From positions 372,001 through 436,000 of the forward strand of contig WIUZ02000018.1 of NCBI GenBank assembly GCA_015956445.1: a DNA stretch of 64,000 nucleotides. Direction: 5' to 3'. Source of the DNA: Thelephora terrestris. Lineage: Eukaryota > Basidiomycota > Agaricomycetes > Thelephorales > Thelephoraceae. The notes beneath the pieces were generated by a model. The model saw only the letters and a list, made by a program, of their open reading frames with translations. It had not been told where the DNA came from and searched no databases. How positions within the stretch are numbered: position 1 is the first letter of the stretch; the number at the start of each line of letters is the position of its first letter. This document shows positions 1-64,000 of this stretch, in pieces. The position numbers were made by a program, and so were the translations under genes.

Positions 1-1020
1 AGCGGAGAAGAGGAAGCGGAGTCGACGCACATCAAACTGGAGCTGAGAGCCTTGGGGTCCCTGGTTGACGTCCTTGCCGAAGGGGGTCGGTCACCGACGT
101 TGGTAAATCTTTCGAGGAGTTCCTTATAAATTCCGGACTAGATGAAGATGCGACTACCAGCACAACAACAATGGCCGTGGTTCCAGCTAAGCAAGTGGCT
201 CGATTGATATGGTGACATGAATCGCGATGGTAAACTCACTAGACACCGTTGGGCAGCCTAATAGACGGCCTGATCGATGTTCGGGCTCTTCCCACCGAGC
301 CCAAGAGTGACGTTCTTGAGGTCGCTCTCGGCGATACCTTCCATGATCTTTCTGCTGGTAACGGTCGAGCCAGTGAAGGCGACCTTCTCGATACACATCT
401 GCTCGCTGATCGTTTGACCAACGGTGCTTCCATCTCCAACGACAAGGTTGAAGGCACAGGCGGGAAGCCAACTTGATGAATCCTCGGACGCCTTCATGGC
501 GATAGCGTTTCCGGTGGCGAGAGCGGGACCGATCTTCCAGCACGACATCAAACACTACGAAGGTGTCGAAGATGCGCCGTTCAATTGCGAGAGAAAATCG
601 CAGAAAATCCCGACAAGGGACTCACGAGGGAAGTTCCAAGGGATGATTTAGCCAACGACACCGATCGGTTCGTGGATGTAGGCAAGCTTGTTTTTGCCGG
701 TCTCGATGGTCTTACCGTGGAACTTGTCCGCACAGCCACCGTGATATCTGATAGTCGGAATAGACGCGGGAACGTCGGCGTTCTTGGCCCACTTGAAAGT
801 CTTGCCTGTGCAACGGTACTGACGAATTCCGGATGTCGTCAGTAGCAGGCCAGGATCGCTAGTGCATCGTATCGAGGACTCCATCTTATCGGCGAGCTTG
901 TTGAGTACTATCCCACGTACGGAGCTGGGGGAGTGTTGTGACCCCAGGCGGTGTCGAAAGCCCTCTGAGCTGCGACGACGGCAAGATCGACGAAAAGGCC
1001 GGTGTTGACATTCAATCCTC
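1..1020 (-). pseudogene. aldehyde dehydrogenase pseudogene, 5'-truncated, runs off the window
   Basis: The minus strand carries ALDH-superfamily motifs in order: AAQRAFDTAWG near 980, ADKFHGKTI and EPIGVVG near 700, IIPWNFP near 635, WKIGPALATGN near 535, VAFTGSTV near 370, GKSPNI near 280 and the cysteine-loop motif CCCAGSR near 165. The family oxidises aldehydes with NAD(P)+. It is broken. Three in-frame stops sit at 648-650, 258-260 and 138-140, where the family has Gln, Trp and Gln. There is a frame change before WKIGPAL. The general-base Glu of LELGGKSP is Gly here (LGLGGKSP). Old intron borders are still visible, so it decayed in place rather than arriving as a processed copy. No start codon or N-terminus was found, and the 3' end lies outside the window. 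Confidence 0.85.
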
Positions 1021-1275
1021 AGACTTTTTTTATTTTTACGCTGAGGGGTCTCAACGAGTACGATTTGTCTGCTGGCTTATACAAAAATATACCCCACCAA
1101 AAAATCGGACAACTGAGACACGGAAAATTTACATGGAGAGAATGTCGCATAAACATCAAATGTGCGAAAGGTCAAAATGCGAACAAGGTACAAGTGAGAG
1201 GGGCGAGTGGACGAGAACGAGGAGAAAAAGAAGGAAATGAGACGGGTACCGTTCACCCCCAGTAGAGACCTATAC

Positions 1276-3470
1276 CTAGCCGTGATTCAGCTGGACGGCA
1301 AAATCGGGAGTGCATAGACGAGGCATACCGTAACTTTCCAAGACGGGAACGTCAATACAAAATGCCTCCCTGCGATGGTCGAGTGTTTCGGCATCTGTGC
1401 TCCAGCCGACGGGCATCTTCCACTTATGCTCGGATCCGTCCTTGATGCAGACCACAAAGTACTCGACTTTGACCGTGGCTTTACGCTGAGCCTCTTCGAG
1501 AAGCTTGGATACACGGGCCACGATTTGACGGATGTGAAGGTAGCCCTCAGACGATCCTCCATGCTCCTCGGAGGTCATAATCTGGATGATATAGATCACA
1601 ACGGGGTCTTGGTCAGCATCGACGATGAATGAATCAAACAGGGGGTTATCTTCCGCGTCCCGAATGTAGTATGCGTTCTCGTCAAGTGTGACGCAACTCA
1701 TCGCCTCGGTGAAGCGGACTGGTGTGACATTCCTGACCCGGGTGAATGGTGACGCAAGAGTACACGGCTGAGTCTTTGGGGTGGAGGATTTGGAAGGGGG
1801 AACAGAGGAGAAGACAGGGGGATCACCGCCGGTAGAGTTCATGCGAATAGGCTTCGGCGCATCTCCTTCTGACTTCCAGCCACGAATGAACATGCGGTGG
1901 ATGAGTGACTCGAAGACGAACCCCGCCATCCAAGAAGACGCTGGAATTTTGTAGAAGCGGTTGTATATCCGTCGGAGCTCTACGTCGTCTGTGATCCGCA
2001 TCCTTTCCGCCGCTTTCGCCTTGATCCGGATGGATTTGAGCTCCATTTTCCAATCTTCCACGCCCTTGATCCCGATGGGTGGCGGTGGGCGAGGGTACAT
2101 GGCGACCACGCAACTGGAAGATTCGGGGAGGGAATAGTTACCAGTGAACTCCCCCATGATGGAGTTTAGGGTTTGATAGTCGAGTGAATTCACGTGATTC
2201 GTCTCCCCCAAGTCAGGATAGAAGATGAAGTTGTATGCGTCAAGGGGGGCGAAGCCAATCTCTTCGGTCGCATTGCACAACAAAATCTCGAAGGCATTGT
2301 CCACCGCCTTGTCCAAATCCTGTTGCTGATCCGGTTCGTCGGCCATATCTACGTCCTGTGCTCCGATTTCGTGGCCCAGCTCGCCCTGACTTTCCTCCTT
2401 TGCCTCCATCTCCCTCTTCCTCTGGAGGACTCCCAGCGCAAAGTCGACAGCCCGGTTGCCGGTGGTAGCGGGCGTCGGCCCATCAAGGGATATGAGGTGC
2501 TGCTTCAATAGGCTTCGGAAGCTACCATAATCGGCGCGAAGGCACAAACTGCAAATGCGAAGGGTATTTAGCGATGAACCAATATCAAACGTTGTTGCCG
2601 GGATGGACGGAAGAAATGGAGAACAAGCTAAAGACATACCCTTTGATCAATTCTTCCATATTCCACTTAGGCATCCCCCACAGAGCGGCGTTGTTCATCT
2701 TCTTCCACGCTTTCCATTGATTGCGGTTTGGATAAGTCGCATGGATTGGCCAGATATACGGATTGCCTCCGACAGGCGGCCCCCAGGGATAGTACTCCGC
2801 AGCAACTAACGTCCATATGGGAGACTCCCGTCCTGGCCGGGGTAGCCGAGGAAGACCATCGATGCCGTATGGCAAACCCCGAAAATACACCTGGCCGCGG
2901 TAGAAGAGGCGGGCCTGGGAGTTGTCCCATAGGAGTACGACCTGGCGATTTGAAATCAGCCGCGCGAGCATGAACTTCAGGAACATAGTTTTTCCTGTAT
3001 AGCAGATGCGCCGGTGAGTTGTCGCACGGGTGGGGACGTACAGAGACTCGCCTGTGCCGGGCTGTCCAGTCAACACTACCCCTTGCAAGAAGGTTTGCTG
3101 GCGGAGACGCAATATGCGCTGAAAGGTGTCTTCGTACGATTTGGTGACGAGAATCCGACTCCCCGATAGGCCCACGTCTCGAAAAGGGAGGAGGGATCGG
3201 CCATACTTGTCCACCCCGAGCGATAACTCATAGGGGTGCGTTCCGAGAAAGCTAGAGCCAGCGGAGGGACTGCGCCAGTGCTCGTAGAATTGCTGGTACT
3301 CGTCGGTCACCACTTTCCACCCACCCCTGTCGCTGTCCGACCAGGACCACTTGTCATCTGGAAGAGGCAATTAGCGTTCATATGTGGCAGATGCCAATCT
3401 GCTTACTCGCGTCGTTCAACTGTCGTAGTACCATCCCTGCATTGAACTCAGAGGGAGGAGAGCTCTGCAT
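1276..3470 (-). CDS. P-loop NTPase with C-terminal nuclease-like domain (Crinkler/RHS-like class, tentative)
   Basis: Four exons: 3407-3470, 3052-3357, 2640-2994 and 1276-2548, giving 665 residues with all junctions in phase. The Walker A motif GQPGTGKT is assembled across the intron 2995-3051, whose donor is GC (gcgagt). Downstream come a RQVVLLWD strand and a conserved GMPKWNMEELIKG segment. An acidic linker follows, then a C-terminal part with PLFDSFIVDAD, IIQIMTSEEHGG and YFVVCIKDGSEHKW, which looks like a restriction-endonuclease-fold core. The order NTPase then nuclease-like domain resembles the Crinkler/RHS class of eukaryotic effectors, but I assign this by motif memory only. A truncated paralogue lies at 52637-54188 and a fossil at 3560-3800. 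The start is the first Met in frame with exon 2 and matches the paralogue's start. Confidence 0.75.
2995..3051 (-). other. GC-AG intron inside the Walker A codons
   Basis: The donor reads cacag|gcgagt and the acceptor tatacag|GA. The paralogue at 53701-53765 has a normal gtgagt donor at the same phase, so the gcgagt is a GC-AG variant of an ancestral GT-AG intron. Splicing here restores G-T-G-K-T. Confidence 0.75.
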
Positions 3471-3559
3471 GGCGAAGCAAATGCTGTGGAGGTGGGATAG
3501 GGGGGTTGTCGATGCAGTCTGGATGACGAAGCGACAGGAATGTGTGATCAATTATATTT

Positions 3560-3800
3560 GAGGTGACTGGGAACAGACCCCTTTACCGGCTCCGCGAGGT
3601 TACATCAGGTTTTGCCCGAGTTGCCGATGGAAACGGTGGAAAAGACACCACCGTTAGTCTTAGAGCATCCGAATGGGCCGCGGCGCGGCTCCTTCTGGCC
3701 TCCATCCATGGCCAAAAGTGAGCATCCGGTGGACAAGTACCTCGGAGAATCATCCCGCCACTGCGATCCGAACGGATTTGAAGTCGATCGTCCAACTTTC
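3560..3800 (-). pseudogene. fossil fragment of the P-loop/nuclease-like family
   Basis: Short stretches on the minus strand (DFKSVRI, EVLVHRM, APRPIRM) match the linker and middle part of the gene at 1276-3470 (LKSIRI, ESLIHRM, APKPIRM). The fragment covers only this middle region, with no NTPase part and no complete nuclease-like part. It carries several breaks. It lies directly upstream of the whole gene in the same orientation, as expected for a decayed tandem copy. Confidence 0.6.
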
Positions 3801-4559
3801 CTGGACCACAAGACCCGGGGAATGAACGTTTCGAAATGCACCTCGTCGACGGCCACCCCCACCCATAACCCCAGTGGATCAATCCCAGCCAATATCTTCA
3901 CTATCGTCCCGCTTTTGCCGGAAGTGGGCGTACGGCCGTGATCAGGTCTGACCCTCACGGCGTGTCGGAATATGCGCACGACCTCCGAATATGAATCAAT
4001 ATGGGTCGCAACATTCCATCCCCACATCCCCGAGAGTGCGTCCCCTCATCTTGCTCCGTTTTGGAACCTTCAAGAACTGGACATAGGTCGGGCGTACAAT
4101 TCGCATTTCCGGCACACTGACATTGGTCGCCTACCTCTTAACATGATTCCCGTTCCCACCTTTTCTCCGTTCGCTGACGCTCTCGGGAGGCTTCAACAGA
4201 CGCAGAAAACCGCTACCTATCACATACTGTCCACCACTTTCTGCCTTATCAACCTGGGATCTCGCTATCAACTCTGCGACATCCCGCATGATCACTGATT
4301 CCGTCTCGACTGTAGTGAAACTCTCTTTCAAATCCTTAACTTGCCAGGAATCGGGGCTATGACCCAGGACCCAGCCGCATCTCTCATTAGCATCAACGTG
4401 TGGCAACGACTTACTCTAACGATCTGTATAGGACGTAAGGAAAACCTTTGGGGATTACGAGAGGCGTGGTATGCTCCTCTCCGGGAAATTGGGATCTACT
4501 TGTGCGCGTATGTTGGACGAATCCTTGGTACCATCTCCGGCAGCCCCATCGCCCTCTTA
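3801..4559. other. no supported gene
   Basis: Both strands carry overlapping open frames, but none shows a family motif or consistent splice structure. The stretch lies between a P-loop family fossil and a DUF4246 fragment and probably holds further decayed sequence of one or both. Confidence 0.4.
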
Positions 4560-4920
4560 TGTCTTCACGAGAAAGCCGAAGAATACAGGAAATCGATCGC
4601 TGAGAGGACTGTTGTGGAGGCGAATGGTGAAGAGTACTTCCAAAGGGTCGTACCCGCATTTTTCTTTTGCGGATCACACAATCGATTCTTCTATTCTACC
4701 AGTCTCAGGGTTCGATATGTGGTAGGCTTCTAGCTTTTCCCTCGCTCAGATACGCTTTCACGTTCACGATCCACAGTGAACATTGGATATTGAGATCGCA
4801 TCGACGAGGAACGTGTACACTGCGGATGTGGAAACAACGAATTTTACGATCCAAATCAGAGTTCTTTCGTAATCCTGAAGTGCCTGGTTCTCGTCCGTTC
4901 CAAACCTCTTTGTAGCTTCA
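4560..4920 (+). pseudogene. DUF4246 C-terminal fragment
   Basis: The plus strand reads EKAEEYRKSIAERTVV followed by EANGEEYF, aligning with EAEKYREELMAERTVF and KANDKDYF in the DUF4246 pseudogene at 16.6-18.7 kb. The nucleotide match continues into the next exon (tgtggtaggcttctagctttt). No dioxygenase-like core or N-terminus is present, so this is a 3' gene fragment. The 4718-5312 part recurs at 23045-23650. Confidence 0.6.
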
Positions 4921-5312
4921 ATGTCTCCACCATTTCGAGGAGCGACCAACCACGGTTCAGATGTTGGGGGGCGAGCGCATTCTTGTCTTGCGGTGGGTCG
5001 CGAGATCATTTTTCCCAAGCGGAATACAGGTGTCGGGTTTGTGGAAGGGGGGTGAACAAGCTGAGGTTCGATTGCGCGCCGACTCAGTGGTGAGGATTTA
5101 TTCTCCCTCTCCATCGACCCGTGGCCCTCTCATCTAGGCAATCGGAAACAACTGGTAGCTCATTATACCCGCTATTTGGGCGGCAGCCGAGAGTTAATGT
5201 TTTCCTTTGGAAGGGTCTCAGGACGGTGATCAGAGTAGGGACTATAGAATTTGGCTCAGGGAAATCCGCCCGAGGCTCCATCAAAGCCGTGTCCAAAGGA
5301 TCGCCCATCATC
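4718..5312 (+). repeat. dispersed repeat copy A, derived from DUF4246 3' end and flank
   Basis: About 590 bp match 23045-23650 in inverted orientation with scattered small differences, for example the shared words ctcgctcagatacgctttca and ggaaatccgcccgaggctcc. A more diverged stretch of the same sequence sits at 16490-16610 inside the DUF4246 pseudogene, which shows the source. I saw no terminal inverted repeats or target-site duplications, so spread as gene debris is more likely than a transposon. Confidence 0.8.
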
Positions 5313-6357
5313 TGGAGATTTCCATTTTCTGATCATCAGGCCGACGTTTTCCTCAGCTGGTCGTCGACCTTACCGGCTTCAGCCCACGCTCGTTCGCTGA
5401 ACTCGGTCCAATGCAACACCTCATACGTTTCGTTGTGCAACCCCTCTCCATTCTACTTGGTCAATGAGGCGGACTCGAGACAAGTTAACCCTCAACGCGA
5501 TGGGGAGTAGAGATGTGAAACAACGTTCGATTCCCAAACCTACGAGAGAATATTGCTACAGTGGGGTGTGACAGTAACCAAAAAAAAAAAGAGAAAATTG
5601 CACAATCAAAGAGCGCGCAACTGGAGGAGGAGAAGGAGGAGGGTGTGTGACACGAGGAACGAAAGGTGTCAAAGAAGTGGTAGGAAAAAATGAAAAAAAA
5701 AATGAGGGAGGAAACTATGTGGTGATTACGAATGCAGTATGTATCTAAAAAACCTGCAGGTCGAATAAAAAGATACTTAGTATGCAAGAAACCTCCTCTC
5801 TCTCTCTCCTCTGACCCCTCCCCTATAGTTCTACTGCTCTATAACTATCTCTCTCTGTTTCCCAAGAAAAGCGCGGTATATCTGTATGTTTTAGCGTGGG
5901 AGAGGGGAGGGGGTCTGTATTTATATTATATCCGGGTGGGCTTGGCCAACGATCCACGTGTCCTCTGGGGAGGAGAGAGGAGGGTGTGTGTGGTCATCGG
6001 TGGGGGGGGAGGTTCGGGATTGGATCAGGCGGGCAGAAGATGGAATAATGGCCGAAAGGTGGAGGGGTATCAATGAAGTGGTGGGTATCCAATCCCGGGT
6101 GGCGGAAGAGAAATACCGAAAACAGGCAACCAGAACCGAGGGAAGTGTCGAAATAGACCAAAGAGATTCGATTTATACCGCGCTCAAATCGCGATCGACC
6201 TTGGTCTCCTCCTCAAAGTCCGAAATGGAACACGTGACGCGATCACGGTCCGTTCGAACGTCTTGTTGAACGGCGATACTGATTTCTGTCCTCGTCGCTC
6301 CTGCGGCTGCGAACCTGTTGGTTTCCTAAAAGCAAAGTGGAGAGGGGCGATCGGGTG
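5313..6357. other. gene-free stretch with low-complexity DNA
   Basis: It contains an A-run near 5580, a purine-rich stretch at 5600-5700, a CT-repeat near 5797 and a short repeat at 6013-6064 shared with 28874-28927. No open frame has recognisable motifs. It is the 3' flank of the minus-strand DUF6534 gene. Confidence 0.5.
6013..6064 (+). repeat. about 52-bp dispersed repeat, copy 1
   Basis: Begins tcgggattggatcaggcggg and continues through a taatggccgaaaggtgg block. Copy 2 lies inverted at about 28874-28927 and differs by a 4-5 base insertion. Both are in gene-free DNA. Function unknown; it could be the core of a small non-autonomous element. Confidence 0.7.
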
Positions 6358-8228
6358 TTAGTTCAATTGCACTTGGGATGCGCCGGGTATGCGTATGCGT
6401 AGCGATTGAAGACGTACGGCTAGACTAATGCTCTGAGGGTCGTTCGAGTGGAGGTGCTCCCGAAGGCCGGAGCGCGAGTTGAGAGTCTGTGAAACGCGAA
6501 CGCCATCGTCAGGACCTCCCGATATATGCGTGTCGTACGATCGCAAAATGACTTACCAGCATCAGTGTGTTACTAGATCGCGAGAAGCGAAGCGTATAAT
6601 GGTCAGAAAACTGTCTGCTTGGAACATCAGGAGCGATTCCTCACGTGTAGATCCTTCCTTGGGGCTGAAAAAAAGCGCACAAAAAGTCAGCAATGCGTCA
6701 CTACGGCCGAGAACACGGGGAGAATCAGCGCACCAAAGCGAAGAAGTAGTGAAGGTTGGTGTTTCCCCTGGTCGTGAACACGATCACATCGACGATCTGG
6801 TAGCATCCCATCCGTCAGTAAACAGCGCCACCCGCTGGGTTGAGTACGGAGCACCCACACAAAAGATGGCGCCAACGGCGGCGGTCTCGATGGCCGTCCT
6901 GATGAGCCTTTCGATGATGGTATCGGTTTCTAGAACGAACAGCGTCAGTTCCCCATAGACATAGCACGGACGCGAAGAGAGAAGGCCCACGCACTGCTGA
7001 ACCCGGTCTTGCTTCGACGCAAGTAGAAGAACAAAATGACCCTAAAGGAGGAAACGGCGCCGTCGTTAGAATACGCGCGGACCTCGTTCTGATGGTGGCG
7101 AGTGCACGAACGTAATGAGAACTGTGAGGAAAGAACGGGACGCGGAGCACGGTTCAGCGCGACATGGAAAAGAGGAGATAAAAGGCAATCACCGACCATC
7201 GGTAAACACGGCGATGCTCAACCACGATGTCGCGACAGGAATGAGAACCTTGAAATCGGCAGCGCTAACGAGGAGCGAAGACGACGCGAGGTAAGCGTCG
7301 AGTGGGATGAGAAGGAGCGGTGTTCCGTCTTCTGTACGCACTTTGAGAGCAATGTAGCCAAAACACCGCCGGCGATTCCACAACCGCCCTGAGCGAGCGA
7401 GAGCACGGCGATACTCCCGAATACGATCCAGGAGTGGGATAAGATCTTGATCCGATACGCCAGAAACCACTGAACGGGCATCGACGCCCTAAAATCGAAG
7501 AGTTCTCAGTCTTCTGAAGTCCGTAAATCGGAAGCCCACAACTCCTCCGACCGGGGATCCGGTCAAACCGGAGGAGGGAGCATTCAAAAGAGCCGAATTG
7601 AAAGAACGGAAACTCACAGCGCCTAAAAGCGAACAAAACGGAGGTTTAGTTGTGCCAACGAATGATTAATGAAGGGAGAAGGAGAGGAAAGGAAAGGATA
7701 ATTGGATGAGGCACACGTACAATGAAGATTGGTGTAGTGGGATAGACCCAAGGGAGGTGAGCGAAGACGCCCAAGTTTCCAAAGTTATCGACGGTGAAGC
7801 TCCATAACATCCATACCGTCGCGAACGTGTGGAATGTGTCCAGGAACATCACCCCTAACGAAAGCGAACAAAGGGTCAGCAAGACCGGTGGGGGGCATTT
7901 GGGTATACCGCAGACCGCAGTATGCGCATGCTAAGCGGCGGTCGGGAGAATACACGTACAGAAGATGAGTCCCCTAAAAAGGCGAGATTAGATTGATTCG
8001 GAGGGAGAGCGGAACGCCCGTGTGGTTGTCTCACCTCGTGGACCATGGATCCTTGAACCCGGAGGTCCAATACGTGTACCACTGTACCACACACGTACCA
8101 TACAACACGGCCTATGCAAAAACCCAAACACCGACTGAGCATCACGCGACCGAGGTAAAAGGGAAAGAGCTCACGTTGGCAACCACCGCTAACACGATTG
8201 GCCCCAAGATCAAATTCACGTTGTCCAT
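6358..8228 (-). CDS. DUF6534-family seven-helix membrane protein, 13 exons
   Basis: Exons from the start: 8175-8228, 8035-8111, 7960-7973, 7721-7854, 7618-7622, 7342-7488, 7193-7264, 6995-7041, 6859-6929, 6734-6796, 6645-6664, 6557-6572 and 6358-6486. They sum to 849 nt (282 residues) with every phase matching. The product starts MDNVNLILGPIVLAVVAN and has about seven hydrophobic segments. Family hallmarks are FLAYRIKILS, LSLAQGGCGIA, FFYLRRSKTGF, DTIIERLIRTAIET and NTNLHYFFALPQGRIYTNT. DUF6534 proteins are abundant in Agaricomycetes, and their ligand or transport role is unknown. Three exons are microexons of 14, 5 and 16 nt, and one more is 20 nt. Without them the conserved segments do not join in frame. 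Likely plasma or inner membrane (inference). Confidence 0.85.
7618..7622 (-). other. 5-nt microexon (GCGCT)
   Basis: It is flanked by cttttag and gtgagt on the minus strand. It supplies one codon plus two bases so that PIFI joins to ASMPVQWF. Skipping it shifts the frame. The 14-nt exon at 7960-7973 and the 16-nt exon at 6557-6572 are equally well flanked. Confidence 0.7.
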
Positions 8229-9668
8229 GCCGCTTAGAATCCTTCGATAGTAAATGAAGAACGAGTGGGGGGAACGAGGTTCACTAGCGAGTGAGAGGTG
8301 AGGCAGAGAGACAAGGAGATGGTACAAGGGGAGAAGGAAGGGGAGGAGAGCAGTGAGAGGGACCTTGAAGTGGTACGGGGATAGAAGGAGGCGAATACGA
8401 AGATTGCCTCCCTAGATATACTCGACTCACCTTTACCCGAATCAATTCCATCACGGTATTTCCACACCATGTGCGAAAAGACCCTAGTTGCGTTGCGGCC
8501 ATCAAGAACTTGGAAGACCTGGTATGATGTCGAGATCCGCCTCGCAACCGCACCACGACTAGAGGGGTTCATTGATTCTTCTGAAAGCGGCCAAGTCTCG
8601 GTGAATTTAGACTGGACGTCCGTTGAACAGAACTCACCCTGCCTCTGCCTTTGTTTTTCCTGGAACGCGACTGAACATCATGTTCTCTCTTTTGGTAAGG
8701 CGGGTGGCTGTGGGTCGATCACTTCTGACTCTTTGAGTTGCGAGTTTGTGACGGAAATGGAAAGTGTAAACGTCTTGCCCGATGGGTGAAAAAGGTTCGT
8801 TCGATCGTGGCTCGACCGCAAGATAAAGGCAGGAAACATATCCCCTTTGTCTGGCTCTGTGGCGTAGTCAATATCTCTGGCCACTCACCATCTCCCCCCA
8901 CACCCAATCTAGAAGCGCGTTTTCTGGCACATAACTCCCACAGAACCCCACATCAGAGTAACGTGCCTTGTTCCCTTTCTCATAAAAGGCTTTGTTACCG
9001 ATCAGGCGAACAATGTCCAGCCACCGAGATAGGCGCGGTCGACGTCAACTGCGCGCATTTCAAACGGCCAGAGTCTCTTTTTTATTGAATTCAAAAGTGC
9101 ACTAAATCCATCGTTTTCGTAGTTTCATACCCTGGCGACACCGACGGAACTGCCCATTGGAGGACGTGATGTAGATGCTGATACTTAACCACAAACATCT
9201 TCATCCTTTGATGATCATTGACGTTGGCGCCGACGAGCGGCACGGCCAACGACAGACCCCCAGGGTGCCCACAGACCTCGCGCGTAGCCTCGAAGTATAG
9301 AATCATCCAATCCCGTCTAATTTCCTTTCTCTTAGATTCTCCGTTCTGTTCAGTGCCTTGCGGTTTGACTACAAGAGTCTTTCTTGTGAGACATACACCG
9401 GAGTATCAAGACCCGGTGATATGAGCCGTTGCCCGCGTTGCGACCCTGGGGAGCGTGGAGTGGGCTGTAGTGCTTGTGGTACCTGCGTCCCAGAGTCCCA
9501 GGACAAGCTACAATGAAATCTGAATGGACAAAAGTTAGTCAGCCTCTATCTATCTCATGATACCGTCGATAAAATAGCGTTACCCAGCAGAGAGCTGCTG
9601 AAGGAAGGCACCCGAATCTCCTTGCTAGATCCCGCACGTCGTGGAGGCACTTTCAAGCTCACTCGCAA
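8229..9668. other. no supported gene; 5' flank of DUF6534 gene
   Basis: Open frames exist on both strands but lack motifs and splice logic. The first few hundred bases should include the promoter of the minus-strand DUF6534 gene. No clear TATA element was picked out. Confidence 0.4.
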
Positions 9669-9691
9669 CCCCCCCCCCCCCCCCCCCCCCC
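9669..9691. repeat. poly-C tract (23 C)
   Basis: An uninterrupted run of 23 cytosines followed by attcattcat. A similar 21-G run lies at 58543-58563. Such tracts can form G-quadruplex structures on the G strand, and their true length is often misjudged by sequencing. Confidence 0.9.
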
Positions 9692-10228
9692 ATTCATTCA
9701 TACGAGTGTGGGCCCGTGCTACTGCGTTGCCGTGAGCTGACCGGGCTCGATCTTAAAAAACACCCACACTCATCCGTTCGGTCCCTGAATTTTGGAAACG
9801 ACGATCTTGTTCATCGTCCAAGGCGAACGTACCCCCCTCACTCTCTCGGTTCAGACCTCCCGCGTCACGCTCACATCGACAGCCTTAGGGGGAGCTTGTC
9901 CTCCTAGCAGCGAGCTCGATGATGACGAAGTGTAACACCCCGAGCTTAGACGCCCATTCACACTGTGTTCACCAGTTCATTCAACGCCGACGGAATCGAC
10001 GCGCGTCTGCCCAGAATATTTTTTTTGTCACGTACTGAACCGAAAAAGCAACGGTGACGACGTCCACCAGGAACGTTTCCCCAAAACGAAGAACAAATAA
10101 AGCCCACCCTCGGCCGGGACCAAACGCAATCGCGCAGGGGTCATGCGACAAACGCGGGCACAACGCAACTTTGAAAACAACGTAAAGCAAAAACCCGGAA
10201 GCACGACTAGCTGTCAGAGAGAAAAAGT
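9692..10228. other. no supported gene; 3' flank of the acetyltransferase gene
   Basis: About 540 bases with no frame showing recognisable motifs. It follows the stop codon of the minus-strand homoserine acetyltransferase gene and probably holds its 3' UTR. Confidence 0.4.
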
Positions 10229-11942
10229 TCACCAATGGGTGATATCAACTTCCGCCTCTCCAAACATGCTAGTCTTCTTGACTCCAAATCCGTCCGACGA
10301 CGTCGACTCCTCCTCCCTCCCCTCCTCCCGTACGTAGTATTCCGGAAATTCCCTCTTCAAGAAGTTCAAGATGTGCCCGTTGATCAGCTCAAACTCCAAC
10401 AAGAACCCGTCGTGACCTTCGGGGGACGGAATGATGACCAACTCTGCGTCCGGCACATGAGTCGCGATGAGCTTCTGCTCGGACGGCGTGAACAGTCCGT
10501 CCGTCTCGATCCCAATCACCAGCGCTCGCGGAGGTAGGGTTCGCAGAACCTCAGCCAACGCCTCTTCCGTCTTCTGAGCATGCTGGTCCCCATTTTTCTC
10601 CTTGGTTTGGGAGCGGTCGGCGTCAGTTCTCCGTCGGCCCCGGGCGATGTCGTGAGTGTCAAGCTTCCGAGTGAGATGGATGTAGCAGTTCGCGTCGAAC
10701 CGTGCCACGAATTTGTCACCCTGATAACGAAGGTAAGACTGAGCCGAGAATATCGGCGGTTTAGAATTTTCAGACGCGGCCGCCGTGGACGTCGGGGTAG
10801 AATCGGCAGGTGGTGGGGGAGGAGCGTGGTCGGTCCCATTCCCGGTTTGGGGTCTCGATGGCGTTCGATTCCTGTTTCCATCGTTGTGATGCGCCAACGG
10901 ATCTCCCTTGCCCATATTCGGTGATCCAGGCAGGTTCGCAAGAATGCTCGCAGCCACATCCCCGTTAGCCGCATCCACAGCCTTGGGCAACCCACCAGCG
11001 TTCTCACCCCCCTTCCCAAACTTCTTCCTCTCCACCTGCCCCTTCCTCCCAAACCGGCTCTCGAACGAGTCTCTCGACCGATACGTAAGCAACGCCACCA
11101 TCCTCGCCGCCGCAAGCCCCGACGCAGGCTGAACCTCGTAATACCCGTCTTCGTACCCGGGGTCGCTGTATATGCACTGTCGCTGGGTCTCACCCCACGA
11201 AATACACCACGCGGAGTGTTGTGCGGAGGTCGCCATGGGGATGATGTGGCGGACGAATCCTGGAGGTGTGCAGAGAGGCCATTCGAGGACGGTCATGCCG
11301 CCCATCGAACCTCCTATCACGACCGCGACAGAGGTCACGCCCAAATGGTCCAATACACGCTTGTGGAGTCTTTGAACACGATAGTCAGTCGCGCGTAACA
11401 ACATGTAGACGAGAGAGGAGGAAGGATGAGGAGACCCACAAAATGTCATCTCGGATGGAGGTTGGAGGAAAAGAAGGCCCATAAGGCTCTCCGGTGTCGG
11501 GGTTAATGGACACGGGCGAGATAGTCCCATACGGCGAGCCAGCGACGTTCGCGCAGACGATAAAGAACCGTTTTGAGTCGAAAGCTTTTCCGGGTCCCAT
11601 CAACGGTCCCCACCTATCCGTCGAACAACATGCGCCATGGGGGAGAAAACCGGGAAGGTCCAGTGGCGACCGGTGTTGGAAGACGACGATGGAAGTAGCA
11701 GGGAAAGGTGGAATGAGGAGGACGAAAAAAAGACGGGAACCCGTATAGCAAAGCACGCACCAATCTTCCACATCCGAACTCCCGGTGAACGCATGGCAGA
11801 TGATCATCACATTATCCCTCCGTTCGTTCAGCCTCCCCCACGTCTTGTACGCAACTGGCACGTCCCTCAGAGTCTCTCCGCATTCGAGAGTGAAAGATGG
11901 GAGGACGAGAGTTTCTTGGTCAATCTCGACAAGCGGCGACAT
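10229..11942 (-). CDS. MET2: homoserine O-acetyltransferase (methionine biosynthesis)
   Basis: Exons 11761-11942, 11440-11613 and 10229-11369 give 498 residues, the usual fungal length. The enzyme transfers acetyl from acetyl-CoA to homoserine, the entry step of transsulfuration/methionine synthesis. Visible alpha/beta-hydrolase features are CHAFTGSSD near the N-terminus, FIVCANVAGSPYGTISP, the nucleophile elbow GGSMGGM with Ser140, the acid Asp409 in IGIETDGLFT and His438 in PEGHDGFL. A glycine-, serine- and proline-rich insert of about 100 residues separates the core halves at roughly 240-330, as in other fungal homologues. The start gives MSPLVEIDQETLVLP, matching the family's short N-terminus, so the protein is likely cytosolic. 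Confidence 0.93.
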
Positions 11943-12365
11943 CTTTCCCGAAACTTCCGAAGACGCGCGTCAATGATAAAGAGGAAAATCAGAGAGGTGA
12001 ATTTTTCGTGACGGAGCGGGGCAAAGCAAGTGAGGTGATTGGGGTGAAGAGAAGTACGAGTGGCGAAGAAGGTTGTCCATCTTCTTCGATAAGTACTACT
12101 TTGCGCTCGGGCTTGGGTCCCTCGGCCGGGTAAAGCGAACGATGGTGAAATATTGCGGAGACTTTCAATGACTCGCTCGCAACCCGGGTTCACGACACAG
12201 GCTAACCTGGCCTGGTACATCCCAACGTAACACAAGACAGAGATAGGACGAAAAAGATGGACATGAATTCCGAATTGCACCTATCTACAGCTACACTCAA
12301 CCAAGTTAGAGCACTGAAAACGGTCCGGAACAGCGAACGAGGTAAGGGGAACCACAGCTTGAAAC

Positions 12366-13471
12366 CTAGAACGGGGACGGTTTCGGTATGAACTGGTATT
12401 TCTCCCTCGCCCGAGCCTCAACGAACGAAGGGAACAGCCAATACAACAAGTGCGAGATCCCATGATACCCAGGCAAGAACACATGTTTCTTCCTGTAATC
12501 GATCGCCTCCACGCACTTCCTTGCAACGTAGCTCTTATCTAGCCCCTTTTGACTCGGGCCTGGAGACGCGTCCCGTATGCTTCCGCCGTCGACGGCTGAT
12601 GAACGGAAGTCTCCCTTGATTGTGCTCGGCATCACGAGGGAGAAGGCTATTGGCGGGTGCTCGATCGCGAGGGATTCGTATAACAGCAGAGACGAGGATT
12701 TTGTCGCAGCATATAGGGACCTGGTTGGTGCGGGGATTACGGAGGCTAAGGAGGACATGAGAAGAATTGAGGGTGAGTTTGATGTGGAGAGCAGTAATGG
12801 AATCTGGAGTAAACGGGTAAGGGCTCGGATCCCACGGAGAGGATAACTTCACGCACGAATATCGTTGCTGAAACCAATGGTCCGATAAAGTTGGAATGAA
12901 GAGCGGCCTTGGCTACCTCCACAACGCGTTGGACCCCTTCGAGCTCGACATGATCACTGTCGTGCTTCAAATTCGCGACTGACAGTAGGGGTTGAAGCGA
13001 GCTCACTCCCGCAGCGACAATCACGGTATCCACGCCTTGCCATTCTACACATCCGAGGTCATAACCGTCACCCAAACCATCAAAACGAACAAACGAAGGG
13101 AACTCACCAGCTTGGATAATATCCCTCAACATCACCATCTGCTCGGGGTTCGCAAAATCAGCACAAAAGCTGAACGCGTTCCTATCCTCCTCGGATTCCT
13201 TAATCCGCTGTATCGTCTTACACTCCAGCTCCACCTCTTCAATTTCCTTTTTGCGTCGTCCGACAACGCACACTCGCGCCCCGCGCTGAGCGTATATATG
13301 GGCAAGGGTCCTCCCGACCCCGCTCGAGGCGCCCAAAACGAGAACGCGTTCGTCGGTCCGTTGAATTTTCCGCGTTCTCGTCTTTCGTTCCCGAGCGTGG
13401 TAGAAAGCGAATACGGCGGTGAACGCTACACCGGCCGCAATTGCAAGGTCTCGCTTGGGTGGTAGTTCCAT
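12366..13471 (-). CDS. membrane-anchored short-chain dehydrogenase/reductase
   Basis: Exons 13108-13471, 12857-13044 and 12366-12803 give 329 residues in phase. An N-terminal hydrophobic segment (residues 9-24, LAIAAGVAFTAVFAFY) followed by a basic patch suggests an ER membrane anchor. The Rossmann nucleotide-binding motif GASSGVG is at 47-53, a catalytic Ser at about 201-202 (LLMSSLASV), and the catalytic YxxxK is Tyr215-Lys219 (YAATK). The layout resembles DHRS7/11-beta-HSD-type or ketosphinganine-reductase-like SDRs, but the substrate cannot be read from sequence. The neighbouring MET2 lies downstream in the same orientation and is functionally unrelated. Confidence 0.87.
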
Positions 13472-14300
13472 TATAGTTTTAGTTTCGGGAGGAGGGGAAG
13501 GAGGGATGTGAGGATGTGTGAGGGTGTCGCCGCTTTCTGGCGCAGTCTTTTTCAAGTTCAAATGTTCAACTTTGTTTTCCGAATCGGGAAACAAATGTAG
13601 AAGCGCACGTGACGCGCTTTTCCCGCATTGTCCTGATTGTTGGCTTTTTGCATCACTGGCGTAAGGGATGTTGGCACAAGGCTCAGGGTCATACATTGTT
13701 GGCAGTCGCTGGATGTCGTTAGGTTGCTGCTCAACTTGTCATCTCCGACGAAGATTCCTCTCATGCGCGCTCTCTACAGGTCGCCGGTCACCCTTCGAGG
13801 CTGCATCTAACTTTCCACGATTTTGCATCACACCCGGGCTGTGTCTTGTGAGTGAAGCCTTCGGATTTCCAACTGCACCCTGCGAGCTGAATGTTGATCT
13901 TGATTGAACTAACCAGCTTCATAAGAATGCTGTCCCAATTCATTCAATTCGCACCGTATTAGGCAGAGCTCTATCACCATGCCACTTGCAGCAATGAACA
14001 TCCCCCCCCCCTCATTTGTGCGAGCCCCCTACGAGCACACTGTGGGGATTTGTGTTGCATCTTTTGACGTTAAGTCACCCGCGAATATTTACCTGATCAT
14101 GATTGCTTCGTCTCCCTCACTCTCACCCTGGAACCTCTCGATTTGACTGACCTCTTCGCGAAGGATTGATGAGCAATAAATACGATTTTATGTACAAGTG
14201 GGAACTGAATCAGAGCTAGGGAATGTTGAAAACGCCCAACACGATTGTACGGTTTCAACAGTGGAAGTGAGGAAGTTTAATGATGGTCAATGGAGGAGTA
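13472..14300. other. intergenic, no supported gene
   Basis: Upstream DNA of the SDR gene and 3' flank of the next minus-strand gene. A run of about ten C lies near 14005. No frame shows recognisable motifs. Confidence 0.4.
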
Positions 14301-15649
14301 TCAATCGTGCGAAAACCCTTCTAACGGAACTTCCTCGATGGTATTCTCGGCCACAACCCCTACTTCACCAGGAACCTCCTCGCTCATTTCTGTTGAACCC
14401 ACGGGGCCGCTCCCATCAGGAACGATTCCGCCATCGCTCGTCGAATGCTCATGATCCCTGAAACGAATCGAACCAAGGTTGCTGGAGCCGAAAGAGTCGC
14501 TTGTCACCGCAGTCCGGTTGGCGACCCGTAGCACGATGAGCAACGGAGCGATAAACTATTCATCACGGCGATTAGACTACGGCCCTCCAATGATGCACTT
14601 AAGAGCGGCACAAACCTGAGTCACTGCGAGGATAGGTTTGAAGACAGTCGAAATCTGCTGAATGGCGGGATTGAGAACCCCCGTCACAGTATATAACAGA
14701 TAGCTGGTTGCGTAAAGAGCACAAGACTCAATAAGCATGCTGATAATGGATTTGTATAATCCATTTGCTTCAACCAAACCCTCCATAGCATTTTGATTCT
14801 TCCTTCTCTGCAGGGCGAGTCGTGTTATAATCATGAGGGTGAGGATGACATTGAGCGAAAGGGAAGTCGCGTTGTATGAAGGACCGATTGTTCGGGCAAG
14901 GTTGCTCGTCCAGGCAACGCGTACATCCGGGCTCTCGTTGTATATGACGGTGATACCTGTTGCTGTATCGGTGACGTTATCCAAGAGTATCGCTGCCAAC
15001 TTTCAAAGGATTAAACACGCACCCATGGAGGCAAGGTACAGTAAACATGGGAACAAGATGAACCAATAATTCATGGAGTAGATAATATAGCAACGATAGA
15101 GCTGTGCGGCAGCCTGCATTGAACATCTGAGCAGTTAATCGTGGCACAAGCTTACCAAGAACCCATCAGCTAGCAATTGGTTCAAGAGAAATAGAAGATT
15201 GGCGGTGAGGGTGATCGCACTACTGAGGAAAGCGTATCCCAAGGGTCCAGGAGGGCCCGCGCCGCCGAGACCAGGGAATTGCCGCTTATCGACGTAGGAA
15301 AGCATTAGACGGTCTGCATACAACCAGCCAGATGCCGTCAAGCACATGAACATAAACGCAGTGTGGACCACAAGTCCCCACTTGATGGCCTTTGTTCTGT
15401 GATTTCTATCATGATTGAGCAAAGCGCCCATACATTGGAAGAACAGAGCAATGCCAATACCTAGAACGGTGCATCAAACAAACAGTGTACCCGTGGACGG
15501 ATGGATGAATAAGTTGGCGCACCGTTCAGTATTGCGCCAAGAAAAACTCCCGCGAAGTATGCCTTTTCCCCGAAGTACGACCAGTATGGGACTTGCCAGT
15601 GTGGGGCATTAGGACCATCTGACCAGGGCTTCTCCAGCGAATCGGACAT
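14301..15649 (-). CDS. Agaricomycete seven-helix integral membrane protein, paralogue A
   Basis: Exons 15523-15649, 15156-15460, 15023-15101, 14616-14962 and 14301-14555 give 370 residues. About seven hydrophobic segments are present, with family words WGLVVHTAFMF, LLFLLNQLLADG, LYRCYIIY, LTLMIITRLAL and LIVLRVANRTAVTSD. The C-terminal tail of about 60 residues is acidic and polar, probably cytoplasmic. Paralogue B at 48571-49877 has the same five exons with identical phases and exons 2 and 3 of identical length (305 and 79 nt). The function of this large basidiomycete family is unknown to me. It lacks STE3 motifs and is not a pheromone receptor. Confidence 0.85.
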
Positions 15650-16479
15650 GCTTAAGTCTGGAGAAAGGATACCAATAGACGAGGGTAGAGGGAGGATACA
15701 GAAAAGGACTTGAGAGCTGGACGGATATGAAGGAGCAACGGGTTATAAACACCTCAGTCTGATTAAAAGAAGATACATGATGCTTGATGGATTCCGAAAC
15801 GGTGGCGGTAAGACCCGGAGAGCCCTTGTACTCGCCCAGTGATGCCAGAGGCCATGGATGGAATCAATATTCATCGGTTGTTTCGGGCATGTCAGTCCTT
15901 GCAAGTGGCATGGCGGCAGAGCACACTCGATTCAATACAAAATTCAATGACCTGGGACTGCATCAATTCTCGACCCCAGGCCCCAGGGACAGGTGGGAAA
16001 ACCCAAGACTCCAGAGCTCAATTCACGGACACGGTTTGTACAGCATCAGTAAGTCGGGGAACATGACGCTTAGTCCTGAACAATAAGATGTGGAAAGCGC
16101 ACGTTTGTCTGAAACACAAGTAAATCGAGCGGCGATCAACAGAGATCAGACCCCAAAGCCTGTGCAATTGAGATCTGACTTGGATTGTCAAGGGGTGGAA
16201 GCCACGGAAAACCAGGTGCATCGATTGCCCATGAAAGATGATCAACAGCGGGTGCTGGTTCGCCATTCATCACCGTTGGGACTGCGGGCGTCCACTTCCT
16301 CTGTCTGGCGTCATCCACAAGACCAGATCTGGCACCGTCGGATTCATTCTTGTTCAGGGCTTCATTGCCAAAGATCTCGGCACTAGTTCGCTCGCTTATC
16401 TCGCGTTAGTCGCACATCGTTAGGTAGGTCGGATTCCGAGCAAACCGTTCTTCTACATCGGTGATGATACCTTCCACGA
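15650..16479. other. no supported gene
   Basis: The plus strand at 15784-16386 and the minus strand at 16136-16318 have open frames but no motifs I recognise. The region lies between the start of the seven-helix gene and the end of the DUF4246 pseudogene and may hold further DUF4246 3' debris. Confidence 0.4.
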
Positions 16480-18656
16480 TTCATTGACCCCCGCTTGCAC
16501 AGCGTACACCTCCATCGACAGTTTCAATGTTCACTTTGAAACGCAATCGTGAAAACGTGCCTGGGCGGGTGAAAAGTTGGAAACCTACCACATGTTGAGT
16601 TCCTAGACCACTGTATGGAATGGTCAGTCAATGGTCAACGCAACACAAATTGGGATACTGACAAATCCAAAGTAATCTTTATCGTTCGCCTTCACGAATA
16701 CAGTCCTCTCAGCCATCAATTCCTCCCTGTATTTTTCCGCCTCCGAACGAGTCATTGTCCCATCAGTTTCCTCCGAGATCAATGACCTCGACAGGGAGCT
16801 TCACCAGCGCAGAATTTGCATCTGCGCTGTGTATGGCCTCGGTCACCCACCCGCGCTGTTGGGGCGGTACATTCGTGGCAGAAGGAATCTTCTGGGTCGG
16901 ATCGACCAAGAAAAAGACCAGGATTTTTCTGTGACCGGGTTTGGTGGGATCCTCCAAGCGGAAATGACTGAACCTGATGTTGATACAGGTTTGGGAATGC
17001 AACGCATCTGTGCGTCTTCGTGACTACGTCACCGATATCTTGAACCAAGGGTAAATCCCTAATATGCATTCCCTTTAGCTCACCGGACGACTTTGGTAAA
17101 CGTAGACACGTGGAACCTACCGGTCCATATCGTAGAGGACCCTCATGCACTTTGAATCGTCTTGCTCGTGGGCATGGGGCTCTGATGTTGCCCTCCTGAA
17201 CGCAAGTCTACTCTCGCTGATGTTCTCCAAATCGTAGTACTGAAAAGGTGTTGTACACAAAACTACCGGTTCTCACGGCGAAGGCTCACATAGATGAAAC
17301 TAGAAACGATGTTCTCGTTCATCATACCTTAAAAAGGAATTTAAGCTGGAAGCATTCCACGGCAGGAAATTGTTGATACAGACCTTCAACGTGCCACTTG
17401 CCCCCAGGATATTCAGGCTTTTCAGGGGTAAGAACAATGTTCGCGAGCTTGACGATGACTTGAATCGTTCGGTCCTTCAAAGAGATACGATCTTCCATGA
17501 CACCTAGATCTCCATCATAGTGCTCCCTGGCATCAGGCGTCTTGAAGGGATGCTTGTCCAGCCATGCTTGCTGATCCTCTTCGCTCCTCAACGAACCGGG
17601 ACAAGGAATTACACCATCCCAGATGCAATCGGCAGTCTCCTCATTGCCATATCCATAAAGACCAGACGTGGCGATTCTCATAGGGAGAAGTGGCCTGATC
17701 GCATCAGACAACACCCGCTCGAACATCGGGAGCGCATGTTGTAGGATCTCCAGAATGACAGAGCAAAGGTCTTTGTGCCGAGTTGGGTGTTGTTTATGTA
17801 CGGAGAGGCGAGGGTGACTTTCCCGTTGGGATCGACGGAGAAATCGGAGGGTAGCCACTGGAACGTCTGGGATGTGAACATGGGATCACAGAATTCGGGA
17901 GCCTCTACAACCGTGGGCTGGCAGAACCTGGGTTCTTACTCATCGTGCGCTCATAGACGATCGGATATAAAGATGGGTGGACAAGGTCGAGGACGAGACC
18001 ATCGGAACCGTGGTGCCAGTCCTTTTCGGAGTCGGGAACGCTCTCTAGGGGAGCCACCGCCGTGAGCAATCTCTCCTGCAAGGAACTCGGGATGAGTTCG
18101 TCGGACTTCCAGACGCGCTCTGCTGGGCCGACCTAGAATCACACATGATATCAGTTCAGCAATTGTGACGTCGCAAGCAGAACCGTGCCTCTATCCCAGT
18201 TTCTGATTCGCGTAAATCTGCGTATCCTCGAAGCTCCTCGAGTACGTAGTTGACCTTGAGGTGTTATTTTCGGAACGGTGGCGGTGAATCTAAGGCGGGA
18301 AGCGAAACATACCATGCCTGGGGTCAATTTCCACTCCGGATTGCCATCGTCTCCCGCTTGTTGCAAAGCTTCTTCTCTCCACTTCTCAACAATAATCTCA
18401 TCTTCCATTTTCTCCCACCAGTCAGGTTTCTCCCTAATACGGTTGGAGAGAGCACACATTCGTAGCTCGACGATCTGATTGAAAATTTGGACTTGTTGTG
18501 GTGCGGGAAAGAGGGGCCATTGCTCACGGTCCTGGGATGTTCTTTTCCTTGCCGTGGGCCCACATCACATTCAGATTCCTGGAATGGATGGTTGAAGCCA
18601 TCTTCAGGAAGCTGAAGACGCGAGGGGCCTCTGACAGTTCGAGTCGTGCTCGCCAT
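16480..18656 (-). pseudogene. DUF4246 gene, frameshifted copy
   Basis: Minus-strand pieces follow the DUF4246 order: GFNHPFQESE, ELRMCALSNRIREKPDWW, VNYVLEELRGYADLR, FQWLPSDFSVDPNGKV, HALPMFERVLSD, LANIVLTPEKPEYPGGKWHV (near 17400), FPNLYQHQVQSF (near 17000), GHRKILVFFLVDP (near 16920) and EAEKYREELMAERTVF (near 16720). The spaced H...H...R pattern of the last core motifs resembles a 2-oxoglutarate/Fe(II) dioxygenase site (inference). Against the copy at 63005 it lacks one C in the SPTVVEAP region (near 17905) and four bases after SPYINN (near 17795). A further frame break near 16775 follows LPVEVID. It is therefore probably non-functional. Confidence 0.8.
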
Positions 18657-19260
18657 GGTAGAGAATGGCGGGACGGGTCAATTCTTGTCCACCTACGTCT
18701 TCTGTTCTTATATAACGTGGCATCAGCGTTCCTGCATCACGTTGCATAACGTAAGCATTGGCAATTTGCTGATTTGGGAGTTGCCGATGTGGCGAGTTGA
18801 CTCGGATGAGTGGTCGTGCGAAGAAACGCGGGAACCGTGACTCGATCTCGGGGTTCCGGAAGAAACCGCTGCCTGTGAACTTCGGCCTGGCAGTAACGGG
18901 CACAGGTCGCCATTCTGCCCTACATGCATTCTGGGCTTGGAGACTTGAGGCTAGAGTCTTCCACTATCGTACCCATTTAGTGCGGGCGGGAGGAATGCCG
19001 TAACTGCATGACTCAGGTTGTAAGTCTCTCAGTTTGGTTGACCCTTGAGTCACTGTGGATGGCGTAGACAGGGGTAACCCATGATCTCAGGTGGGCCCCC
19101 GCGCACGGACAATTGACTGAACAACATCTGCGCTCAGCATTCAGGATGTCAGTCGACTTGCGAAAAGACTCCCACTCCGTATATCCAAAGAGAGGCCGGG
19201 AAATGATCCCCACGTATAGTTGCTTGTTTTGTTTCGCACGTGTCATAGAATCGTGCCCCT
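18657..19260 (-). repeat. 5' flank of DUF4246, duplicated inverted at 62480-63004
   Basis: The upstream region of the pseudogene matches the upstream region of the gene at 63005 in inverted orientation, for example cctgaatgctgagcgc in one and its complement in the other. The duplication thus covers promoter plus gene, not a processed transcript. Confidence 0.75.
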
Positions 19261-19745
19261 ATGGCCAACCAGTAGAGCTCAGTCGAGAGCGACGTAGAGT
19301 TAGATAAACCGCCATCCCACGAATAAACCAGGGGCATTTTGAGACGGCAGAAGGAACGACTGAGCGCGGTGACTTCCTTCCCACTGGCTCGTCTCGTCAA
19401 AACCTCCGTCATGCACTTCAGCTTTAGCTCTGCTCTTTCGCTTTGCAGCGGTCCTTCCTACGCTCCTTTCTCTCGGCTCGAACCCAGATTCTATCCTGCG
19501 TTTGAGTTTTGCGTTGTATTTCGACCGCCGGAGTCCTGAAGTACTCTGCCGTACCCCCGCCTTATTCGGCTGATCAGCCAATCGCATTTCTCTTGAAACA
19601 CGACCATCCGAAATACATTCGAACTCGCCGAATGCGTCCAGGCCCAATTTATACGCCACAGTGGCGTGTCAGAGATACTCACTCATTCCCGCCTAGGTCA
19701 CAACACCCGCCACACTTCTTCCTCACAGCTTTTTGGCTCTGAGAC
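19261..19745. other. upstream region of the helical-bundle gene
   Basis: About 480 bp without a supported gene. It precedes the plus-strand gene at 19746 and probably includes its promoter. No clear element was picked out. Confidence 0.4.
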
Positions 19746-20782
19746 ATGGCATCTACGTCCCTTTCGTTCTCTCCTAGGAGTTATCAGTCCCGTTTGTCAA
19801 AAGAACGACCCGGCAGCCTCTTGAATGCGGCCATCGTTGATATCAATATAGCGAAAGGGATCGTCGGCATCACACCAGCCGGGCCGGTTTTAGCCCCAGC
19901 CATCGGCATCCTCACGATGGTCAAGGTATACCTCTCTCTCTTCTGCGGTCGGACGTTCCGTGTTCAAACATTGTATCCAGGAAATCGCTATCAATGAACA
20001 TCACTATGTGGAACTGGGGCTCCAGTGTGCAGATGTATGCAAAGCCCTTGCCCGTTCGCTGGAGGGGAAACAACTCGACGACTTTGGTTCACATGAGTGC
20101 GAAGCAATGGCGCAGTTATTAGGGTGCGTGTGATAAATTATTCGTGACGCATGAGCCTCGCTTATCCCGCTCTTGGCCCTAGGACTATGGACGAAATCAA
20201 GAAGAATGCCACCAAGAAACGTGGACGGGGTAACTTCACTAAAATGTTCAGCGCAAGGGGTGATAGGGAGACGGTCGCTGCCTGGAAGGCGGATCTCAAT
20301 AGAGTCCTTCAAGTCTTCAACGTACGCTTGACCCGTTCCGCTCAACTGTTGCTGACAACCTCTTTAAGACTGAGATGGCGATTAACACCAACACAGCTGT
20401 TTACGAGACCCAGCGTATCGTATCTGCGACTCGGGCTGATGCGCAGCGTGCCATATCTGACATGCACCGTAGCATGTCGGCGGCTCAGGCTGACACGCGC
20501 CGTGCCACATATGAAATGAACCGCACCATAGCGGCGGGTCAAGCCGACACGAACCGTGCCTTATCTGAGCTGCATCTCAACGTATCGGCAACACAGGCCG
20601 ACATGCGCCAGGTCATCTTGGCTACTCAGGCATCAGCTGACCGCATGAACGCATTTCTAGTTTTCTCAGTTATGTTGGTGTCAATCATTTTAATGCCTGA
20701 CGCCCTCCGCAGTCCCGTTTCAGGCTTATTCTTACTCCTTTTCGCCTATTTCTACTTGACGAGTAGAGTCGGCGTTCGTTGA
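19746..20782 (+). CDS. MLKL/HeLo-like helical-bundle protein with 18-residue repeat stalk and C-terminal membrane hairpin
   Basis: Exons 19746-19925, 19981-20123, 20183-20321 and 20369-20782 give 291 residues with phases intact. Residues 20-165 read like the N-terminal four-helix domain common in basidiomycete NLR-type and MLKL-like cell-death proteins: ILTMVKEIAINEHHYVELGL, CADVCKALARSLEGKQLDD, TMDEIKKNATKK, AAWKADLNRVLQVFNTE. Residues 173-244 are four 18-residue repeats around [ST]AxxADxxRA. Two hydrophobic segments follow (249-263 and 271-284) with a short Pro-containing turn, then a short basic tail. No NB-ARC, NACHT or kinase domain follows, so this is a stand-alone, tail-anchored form. 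The role is inferred: membrane-associated regulator or executor of cell death. A decayed relative is at 35230-35660. Confidence 0.8.
20423..20638 (+). repeat. four 54-bp coding repeats (18 residues each)
   Basis: Repeat units begin SATRAD, SAAQAD, AAGQAD and SATQAD at a fixed 18-residue spacing. Eighteen residues equal five turns of an alpha helix, so identical residues fall on the same face. Confidence 0.8.
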
Positions 20783-21592
20783 CGGGCAGGCCCCGATGAC
20801 TTGGCTGGTGTTGGAAAGTTTACAGGTGCGACGGGCAGCATTTTTTCACAAGCTTCGTGCCGCACTTGGCTTTCTACGGAATATAACCCTACTCGCTTCC
20901 CCTATGCTTCCGCCGTACCTTTCGATATTGTTCCTGCTAGCATATTGCCGTTCGATTTGTATTTCTCTTGGGGGTCGTAATATTCATCTGACAAAATATC
21001 TCCTTAACCGCGGTCATCTTAGGCTTGACGGGTTTTTTTATCTGACTAGCATCAAAAAACGGTGTGGGGTCGGAAACCCCGCCGCCTTGGGAGTGGCGGC
21101 CCTGGCACGTCTTTCGTCCCCGTAAATTACCGTTTCCCACGCCGATGACCATCTCGTCCACTTCGCCATCGCTTTTGACCGACTTCCATCAGTCCGTAGT
21201 GCCTAGCTGAGACGGCGAACCGGTCTTATCCTACCTTCGGGTTTCGTCGGTTGCCACCTCCACGATAGGCGCGACTCGATCTCTGGCGTGGATGGCTTCC
21301 AATGCACTATGGGTCGCAATTTTTGTCGAAGCCTCAATATCATCGATGTGGCTACCCGCCATTCAACTATTTCTTCATGCAAACCGAGGTAGCGCTATCT
21401 AGACCCAGTTACAGGTGCCCCGGAAGGCTACATCGCCATATAATTTCCCGCACTCTCACAGACCACACCCCACTACGTGGGCTCATCATGCCAAGAAATT
21501 TGCGAACCAAGCTCTAGAAGTACACAGGGAGGTGACTTAAACGATGGCTACGTGTCTCTAGTGTATACGAAAGTCTCCACGTACACCGGAGC
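20783..21592. other. no supported gene; 3' flanks of two convergent genes
   Basis: A plus-strand open frame at 20796-21125 has hydrophobic stretches but no start context, splice structure or family match. It most likely represents 3' UTR of the preceding gene. Confidence 0.4.
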
Positions 21593-22264
21593 TCAAGGTG
21601 CTGGTCCATCAGCGAGTCCTGGCGGGGGATGGCGGTCCTTCATGTCCTTCAGCACTGAGAGAGATGCGGGTGAGTTAAATGTCGTTCATGGAATGGTGAC
21701 TGGACTGTGCTCACCTTCCCTCGTCAAAGTTGTGCGCTTCCATTCCCACTCCCCGGAAATGCCCTCCGGTGTGTAATATTTGCTCAGTTCCTCGAGCAGC
21801 GCACGCTCCGCACCCCTCCTCTCCCGTTCTATCATGACCTTTTTGTTCGAGCTCCCTGATGCTGACTTGTCCTTTTGCGTTGTGAGCCGGGGAAGTTGGG
21901 ACAGCGCTTCCCGGACTGTCGGGATATACTCTGCCACGTCTAGATTTTGACCAACAGTGTTAGGTGCGTCATTCTGGTTTCTGAGGAATGCATTTACCGG
22001 ACAGAGCTTGCTGGAGGGTCGGCTTTCTCTTCAACCCTTTCCATCTCTTTACTAGGTTGCATAATTCATCGCTATCCTTTTGCGCCCTCTTGCGGGTCTC
22101 GCGAACTCTCCCTTTACCATTTGGAAGCCTGGTTCGCTTGGGCACTTGGCACTGGATGACTCATCGGTTATCTGAGAGATATGAGAGCAGTGAAAGTGGC
22201 TTACCTGGTCATCCACTTCCACAGTTCCGGTTTGATCACGTTCGTTTGAGCTGTTGTTGTCCAT
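21593..22264 (-). CDS. small basic protein with bHLH-like segments
   Basis: Exons 22205-22264, 21998-22151, 21715-21939 and 21593-21654 give 166 residues with all phases matching. After an acidic start (MDNNSSNERDQTGTVEVDDQ) comes a basic stretch RVRETRKRAQ followed by helix-like DSDELCNLVKRW, a short loop and LQQALSDVAEYI. A second, similar arrangement follows: KKVMIERERRGAERALLEEL, a loop with WEWKRTTLTRE, then VLKDMK. Both resemble basic helix-loop-helix units, so a transcription regulator is possible, but the match is weak. Alternative splicing at the first acceptor gives frames that stop early, which supports this model. Confidence 0.5.
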
Positions 22265-23044
22265 GAATGGCTGTAGAGGTGGGTGGGGAGCGGAGTTATG
22301 ATGAGCGTTGGGTAAACGATGTTGGGCAGGTGAGGATACAACCTTCCTCTAACCCTCCGAGGCTTATATACTTCTCAGTGACGCAAGACAGGGTGATTCT
22401 TTTTGTTGTTAAATGCACCCGTTTGGTCGAGGATTTGTGCCCCTTAGTACTACTACATCAACATTTCAGACGGTAGCGTTTGGGCACCCCAGAAGTGCAA
22501 AAGCCAATCGGACTGTTTTCCTTTGGCTCGTTCGGCGCATTTGCTTTTCGGTTGGACGTGTGGACCGTGGGTGCGCCCATGGGGTGTTGTCCACTCTTTT
22601 TTTTTTTCAGAACTCTTTGACTTTCTTTCACTACAGATCATCTATCATTGAAAAGGCCTGACGATGGCGACGGTTGCGTAGCACCCCCGGGTCCGTGGCT
22701 GCCCATGGCAAACCTCCACGGTCGAGACGGGAATCAAAGAGGGGGAGGTAAAAAATCAAAATTTTGCTCGTGTGCCCCACAGGCCATGGCTTGGGTGAAT
22801 TCAATTGACAAAAGTCCATCATTTGCACTAGCGTGGGCGTTCGGACAAAGGAGAACACGAGGGTGGTGATCAGTCAGCGGTGTAACAAAAGGAAATTCTC
22901 GAGAATCGCGAGGGGGGAACGAGGTCACGGCCGTGCATGTACCATGTGTGGCAAGCCCCTGCACGGACTTTTTCTTTCAGGGTCATCGGTCTGGCCCGTC
23001 GGCGTCACCGCGCGCTGGATTGGCATACATAAGCGAATTTTACT
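22265..23044. other. no supported gene
   Basis: Upstream region of the bHLH-like gene and a T-run near 22600. No frame with motifs was seen. Confidence 0.4.
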
Positions 23045-23650
23045 GATGGGCGATCCTTGAAACACGGTTTTGATGGAGCCTCGGGCGGATTTCCCTGAGC
23101 CAAACCTCTAGTCCCTACTCTGATCACCGTCCTGAGACCCTTCCAAAGGAAAAAATTAACTCTCGGCTGCTGCCCAAATAGCCGGTATAATGAGCTACCA
23201 GTTGTTTCCGATTGCCTAGATGAGAGGGCCACGGGTCGATGGAGAGGGAGAATAAATCCTCACCACTGAGTCGGCGCATAATCGAACCTCAGCTTGTTCA
23301 CCCCCTTCCACAACTCTGGCACCTGTGTTCCACTTGGGAAAAATGGTCTCGCGACCACCGCAAGACAGGAATGCGCTCGTCCCCCAAGATTTGAACCGTG
23401 GTTGGTCGCTCCTGGAAATGGTGGAGACATCGAAGCTACAAAGAGGAGGCTTTGGAACAGACGAGAACCAGGTACTTCAGGATTACGAAAGAATTCTGAT
23501 TTGGATCGTATAACTCGTTGTCACCACATCCACAGTGTACACGTTCCTCGTCGATGCAATCTCCATGTTCACTGTGGATCGTGATCGTGAAAGCGTATCT
23601 GAGCGAGGGCAAAGCTAGAAGCATATCACCTGCGGGGTACACTCCTCATC
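23045..23650 (-). repeat. dispersed repeat copy B (partner of 4718-5312)
   Basis: Inverted partner of copy A, about 600 bp. It has no flanking DUF4246 coding part beyond the last exon, so it is a shorter fragment than copy A. Confidence 0.8.
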
Positions 23651-24083
23651 TTCAATGTGGGTAATCAGCACTTCGGTACTCAGTGTGCTCCCCCTCCTCT
23701 TTCATGACCGATCAGAAAGGGGTTTCATCCGTAATTTTTGACCAGCTCTGTGTCTGGTAAAGGAAACCGAATGCCGTTTTGAGTCGGTTTAGATCGCTGG
23801 TGCTCGAGCGTAACGGAAGAAGGCGAAAAAGGATACCGATGCACCTCAGTGGGCAGGTAGAAGGGTCGAATCACTCATGTGTACCGACAGATCTTGCTAC
23901 GTCTTGTATTGAACGAAAGACAGCAAGCTGAGTGGGTTCCGCAGTGGGAGCGTAAGGATAAAACAAAAGTACAAGGCGCATATAACGAAGCGGAAGGGAG
24001 CGCAAGTAATTCAAGGGGACTGATTTGAACGAAAAAAGGCAGGGGCTGAGCTCACCGAACACAGCGATAGTAAAAAATGTGCC
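23651..24083. other. no supported gene
   Basis: About 430 bp between the repeat copy and the pheromone-like pseudogene. No motif was seen. Confidence 0.35.
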
Positions 24084-24238
24084 TCAAACAATGACGCAGT
24101 TGTAGCTGGGGCCACTGGTGGTGTCCGTGTCTACGGGATAATCCTGTTTCTCAGCCCTGGAGTTGGTGGGGGTAGCGAACCCGTCGAAGGCGGTGAAGAA
24201 TCCACAGCCGAGAAGAAATAGCTCGCGAAGGAATCCAT
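24084..24238 (-). pseudogene. decayed a-factor-type pheromone precursor (CaaX end CVIV)
   Basis: The minus strand starts ATG with MDSFASYFFSAVDS and ends EKQDYPVDTDT...SYNCVIV-stop, but the two halves are in different frames, offset by one base near 24195. The intact precursors at 45.5 and 47.2 kb begin MDSFF...VDSFFT and share E[HY]QDVPV before a CaaX end. The EKQDYPV and CVIV here align with them, so this is a relative rather than chance. A TATA-like tatattatttaa lies about 100 bp upstream. It could be a true pseudogene or a base-call error. Confidence 0.55.
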
Positions 24239-25653
24239 TTCAGAAGAGGTCGGCGTACGTTGCGGAGAGTTGGGGAGAAGAGAATAGTGGGTTGGGTCTT
24301 TTGATAACTCGCTCCGTTTCTGACCCTCGTCTTAAATAATATATCGTGGAGAACGATTGGCTCTCTCGCTCGCCGTGTTTGACCGTGGCGAATTTGAGAG
24401 GGCTCAGGACAATATGCAGAGATTTTCTTTCGCATACCTAGGAAATTTCTCAGTCTCCACCTGGACATGGAGCTGCGCGTGATTAGCATTCACTGGCCAG
24501 GGTCGAACGAAGCCCACAAGGTGATCACGGACCCTGCGCGGCGATCTTCTCACCGATACATCGTGATAGCGCCTGTAGAGGAGGCTATCTTCAGATGTAG
24601 CTATTTGACCGATTTGCAGTTCTGACCGATTTTTTAGCTGCAGTGTACTGGTGTGCGGATGGCAGCGATATGAGTACGCCACTGCTAGAGTGTCACGAAG
24701 GATGGCGCTTCTCCGCCTTTGGCAAACGGTTGCCATATCTGCGGTGCGGGCTAAAAGCAAAACGATTGGTGGTATGACGAAATTCGGAGCTGGTCCGCGG
24801 TTATGTTAGGGATTCTTGCTGCGTCTTAGGATGGCGGTCGAGGGTTTCCGGACGCCGTGGTCGGGGGAACTCGCGAATTTCAATCCTGGGCACTCCCCGG
24901 GCTCATCGCCTTCGAGGTCGCTCTCAGACGGTTAGTCGTGGCTCTAGGTTCAAGGAAGGGCTCCGAGCTCGAGAACCCTCCGTCGATATTGTTCAGTTTT
25001 TCCTTCGTGAAAGGTGGTCAGAACGCGACAGTTACAGAACAATGGCCGGGCTGGACCAGCTTACCAGTCAGAACTTGAGTAACCGTCGTGAGTCTAGGAT
25101 TCTGTAGGTGAGGGACTTGATCTATCCTGCTGGGAAGAATGAAAAACAATGACCTGGTGGACCCGTCCAGAGAACAGAGAAGTGTAAGCCAGTTCGGCCG
25201 TAGTGCCAGAGGGAATTTTTTGGTTCATAAGCGACCAGACGTACTACCCGGACCCCTGACAATATTTTCCCCGCCATGTTCACAGTCTGCGTGAAAACGG
25301 CTCGACCGTAGTTCACCTGACCCGACGACCCATGGGTAGTATCTTCAACCTTGCAACCTGCCTGCTTGGGGTCAATGACTCGACCAGTTTCTTTTGGAAT
25401 TGACTCGGACTGCTCTCCTGTTTAGTCCGCACAAAATGCTAGGGTTCGGAACAACCAAAGGTTATATTAGCGCCTCAGCCCCCATTTAAGGGAGATATTG
25501 AGAGACTGTGAACTACGTTATGTACCATAGCAGATACTGCATTGAATTCCAGGACCGCATCCCTACGTGAGTACCATCTCATCACACGTAGAACTCCACC
25601 CATCTCGTACTCAACCAGTCATCCCAGTTCGAGCGCCCACTGGGGCCGAGGCG
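24239..25653. other. no supported gene
   Basis: Apart from the upstream sequence of the pheromone-like pseudogene I see no gene. Open frames on the minus strand at 24404-24760 and 25122-25316 have no motifs. I looked here for an STE3-type receptor and found none. Confidence 0.4.
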
Positions 25654-28454
25654 TCACCACAGGTACCTTGGCGGAATGTCCTTGGTTTCCCAGTTGGCGT
25701 GACTAGGGCATTTGAGGTATGCGGCGGTCTCGAAGTTACCACGGATCTTAACACCAGTTGCGGGCCTTCCGCAATCCGAGAACATCGTGCCTTCGCACAC
25801 CCGTTCGATTGAGTTCTCAGACGCCCACTTGGCATACCTCACCACCTGAGAATCTGTGGAGCGTTCATCGCTAAGACTACCCGCATCGGAAGACCCATCC
25901 ACATCGGAGGACCCAGCTTCACTGCCATCCGCGTCAGAAGACTCAGCTTCACTGCCATCCGCATCGGAGGGCTCAGCTTCACTGCCATCCGCATCGGAGG
26001 GCTCCGCTTCACTACTACCCGCGCCCGAGCACTCCAGCGCTTCACTACCATCCACATCCGAGGTGTCGCTGTCAGTTTTCGGCGTGACTGTAGAGCTGAG
26101 AGCAGGGGCCGGCCCAATGGCGCGCTGTTTCCCAGTCTCACGGGATTTTCCGAGACCTGAGCCGGAGGCGATGGGCGTCGGAAGAACCTTTCTTGCCAGT
26201 GTGCCGTAAACTAAGCTGAGGGTTGTGGGGAAAAATGGCGCTCCTCCAGAAGCCATTCTTTGGATGTGGTCCGTTAGTGACTTTGGGTCCTGCCCGGTGA
26301 AGTTTTTGTGGAAGAATTCAATTTCAAAATCCAAGACCTCCTTGTGACTGAGGGAGCCCCAAATATTAATGCAAACGGTCAGGAGCAAGTATTGGATACC
26401 CACCTTGCAGCAAATGAAGTAAACAATTCTTGAGTGATGTTGGAAGTCGTGAGTTTAGATCGGAAGTCCTTCAGTGCGTCCTCCTTGATGATTTTGATTC
26501 CAAGCTCTCGGCACATCAGGACTAACCGTGATACACTCATAGGAAATGCCTACTGCTATTGCCAGAGAATACATTGAGCGGGGAGAACACAATTGTTGCC
26601 GTTGGGCTTTGGTATCCACCACTAGATCACCGTCACAGACCGAAGTCTGGAGGGGTGCAAAGCTCATCTCGTTCGTGTAAGCATAGGAAAAGAGTGACAT
26701 CCACCTTACACGCGTGTCAGTCACTTGTCGCAGAGATGGCTGGAGATAGCCTACGTTTTCCATGCCCCTGAGATTAGCACCACCACTTCGTGACTTTCAG
26801 CGGTGCTGGCGGCTTCGGTCCGATATTTTCTAGGCAGGATGTGAGATCATCGTGCCTTGGGGTCTACCGTCTGTACTCGTACATGTCTTTCTTTTCGTCG
26901 TGCGGTACTTCTGGAGGTACCCCATCCCAATGCTCATAATCATCGCCCAGTCCATCTGCCAGGCAGATGGCTTGGGATCCTATCCCTGCAGTTTCTTCGT
27001 CGAATGTTAGAGTGGAGCAACTGAAAGGATAACTCCAACCCACGTGTCGTGATTGCGGGTCCCCATTCTTCGATCACAATGCTCGAGACAAACAGCGGCT
27101 TCGGATCCAATGGTGAATTGTTTCGTAGCGAATTGTATGCGTAAAACTGAACGTCAATGAAAGTTCCGGTAGAGATTGACTTGAGGAGGGCAAGCTTCAC
27201 CCTATGCCAATTTGGAAATAGGGTAAATTCTACAGAGGAAGCGGATTTGGGTTCCGACACAGGCAGATCGAGCGGTCCAGTCAGACCGTTCCAGATCATG
27301 GAAAGAGCATCCGCTGCGCGTCCTAATTGTGACTGGGATAGAGAAGCGATTTTTTCCAGAAGTTGTTTCAGTGTGTCGTCAGCGCCCGTTTCCGATTCCC
27401 CCTTCATCTTGCTAACTAGTTGCGAGACTTTCACCGACAGCATCTCCGGAAAGCTGTGTTATGAAGATGACGGCTTAAGCCCTTATGGGTCGATCGGGCG
27501 ATGAAGCAACTCACGAAAGGGAGAAACTGGAAAAGACTTCATCCACGATATTGCAGTTTGACAAATTCTTGTAGATGTGTTTCCTGGCCCGTTCTTTAAG
27601 GCTTGGGATGTCATACTGAAGCCGATGGGTCAACGAACGCAAAAACACGAGCAAAGCTTGTTACCTTGTCCGCAAGCCGGTAAATCGATTTGGCAGATGG
27701 AGGGATTGGACTCGTCATATTCTGACCCCCAGCCCTTGCATCTTCTGGGGGTTTATGACGTGAGTCTGAACTCAAGGGGGCGAATGTTATCTCGCCGGTG
27801 TATAGAAAATAGATCATTGCCCCAAAGCTATGTAGGTCAGTCGGGTGTGGAAACAATTGGCGGCAGCCATTGCGTACGTTGATGCTGCCATGTCATGGAT
27901 TATGGCAACTTTCCCCATCCTTTCCGATTCTTTGTTAGGGCTGCAGCAAAGATTAGCTGAGATATTGGATTGTTTAATGAATTCCTGAGCTCACTCGTGG
28001 CCATGCCCAACCTCACCTACATCTTCGGATAACCGGGGCGGGGTTCCAGGCGCGGTAGTCAAACGAGTTTGAGAGTCCAAACCCTGAGGAGATTGCACCG
28101 GCTCTTCATCGTCTTCAAGGTCACTATCAGAGAAGTAGTCGTAGTCCTCAGTGTAGGGGTTGAGGTCGGAGGGGAATACATCGTTAATGTTCTTTGTTTG
28201 TCCTTCAGAAAATCCATCCGAAAACACTTTGAAGCTGTAGTATCAGATCCGTGACACAGGAGAGGCTCCCATAGCTTACACGTGGAAAAATAAGGAACTG
28301 TTTGCAGAACGTGACCGTTGCAATACAACGACCGAGGCGAACCGACACGCCCTGAGGCCTCTCGACTGGCAAAAACATAGAATTTGGTATCAACGAAGGT
28401 TCCAGAAGCAATTGAGCCTTTCAGAGCATCCAGTAAACACTGTGGGGGATTCAT
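25654..28454 (-). CDS. double-BTB protein, gene 1 of the array, acidic repeat C-terminus
   Basis: Starts MNPPQCLLDALKGSIASGTF. BTB domain 1 includes FVDTKFYVFASRE, FSDGFSEGQ, an acidic insert SDSDLEDDEEP, FGAMIYFLYTGEITFAPL and IYRLADK. A second BTB-like domain follows: FIDVQFYAYNS, SSIVIEEWGPAITT, CLADGLGDDYEHWDG, FLSYAYTNEMSFAPLQ. BTB domains mediate protein-protein contacts, often to cullin-3 ligases. Many short introns interrupt it; those I could check agree in phase with genes 2 and 3, but the exact model of the middle is less sure. Its C-terminus differs from its sisters: a DGSEAEPSDA repeat, then a short Cys-containing tail ending at 25654. Domain 2 has an extra intron that gene 2 lacks. 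Confidence 0.65.
25881..26065 (-). repeat. 30-bp coding minisatellite (10-residue acidic repeat)
   Basis: About five to six near-identical 30-bp units encode DGSEAEPSDA-like repeats in BTB gene 1. The units closest to the middle are identical over the full period, which indicates recent slippage. Confidence 0.8.
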
Positions 28455-29009
28455 CTTTGGTCGATTCAAGGTCAGGTTCTCCCGTTACTCAAGTGTGGCT
28501 GAGCGTTGCGTACATTCAGAGTAATTTCTGTCGGCCGCCAGTACCCAGGCTGAAAACAGGGTGCGAATTCCCCTTGAAGACTGACACAAAAGAAACCCGC
28601 CGCCAGGTCACTCGGCTATGGCAAGCCTCGGGTGACAGGCGCTGCCAAGAAAGGCCCCCACGCTTTTGATCCGCTCAATGCGGCTCATCTGATAACTTAT
28701 ACATAAGTGCTCTTTGTCCGATGCCAGCCCGCCTCTGTCCCGCTAGTTCCCCGTTGTGCAGCCATAGCGTTTGTGACCTGAGGTGTTTGACCGACTCGGA
28801 CGAACCACCCGTCCAGCGTCGTCTGCCGGCATTTCGCATCGGCTTTCGTGTGATCTCATCTTGCGCCCCCACCTTTCGGCCATTATGGATCCATCTTCTG
28901 CCCGCCTGATCCAATCCCGACCCCCTGATACCCCCGTGGACCACCAAAGTTGCCCTCACACACATACGATAAGTGTACATATGGACCTGAACGGCTACAA
29001 AAATATGAC
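28455..29009. other. upstream region of BTB gene 1
   Basis: No supported gene. It contains copy 2 of the 52-bp repeat at 28874-28927. Confidence 0.45.
28874..28927 (-). repeat. about 52-bp dispersed repeat, copy 2
   Basis: Inverted partner of 6013-6064, with a small insertion (gatcc) inside an otherwise near-identical block. Confidence 0.7.
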
Positions 29010-29250
29010 TCTATACGCACAATGAACCAAGCCTCTTGTGCCTGTAGTGTCGCATAACGGGCATTTTATATAGGGTCGGCCTTTTTTACCACTCCTCGGC
29101 GGGCATCGGGGACAGCGTAGACCCCTTCCAGTCTCTCCTGTTCGCCGCATTGCCAACACTCCAAAAATACAGCGTGGCCAGCGAGGGTCAGCGGGACAGG
29201 CTCAGGAATGGGAGCAGGAGGTTGGTGACTAGAAGAAAAGGAGCCGCTGG
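29010..29250 (-). pseudogene. C-terminal fragment of a BTB-array gene
   Basis: The minus strand reads LECWQCGEQERLEGVY, then in another frame CPRCPPRSGKKGRP and CPLCDTTG. This matches the C-terminal Cys-rich module of genes 2 and 3 (LECTRCGTYSRL, CPICPERS, KKGRPRMKC). Only the last exon part survives and it is frameshifted. It ends abruptly at about 29325, where sequence shared with the flank of gene 3 begins, so a recombination breakpoint lies there. Confidence 0.65.
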
Positions 29251-29324
29251 AGGTGGGGCTCGAACGTTCGGACGGCAGGTCTAACGGGCTCAACGACAGT
29301 TCAGTTTCGGGAGGTTTTCTATGG

Positions 29325-29626
29325 ACTATCGGCGAGTCCATCATCTGGGCGCGCAATTTGGAAGTCTATCTCTACGCGAGGTCCGGATTGCTCTGCCATT
29401 CCCGGACACGAAAGGTGGAGTCGTCATGAGGCCAAGATCCCCCTTTGTAACTTTGGTCTTGTATCACTGTAACCTGTTCTCTTTGTGGTGATGCACTGTC
29501 CAACTGGTGCTCCGCCTGTATCTCTTATTCTTACAGTCCTAGGCTAATCTCGATCCCACGTCTCCAGGGATACGCGAAGCGGAGATTTCAACAAACCGCA
29601 TAGAACATTTTCGTGGAGTAAACGAG
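29325..29626. repeat. 3' flank unit duplicated at 32766-33066
   Basis: About 300 bp downstream of BTB gene 2 match the DNA downstream of BTB gene 3, for example gcgagtccatcatctgggcg and ttgctctgcca. This marks the tandem duplication that made genes 2 and 3. Confidence 0.85.
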
Positions 29627-32290
29627 CTACACGAATTTTACCCTACACTTACTATTGGCACAATCCACCCTATACACCACTGGTGTGACGTTGCATAACT
29701 GACACTTCATGCGGGGCCGCCCTTTCTTGGCGCTTCTTTCCGGACATATGGGACAACGCATGTCCTCGTAAACGTTTTCCAATATTGAATATGTTCCGCA
29801 CCTTGTACACTCCAGCCATGCGACTTGGGCGGCAGTTCCAGAGGGTCTAGGAGTAGGGGCGGTTTGCGAGCTAGAAGGTAATGTAACGGTGGGGGTGGAG
29901 GCTGGAGGTGGGTTGACGTGGGAGGCGGGATTTATCGTGCGTTCGCTTCCAGGAGGATCCCTGAGACCGAAGCCAGAGGCAACGGGCTGGACGAACACTT
30001 TTTCAACCAGTTTGTCATAAACCAAGCTCAGCGTTGTGGAAAGGAATGGAGCTCCTCCATAGGCCATTCTTTGGATGTGTTCCATTAACAACTTCGGATT
30101 CTTCTCAGTGAAATTGCTGTGGAGGAACTCGATCTCTATATCCATCACCACTGTATGACTGAAAGAAGCTCAGGTGGGAAAAACAGTCAACGGAAGTGTC
30201 TCGCTAGACTCGTACCTTGCAGCGAATGAGGTAAAGAGTTCTTGTGCGATGTTTGAAGGTGAGAGTTTGGATTTGATGTCTTTCAGCGCGTGCTCCTTGA
30301 TATTTTCGATCCCCAGCTTTTCGACTCGTTAAGATTAAGAACGATGAACTCATAGGAAATACCCACCGACGCTGCCAGGGAATACATTGAACGAGGAGAA
30401 CACGACTGGTGTCGTTGCATCTTCGCATCCGCTGCTGGGTCGCCGTCACGAGTCGAATCCTGCAGGGGTGCGAAGGTCATCTCATTTGTGTAAGCACAGG
30501 AAAGGAGCGAAGTCCATCTGCAACGGATCAGCCACTTGTCATGTGGAAGACAGGAATTAACCTACGTTCTCCATGCGCCTGACATTAGCACAACTACTTC
30601 ACGACTTCCTGTGGTGGCGGCAGCTTCGGTGCGGTATTTTCTAAACAGGACATGAGATTTTCTAACATCAGAATCCCACAGACCTGACACGTACATGACT
30701 ATCTTGTCTTTAAGTGACGTTTCTGGAAGCTTGCCATACCAACATTCATAGTCATCAGTTAATCCGTCCGTCAGGCACGCGGCTTGAGAATCTGCCCCCG
30801 CTGTTTCTTTGTCGCGTGTCAGCGTTGGAAAAATGAGAGGTGCCACATAACCTACGTGTCGTAATTGCCGCCGCCCATTCTTCGATCACGATACTCGAGG
30901 TAAACAACGGCTTCAAATCGCGCGGTAGCCCGTCGTGAATGGCACTGTATGCGTAAAACTGAACGTCGATGAAGGTTCCTGTGGGAATCGACTTGAGTAG
31001 AGCGAGTTGCACCCTATGCCAATTCGGAGATGGCGTTAATTTCGGGGAGAAAGTGGACTGAGGTTTTGGCGGAGGTAGGTCCAGCGGACCAATCACGCCA
31101 TTCCAGATCATGACGAGAGCATCTGTGGCACGGCCCAATTCCAATGGAGACAAAGAAGCAATCTTATCCCGAAGCTGCCTCCTTGTGTCGCTTTCGGTGC
31201 CCTTGGTTGATTCTTCCTTCATTTTGCTGACAAGTCGCGAGGCTTGTACTGACAGTATCTCGGGGAATCTGTGTTGTGATAATGAGAATTTGTAGATTGT
31301 TCTAGCTTGAGAGCAACTTACGAAAGGGAGAAACTGGAAAATACCTCGTCTACTATATCGCAGTATTCCAGGTTTTCATGGATGAAGGTCTTAGCCCGCT
31401 CTTTGAGAGTCGGTATATCATACTAATGCCGGTGAGCTCAGTGGTCGCCAAGCACAGGTAAGGCATATCACCTTATCTGCGAGACGGTAGATCGATTTGG
31501 CTGATGGGGATGGTGGCTTCGCCGCATTCCAATCCCCGGATCTTGCCCCCGCATGGAGTTCGTGACGTGGGTCCGAACTAAATGGGGCGAAAATCACCTC
31601 GCCGGTGTACAAGTAGTACATCATAGCCTCGAAGCTGTGGTAGCTTATTCAGATAGGAAGTCCATCGGCGGCGGGCCTTGCGTACGTTACTGCTGCCATG
31701 TCACGGATGATTGCAACCCTTCCCATCCGCACTGAACCGTTTTCATGTCTACAGTGAGATGGTCAGCGGGAAATGGACGATTTGGCGAAGTCCGGAGCTC
31801 ACGTGTGATGGCTTTCAACCGAGTCGCACATATCTCGCGAGGGCCGGGGCGGATTTGCAGCCGGAGAAGTCTCCGAGTGTAAATCTTGAGTACCGAGTGG
31901 CAGCTCTGGTTTGCCATCTTCAGCGGGTTCTTCCCCCTCCTCTTCGTCTTCAAGGTCGCTGTCGGATAGATAGTCATAGTAGTCGATGTAAGGGAAGGAG
32001 TCGGAAGGGAATTCTTCATCGATGTTCCTAGTCTGTCCTTCCAAGAATCCATCTGAGAACACTTTGAGACCATATTGTCAGTTGCGCAGCATCGTCGAAG
32101 GCTTTCGTCACTCACGTGTGGAAAAATAAGGAACTGTGTTCAGAACATGGCCGCTACAGTACAGTGATCGAGGTGAGGTGACACGCCCAGAAGCTCCTCT
32201 ATGAGAGAATACATGGAACTTTGTGTCAATAAAGGTTCCGGAAGCAATGGATTCGTTGAGAGCGTCCAGCAGAAACTGTGGCTCGACCAT
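29627..32290 (-). CDS. double-BTB protein with C-terminal Cys-rich module, gene 2
   Basis: First six exons: 32116-32290, 31803-32061, 31686-31748, 31472-31634, 31322-31422 and 30856-31268. Later exons follow, the last being about 29627-30181. BTB 1: FIDTKFHVFSHRGASGR, FSDGFLEGQ, acidic insert, FEAMMYYLYTGEVIFAPF, YDIPTLKERAK. BTB 2: TFIDVQFYAYSAI, ACLTDGLTDDYECW, LLSCAYTNEMTFAPLQ, DIEIEFLHSNFTE. A Ser/Pro/Thr linker leads to a putative zinc-binding end with CTRC, CPIC, CQLC and CANSKC. The long middle (30160-30856) has several introns whose limits I did not fully fix. This is the complete architecture of the array. Confidence 0.7.
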
Positions 32291-32765
32291 GTTGCGTTCT
32301 TTCGGGGTTCGACTCGAAGTCAAAGTGTGGCTGGGTGATCCGCGTCTACTTGGTCCGTCGGCCCAGCATCGGCCCGGCCTATTTGCTTTTTGTTCAAACT
32401 TTATCATTTGCAATGATAGTCTAGGGCGAGTCTTGGGTCCCGTCATCAAGCGTCATGATCACCCCGGCATCGCGATATGTGCACTGACATCCAGCAGTTT
32501 GCGAGCCCACCTGATTCGTTCAATTTCCGGTTGTCAAAGTCGTCAGTGGTATGCTTTGGAAAACGGTCCATCGGTTCGAAAACAGTTGTAACACCCGGGC
32601 TTATATCTGGCGTTCATACACTCAGTCCTCGCACGGAACAACAATATTTTCCATGGACACATGCCGCGCGCTCTAGAATACACCTAATCCCCCCGGCGCA
32701 ATGGATTGGATGTGTCGGTTGTCCCGGGCCTCGGAGCTCCAGATGTATCACTCCAAATTTAATCA

Positions 32766-33066
32766 CTATCGGCGAGTCCATCATCTGGGCGCACAATTTG
32801 GAAGTCTATCTCTACGCGAGGTCCGGATTGCTCTGCCAGTCCCGGACACGAAAGGTGGAGTCGTCAGGAGGCCAAGATCCCCTTTTGTAAATTTGGTCTT
32901 GTATCACTGTAACCTGTTCTCTTTGTGATGATGCCCTGTCCAACTGGTGCTCCGCCTGTATCTCTTATTCTTACATTCCTAGGCTAATCTCGATCCCACA
33001 TCTCCAGAGATACACGAAGCGGTGATTTCAACAAACCGCATAGAACATTTTCGCGGAGTAAACAAG
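32766..33066. repeat. 3' flank unit (partner of 29325-29626)
   Basis: The second copy of the flank duplication, between gene 2's upstream region and gene 3's stop. Differences from the first copy are few and scattered. Confidence 0.85.
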
Positions 33067-34810
33067 CTACACGAATTTTACCCTACACTTCCTATTGGCA
33101 CAATCCATCCTATACACCACCGGTGTGACGTTGCATAACTGACACTTCATGCGGGGCCGTCCTTTCTTAACGCTTCTTTCCGGACATATGGGACAACGCA
33201 TGCCCTCGTAAAGGTCTTTCAACCTTGAATATGTTCCGCATCTTGTACATTCCAGCCATGCGACTTGGGCGGCAGTTCCAGAGGGTCTAGGAGTAGGGGT
33301 GGTTTGCGAGCTAGAAGGTAATGTAACGGTGGGGGTGGAGGCTGGAGGTGGGTTGACGTGGGAGGCGGGTTCCGTCGTGCGGTCGGTGACACCCTGGCCT
33401 CCAGCTCCAGCAGAATTTCCAAGGTGTGAGCCAGAGGCAATTTTCCGTGGGCAGGGTTCTTCAACTAGCTTGACGTTGGCCGAATGGTTGCGGGTGGCGT
33501 AAAACCGACCGTCAATAAAAGTTCCTGTGGAAATTGACTTGAGGAGAGCAAGTTGCATCCTACGCCAGTTGGGAAACGGGACGGATTTCGGGGATAAAGT
33601 GGACTTGGGATCTGGTGAAGGTAGGTCTAGCGGGCCAGCTACACCATTCCATATCATAACAAGAGCATACGTGGCACGCGCCATTTGCTCTTGAGGCAAA
33701 AAGGCAATCCTGTGCAGAAGTTGACTTTTCGTGTCGCTTTCGGTGTCCCCCATTTCAGATTCCTCCTTTATCTTGCCAACGAGATGTGAGACTTGCACTG
33801 ACAGTATCTCGGGATACCTATGTCATGAGGATGAGAACTTGCGGTTTATTCGGGCGAGAAAGCAACCCACGAAAGGGAGAAACTGGAAAAGACCTCGTAC
33901 ACTATATTGCAATGCGCCAGGTTTTTATGGATGTGAGCCTTGGCCTGCTCTTTGAGGATCGGTATATTGTACTAACACCTGTGAGCCAGTGGACGTCAAA
34001 TGGAGGTAGGGCGCTTCACCTTGTCCGCAAGCCGGTAAATTGATTTGGCAGATGGAACCGGTGGCTTCGCCGCGTACCAATTCCCGGCTCTTGCCTCCGC
34101 AGGGAGTTCGTAATGTGGGTCCGAACTCAAGGGGGCAAAAGTGACCTCGCCTGTGTACAAGTAATAGACCATAGCCTCAAAGCTGTGGCAGGCCGTTCAG
34201 GTGTAAACATCGACAGCGACGGATTTTGCGTACGTTACCGCTGCCACGTCGGGGATGACCGAAACCCTCCCCATCCGCAACAGATCTTTGTCCTGCCTAG
34301 AGTAAAACAGTTAGTGGAGATAGATTAGGAGAATTCAGAGCTGACATGTGATGACTTTCAACCTTGCCCGCGTCTTGCAATGGCTGAGGCGGATCCCCAG
34401 TGGTCGGAGTCCCCAGATCTGGGTCCTGAACAGTATGTGGCAGATCTTCTTCGCCATCTTCTTCGTCCTCAAGGTCACTATCTGATAAGTAGTCATAGTC
34501 ATCGATGGAAGGGAAGGAGTCAGAGGGGAATCCTTCGTTGTTTTCCCCAGTCTGCTCTTCAGAGAACCCATTTGAGAACACTGGTTGAGACCATATTGTC
34601 AGATGTGCAACATCGTGGACACTTCCATAACTCACGCGTGGAAAAATAAGGGACTGTCTTCAGAACGCGACCATTGCAGTAAAGTGATCGAGGTGAACCA
34701 ACACGCCCTGAGGCTCCTCTGCGAGAGAAGACATAGGACTTTGTGTCAATAAACGGCCCAGAGGTGCTGGATTTCTTGAGAGCATCCACCAAAACCTCTG
34801 GCGCAGCCAT
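33067..34810 (-). CDS. BTB protein, gene 3, second BTB domain deleted
   Basis: Exons 34636-34810, 34346-34580, 34234-34296, 34020-34182, 33871-33971 and 33067-33817 give 495 residues with phases correct. BTB 1 is complete (FIDTKSYVFSRRGASGR, FSNGFSEEQ, FEAMVYYLYTGEVTFAPL, YNIPILKEQAK). The second domain starts (TGTFIDGRFYA) but jumps within the same exon to the Pro/Ser linker and the Cys-rich end (CTRC, CPIC, CQLC, CANRKC). Relative to gene 2 about 1.5 kb is missing, yet the frame is kept. So this is a natural single-BTB derivative, not an obvious pseudogene. Confidence 0.8.
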
Positions 34811-35229
34811 ATCGTGTTGGTTCAGAGTAAGGCTTGTGCAGCGCAACAGTGTGGCTGGCTGAACTTATGACGTGTCTGGCCCGTCGGCCCGTATCCCCTA
34901 CTTCTTCTTCTGGGGTATAGAGTGGTGGAAGGGACCGATGAGAATAGCCAGTGACTGACGGAAGAGAAGAAACCAGGTAATGATATAGTAGATCTACGCC
35001 ACACATCACGATCCATGCATGACAACTTACCTCGTGTAAATTCCCAGGGGATGGCGAGGGAGTGGGACTCGTGGCGCTGACACCTCGTACCAAGCATAGC
35101 GCGTTCAGTCCGCCGGTTCATAGTCCACGGAGTACATCGCTGTGGGCGGAGGTAGCCGTTATCAATGGAGTGGTAGTACTCCGGTCGCGCTTCTTAAATA
35201 ACCGCGGCTCTGTTTCGAGTGTGCGGACC
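34811..35229. other. upstream region of BTB gene 3
   Basis: No supported gene. Presumed promoter region. Confidence 0.4.
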
Positions 35230-35660
35230 ACCCCTCTAGGTCGAATTCGGCACCCCAGACCGGTACGAGAAAGGTTTGAAGGAGCCTATCGAGAGCCGAC
35301 CTCCAGCCGGCGATATTTTTCTTCGCGCAGATAAGCCGAGAGGGGCTTGCGCTGGTTCTGCTTCGTGACATCATCCTTGATTTTCAACCAGTCAATCCCC
35401 TCGCGCACGGACTGATTGAGGTCGTCCACGTTTTTCCCTTCAGTTCCCCGACAAATGGAATCACAAATCTCGGTGCAGTTCAACCCGAGCTCAATGTAGT
35501 CCTGCTGGCTGACCAGCGATTCCTGGTCAAAGTAATCAGCTCGCCGTCGCATAGAAAAGGGGGGGAAAGTACTTTGATCCATCGTCAAGACGACTGCGAC
35601 CGTGATGCAAACGACCTTGGCGGGTGTGATGCTCAAGATCCCCCCTCCGCACTGGCTATC
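35230..35660 (-). pseudogene. fossil of an MLKL/HeLo-like helical-bundle gene
   Basis: The minus strand shows DYIELGLNCTEICDSICR, GTEGKNVDDLNQSV and, in another frame, GWRSALDRLLQTF. These parallel HYVELGLQCADVCKALAR, EGKQLDD and AWKADLNRVLQVF of the whole gene at 19746-20782. Only the helical-bundle part is present; no repeat stalk or membrane hairpin follows. It is broken in at least one place and looks old. Confidence 0.65.
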
Positions 35661-36272
35661 GTCGAGACTCGAGGTAGCCGTGAGAAAGCGGCGTGGGACG
35701 TGGGTTGTGACTTTTGCTGTGGCAACGATAGGGCTGGTGGCCGCCACAAGCTCTATCGCCGTGGGCCTATGCCCGAAGGGCCTGGCAATGGGAAGTCCGA
35801 GTATCCTGTCATGTGCAACGTGCATACCTTTCCCTCTGTCATATGATTCGTCGGCTCGACCCCAAACTCGGGAGAACTCAAAAAACCCTCCGAGAGGTTC
35901 GGAATGATGAATTAGTAGATGTAGGGTAGCACACAAAGCCAACAAAAAAAACCTGTACTAAACCAAGAAAAGCACTCGTCTAAGCGACAATGGAAAGCAG
36001 AAACGTGGGGTAAATCGGCAACAGAAAGTGGATTATGAGGCACGGGCACCTTCGAGAGCCAGGTGGTCCCCAGTCAAACGTCGTAATCTATCTGAAGCGT
36101 ATGTCAGATTGAGATATGAACGCCCCTCCTGACTCCCGTACCTCTTTGCAAACAACAAGATTCCCGCGACAGCCACCGCCGACCGCCACTGCGAGCAACT
36201 GACGCGGAGTATTCAAAAGCGACAGAAAAAACACGAACGGAAAAACCAAAAACAGAAGCCATAAATCCAAAT
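35661..36272. other. no supported gene
   Basis: It lies between the helical-bundle fossil and the F-box gene. Open frames without motifs. Confidence 0.4.
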
Positions 36273-38041
36273 CTATTCCAAGTCGCTCCACCTGGTATTG
36301 CAAGTCCCACAGACCCGTTGTCGATCCCCAGCGACCTCGTAACGGTCCCAACAAAAGTGGTCCCTGAGGTACCCCTCGTACCCCGAACACACGTCCCAAC
36401 CGATATGCAGACAATACGCCATCGAGAGTTTCCCCAACGGGAATCCGTTTTGGTACCTCTGCTCTAGGAGATGACCGAGGTGGATGGCCATACCGGCGTG
36501 TGAGGTCGATGCGAAATTGATGTCCTTTAGACGAAAGGTGTGAAGGCGCGGGAGGGGTCCACCTCCTTCCTCGGTAGATGGTGGAGAGGCAAGGACTTGA
36601 ACGATATCATTGATGGCGGAGTCGGTGACACGAAATTCCTGGACGGCGCTAACCATCTGAAACAGGCGCCGGAAATCCTGCCTGAACAATCCGGAGTACC
36701 TCCTGATGCTCAGACCCGTTATGTATGCCGTAGGCAGCCGCTTGGCCACCTCTTCCGGCAGAGTGGGAGCGATATCCCAGAACCCCATGTCGAGGGACGA
36801 AATCCTGAGCATCAGGAAATCTTCCGGGTCACCCCGCTCACCGGGTCGGGAAACGTTTATGCTCAGGCCCACCAGAGCATATACAATGTGAATGGCAAGG
36901 TCACTCGGTTGACACGTGAGGAAGAGGTTGGGTAGAAATGGCGTGAGAGCCGCGGCGACATCCGTTACGATCCCGTCGAGGAGGAGATCGGTCTTGACTT
37001 GCTTGAGCTTATTCGAAAATCTGAGAAGGTTGAGCAGCTGAGCGTGGCCAGCGGCATTCCCGTGGACCACTAAACGGCGAAGGTGAGGGAGTAAGATGGA
37101 AATTGGGAAGGAATCCTGGGAAGTCGAAGAAATCTCAAGCGAGAGGTTGATTTCCTCGAGGGCGCTGTTTCTAGCCAACAAGGAGGCGAGTTCTAGGACA
37201 GTCGGGCGTGTGGACCTATCGCGAGCGTGGATGAAGAGGTGGGTCAATTCCGAGGTCCTGCGGATGAGAGATTCCCATCCCACATCGCAACCACGAAGGC
37301 GGAGAAACCGAAGTTCGGGGAAAGAGCGGGAATCGAGAAAGTTAGTCACGTCCGGCAAATCCTCGGGCCGTTCGGCGTTCCACGGCCCCTCGACCATTAG
37401 CACGAGAGATTGAATTTGGGAGTGAGACGAGGCCGGTTGTGGTGTGGACATGAGGGAGAGAATCTTTGCAAGTGTTTTGGGAGAGGTGTTAAGGTGAAGA
37501 TGGCGGATCCTTTCCTGGACATTGCAATCTTGGAGTACGCCACTGGCATCCCTGATCTCTCGGTCTGAGTTTAAGTCGACGAGGTTGAGGTATAGAGGAA
37601 CGGCGCCCGAGTAGCGATGAAATGCTACACATTCACGGAGGGATGTTCCCCAGAATGCCCACAGAGAAGGAGTTGAAGTTGCGACATCAAACCAATAACG
37701 GCACACGAGAAGAAAGTTGAATGTGTTCCTTGAGATCCTGCCAGTGGAACTCACTCCAGAGACGACGTTCCACCAAAAGATATGACCAAGGGTCTCGGGA
37801 GGGAGGTACACGGAAACGTTGAGGAGGGAGTTTCTGAGCCGCTTCAGGCGAGTTGCCTGCTTTCCGTCGTGCTGGATTTGTGCCTCGAGATTTTGGATTG
37901 CGTGTGCGTTTACCTCGCGTGAGCTGTTAGCGGGTAATTAGGTGGTGCCCCGAGCGAATGAGAATGAGTCACGACTCACAGGACCCGTTGCGAATCGAAC
38001 TTGGGGAAATGAGGAGGCCCGGAACGTACGGAAATAACCAT
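36273..38041 (-). CDS. F-box protein with leucine-rich repeat-like body
   Basis: A tiny first exon 38030-38041 (MVIS) is joined through a 116-bp intron to one long exon 36273-37913, giving 550 residues. A basic coiled N-terminus (LEAQIQHDGKQATRLKRLRN) leads to the F-box (LPPETLGHIFWWNVV ... FNFLLVCRYWFDVATSTPSL, about 41-90). This is the typical Agaricomycete form, followed by irregular leucine-rich repeats such as FPELRFLRLRGCDVGW and LLPHLRRLVVHGN. F-box proteins recruit substrates to SCF ubiquitin ligases. The C-terminus has CGTCNTRW, a possible metal knuckle. Without the mini-exon the long frame would begin at the internal Met at 37811, inside the F-box, so the two-exon model is preferred. 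Confidence 0.85.
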
Positions 38042-39547
38042 GTTTGCTTGAGCGCGAAGTCGCAAGGGGGTGGGGTGCAGCGGCGGGGTGGGAGTGAGAT
38101 CTGAAGATGGTGTGACGTGGCAAGGCACGAGTGAATGTAGGCGTATGGGTAGAAGGTACGAGGCGATTCTCTCTGGAAGTGGGGGTTGGTCAGAGACTCG
38201 AGGTGGCCCGGTGGCAGAAGATCAGTCAAAGCTGACCGGGCTTAGACTGGAATCAGCGTCATGGAGGCTTTTTGAATTATTTACCGTCATTGATGATCCG
38301 GCGTGACGGAGCAACCGAAACGACAGTCGGTCACACCCAAAGGCCGGTTTGTTTGAGCGGATTGAATCGGGTATCTGTTACGCAGCGAGACTGTGTGGAG
38401 GATGGGCCGGAAGTGGGTACTGTCAGAAGCCGGGATAGCGAACCTACGCGCTCTTCATCTTGAAAGGCTTGTGGGCAATCTCTTCCGCATCCCTCTCTCT
38501 GTCTGCCACTGAGTCACTGATTAAACGGCGACCTAGCAACTACTGAAGTCGGCGCAATGGAGGTCAGGCCTGTCAGGCTAAGAGCCATGATGTCGATGAA
38601 CCGCGTTGACAAGTCGACCACGGTTTCCGTTGTTTTCCCCTCAGGGCGCGATGGCAGGTGGTGAGATGAGACGAGTTCCGGTATTGAACACGGAGGGGTG
38701 GAAAGATGGGGAGCGACAAGATGCGCGACGTTCAACGGTGAGCTTTAGTTCGATAAGGTCTCGCACAACATCAAGGTGCTCCCTCCTCCGATCCGAGGAC
38801 CCCTTTTGGCTACTTTCACGCGGTGCTCCTCGGCTACCACGACCTCAAACAGGATCACTCACGAAGATCGGTGGTTGGGCACTGCTCAAGTATTCTATCA
38901 AAGATGCGCCATCAGTCTGTCACTGATGATCCACAAGGTCACCATCGCTGTCGGCATAGGTCGTTTCAGAAATCGTTACATGAAAACTTCGCAGGGTGTA
39001 GTACTTCGAGCCACGAGTTCGTCACAATGAACCCCACGTTACCTTTCAAAGGGGTCTTGCTCAGGAATTTGGATCTCTCTGAAACTCAGGCGTTTGTAAA
39101 GTTTTGCAGGCTTCGAAAAAAATGTGGTCGGGCATCAAACGTATCAGATTTTCACCTCCTGACCTCACAGGTCCTATGGCGATGAGCGGTGGCTACCTCC
39201 AGCTGTCTATGCGTTTGGTTTGCGAACAACGAACTCGCGATCGCAAAGTGTCGCACCATCGCCTATCTTCCGGCACGGAGGGATCGCTCACACATCAAGG
39301 TCAGGGAGCTGGTGTTGTTCGTCCACCACATCCTGCTCGGACACGATGACCGAGTCCCAGGGGCTTGCTTGGCATCTAGCCAATGCCCGAGACCGAGCGA
39401 GCTGATCGCAGATGGATGGGACTTCTGTTTCCCAACGTGCGCCATGATTTGTGGTACAGGATTGAATTCACCGCCCTCCCATCATCAGCGGCAAGTTGAA
39501 ACTCGACTGCACATCAATCACCCCCACTCAGCGGTTGCCGAGGGGCA
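38042..39547. other. no supported gene; upstream region of repeat precursor 1
   Basis: Open frames on the plus strand lack motifs. From about 39400 the sequence is duplicated at about 42097 as part of the tandem unit carrying the two repeat precursors. Confidence 0.45.
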
Positions 39548-39554
39548 TATAAAA
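39548..39554 (+). promoter_or_regulatory. TATA box of repeat precursor 1
   Basis: tataaaa in ggggcatataaaagattgg, 127 bp before the start codon. The same element precedes precursor 2. A clear TATA box suits strong, regulated expression. Confidence 0.75.
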
Positions 39555-39680
39555 GATTGGATGGGCCCTCCCTGAATTCCTCAGCCGCTGTGCAGCTCCC
39601 CCCAGTTCCTTCTCCTACCCCTCCAACCCCAGGCCTGGTGCCGTTGTTATCTGTTCTTTTTTACGACAATTTCTATCATC

Positions 39681-40788
39681 ATGTTCTCCAAAGTCGCTCT
39701 CTCCACCCTCGCCGTCGGTGCTATCTCTGCCAACGCTTTGGCTGTCCCCGTCGCCCGTTCTCCCGCTCCTCAGCCTGAATGTGAGTTTTCCTGGATTATT
39801 CTCTGCCCCTCCCCGTCACGATCTGACCTTGGTTTCTTCTATAGCTTGGTCTGAATGGGGCACGAACATCGGGAACTACTATTCCAACAAGTACGGATCC
39901 CCTTCCGACGTTCCCGGACTCCCTCAGTTCAAGCGTGAGCCTGAGACCTGGGGAGAATGGGGTAGCAATATCGGAAACTACTACGCCAACAAGTATGGGT
40001 CCCCATCTGACGTCCCCGGACTCCCTCAATTCAAACGCGAGCCCTCTCCTGAACCGGAGAGCTGGGAGGAGTGGGGTACGAACATCGGAAACTACTACGC
40101 CAACAAGTATTCCACCCCCGATTCCGTCCCTGGGCTCCCTCAGTACAAGCGTTCTCCTTCGCCCGAGACTTGGGGGCAGTGGGGTAGCAACATCGGGAAC
40201 TACTACGCCAACAAGTACGGATCCCCCGATCAGGTCTCTGGTCTCCCTCGCCCTTGGTTGAACAACAAGCGCGAGCCTTCAACTCCCTCGACCCAGGTGA
40301 AAAAACCCGCCCCGACACAGGTGAAGGTACCCAGCGCCGCCAACGACAATTCCTACGCCCTTGCGGCCAAGCGCGAACCGGAGAGCTGGGAGGAGTGGGG
40401 TACCAATATCGGAAACTACTACGCCAACCAGTACGGGTCTCCGTCCGACGTTCCTGGCCTCCCTCAATTCAAGCGCGAGCCTTCTCCCCCGACCCAAGTG
40501 AAAAAACCCACCCCGACACAGGTGAAAGTACCCAGCGCCGCCAACGACGAGTCCTACGCCCTTGCGGCCAAGCGCGAACCCGAGACCTGGGAGGAGTGGG
40601 GTACCAACGTCGGAAACTACTACGCCAACCAGTACGGGTCTCCGTCCGATGTTCCTGGACTCCCTCAATACAAGCGTGAGCCCTCTCCCGAGCCTGAGAC
40701 CTGGGAGGAGTGGGGTACCAACATTGGGAACTACTACTCCAACAAGTACTCTACCCCGGATTCCGTCCCTGGACTTCCCCACTACTAG
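39681..40788 (+). CDS. secreted Kex2-type repeat precursor 1
   Basis: Exons 39681-39780 and 39845-40788 give 347 residues. A signal peptide (MFSKVALSTLAVGAISANALA, cut at about 21) precedes VPVAR. The rest is eight KR sites separating nine segments. Seven segments carry the core W-x-x-W-G-[TS]-N-[IV]-G-N-Y-Y-[AS]-N-[KQ]-Y, most then running to VPGLPQ[FY]KR. The fourth ends RPWLNNKR and the last ends VPGLPHY at the stop codon. Two other segments are TQVKKPxPTQVKVPSAAND types ending ALAAKR. Every segment after KR begins with [ES]P dipeptides, stopping before E[ST]W. This predicts Kex2 cleavage, X-Pro dipeptidase trimming and release of several near-identical 30-residue peptides. Function unknown: hormone-like, surface-active or RiPP precursor. 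No DUF3328-type tailoring enzyme was seen. Confidence 0.9.
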
Positions 40789-42305
40789 CTCGTAGTTGAT
40801 GCCTTTGTTTTCCCCTCTTGAGCAGCTTTTTTTCTACGAGAACTTAATGATTCGTTACGACCCCTTTTTCATGTATTGTCCGCTTCATAATAGATAACGA
40901 CGGTTGGAACTGGTCCTAATTTGCGCCCTTCTGGGGCTCGTGTGAATTGTTTTACTTCAAGAAGAACTGGAGAGAGGCGCAACGAGATTTGAGCCACGGA
41001 ACTGATCGAGTCGGATTTGGGTTTGCCACCACACCTTCACTGCCGCGTCTCGCTGTGCTCTTTCTCGCGCTGCCTGCTTTGAGGCCATCGTATTTCTTCT
41101 CCAAGACAGAATTCACTGCGCCCAACGGAATGAACCGGAGTATGCCCTCTACACGTGTGCTTAGAGACGAAGTTGATGTTTTCCCGGCGGTGATGGAATC
41201 CTCTGTTTTCCCTTGATGTTAGGGTGAAACAAGTGGTGCGCCGTTCATTTTTACGCATTTTTCAGTGTCTTGTGCTCACAGATCTCTTCATTTCCCGCAG
41301 GCGGGCCTACGATTCACTGACGACGATCCGAAACGCGTCTGAGAGCAACCGCTTGATCACTCTGACAGCGCACCGGTTCACTCAAGATCACACGTCGGTC
41401 GGGGTCGGCAAACAGAACGTTACGCCGGGCGCGTCATGCGAGGGAGTCGCTCGTGGAAGGCGCATCATTCCTTGCATACACTAACTGGCGGGTCGCTAGT
41501 GTATGCCATCTCAACAGCGGCCTGACGAGGAAGAAATATGCCTGGCTTGTTACGACGCAGATGTCCAACCGTTTTATCTGGGGTACGGCGACGGCTGTTG
41601 TTATGGGTGCCTTCGCCGCTTTCTTCTCCACCAATCAAGTTCCATTGCCGTTCTGTACGGGCGATGGGAGAAGCGTGGTATTCCGGTCCTTTCGGTGATA
41701 AAGTATCGCCAGGTTCAAATCCTCCCTTCCTCCGACACCTTGGTTTCCATTCAGACGAGTTTCGAGACTACGTCACTCCTCAGTAACCAGGATCTACTCT
41801 ATCAAACTTGACCCTGAGGATGGCATTCTCGGGAGATGGTGATGATTGATGTCCGTTCGCATATCCTGATGTCCGTTCGCATATCCTAGCGGCAGTGACC
41901 GTGAGTTCGGCCTCGGAGAGTGAAAGTTACATCTCGGTTTCCAAGCACGGGGAAGGCTGTTGGAGGGTTGGACCGATGATCACGATGATATCGAGAAGTC
42001 AGTTGGCTCGCAGCTGCTTGCATTACGATTACCGCCTGGGCGCGCCCCTAGGTCGTCCCCTACTGAGGGATTCGCTATTTCCCTTTCTTTCCGAATTGAT
42101 CGCAGATGGATGGGGGCTTCTGATTCCCGAAGTTCTTGGCATTGATGCGGTGTGTGGCACAGGGTTGAGTTCACCGCCCCCATCATCATCAGTGGTAAGT
42201 CGAAACTCGACGATACCATCACTCAGTCCAAGATGATCGCCGCTGCCGTGAAATACCGCCAGACTGAGAAAAACATCAACCCCCACTCAGCGGTTGCCGA
42301 GGGCA
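40789..42305. other. spacer between the tandem precursors
   Basis: 3' flank of precursor 1 and upstream region of precursor 2. Its open frames (for example 41453-41811 plus) are not conserved in the duplicate, so I do not call a gene. A 20-bp direct repeat (tgatgtccgttcgcatatcc, twice) lies at about 41848-41887. Confidence 0.5.
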
Positions 42306-42312
42306 TATAAAA
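42306..42312 (+). promoter_or_regulatory. TATA box of repeat precursor 2
   Basis: tataaaa, 127 bp before the start codon, in the same context as for precursor 1. Confidence 0.75.
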
Positions 42313-42438
42313 GATTGGATGGGCCCTCCCTGAATTCCTCAGCCGCTGTGCAGCTCCCCCCAGTTCCTTCTCCTACCCCTCCAACCCCAGGCCTGGTGCC
42401 GTTGTTATCTGTTCTTTTTTACGACAATTTCTATCATC

Positions 42439-43423
42439 ATGTTCTCCAAAGTCGCTCTCTCCACCCTCGCCGTCGGTGCCATCTCCGCCAACGCTTTGGC
42501 TGTCCCCGTCGCCCGTTCTCCCGCTCCTCAGCCTGAATGTGAGTTTTCCTGGATTATTCTCTGCCCCTCCCCGTCACGATCTGACCTTGGTTTCTTCTAT
42601 AGCTTGGTCTGAATGGGGCACGAACATCGGGAACTACTATGCCAACAAGTACGGATCCCCTTCCGACGTTCCCGGACTCCCTCAGTTCAAGCGTGAGCCT
42701 GAGACCTGGGGAGAATGGGGTAGCAATATCGGAAACTACTACGCCAACAAGTATGGGTCCCCATCTGACGTCCCCGGACTCCCTCAATTCAAACGCGAGC
42801 CCTCTCCTGAACCGGAGAGCTGGGAGGAGTGGGGTACGAACATCGGAAACTACTACGCCAACAAGTATTCCACCCCCGATTCCGTCCCTGGGCTTCCTCA
42901 GTACAAGCGTTCTCCTTCGCCCGAGACTTGGGGGCAGTGGGGTAGCAACATCGGGAACTACTACGCCAACAAGTACGGATCTCCCGATCAGGTCTCTGGT
43001 CTCCCTCGCCCTTGGTTGAACAACAAGCGCGAGCCTTCTCCCCCGACCCAGGTGAAAAAACCCGCCCCGACACAGGTGAAAGTGCCCAGCGCCGCCAACG
43101 ACGATTCCTTCGGCCTTGCCCTTGCGGCCAAGCGCGAACCTGAGACTTGGGGGCAATGGGGCGAAGCCATTGGCAACCACTACGCCGCTCCTTGGAAGAA
43201 CCCGAAGCGTGAACCCGAGAGCTGGGAGGAGTGGGGTACCAACATTGGAAACTACTACGCCAACCAGTATGGGTCTCCGTCAGACGTCCCTGGACTCCCT
43301 CAATTCAAGCGCGAGCCCTCTCCCGAGCCTGAGACCTGGGAGGAGTGGGGTACCAACATTGGGAACTACTACTCCAACAAGTACTCTACCCCGGATTCCG
43401 TCCCTGGACTTCCCCACTACTGA
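42439..43423 (+). CDS. secreted Kex2-type repeat precursor 2
   Basis: Exons 42439-42538 and 42603-43423 give 306 residues. The signal peptide is identical to precursor 1, as are the first four repeats apart from one residue (Ala for Ser in the first repeat). Seven KR sites separate eight segments: seven W-x-x-W segments and one TQVKKP-type segment (ending GLALAAKR). The fifth W segment is divergent and short, WGQWGEAIGNHYAAPWKNP, and absent from precursor 1. The last repeat again ends VPGLPHY at the stop. After the stop, copy 2 carries about 65 bases absent from copy 1, whose loss gives copy 1 a TAG in place of TGA. The pair is therefore a recent duplication whose repeats are being gained, lost and exchanged. 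Confidence 0.9.
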
Positions 43424-45467
43424 TTCCGAGTACGTGCTCCTTCCGTTACCTTCCTCCGCTCGCGATCGAGTGCTGACCGCTGTTCCTTTTTTCTAGCTCG
43501 TAGTTGGTGCCTTCGTTTTCACCTCCTGAGCGGCTTTTTTTCTACGAGAACTTAATGATTCGTTACGACTCCCTTTTATGTATTGTCCGCGTCATAATAG
43601 ATAACGACGGTTGGAACTGGTCCTAATTTGAGCCCTTCTGGGGGCTCGTGTGAATCGCTTGCTTTTGGGAACCCACGCGATTCGAGCCAGCAATTTGGTA
43701 GTACTCCCAGCGCCGATCGGACTTTCGTTGCTCCCTCTCGACTTCCACACTTTCGCTTCGCGCTGCCTCACTTTGCTCATTTTCGTCCTGCCTGCTTATA
43801 CCTCGTCACATCTCGCGTTTGGGAGATTTCACCACATCCAACGCCATGAACTGATGTATCTCATCTGCCTACACGTGTGCTTAGGAACCAAGTTGTGGTA
43901 GGTCACCCGCTTCTATTTGCTTCCCAGTGTCTCAAGTTTGCAGACCCTTCCGCTCCGTCACTGAACTCACGACTCACTGACGAACCGAATAGCGTCGAGT
44001 CACCGCTTAGTCCCTCCAATAGTGGACTCCTTCATTCAAGACCACACGATTGTCATGCTGGACGCATTATCTCACCCGCTGCAAGATCGCCGTTCATGGG
44101 AGAGCATCGGTGTGTCATTGTTTGCATACACTCACTGATGGGGTCGTTACTGTTTGCTATTCAAAATTTCGACAACAGCTCAAGAACGAAGAAGCCTCCC
44201 TGGCTTGTTACGAGGCAATCCTGCGTCGTGCCATGTATTATCGCCGGTTTCCTTGCCGTCGTATACGGGCGGTGGGCGTACCTTTGTCTCCATCCCCACT
44301 ACATCACTCGTTGGAAAGATTCTACTCTTTCGAGCCTAAGCCTGGAGGTGCCATTTTCGGGCTTCGTTTCGTTCGCGTTTCCCGGCGGGAGGGCCACTGC
44401 GGGTTCAGCCACGAAAAACGAAAAACACCTAGTTTCCCGAAGCACATGAAAGGCTTTTGGAGAGTGGAGCAATGATTACGATGATCCCGAGGACTCTGCT
44501 TACATCTGCGCACACCACTACCCGAATTCCATCTAGGTCGTCCCCCGCCGGGGGGACTTTCTATTTCCCTTTCGTTCGTCCTGCTGAGCTGAGGGGTGCG
44601 CTATACAGCTCTACTAAGGATGAAAACCATGTGGTTTTTCCGATTGGTTTCTGTGCTGTCATTCGTCTGTCATCTCATCGTGATCACCGGCCGTCCCACC
44701 AAGCTGTTCCTGTGTGGAGCGTGTCTAGACGAAAACCTTTCCCCATGAACAACTCCAGTAACCAACGCAAGCTGATGGAACGAGCGAAGGCGCGATAGCT
44801 GGGTACGAGGGCTGGCCAGAACCTGGTGAAAACATGCGTGCACTTAGGTCCTAGCCTTCGAGTACGGGAACTGTCGTATGATCGTTCTTGCTTAGGGAAC
44901 GAGTTTGGGATGTGCATGTGCAGGGGGTGAAGTAAGCTGCTTGCGTGATTCCCTCGCCTCCCTTCTTGTCAACCCAATTGCCGTTCTATCCTCCTTTCAC
45001 TGAATGCGAGTTCAGTTTCATCTCACGAGTTACCGAGTGCATCGAACTGATTTCGAGAGAAGTATAAACGAGCACTATGTTGTACCTCCCGAGGGTACAA
45101 GTATACGGAACCGTTCGAGAGTTATTACAGACATACTTAATGGGATAAAAGAAAAGAAGATCACAACCTCAGTGCGCAAGAAGGGGAGGCAAACACCAAG
45201 ACGCGTCGAGAAATCTAGACACAATCCATATCAAACGAACACGACAAGATGCGCAGGTTTCTCGTGGGAACAATAATAATAATAAAACAAGGCGCGAACA
45301 GAAGTAAACGGGGTGGATCGGCTTTAACAGGGAAAAATAAGAATACTACAAGTTCACAGCGAGGCTTGTAGCATCGGTTTCTATAGTAGACCGAGGTCAG
45401 AACCAGGGTAGAAGTCGCTCAAGAGGATTGTTGAGCTTACAAGATGTGGTGGTGGTGTGGAATGAGC
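43424..45467. other. no supported gene; 3' flank of precursor 2
   Basis: Up to about 44300 it aligns with the 3' flank of precursor 1. Open frames are not conserved between the copies. The last part includes the 3' UTR of the pheromone gene, with a spliceable intron at 45381-45440. Confidence 0.5.
45381..45440 (-). other. 3' UTR intron of pheromone precursor 1
   Basis: Donor gtaagc just after the stop codon region (ccacatctt|gtaagc) and acceptor ctatag|AAACCGATG. The same arrangement follows precursor 2 (47063-47120). Confidence 0.6.
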
Positions 45468-45608
45468 TCAAGCAACCACGCAGCCGCCGGTTCCGCCGCT
45501 GCCGCCACCGTCGAACTCAACGGGGACATCCTGGTGCTCGGTGGAGAAGCCGACAAGGGCGTCGATGGTGGTGAAGAAGGAGTCTACGGTAGAGAAGAAG
45601 GAGTCCAT
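45468..45608 (-). CDS. a-factor-type lipopeptide pheromone precursor 1 (CVVA)
   Basis: 46 residues beginning MDSFFSTVDSFFTTIDAL and ending GGTGGCVVA, a CaaX box for farnesylation, removal of the last three residues and carboxymethylation. Such short acidic and Gly-rich precursors are the mating pheromones of basidiomycetes. The start is set at MDSFF, not the upstream in-frame Met at 45680, because a TATA box lies at 45682-45688. That leaves room for a leader of ordinary length only with the inner start. The block EHQDVPVEFD is shared with precursor 2, and EH may be the maturation site (inference). No STE3 receptor was recognised nearby. Confidence 0.85.
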   Translation of the reverse strand: MDSFFSTVDSFFTTIDALVGFSTEHQDVPVEFDGGGSGGTGGCVVA

Positions 45609-47147
45609 TTCGATTGAGATTTCGTTGGGGAGAGTTGAGTAGGAAAGTTTGTTGGGCGACTTGCCTCCGTTCCCCTTCAACTTATATATGCTGGGACTAC
45701 GAATTCTTCGGCATACCCGGAATTCAGTGCGAAAGCCTCAGCGATACAGAAGGCTAGCTGAGCAGTCGTATGCAGGGATGGCGGGAGTGGGCGGTTAGGT
45801 CGATCAATGCCGCGGTCTTGAGGTTGGTGATCATGATCAGAAGTATTCCCACTATTGTATCAAAACTCATCAAAGCGTCCCGACCAATTGCCCATACCCT
45901 GGGCGGCAATCATGTTTGAGCGCGTTAGAATTCTAGGGACGGGACCCACGAGGTTGTCTAGCTTTCCACGCCTTGCCGATGCCCGCACACCGCCAGACCT
46001 TTCCTACGTAGCACATGGAGAACTAGGCGAGCCGTGAGAACGGCAACCGGGGATCTTGGGTTGAAGGAGAACGGTGGGGACGACCACCAGGGCTCCGCGG
46101 TTGGGCGAGAACTGTGGTCCCGCGCTATGAATATTTTCTCCTGAGTGTTGTACGGGAGGGCGAAGAACGAGTCCCAGCGAGACCCTGGATTCCCGAGACA
46201 TTCCCATCCCCGCAAAGTGGCCGAGTGATGGCCAGATTGCCTTGTTTCCAGGTTCTGCGGCAATGCTGATTTTGTGCCGGGGAGTCCTGACCCAGACTCA
46301 CTCTGGTCTCGCTTGTGGTGGATGGAACGATGAACGACGGCCATCGGAGTGATGGTGACCTCCCTCTGACCTCTAACGAGCCGCTCTTGCGAGCCAGATG
46401 TAGATTTTGATTTATCTTTGAAAAATGTTGTACGCGCGCCGGGCTTCGAGACTGACCGAGGGTGGGGCCCATGAAAGGTAAAAGGTTGGGAGACGGGTCA
46501 GCGATTCAACTGGTCTTGTAGCTCGGCAGCAGTCGGTTTTACCACTCGCGTATCCAGACTCCCGCGAACAGTGTTCCGAATATAATTTTTGGGACGAGCG
46601 GAAGGCACCGTTAGGCTTTCCGACCAGCAGAAGAGTCATCGAACAACTGATTTATCGACCCGTGGTTTTCTGCCCAATTCGAAGGGAAGGTGAGATAAAC
46701 TGTGAGAACGGCTACGAAGGCTCTCGGGCCGGGTGAAGACCGTCCAAAGGGGCGGGGCCACCGGGGTTGAGCGGGAACGTGTTCAAGAGGTAAATAAGTA
46801 CATAGCACAGATACGGTTTTTATTTTTGAGAACAGAAGGGGATGCTGCCAGCCTCGGTGCACGAGAAACGAAAGTAAACACTGTATCATGTGGAAAAATC
46901 TAGCTGCAACTAACATCGAACGGGCACGGCAAGTAGAAAAGGTACGGAAAGAAGAGGCGCGAACATGAGTAAACGACACAGGACGGAGCGGCGATCAACT
47001 TCATCATGGCAAATAAAATTATCGCAACAAGCTCGCAACGGTGGAACTTGCAGTATCGATTTCTAGCAGACAGTGGTCAGCACCAGGAAAATTGTCACCC
47101 GAGGCAGGCATTGGGCTCACCAGATGTGGTGGTGGTGTGGAGTGAGC
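45609..47147. other. promoter of pheromone precursor 1 and spacer
   Basis: The first 130 bp hold a TATA box and a block conserved upstream of precursor 2 (ctacgaattcttcggcatac). Further on, short blocks (gaccaccagg near 46080 and near 47705) recur, suggesting repeated duplication. The last part includes the 3' UTR of precursor 2. No other gene seen. Confidence 0.5.
45682..45688 (-). promoter_or_regulatory. TATA box and conserved upstream block of pheromone precursor 1
   Basis: tatataa 74 bp before the MDSFF start. Upstream, at about 45694-45740, is a block shared with precursor 2: ctacgaattcttcggcatac, then ttcagtgc and aaagcctca. It could contain a pheromone-response or HD/HMG factor site. 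Confidence 0.65.
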
Positions 47148-47288
47148 TCAAGCAATTACACAGCCAATGGTGCCGTTTCCACTGCCACTGTCGAATTCAA
47201 CAGGGACGTCCTGGTATTCGGTGAAGGAGTTGGCAAGGGCGTCGATGGTGGTGAAGAAGGAGTCCACGGAAGGAAAGAAGGAGTCCAT
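47148..47288 (-). CDS. a-factor-type lipopeptide pheromone precursor 2 (CVIA)
   Basis: 46 residues, MDSFFPSVDSFFTTIDALAN ... EYQDVPVEFDSGSG ... GCVIA. The last four residues are the same as the yeast a-factor CaaX box. It aligns along its full length with precursor 1, differing mainly in the Gly/Ser tail before Cys, which would be the receptor-specific part. Like precursor 1 it has a TATA box 74 bp or more upstream and a 3' UTR intron (47063-47120). An upstream Met at 47339 is too close to the TATA box to be the start. Confidence 0.85.
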   Translation of the reverse strand: MDSFFPSVDSFFTTIDALANSFTEYQDVPVEFDSGSGNGTIGCVIA

Positions 47289-48570
47289 TTCGATTGGTAT
47301 TGCGTTGAGGGGAACTGAGTAGAAAATCTTGTTGAGCAACCTTCCTCTGTTCCCGTTCCATTTATATATACGTTGGGACTACGAATTCTTCGGCATACCC
47401 GGAGTTCAGTGCAAAAGCCTCACGACAAGGAGCTAGTTCAGAGGTGGCTGGAGTGGATTGGCCGAATCAATCCTCTGGTCATCATTGGAATGATCACAGC
47501 GCATCAATTAAGCTGAATCCCGCGATACAACGCGTTCTGATCCTTTGAGGTGGAGCGAGGAGCACCTACACAAGGGGACAGCTGAGCCGTCAGATCCAGG
47601 ATTGGCTGAAGTCGACAACTAGATCGGCCCAAGGAACACACCGCCAGTCCATTCCCCACTCGCGGAGCTAGATGGGACATTAGGACGCGGGGGCAGTGGG
47701 AACGACCACCAGGCCTCCGGAGTTGAGCGAGAATGGGGCGTCCCACGCTGAGACCGTTCAGTCAGGGAAGCAAGGTCACAGTTGAACTGCAGGGTTGGGG
47801 TGAGCGCGAATCAGGGTGGTGATGCCATGGACGCGGCGTTCCATCTCGCGTGATCATTAAGCCTTTCAATTGGTGCCACTCTGATGGATTGTAAGTATCC
47901 TGATCTGCAAGTTAATATCCGGTGAATGCACATGGGAAGGGATCACAACATATCAGTAAAACGTACCAAACCTCGCCCGCTGCCCGGCACCGTCATCATC
48001 ACAAGAAAGCCGAGACGATTATGGAAGTGATCCGCAGTGGGTAGCTATGACCTACAGCGGCCTTTAGAACAAGAGAGTTGAACCCCATGGCCATTCTAAT
48101 GCAGGATTGAGGCATCAACGTTGTCGACGGTTGTGGCAGTACGGAAGTTGGGGGCGATGGCGCCCGCGACGTCGTGACATAAACATTGTATTCGCGTCCG
48201 GAATGTCCAGATGTATACAAATACCAATTCACCTCAAGCTCGGCATCCACTACAGGGGATCTCGTGTGTGTTAGTACGCTTCATAGACCCGACAGTCCGT
48301 TGACAATTTGTATTCTGAATACACACATACACATACATACACATAAATATCAAATCTGAAATAAGAATACAAGAAAAGAAGACAACGACATGCCCAACGG
48401 ACACGAACAAACAGCCCTCGCCCCTCAGCACAAGGGAGAAGACTGAGATCCTGATATGCCCAACACAGCTGTCCGGTCCGTTTTCAACGGCAGAGGCAGG
48501 TGTTAGATGATCAGTCGCAAGATGGAAGATCATCCCAACTGCGGCAACATATCGAGTTCCCAAGTATGTT
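47289..48570. other. promoter of pheromone precursor 2 and gene-free stretch
   Basis: Conserved upstream block to about 47420. Beyond that, no supported gene. A run of acacatacaca lies near 48325. Confidence 0.5.
47362..47368 (-). promoter_or_regulatory. TATA box of pheromone precursor 2
   Basis: tatataa inside tttatatata, followed upstream by the block ctacgaattcttcggcatac conserved with precursor 1. Confidence 0.65.
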
Positions 48571-49877
48571 TTAGTTTCCGTCATAATGGACTTCATCGAT
48601 AGCAGTCCCAGCCCCGCTCGGAATTCCTCCATCAGAATCCATCGAGCCCGTGGGTATATCATCAGGAACGGTCTCAACACCACTTGCCGACCCCCCATGA
48701 CTTTCAAAGCGGATCGAACCGATGTTCCCGGAGGCGATAGTGTCGCTCGTCAGTGCTCTCTGTTTCGCGACTCGTAGGATGATGAGGAACGGAGCGATGA
48801 CCTGGTCGTCAAAACGGTCAGACAACGCTAGGGTGAACCATTAAATCATAGACGGCACGAACTTGAGTCTCTGCGAGGATCGGTAAGAAGATATCCGCAA
48901 CCCAACTCTTGGCACCCCACGGCCCAATGAACAGTAGAGAGTTGACAGTGAAGAGGGCACATGACTCGACAACCATGGTGACGATGGCGTTGTACAATCC
49001 ACTAGCACTGTCTGGATACCCCAAGGCGTTTCGAAGGTTCCTGCCGTGCAGGATGAGCCGGGTAACGATCATGAGCGTGAGGAGGACGTTGAGTGCTAGG
49101 GAGATCGAGTTGTAGGGAATACCGGTGTTGGAAGCAAGGGAGTCCCGGATGCTGCCCGGTTGCGACGTCTGGTAGAGGAACACGATACCCACCGCTGTAT
49201 CAAATGGTTAGTCGAGAGTGTTGATATCAGCTTGCGGAGAACTCGGGTACGTACCCCAAGTAGCAAGGTACATCAGGCCTGGAAAGGCAATGACCCAGTG
49301 GTTCATGGCATAGATAACGTAGCAGCGATAAAGCTGGAGGACGAGCCTACGTCAACCACCTGATCAGTCGGAATCAGCGCGGTGCTTACCAAGAGGCCGT
49401 CGGCTAGCCATTGGTTCAAGAGGAACGCAACGCTGGGAACGATGCCAATTGCCTTGGAGTAGATGCGAACCTGGTATCCAAGAGGTCCAGGAGGCAACAA
49501 GGTGTCACCAGAGAATTCTCGGCTATCGATGTAGGAGATGGATTGAATATCGAGGGTCATCCCGGTGAATATCGTCACAAGCGAGAACATGGCCGAAGTG
49601 TGGACGATGAGCCCCCACTTGGTACCCCCCTTCGTGCGGTTTGCGGGATTGAGCAGTGCGTCCATACATTGAAAGAACAGGATGATGACGATCCCTAGAG
49701 TGGCAGATTAAACAAACGAGATGAGTACGGGCAGACTGACGCATGGATGGACCTACCATAAAACATCGAGGCAATGATAATTCCAGCAAAGTTATCCTTC
49801 TCCGCATCATACAACAGCGATGGTATCTGTGGGGCGTTGGGGTCATTGGACCAGGGCTGTTGCGAATCGTCAGACAT
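48571..49877 (-). CDS. Agaricomycete seven-helix integral membrane protein, paralogue B
   Basis: Exons 49757-49877, 49390-49694, 49255-49333, 48863-49194 and 48571-48801 give 355 residues in phase. Hydrophobic segments include NFAGIIIASMFYGIVIILFF, GLIVHTSAMFSLV, VAFLLNQWLADGLL, WVIAFPGLMYLATW, LNVLLTLMIVTRLIL and FLIILRVAKQRALTSD. Intron positions and phases are identical to paralogue A at 14301-15649. The tail is acidic and Gly/Ser-rich, likely cytosolic. Its position beside the pheromone precursors invites a receptor reading, but it lacks STE3 hallmarks, so I leave the function open. Confidence 0.85.
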
Positions 49878-50755
49878 GGCACAAACGTGTAGACCAGAAC
49901 GAGAGATTTCGGCGAAGGGTGGGTGTAAGGGGGTGAGAACGATGGAAGAATGACCCTGGACCTCGAAATGAGGGAGTGAATTATAAGCACAGAGTCCAAT
50001 TGATACATGATACATGATGCATGATGGGCGGCGAACAGAGAAGACGAGAGGGTTGGTACTGTATGCCTCCTCGAATCCTCAGCGCATCAATGTCATCAAC
50101 TCTTTAAACCTCATGCTTCATGACTTCAGTACCTCGATACAAGCGACAAGCGCGAGAGCCACACACCTTTCATTCTCCGCCTCGTGAACATTATTTATTG
50201 GTGGAAGTGATGGAAGAATCGTTTGAAACGTGTTGTCGGTTCCAAGCGGAATACCGTGATTGACGCCAATTATCGTCGGCGTGGAATTCAAGCTCAAGTT
50301 CGGAGGAGTAAGGTCCCCTCCGACCCACGTCTCGATCACTGCTGCCCACTGCACCAGTCCTGCCATTCCTGTTCCGCCGTTTTGTCCTCCCCTTCGCCAT
50401 TTTTTCCCGTGCGCGACGTATAGGGAAGCAAGGAGAAGCGAACGGCCCAGCACTCGGTTCCCTCCCAATATCAATGAAGAACAGATGACGCTACCTCCAC
50501 TGTGAAAACATTAATGTGGTCTTTAACACGCGTTGGCGCAGACGAGACATTGTCACATTCCGGTCCATCGCGTTGAGGCTTAAGCTGGAATCCAGCCTCG
50601 AATTTAGGAGGACGCGATTTGGAAGGGGACGATTCCTAGGGGGACAGCCGTCGAGTCATCGGCTGAAAGTGCGCAGATGCTGACCCCTGAGTACGGGACA
50701 CTCGCTCCTTCCTTCCTCCACCATCTCGCAATCGCATTCGCCCTAGTCGTAGTCC
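49878..50755. other. intergenic between divergent genes
   Basis: Upstream regions of the minus-strand membrane protein and the plus-strand F-box-like gene. A minus-strand open frame at 50118-50474 has no motifs. Confidence 0.4.
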
Positions 50756-52112
50756 ATGCCCTCATCCAGACCGCTACCACAGGAGCTTGTCGACAAAATC
50801 ATCGACGAACTTGGCGAAGACCACCGGGGCTCTGATCACAAAAAATCCCCGGACGATCCCATCGGTGTGGCACGCGAGGCGCTTCATGCCTGCGCACTGG
50901 TCTCCAAAAACTGGACCGGTCGCTCTAGGACACACTTATTCAACGAGGTTGAGATCAGAGTCAGTGATCCTGGCCTGTTCTCTATTCCCCCGGAAACCGT
51001 CATGTCATATGTCACAACCTTGAAGATGTGGCCGCCGCGCGGAGATTATTTCAACCCCCTTCTCCAGGGTGTCTCTCCACTGTTTCACGCGGCTCCAATA
51101 GTATGCCTCGAGATCACACTCAACCTCGGTGGTTCACGAGAGTATCTCATAGAATTCATCAGCGCACTTTCTACCACGCTGAAGACAGTGACACTCAAAT
51201 CCTGTTCTCTCTTCCCTCTTCAGATCCACGACATCGTGTCAGCTCACCCCGGTCTCAAGCGCCTTTACCTCCTTCGTTGCGATATTCCGTATATGGGCTT
51301 CAACTCTCTCATCGTCTCTCGCTTGTCCACACCACACTCCACTGACCTCGAAGTTGCAATTTCAACGGGCTGTTCGGGAGCCCTGACCAGTGCGATGGGC
51401 ATCGTCGCGCAATTCCCGATAAGATGCCGCGGGCTTGACTTCGACTGCAAATCAACCCCGGCCATGACCCGCACTGCGAACGCCTTAATCGAAGCTAACG
51501 CAGTGTCGCTATCGTCTCTTACAGCGCACATCATCGCTAGTACGTCTAGGATGCCCAGCCAGAAAAGGAGATCGCCACTAACTTTGAAGCTGTACAGTTA
51601 TGGGGGCCCGGAAGCCATTTGAAGACCCACCGTTCAATCTGGGATGCTGTTTCAACCTCAAAGAGCTGACTTTGGATATGGAGCGCGCGTTCTTATGCCT
51701 CGTAACGACCTCCGCCAGCATCCTAGCCCCCCTCGACCCACTAAAACACACCCGCTTGGAGCGTATCAGGTTAACAACGAGCTGCGTCTACCAATGGATC
51801 TGCAAGGGGTCCCGTGATAACCTCACCCAGGCGTGGAGAAACCTCGATACCATCCTTTCCAAGTTGGCGGAGGTCACCATCGGTATCAAGGACAAGAAGT
51901 TGACCTTCGTCCTCGGGACAGTATGTGACGGAATGTGCATAACTTTCGGCAAAAGGTGGCTCCCAGAGCTTCTGCCCCGTTTTCACCGATCGGGGGAGTT
52001 GCGTGTCGAATACGAACGAAGTCTTCTGGAAAATGGCCGCAACGGCGGGTGCTTTTGTGATCACGAGCCGACTTGCCTGGGAGAAGAGTATGATCACCTC
52101 TCTCAGAGTTAA
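50756..52112 (+). CDS. F-box-like protein
   Basis: Exons 50756-51539 and 51598-52112 give 432 residues. The N-terminus LPQELVDKIIDELGE ... LHACALVSKNWTGRSRTHLF is a degenerate F-box of the common Agaricomycete type, about residues 6-65. Irregular leucine-rich segments follow (LKTVTLKSCSLFPLQIHDIV, HPGLKRLYLLRCDI, FNLKELTLDM). It is likely a substrate adaptor for an SCF ligase. The intron 51540-51597 was chosen because it alone joins the two frames in phase; other acceptors give early stops. Confidence 0.8.
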
Positions 52113-52636
52113 TTTAGGCTACGTCGTGTAATGTCCCTCCTGTCATCTACTTCTGCAGTTCGCAGACCCGTTCGCACACATCCTCGATTTGTGTGTGCCT
52201 TTTGTGCAGAATTGCTCGAACAAATCGCTTGCTACGAACGAGAGGTGCCTGAGCTGAATTCCCGACCAGAGTCCCAATACCCTCAAGCCAAGGACTCGAA
52301 GGTGAGCGTCACGATCCTCGAGAACGGGGCGGTGGGCCACAAATTATTGTTACATTGTACAAGCAAGGATTACATCGAGAGAACGGTACATCAAAAAATC
52401 GTGAACACCCAAAGTTGCAAACAGGGGGGTCAGTGGCTGTGGTTGTGACGCTGTACATGTCCTTGTCAAGCGTCATATCGTCAATGTAGGAGGAGCGGTG
52501 AAAAAGAGAGTCTCTGTCGGTAGAGGCCGTGCAGATAGGTCCGTGGGCGTGGCTCCGTCTGATTGCCAGCTGGAAGAGAGCACGCGATGAACGACTCGAT
52601 CGCCTCGAAGGACCATTCCGCCGCCAAAGAAAGAGT
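52113..52636. other. 3' flanks of convergent genes
   Basis: The plus-strand open frame at 52131-52448 has no motifs and probably belongs to the 3' UTR of the F-box-like gene. The minus strand may keep weak remnants of the P-loop family's C-terminal part. Confidence 0.4.
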
Positions 52637-54188
52637 TCACAGGCCCGGGGTCCTGCGGCAGTGATGGTACATCTCTAAAAGCAGTTTCTCATCCACAGTG
52701 TCCGACATCTTCATCACCATTTCCTTCCCGATCCGAAAGGATTTGAAGTCAACCGCCCAACTATCGTCTGTGGTCCCGATTGGAGGTGGGCGGGGGTACA
52801 CCTCGATCACGTGAGGTGGGAGATTGCAGAATGGATGGTCCGTAGAGAACCCGTTGATGAAGGCCCTGAACTGTTCACAAGTGAAATCGTCCACATAGGC
52901 CTTGTGCTCCATCCTCGTTGCGGGAAGTTGGAAGACCCCGCGGTACACATCGCGGGGGGCGAAGCCGAACTCTCCGGTGGCATTTTGCACCAAGATCTCG
53001 AACGCGGCGTCCACCTGGTCTGCTGCAGCCTCGGACTGATCTGTTTCGCCGACCGTGTTTACACCCTGGTCCGTGGCTAACGACCTGGCGCCGTCGCTCG
53101 ACTCGCCGCAGTCCTCCTCCTCCTCCTCCTCCCCCCTCTCCTTCCGGAGAAGCTGCAGGGTAGCGTCTATATTCTCATCACCGGTGGCAATGGGCGGTGA
53201 CCCATCAACGAGCGAGAGGGACTCTGCCAGTCGGTGTCGAAAGTTGTTGTATTCGGGGCAAAGGCGTAGACTTTAGCAAACGCAAAGGATAGTCAGCGAC
53301 AAACCTCTATCGAAAGACATGGCCGCAGAAAGAGACAAGTTAACGGCGTACCCTTTCACCAATTCCTCCATATTCCACTTGGGCATCCCTAATATAGACG
53401 CATGGTTCTGCCTCACCCACACCTTCCATCGAATGGGGTCTGGAGGAGATGCCTGGATCGGCCAAATATTTGAATGAGCTCGAATAGGCGGTTCCTGAGC
53501 CTCAAGGTCCGCATCGATCAACGCCCATACAGGGCAAAAACCCTTCGTTCTGTGTTCAGGAAGATGACCGAAGTTGCGTGCCGCCGAGAAGTAAACCTGT
53601 CCGAGGTAGAACAGATAGATCCCGGACTTCTCGTACAGGAGCACAACCTGGCGAGCCGAGAGGAGCCGCACGAGCATGTACTTGAGAAAAGTAGTCTTTC
53701 CTGGGAAGCAGATGCGCCCGGTGAGGCTGCCAGATAGGGGTGTGGATCTAGTGATAAAGACTCACCGGTGCCTGGCTGTCCAGTGAGCACCACTCCTCTG
53801 GCTCGTCCCAAATCCCTCTCGCGAAGATATAATATGCGTATGAAAGTGTATTCGTACGACTCGGTGACGAGAATCTTGCCCTGAGATGAGTCGGCAGCGT
53901 GGAAAGGAAGGAGGGGTGTACCGTGCTTGTCTGCTCCAATCGACAACTCGTAGGGGGCCGTTTTGGAGAATTTAGGGTTGGGGGGTTGAGCGAGCCATTG
54001 CCTGTAGAATAGCTGGTACCTGTCGCTCGCGATTTTCCACGTTCCCCTGTCAACATCCGACCAGGCCCATTTCCCATCTATAAGAGGTGATTGGCGCGTA
54101 CACGAGGCAGATGAATACCACACTTACCTGATTCATCCCAGCGTCTTAAGCATGCTTCATCTGTACCGTAGGGACGTAAACTTTGCAT
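52637..54188 (-). pseudogene. truncated paralogue of the P-loop/nuclease-like gene
   Basis: Exons 54128-54188, 53766-54077, 53352-53700 and 52637-53270 correspond one to one to the gene at 1276-3470 (MQS start, WSDVDRG, GQPGTGKTTFLK, GMPKWNMEELVKG, acidic linker, DFKSFRI). It ends before the C-terminal nuclease-like part. The NTPase half looks whole with normal splice sites, so a shortened protein may still be made. Otherwise it is a young fossil with about one break. Confidence 0.65.
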
Positions 54189-54530
54189 GGCGAAGCAGAT
54201 GCTGTTGTTAGGTGGTGGCCAAAAAAACACGGGAGGCTCCCGGTCAGGGGTCGATCCCAGAGAAACGGGCCTTGTATGTTTGGCGCCGGCATTGCGATGA
54301 CAATCTCGCCCCGAAATTGGATTCAACGGGTACCAGAGGACCAAATCTCGAAACACATCCACGGCCAATAGCCAAACTCATCGTGCCATCGCCCGTAAGC
54401 CCGGCAGATCAAGTTGTCGCGCAATTGCATCGAATGACATAAACGCGAACGATTATGAACAAAGTACATAAAATACATCATAAAGCGTCAAGGGATAGAA
54501 GACGTAGAGTCTGTTTTACAAACGGAGTCG
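54189..54530. other. intergenic
   Basis: Upstream region of the P-loop paralogue and 3' flank of the FAS1 gene. Nothing else seen. Confidence 0.45.
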
Positions 54531-55848
54531 TCAAACGAAGAGGAAAGATCCAAGGATAGCGCTCAAGGCGACAACACCGAAGCTGCTGACACCGTCCACG
54601 TTTCCAACCGCCCCGTTGGCCTTGTTAGTCGATGAGCCACCAGTGGGGACCCCAACAGGTCCGGTCTCGGTCGAGCTGTGTCCGGCAGCCGAAGTTGCTG
54701 AACTGTATGCGCTGTTCGCGGCACTCTGGTCCACATCAGTGTTCAACAACACCTGGTCGATGATATGGATGACGCCGTTCTTGATGAGGACGTCGGGTTG
54801 GATGATGCGGGCGGTTGTGTTGCCAGACGTGACGTACTGTCCGGAAGAATTGGAGGTAAAATGGAAATCTTCTCCGGCGGCAGAGACGTAAGTGGAACCG
54901 TCGAAACTGGGACTGTAGACCGTCGTTCCGTTGATGACGTGGTTCCTCATGACCGCCCAAAGCGCGGTGGTGTTGCCCGAGATCGATGAGGGGATCTGCT
55001 GATTGAAGGCTTGGTCGTCGGGGGCAAAGAGGGTGAGACCGCGGACTCCGGAAAGATCCTGGATCACGGTGACGTTCTCGGTGGTGTTGGCCGAGGTGTC
55101 CCAGACAGGGACTTGTGTGTTTTGTGCGAAGTTGGCGAATCCGGACAGCTGACTGTTAGATTGTAACGTAGTGCTGAAATTGCCCGGGTAAAGTAGAACC
55201 CCATCGATGATGAAGAGCTGGAGGTTCTGGTAGCTTGCCAGCTGCACAACAATGGGATCGTTGGTTTGACTGTTGATAGTGACGTTGAGCGGAGGGGAAG
55301 GAAATAAAACACGCGAGAGAGTACACACTTTTGGTTGAGAACGTGGACTTGTCCGTCGTCACGCTTCGCCCAGGCAACGACTTGGTCCTTGTTACCCTCG
55401 AGCATGACTACAGCAGGATCTCCGAGCGCGGTGCGACCGATAGTGGTATTAGGGTAGACGGTCACATTGTTGAAGTGACCAAACACGACGTGGTATGCGA
55501 CGATGTCAGTCAGAGCATTGGGGTCTTGGGTGATGCTGCTCGACACGTTATTGACTACACGCAGAGGTTAGAAACGGAGATAAAAGCAGGGTGTTGGAGA
55601 GAACTAGACTCACAAGCGTCATTGTTGGGTGCAAACACGGTGAAGTTCCTACTCTGATCGGACAACTGGGACAGGAGCTGACTACCAACGTTGGTAGAGT
55701 TGACGGCACCGACTGCGGTGGCGAGAGTGGTGAGGCCTGCGTTGTTCAAGGCCTGGATGAGACCAGAAACGTAGGTAGAGTTCTGGCTCTGAGCGTTGGC
55801 CAAGGTCGCTGTGAGGGCGAGGAGAAGAGTAGAGAGGACGAAAACCAT
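54531..55848 (-). CDS. secreted FAS1 (fasciclin) domain protein, probably GPI-anchored
   Basis: Exons 55614-55848, 55329-55554 and 54531-55269 give 399 residues. A signal peptide (about 1-19, VLSTLLLALTATLANAQ) is followed by two FAS1 domains with NFTVFAPNNDAF, LTDIVAYHVVFG and LQLFIIDGVLLYPG in the first, and GLTLFAPDDQAF, MRNHVINGTTVYS and IHIIDQVLL in the second. A Ser/Thr/Gly-rich stalk and a hydrophobic C-terminus (SFGVVALSAILGSFLFV) with small residues before it suit a GPI signal. Many N-glycosylation sequons are present. FAS1 proteins act in cell adhesion at the fungal wall. It is divergently transcribed from the gene at 56113. Confidence 0.92.
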
Positions 55849-56112
55849 GATTTAAATGGTGGGTGGCAGCGAAGAAGGGACCTTGGGGAGACATGTGGAC
55901 CCCTCATGCCTCATAAATATAGCAGATGGAAAGGAGCAATGACGCAAACGATCATCGAAAGTAGGTCACAGAGAGGGCGATGTGAAATAATCTCGAGATC
56001 AAAATAGAATACCGGAAATTCCCACCCCTCCCCCTCCTTCACCGTCCCGCGTGGGTTTGCCAGCAGCTCCACCTCTTTCAGTTCACAAAAACCACAGTTT
56101 TTATTCGAATAT
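55849..56112. promoter_or_regulatory. short divergent promoter region
   Basis: Only 264 bp separate the start codons of the minus-strand FAS1 gene and the plus-strand small protein gene, so the two must share or closely abut their promoters. A cataaatata stretch near 55910 could be the FAS1 TATA element. Confidence 0.5.
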
Positions 56113-56355
56113 ATGGCCCGTCGCTCCGCTGCCCCCAACTCCGGCCCAGCCTACTACTCCCGCGCAGCCGTCTCCGGCCGACCAGGGATCCAAGACCTCG
56201 ACGACGTGGAAATCTCCCCCGTTTCGCGGTTCATGAACGAAGAGATTTGGGCTCCGGAGAAGTTACCGGGAAACATCGCCATAGTGACGAGCATCGGCGT
56301 GTTTGCCGCTGGTATCTTTTTCGTCAGGAATTTTGGGGAGTTGATCATACCTTAG
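56113..56355 (+). CDS. small tail-anchored membrane protein, conserved-looking
   Basis: 80 residues, single exon. A basic Ser/Ala-rich start (MARRSAAPNSGPAYYSRAAV) leads to DLDDVEISPVSRFMNEEIWA and one C-terminal membrane segment (IAIVTSIGVFAAGIFFVRNF, about 53-72) with a short tail. The arrangement resembles small subunits of mitochondrial membrane complexes, but I cannot name the family. The pyrimidine-rich, compact promoter suits a housekeeping gene. Confidence 0.7.
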   Translation: MARRSAAPNSGPAYYSRAAVSGRPGIQDLDDVEISPVSRFMNEEIWAPEKLPGNIAIVTSIGVFAAGIFFVRNFGELIIP

Positions 56356-58542
56356 TGCAGCAGTGAAGGTACGCACGCGTCTAGGCAAGGTTGCTGTTTC
56401 GACCCGTCTCACAATTCACCTTGGTTGCTCTAGAACGCGTTCTTATCGTGCTCCGTATCTATTCCCTCGCGTCTTAACCAACACAAAGACCGAGCGCGTC
56501 GAACCAAAAAATCCACCTTAGAGTACTTGTCAGTTTCAGTTTACACCGCGTTTCTAATCCCACATCCATCTCACCCGCGCGGTCTCAAGTTCAATTCCCG
56601 TGGACTGAGTAACGGCTCCACTTTTCGCCTGGCCGGGCCAAGGACGCATGACCGATGTGATTGCCCAGGGATGCGCGATTGCGCAAGACTGGCATCATAT
56701 ATGACCACCGCGCGCCACTATCCCCTCGGCCCTAGGACTTGAAGAAACGGCTTGTGACGATCGGCATAGCCCCTTGTCGCTACCGCAGTTCACCCCTAAA
56801 CAACTGGAGAACCCTATGCTAAAATCCGTTGTTCCGGCTTGCTTGGCGATGTGCGTTTTTGAATTCACTGATCTGGAGGGTGTCCAAGTGCCCTGTGGAT
56901 CGGACTGCACATGCGTCGGTCCCAGCACTGCCTGCAGTGGACTGCAGGAACGGGCGTGGTCTGTCGTGAATTCTATTCTGAGTATATCGGTCTATCGGAC
57001 GGTTGCTAAGTATAGCTGAGACACCCGTTGCCAACCTGAGTGAGCACAGCTTGGCACTCCAACGATCAGCTCCCACCGTAGTGGATTGGATAAGCCCTTC
57101 GTGACGTTTGCGATGACGAGTTTACCCACGAGGCGTTGATTCGTTTCCGCGCCAGTAGGGAACGCATCTTCAGAGAGAAATGGTCATCAGGTTCCTTATA
57201 GATGCCAAGTGTTGCTCACGGAGCGTATGGAACGTACATACAAATTCCCATCATACTATACTGTAAACCGCGACAGCGAAGCAGAGTCGGTAAATATACT
57301 GAGATCATGGAACTCGGGAGGGCAAATCGACACATGAGCGAAATGAGAACCTCCACCCCAGATCGGACGCAATCGGGCTGCGGTAATTACCCTAGGCCTA
57401 GACACGATCCAACTGCAGTGCACAGTGCTTCCACCACAGCCTAACTGCCTGCGGAGAAGAGCAAAGCAAGGCCAGTCTTCGCTGGTTCACATCGATCCAG
57501 CAATGTGTGTTAAGCTTTGGCTCCACAGACACGCAGGTCCTGATGATCGCGTTTTGCCAATATGGGGGAGGGGGGGTCTCTGAACACGCTTGCGGAGACG
57601 GGGACGTGAAAGGGGATTGTTGAAAAAGAGACGGAACGAGTCTAGTCAACGTGGTGGAAGGAGAAAGCCGCCTTGATTCTGGGATCGACCACTTTTCTAT
57701 CGATGCGTTGCAGAGTGGGACCGACGGGGGTCTCGTAAGTACAACTGTAAGGAGTGGTGTATGTTGCGAGTCTGGGCTGCGCGGTTGCCACATTGAGTGT
57801 CCCCCCTCCAGCAACTCTGAACAGATTCTATCCAACGGAGAGGCCAAGGGCGTATATGGAGATGCCACAGAAAAAACAAAGCTTCCCCTGTCGCTGAAAG
57901 AACAGCGGTTCCTGCTTTCTCGGGCCCAGACGTTGCATCCTCGAATTCATACCACGTTCTAACGTCAATTTCAAAGAAGCGAGGAAAAGACCTCCGAGGT
58001 TGAATCGCAGCTGAAATATGGCGGTGATGTTTCGGAGTTGTTGAGAAAGATCCTGGAGCGGGGGACGGACGGTAGAGAAGAGAAGAGGTTCCATCCGTCT
58101 CTCAAGCACAAACAGGCCACCGACCGTCCGCTTCACGACCACGTAAGTCGACAACTGTGCGATTAAACATGCTAACGTGCCGCGGTCGGCCCCCTCCACC
58201 AACGATCATGGGGCTTTAGAGAGGTGATAACAAGCATAGAGGGTTGCGAAAGGCGACTGCGGGTGTGTTGGATATTGTTGCCCGCAGTGCGCGTTCATGT
58301 GACCTTGAATTTCAGCGTGCAGGGAAAGGGGCCAGGCATAAGAGGGTTTTCGAGAGGTCTGAGCCTCGGAAGATTGGTGTGACGGCGCTCGAGACGGGGG
58401 ATGAAGAGCGGGTCGACATAGGTAGAACGCTTCTTGCGTAGATTCACTCCTGATTATGGGAAGTGGATTGGCGTTAGCAAAGATCAAACGGGTAAGCATT
58501 CCCATGTTAACTTACCGCCGCAGACCTATCAAATCATCCAAT
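56356..58542. other. gene-poor stretch
   Basis: I find no frame with family motifs or consistent splicing on either strand. Open frames at 57398-57868 minus and 57651-57962 plus overlap and look like chance. Confidence 0.4.
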
Positions 58543-58563
58543 GGGGGGGGGGGGGGGGGGGGG
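58543..58563. repeat. poly-G tract (21 G)
   Basis: An uninterrupted run of 21 guanines followed by tggtggt. Compare the 23-C run at 9669-9691. Confidence 0.9.
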
Positions 58564-58585
58564 TGGTGGTTGAGTAAATCCCAGT

Positions 58586-58639
58586 GAACGATCCATAGAA
58601 GATTTCGAGCGAGAACGATCCATAGAAGATTTCGAGCGA
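58586..58639 (+). repeat. 27-bp tandem duplication
   Basis: Two near-identical copies of gaacgatccatagaagattt followed by cgagcga, directly adjacent. Probably slippage; no coding context. Confidence 0.85.
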
Positions 58640-61450
58640 CAATGGCAGGAGGCGGTTTCTCTCCCCAGCACTATTCTGACGGTACCGAGAGCACAGGTGC
58701 TATACCCGATTCCCTTCGAGCTAGAGCTGGCGGAACCCCACATGGTACACCTAGAGTTTTGATAACCACAGGTGATCGAAGTCGGTCATTTCCCATTGAC
58801 GTTCAACGTACACATTGGGCTCCCGGATGTTGTTAGGAAATGTCGGATAACGGCTGAAGGGTGACATAATGTTGTTTGGCGAAGAGGTGGTCCAGGGCAT
58901 CAGGTACAACTGGGTCCCGTAGTCTAAGCCGTCGCGTGGACACTTTGGATGAAGATAAAACGGACGTGCGCTACACTCACGACACGCGCGCCAATGGAAA
59001 CAACTCCTCGATACAAAGTGGAATGGGCGTTTCAGTAAGCTCCACTGGATTTGTCCTTGGATAAGGTGGCATACCTTTATTAGAAAATTGCTATTAATGG
59101 TAGCGCAAGGGATCCATGTCCACCAACCCCGGCACGTCGGCCTCCTGCAGAAGGGTGTAACTATCCCGTATTGAAGCTTGTCGCGAAACGTGCATGGATG
59201 GGGAGGCTGGGGGCGTGTTCAGAGAGGCCCGTCGCGGTATTCTTGGGCGGGCGTGCAGGGGATGAGCGCAGACGCGGGCGGTGAAGTCGGAGTTATTTTT
59301 GGCTACCCCTCCAGACATGTGCTGGTAGGGTCGAGACTGAGATCTAGGCCTCTACTCTAGGCTCTAACTGACTCTAGCCCGGGAGAGGGGGAACTCCGAA
59401 ATGCTTGTGCCGAAAATAGACCAAAGGAACCATTGGGTGAGATTGTCGGTGAGCGCGTTCCCTGTTCTACTGATCTGGGGACTGGGGTGGGACTCCGTCG
59501 GCGATGTCGTTAAAATTCGGTGTCTTGGGATCTATGGGTGGCTAGAGATCATCGGGGGTGGTTCGCGGGCGATGGAGGTGTGGGACCGACCAGGCAGACG
59601 AGGAGGGGACAGATTTCCTTGTTCTATAGGGCTCTCGGACCATGGCGGCGGAGAGGGAACCAGTACCGCTGTTATGTCAACATCTTAGAGGCGGTGTAAG
59701 CGGGGGAAATATGGGATAAACAAACTTTCGGTTGACCCTTCGTCCACAGGTTCCTCTCTTCCGGTCTCAAAGCATTCTCTCCTGACGTTGGCCATTGCAT
59801 AGTGCTCGAGACGTTGTCTGAACCTTGTAGGGGTAATGAGGGATGCTGTGGGGCGTTGCCGGTTGCGTTGTAAATCGATTGAAGCGGCAAGGGGTAGGAT
59901 ACGGTGGCAGGGCGTAAGATTGTTGAAAAAGAATATTAGTGGAATTTCAGAAGCTTGAGTGGGTAACTGGGAGCGTCTGGCTCGTCCAAGAGGGGGAAGC
60001 AAGAGCGTATCAACGGTGGGAAGGTTGCAGCGGAACACAAATTGTCGGAGTTTCTGGCCCACCGAAGAGCAGTTTGTTCGCCACCTCCATCCACAACCGC
60101 GACGACCTTAGAAACTAGCTCTCACCATTCAAGCCGACGCAGGCAACAAAGGAACGCGATTTTCGCTTTCGCAGACGATATTTGTGCTATATGGAGGCAG
60201 CACTACCTGGCTCACAACTTTGTGTCGTCGGCGATCTTCCTCTTCTGAAATCTTGAAGGCTGCCATGTCTTGAAGGAATCTCGAATCATGCCAGCCTGCA
60301 GACAGATTCAAAGCGCACGAAACAGCCAGAGACAGCCCTTATGATTGCTAACACAGAGGCGAAATGGCCAGGGGGACGGTCACTTGCAACCAACGATCTG
60401 GCCACAGCCATTCGGCGTACGCAGAACCGCCTCAGGGGTGGCATATAGTCAAGGATAAACAGGTGAGCATATTGTCGGTTTCTTGAGGATATCCTGGCGT
60501 CTCTCGCCGCTCGCTGGTTCTTGTGTTCAAGCGCGCCCTTGATAGTCTTGCATTTCTTCCCATACCTTGCGAATTCGCACTTGCTCCAAAAAACCACTCT
60601 TCTTGAGTGATATCGCCTAGGTACCCAGGCCCACAAAGCGTGGACCAGGTTATGGTCGTTGTCAAAAATGTGTTGTGGATCAATCGCTTCCCGCTTGGAA
60701 TGCACACATCTCAATGCGCAAGTTGACTCACCTATGATTTGTGACTGATAGCATGTGATCTATGTCACGGTCACGGTTGGCCGTGTACCCAGGAGAGGCG
60801 GCGCGTAATCTGGTGTCGGCGTCAGGAAGTTACAGGTGTGCTGACGAATTCATGCAAGGACAGCCCATAGAATGGTTCAAGAATTCCTAATTGATGGAAA
60901 AATGAAAATGTGCCCCCAGTAATGAAGTCGGTCATCCAGTTGCATTGCTGGAGGTTAAAGGATCCTGTGTTGGTTTCCTTGTGCCGGCGGCGGCACGCTG
61001 ACTCTGGTATCTTGAATTCGGCCTTCATTATACTTACCAAGGAGCGGTTAGGATAATTGTCGTTCTGGGGTCGATGAGACTTGTTGCCCTATGGTCCCCC
61101 GGTCATTGACCCATCCCAGTGACCCACCTTTGGAGGTTGCTGTTATAATGACCCATGATCCGCTCCCGAAGACTCGTCCTATTCTTGGTGGGGGGGGCGA
61201 CCCCCAACTGGCTCTGATGGAGTCCCCGCCGTTGAGGAAGATTCTGCGTGCTGAAGGTGGCTTTTGACTGCTGAATAGCATTTGATCTATGGCCGCGGCG
61301 GTAACGGAATTTCTGTGTCCTACCCAAATTTACCTCCGCCCCGATTTCTGAATTTGAAAGCCGGAATTGGCTTTTCTCCTTCCGCGAACTCTTCCTCTTT
61401 TTCCTCCGGCCTCTCATTTCCTCTTTTTCTCGGCCCCCTCCAAATCTACT
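58640..61450. other. gene-poor stretch
   Basis: No supported gene. A minus-strand frame of 142 codons at 60286-60714 has no recognised motif and no matching neighbouring exon. I leave it uncalled. Confidence 0.4.
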
Positions 61451-61983
61451 ATGCCCGCCTCTTCCTGCGAAATTCCGCCAATCAGGGTCCATCTTCCAAG
61501 CACTGACGCGGTGATGGGTGATATCCCCCTTGAGCCATCGACTTCCCCGTCCTCTTTGGCTGCGGATGACGGGCCACTTACAGTACGGCTTCGCCTCACT
61601 ACTTTTCGACCGTCGCCTAACCTTTGCCTACTTCAAAGCAAACCATACATTATACCCACGACGGCACATCCATCACCGTACGTCCTTCTTTGTTGTGAGC
61701 CGTCTCCTTTGGCGCTCAGGTTATCTCCCTTTGGTTCTAGTTTGAAATCGTCAACAAACGAACGTCCTTGACGGAGCTGGATTCCGACATTGAGGAGGTT
61801 GACCCCATTCCTGGAAACATCTTTACAAGGGTCTTAAATGTGAGTCACCTCTGGGCAGTGCGCCGTATCCTCCGTTTTCGATTGGCTGACGATCTTGATG
61901 CGTAGGCAATCTGTTGTTCGTGCACCAGTTTCAAAACGCGACGCGTAAAAGCCAAGTCTATAACCACATTTGGCACCGCTTGA
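61451..61983 (+). CDS. small hypothetical protein, four exons
   Basis: Exons 61451-61582, 61639-61677, 61741-61839 and 61906-61983 give 115 residues, with all three introns in phase 0. The product runs MPASSCEIPPIRVHLPSTD, DIPLEPSTSPSS, YTHDGTSITFEIVNKRTSL, ELDSDIEEVDPIPGNIFTRV and ends in a short Cys-containing tail. No family recognised. The acidic ELDSDIEEVDPIPG block reads like conserved protein. The last exon is the least certain, and the gene may be the truncated start of a longer one. Confidence 0.45.
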
Positions 61984-62479
61984 GTTATACTAGGCCCCCA
62001 GGACTCCGCCCGCCACTCCTTTCTATCTCCCGCTAATCACCGTGTATAAACACGGATACTATACGCCATGGTTATACCAGATGAATATGAAAACTATGCT
62101 TCTTGCGGACATCTCGTGAAACAGGGGGGAATAAGAATTGACAAGCGGCGACCTGGACTGCAGTGGAAGTCTGGAATCCAGCTTCAAAGTCGGAGCGGGG
62201 GGGGGGTGTGTTCTGAACGGTTGTGGCGCTGCTGTTTCAATTCATTGTCGGATCACTGCACTCTTAAGCAAGGTGAACGAGACTTGTTGGGCGGCACGAT
62301 TTGGACCCATCACTACGCTGCGCAGAGACCGAACCCCCACGGCTCGTGAGGAAACGTCGAGGCGTGTGATAGGTACCGCGATACTTCTGGTTGAACGACA
62401 GCGATTTGAAGCGTCCTGGAGTCAGCTTTTGCGTGGATTGCTAGTGGCCTTGTTCGAGATTGACTCATGGGTGCTGGAG
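61984..62479. other. no supported gene
   Basis: A run of about ten G lies near 62200. Open frames without motifs. Confidence 0.4.
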
Positions 62480-63004
62480 TGAAGCATATTGGGATCCCCG
62501 TGCGCGTTGTGATACATAGTGGGGATCATTTCCCGGCCTCTCTTCGGATAATTCACAAGTCGACTGACATCCTGAATGCTGAGCGCCGATGTTGATCAGT
62601 CAATTGTCCGTATGCAAGGGCCCACCTGAGATTGCGAATTACCCCTGTCTACGCTCTGATACATATCACCCACCCACACTGAGAGACTTACAACCTGAGT
62701 CATGCAGTTATAGCATTCCTCCTGTCCGCACCAAGTGGGGGAATGCATGTAGGGCGGAATGGCGACCTGTGCCCGTTACTGCTAGGCCGAAGTTCACAGG
62801 CAGCGCGGTCACGTTTCTTCCGGGATTTCGAGATCGAGTTACGGTTCCCGCGTTTCTTCGCACGACCACTCGTCCGAGTCTACTCGCCACATCGGCAACT
62901 CCCAAATCAGCAAATTGCCAATGCTTACGTTATGCAGGAACGCTGATGCCACGTTATATAAGAACCTAGAAGACGTGGGTTGACCGGTACCGCCATCCTC
63001 TACC
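62480..63004 (+). repeat. 5' flank of DUF4246 gene, inverted partner of 18657-19260
   Basis: About 500 bp match the upstream region of the pseudogene at 16480-18656 in inverted orientation, including a ccgaagttcacaggcagcg-type block. It holds the promoter of the gene at 63005. Confidence 0.75.
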
Positions 63005-64000
63005 ATGGCGAGAACGAAACAAATTGTCAGACGGGGGGCTCGAGCTGTCAGACGCCCCACGCCTATTCAGCTTCCTAAAGATGGCTTCAACCATCCATTC
63101 CAGGAATCTGAATGGGATGTGGGCCCACGCCAAGGAAAGGAACATCCTAGGACCGTGAGCAATGACCCCTCTTTTCGCACCACAACAAGTCCAAATGTTT
63201 CACCAGATCGTCGAGCTACGGATGTGTGCTCTCTCCAACCGTCTCAGAGAGAAACCTCACTGGTGGGAGAAGATGGAAGATGAGAGTATTGTTGAGAAAT
63301 GGAGAGAGGAAGCTTTGCAACAAGCGGGAGACGATGGCAAGCCGGAGTGGAAATTGACCCCAGGCATGGTATGTTTCGCTTTCCGCCTTAGATTCACCGC
63401 CACCATTCCGAAACTAATATCTCAACTTGAAGGTCAACTACGTACTCGAGGAGCTTCGAGGATACGCAGATTTACGCGATTCAGAAACTGGGATAGAGGC
63501 ACGATTCAGCTTGCGAAGTCACAATTGCTGAACTGATACCGTATGTGATTCCAGGTCGGCCCAGCAGAGCGCGTCTGGAAGTCTGACGAACTCATCCCGA
63601 GTTCCTTGCGGGAGAGATTGCTCGCAGCGGTGGCTCCTCTAGAGAGCGTTCCCGACTCCGAAAAGGACTGGCACCCCGGTTCCGATGGTCTCGTCCTCGA
63701 CCTCGTCCACCCGTCTTTATATCCGATCGTCTATGAGCGCACGATGAGTAAGAACCCAGGTTCTGCTAGCCCCACGGTTGTAGAGGCTCCCGAATTTTGT
63801 GATCCCACCTTCACATCCCAGAAGTTCCAGTGGCTACCCTCCGATTTCTCCGTCGATCCCAACGGGAAAGTCACCCTCGCATCTCCGTACATTAACAACG
63901 CCCACCCAACTCGGCACAAAGAACTTTGCTCTGTCATTCCGGAGATCCTACAACACGCGCTCCCGATGTTCGAACGGGTGTTGTCTGATGCGATTAGGCC
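63005..64000 (+). CDS. DUF4246 protein, N-terminal two thirds or less, runs off the window
   Basis: Exons 63005-63154, 63207-63368, 63433-63498 and 63555 to beyond 64000, all in phase. Motifs match the family: GFNHPFQESE, ELRMCALSNRLREKPHWW, VNYVLEELRGYADLR, VWKSDELIPSSL, FQWLPSDFSVDPNGKV, SPYINNAHPTRH, HALPMFERVLSDAIR. Unlike its inverted sister at 16480-18656, the frame is open throughout, so this copy is probably functional. Intron 3 (63499-63554) appears to begin with GC, as in the sister copy. The N-terminus MARTKQ is identical to the first residues of histone H3 and is followed by a basic tract. Biochemical role unproven; the sister's C-terminal H...H...R pattern suggests an Fe(II)/2-oxoglutarate enzyme. 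Confidence 0.8.

What the first reader, a model, noticed from the sequence alone, without database searches (positions are those of the whole stretch)
39681..43423. Tandem pair of secreted KR-bounded repeat precursors
Two adjacent genes encode a signal peptide followed by eight and seven KR sites that cut out near-identical aromatic peptides. The repeat core (W-x-x-W-G ... N-Y-Y-x-N-x-Y ... P-G-L-P) matches no peptide family I know. Promoter, 5' UTR and signal peptide are almost unchanged between copies while repeat number and type differ. That pattern fits a precursor under selection for peptide output. Such kexin-processed precursors are known in fungi as a class (repellents, cyclic peptides, alpha pheromones), but this core seems new.
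Basis: partly seen in the sequence, partly recalled or inferred. Interest (0 to 1): 0.9.

Follow-up and report, generated by a model that had tools for sequence, protein, structure and literature searches.

The report
Paired precursor genes for secreted peptides
Two neighbouring fungal genes each encode a secreted-looking protein that seems built to be cut into several copies of a 30-residue peptide, using the layout of yeast mating-factor precursors; the kind is known, while the peptide itself matched nothing I could search.

Summary
Gene A (39681-40788, 347 aa, 8 KR) and gene B (42439-43423, 306 aa, 7 KR) each have one 64-nt intron, a signal-like N-terminus and tandem KR-bounded units. The last unit of each gene ends at ..LPHY-stop, where KR removal would end the others. 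Kex2, Kex1 and a Ste13-like peptidase should release about 30-residue peptides; 11 of 14 cores are exactly 30. Cores differ strongly at synonymous sites but little in protein (pN/pS 0.25), so the peptide is constrained. Near-identity of promoter, UTR and signal peptide is not evidence of selection: the intron is 64/64 identical while homologous flanks are 61-75% (BLAST pieces), so recent gene conversion fits better. AlphaFold models each core as a helix plus Pro-rich tail, with low-confidence linkers. STE13-type KEX2-processed repeat proteins are published in Basidiomycota, so this is a new member of a known kind. Processing and function are inferred, not shown.

The parts
39546..39555 (+). 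TATA-box-like CATATAAAAG, 135 nt before the ATG of gene A (the same at 42304, 135 nt before gene B)
39681..39780 (+). gene A exon 1: signal-peptide-like N-terminus MFSKVALSTLAVGAISANALA, then VPVAR and SPAPQP
   Evidence: signal peptide judged by eye, no predictor run
39781..39844 (+). gene A intron, 64 nt, GTGAGT...CTGAC...TATAG; splits the Ser codon of the first ESW
   Evidence: identical 64 of 64 to the gene B intron; splicing not shown by transcripts
39845..40788 (+). gene A exon 2: seven W-units (A1-A7), two linker-type units, 8 KR sites; ends ..GLPHY-TAG
40381..40470 (+). a canonical core (A5), ESWEEWGTNIGNYYANQYGSPSDVPGLPQF
42439..42538 (+). gene B exon 1; its first 33 residues are the same as those of gene A
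42539..42602 (+). gene B intron, 64 nt
42603..43423 (+). gene B exon 2: seven W-units (B1-B7; B5 shortened), one linker-type unit, 7 KR sites; ends ..GLPHY-TGA
43430..43496 (+). intron-like stretch just after the stop of gene B (GTACGT...CTGAC...TTTTTTCTAG, 67 nt), lacking in gene A; possible 3' UTR intron
   Evidence: splicing not shown
39511..40425 (+). gene A part of the homogenised tract, 95.9% identical to 42273-43186
42273..43186 (+). gene B part of the homogenised tract

Best explanation
Two tandem genes of a fungus, most likely an Agaricomycete (judgement), encode KEX2-processed repeat proteins with alpha-factor-type layout. Proposed route: the signal peptide sends the precursor into the secretory pathway; a kexin cuts after KR (and after the single R of VPVAR); a Kex1-like carboxypeptidase trims KR; a Ste13-like dipeptidyl aminopeptidase removes the EP, SPSP, EPSPEP or SPAPQP spacers two residues at a time and stops at E[ST]W, where the second residue is no longer Pro or Ala. 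The main product is a set of about 30-residue peptides E[ST]W-x-E-WG-[ST]-N-[IV]-GNYY-[AS]-N-[KQ]-Y-..-P-..-VPGLP-[QH]-[FY]. They act outside the cell, most likely as a signal within the fungus or towards its neighbours. Shown by sequence: open frames and sites, dipeptide spacers, matching C-end of the last unit, protein-level constraint. Inferred: splicing, every cleavage, secretion, the fold and the function. The confidence given is for the processing route; for a signalling role I would say about 0.5.
For: KR sites and dipeptides beyond 20,000 shuffles. X-Pro spacers of 2, 4 or 6 residues before E[ST]W in 14 of 14 W-units; all 15 KR sites are followed by EP or SP. Last unit in both genes ends at the residue (Y) where the canonical others would end after KR removal. 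pN/pS 0.25 among canonical cores within each gene, with synonymous differences near 0.5 per site. AlphaFold2 on the exon 2 protein of A: a helix in each of the 7 cores; mean pLDDT of 10-residue blocks mostly 53-73 over cores (one 43) against 27-36 over the two linker-type units. STE13-signature KEPs are reported in Basidiomycota (PMC6339444, sections 9 and 15 read) and peptides from such precursors were detected in Pleurotus fruiting bodies (PMC9769878, section 8 read).
Against: No transcript, peptide or secretion data. No whole genome is held, so Kex2, Kex1, Ste13 and receptor genes could not be looked for. Signal peptide not tested with a predictor. A 30-residue product is long for an alpha-pheromone (recalled: usually under about 15). 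Three of 14 W-units and the three linker-type units do not give the canonical peptide. The units share ancestry, so sites and spacers are not independent events. The precursor model is weak overall (mean pLDDT 53.7, no residue at 90 or more). Knock-outs of six C. cinerea KEPs showed no apparent phenotype (PMC9769878, discussion read), so a signalling role is not shown even for published relatives in kind.
Confidence: 0.8

Rival explanations
1. Repellent-like: the peptides are cut out by Kex2 but serve as structural surface peptides of hyphae (as Rep1 of Ustilago maydis), not as signals.
For: Similar precursor layout; many near-identical copies of an aromatic peptide of mostly 30 residues; helix positions W3, W6, I10, Y13, Y14, Y18 lie towards one side (mean resultant length 0.70, reached by 1% of 8008 position sets; positions picked after seeing the sequence).
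Against: Rep1 lacks the STE13 signature (PMC6339444, section 15 read). Cores are hydrophilic on average (GRAVY -0.90 to -1.22) and modelled as helices, not strands. Homology to Rep1 was not tested.
Confidence: 0.15
2. Defence or effector peptides: the released peptides act on bacteria, competing fungi, animals or a plant partner.
For: The authors of PMC9769878 favour interaction with the biotic environment for the KEP peptides they studied (discussion read). Repeat units vary somewhat between and within copies.
Against: No cysteine, acidic (pI 4.05-4.40 for canonical cores), modest amphipathicity (Eisenberg moment 0.31-0.33, equalled by 2.6-8.4% of shuffles): unlike common cationic antimicrobial peptides (recalled). 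Cores are conserved rather than diversifying.
Confidence: 0.25
3. Dikaritin-type RiPP: tyrosines of the core are cross-linked by UstYa (DUF3328) proteins into a cyclic product.
For: Kex2-repeat precursor with Tyr-rich core.
Against: No DUF3328 hit among 128 ORFs of 110 aa or more across the window; five single HxxHC matches but no open frame with two. Only 103 of 1680 Basidiomycota KEPs lie near DUF3328 genes (PMC7329392, section 7 read). The STE13 signature is absent from toxic cyclic tetrapeptide and epichloecyclin precursors (PMC6339444, section 15 read).
Confidence: 0.04
4. An unprocessed secreted repeat protein; KR sites and dipeptides are incidental to a repeat structure.
For: Repeats are near-identical, and duplicated units copy their KR sites and spacers with them.
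Against: Spacers vary in length only in steps of two residues; last unit ends at the mature C-end; linkers modelled with very low confidence, as disordered stretches are; no significant Pfam match.
Confidence: 0.06

Closest known systems
STE13-signature KEPs of Basidiomycota (Le Marquer 2019, PMC6339444; Vogt 2022, PMC9769878)
   Same: Signal peptide, repeats between Kex2 sites, X-Pro/X-Ala dipeptides after the Kex2 site.
   Different: Pleurotus peptides detected in PMC9769878 from such precursors are short (SGVAADW, MSGVAADW, LSGVAADW); here the core is about 30 residues with two Trp and a Tyr-rich middle. No sequence relation was shown or could be tested.
Ascomycete alpha-pheromone (alpha-factor) precursors
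   Same: Layout and the implied Kex2/Kex1/Ste13 route.
   Different: No MF_alpha Pfam match listed; core not alike and longer (lengths recalled); basidiomycete mating pheromones are a-type and prenylated (PMC9769878, passage read).
Repellent Rep1 of Ustilago maydis
   Same: Secreted, Kex2-cut repeats of roughly this length (length recalled).
   Different: Rep1 has no STE13 signature (PMC6339444, section 15).
Ustiloxin/phomopsin-type (dikaritin) precursors
   Same: Signal peptide and Kex2-cut Tyr-containing repeats.
   Different: No DUF3328/UstYa gene found in the window; cores here are far longer (core lengths of those recalled).

Membership tests
KEX2-processed repeat proteins (KEPs) | several near-identical repeats bounded by Kex2 sites | tested here: met
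   8 and 7 KR; 14 W-units; 0 of 20,000 shuffles reach the KR count
KEX2-processed repeat proteins (KEPs) | N-terminal signal peptide | tested here: inconclusive
   hydrophobic stretch with A-x-A sites read by eye; no predictor available
KEX2-processed repeat proteins (KEPs) | peptides actually released | not testable with these tools
   needs peptidomics
alpha-pheromone-type (STE13-signature) KEPs | X-Pro/X-Ala dipeptides directly after the Kex2 site | tested here: met
   14 of 14 W-units, lengths 2, 4 or 6, all X-Pro
ascomycete alpha-factor family (MF_alpha) | Pfam MF_alpha / MF_alpha_N match | tested here: not met
   not among the matches listed at E up to 10 for both precursors and one core (HMMER's filters drop most matches above about 0.1)
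dikaritin (ustiloxin-type) RiPP | neighbouring UstYa/DUF3328 gene | tested here: not met
   absent from 128 ORFs of 110 aa or more in this window and no open frame with two HxxHC; shorter exons were not scanned with Pfam
repellents (Rep1) | sequence homology to Rep1 and hyphal-surface location | not tested
   Rep1 sequence not fetched; location needs an experiment

The most novel reading that the evidence does not exclude
The genes make a basidiomycete peptide signal of a new kind: about 30 residues that fold into a small autonomous unit (aromatic-faced helix with a Pro-rich tail laid back on it) rather than a short linear pheromone, produced through the alpha-factor processing route in a lineage whose mating pheromones are of the other, prenylated type.
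Probability: 0.15. Interest if true: 0.65.

Novelty: new member of a known kind. Interest (0 to 1): 0.33.

Why it matters
Basidiomycetes carry precursors laid out like alpha-factor although they do not use alpha-type mating peptides (PMC6339444, sections 9 and 15), and their function is open. This pair gives a clear case with constrained cores, exact predicted ends and masses, and a built-in comparison of two copies, so release and activity can be tested directly.

Tried and rejected
Relatives: a pattern scan of viral contigs gave 163 stretches, none a relative. The genome collection gave 47 stretches and one match, L001 in Mucilaginibacter, which lies in a GH116 N-terminal domain. I reject it as chance: the stretch was preselected by an 8-residue pattern, its E-value is relative to the candidates only, and the Pfam scan of one core listed no family, GH116N included, at E up to 10 (filters drop most weak matches). 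By their descriptions neither collection holds fungi, so the lack of relatives says nothing about other fungi.

PDB sequences: three matches at E up to 10, best VP4 at 0.55, taken as chance; Foldseek on the core model: no match at E up to 10, as may be expected for 30 residues. A weak Abhydrolase_1 hit to gene B (E 0.0018, 18.4 bits, below the cut-off 25.8, 21 residues) is rejected as a repeat artefact; the other listed matches (DUF1007, VP4_2) have E 0.22-0.32. A search of paper texts for five core strings found one paper with one of them, unrelated by title and abstract (listing only); only main texts are covered. Further paper searches gave no paper, by its listing, that names this core. 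tRNA and Rfam scans of the window: none. An ORF with 3 KR at 8729-9085 is not repetitive.

Full report
Observation. Gene A reads ATG 39681, exon 1 39681-39780, intron 39781-39844, exon 2 39845-40788 (347 aa, 8 KR). Gene B reads 42439-42538, intron 42539-42602, 42603-43423 (306 aa, 7 KR). Both introns are 64 nt with GTGAGT donor, CTGAC branch-like site and TATAG acceptor (by eye; no transcript seen). A TATA-like CATATAAAAG stands 135 nt before each ATG. Cutting after KR gives 9 segments from A and 8 from B. By core motif there are 14 W-units, 7 per gene: 11 canonical cores of exactly 30 residues, A4 and B4 of 34, and B5 of 21. A has two and B one further unit of another type rich in TQVKKP. Residue shuffles never reached the observed KR counts (0 of 20,000 for each gene).

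Between each cleavage site and the core lies a spacer of X-Pro dipeptides: EP, SPSP, EPSPEP, or after the single R near the signal peptide SPAPQP. Its length is 2, 4 or 6 in 14 of 14 W-units and it stops at E[ST]W each time. All 15 KR sites are followed by EP or SP. Steps of two residues are what a dipeptidyl aminopeptidase needs, and X-Pro/X-Ala after the Kex2 site is what PMC6339444 (sections 9, 10 and 15 read) and PMC9769878 (sections 7, 8, 10 and part 1 of section 4 read) call the STE13 signature or motif. The last unit of each gene ends ..GLPHY-stop, the place at which KR trimming would end the other canonical units (..GLPQF or ..GLPQY). The units share ancestry, so these are not independent events, but the parity of the spacers holds across three lengths.

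Selection. Among canonical cores of one gene, synonymous differences are about 0.50 (A) and 0.52 (B) per site and nonsynonymous ones 0.12 and 0.13: ratio 0.25 in both, bootstrap over codons 0.13-0.39 (A, 6 cores) and 0.12-0.41 (B, 5 cores). A4, B4 and B5 were left out of this count because their lengths differ. The core is thus old and constrained as protein. The three linker-type units show 6 synonymous and 2 nonsynonymous differences over the shared 19 codons, summed over three pairs, so they are constrained or young too. Pairs are not independent, and exchange between units would affect both classes.

The two copies. I do not agree. The 160 bases before the ATG align with 159 identities and no mismatch, the intron with 64 of 64, and the first 176 codons differ by 4 synonymous changes (about 130 sites) and 1 nonsynonymous change. 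Beyond this the flanks are still homologous and collinear but far more diverged: 75% at 39398-39520 against 42092-42225, 61% at 41259-41559 against 43921-44217, 67% at 41874-42091 against 44370-44577; single 100-column windows of the global alignment range from 38% to 84% there. Inside, windows run 97-100% over 39530-40329 and 92-100% over 40524-40949, with the difference in unit number between them. An old duplication of a unit of about 2.5-2.8 kb whose genic part was recently homogenised, most simply by gene conversion, explains this; selection on the peptide would not keep an intron identical. Unit number still differs, so repeat gain or loss followed or escaped it.

Fold. AlphaFold2 on core A5 with the 14 units as alignment gives mean pLDDT 88 and one helix of four or more residues, 3-17, then a Pro-rich tail (pTM 0.40, low as expected for so short a chain). 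In the 313-residue exon 2 protein of A, with two sequences, the mean pLDDT is only 53.7 and no residue reaches 90, but a helix is placed in each of the 7 cores, and blocks over the two linker-type units fall to 27-36 against mostly 53-73 over cores. The helix positions W3, W6, I10, Y13, Y14, Y18 are clustered (0.70, 1% of position sets, picked after the fact); the hydrophobic moment is only mildly unusual (2.6-8.4% of 5000 shuffles, over 11 cores). No control on a shuffled core was possible.

Surroundings. Of 139 stop-to-stop ORFs of 110 aa or more, 11 overlap the two genes and 128 were scanned with Pfam at E up to 0.01 (counts). Hits: an F-box-like protein at 36276-37937 (below its cut-off), fasciclin, alpha/beta hydrolase, short-chain dehydrogenase, DUF4246, a weak aldehyde dehydrogenase and a weak THF_DHG_CYH_C overlapping the dehydrogenase. 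No DUF3328, and no open frame with two HxxHC motifs. ORFs under 110 aa were not scanned. The F-box protein with its long tail and the short introns suit an Agaricomycete; that is judgement, not a test. Outside the two genes no tblastn match to the cores, linker or signal peptide was better than E 0.27.

Known kind or not. KEPs are common: 7878 in 1345 of 1461 strains, 5.30 per strain in Basidiomycota; of the 6120 without DUF3328 neighbours, 767 lie near another KEP gene (PMC7329392, abstract and sections 6 and 7 read). Near-identical duplicated KEPs are described there for Peniophora, without saying that they are in tandem. STE13-type KEPs in Basidiomycota are in PMC6339444, and peptides from such precursors were detected in Pleurotus (PMC9769878, section 8). 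So the class is known. The core was not found in Pfam, PDB sequences or main texts of the paper library. The KEP catalogues themselves are in supplements that I could not open, and Umemura's most widespread type (49 genera, nearly all listed ones basidiomycete) is described as Tyr-rich without its sequence in the text, so this core may already be listed there without a function.

Verdict. A real, well-formed pair of alpha-factor-like KEPs with a long, possibly folded core; a new member of a known kind. Processing is strongly implied, function is open.

Noticed in passing
43430-43496: Intron-like stretch of 67 nt just after the stop codon of gene B and missing from gene A; the A copy may have lost it by a deletion whose TAG stop is made from the end of this stretch.
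   Followed up: partly
39398-42091 and 42092-44577: Old tandem duplication of about 2.5-2.8 kb, flanks 61-75% identical in BLAST pieces, with the genic part at 97-100% over 39530-40329 and 92-100% over 40524-40949.
   Followed up: yes
36276-37937, strand -: Single open frame of 554 residues with an F-box-like start (Pfam E 0.0036, below cut-off), like the large F-box families of mushrooms (recalled).
   Followed up: partly
L001:3001-3102: A GH116 N-terminal domain of Mucilaginibacter holds a stretch 49% like the core (IGNYYSNQY...LPRLPQ); judged to be chance.
   Followed up: partly
41847-41887: 20-base tandem duplication (TGATGTCCGTTCGCATATCC, two copies, 100% matches) between the genes.
   Followed up: no
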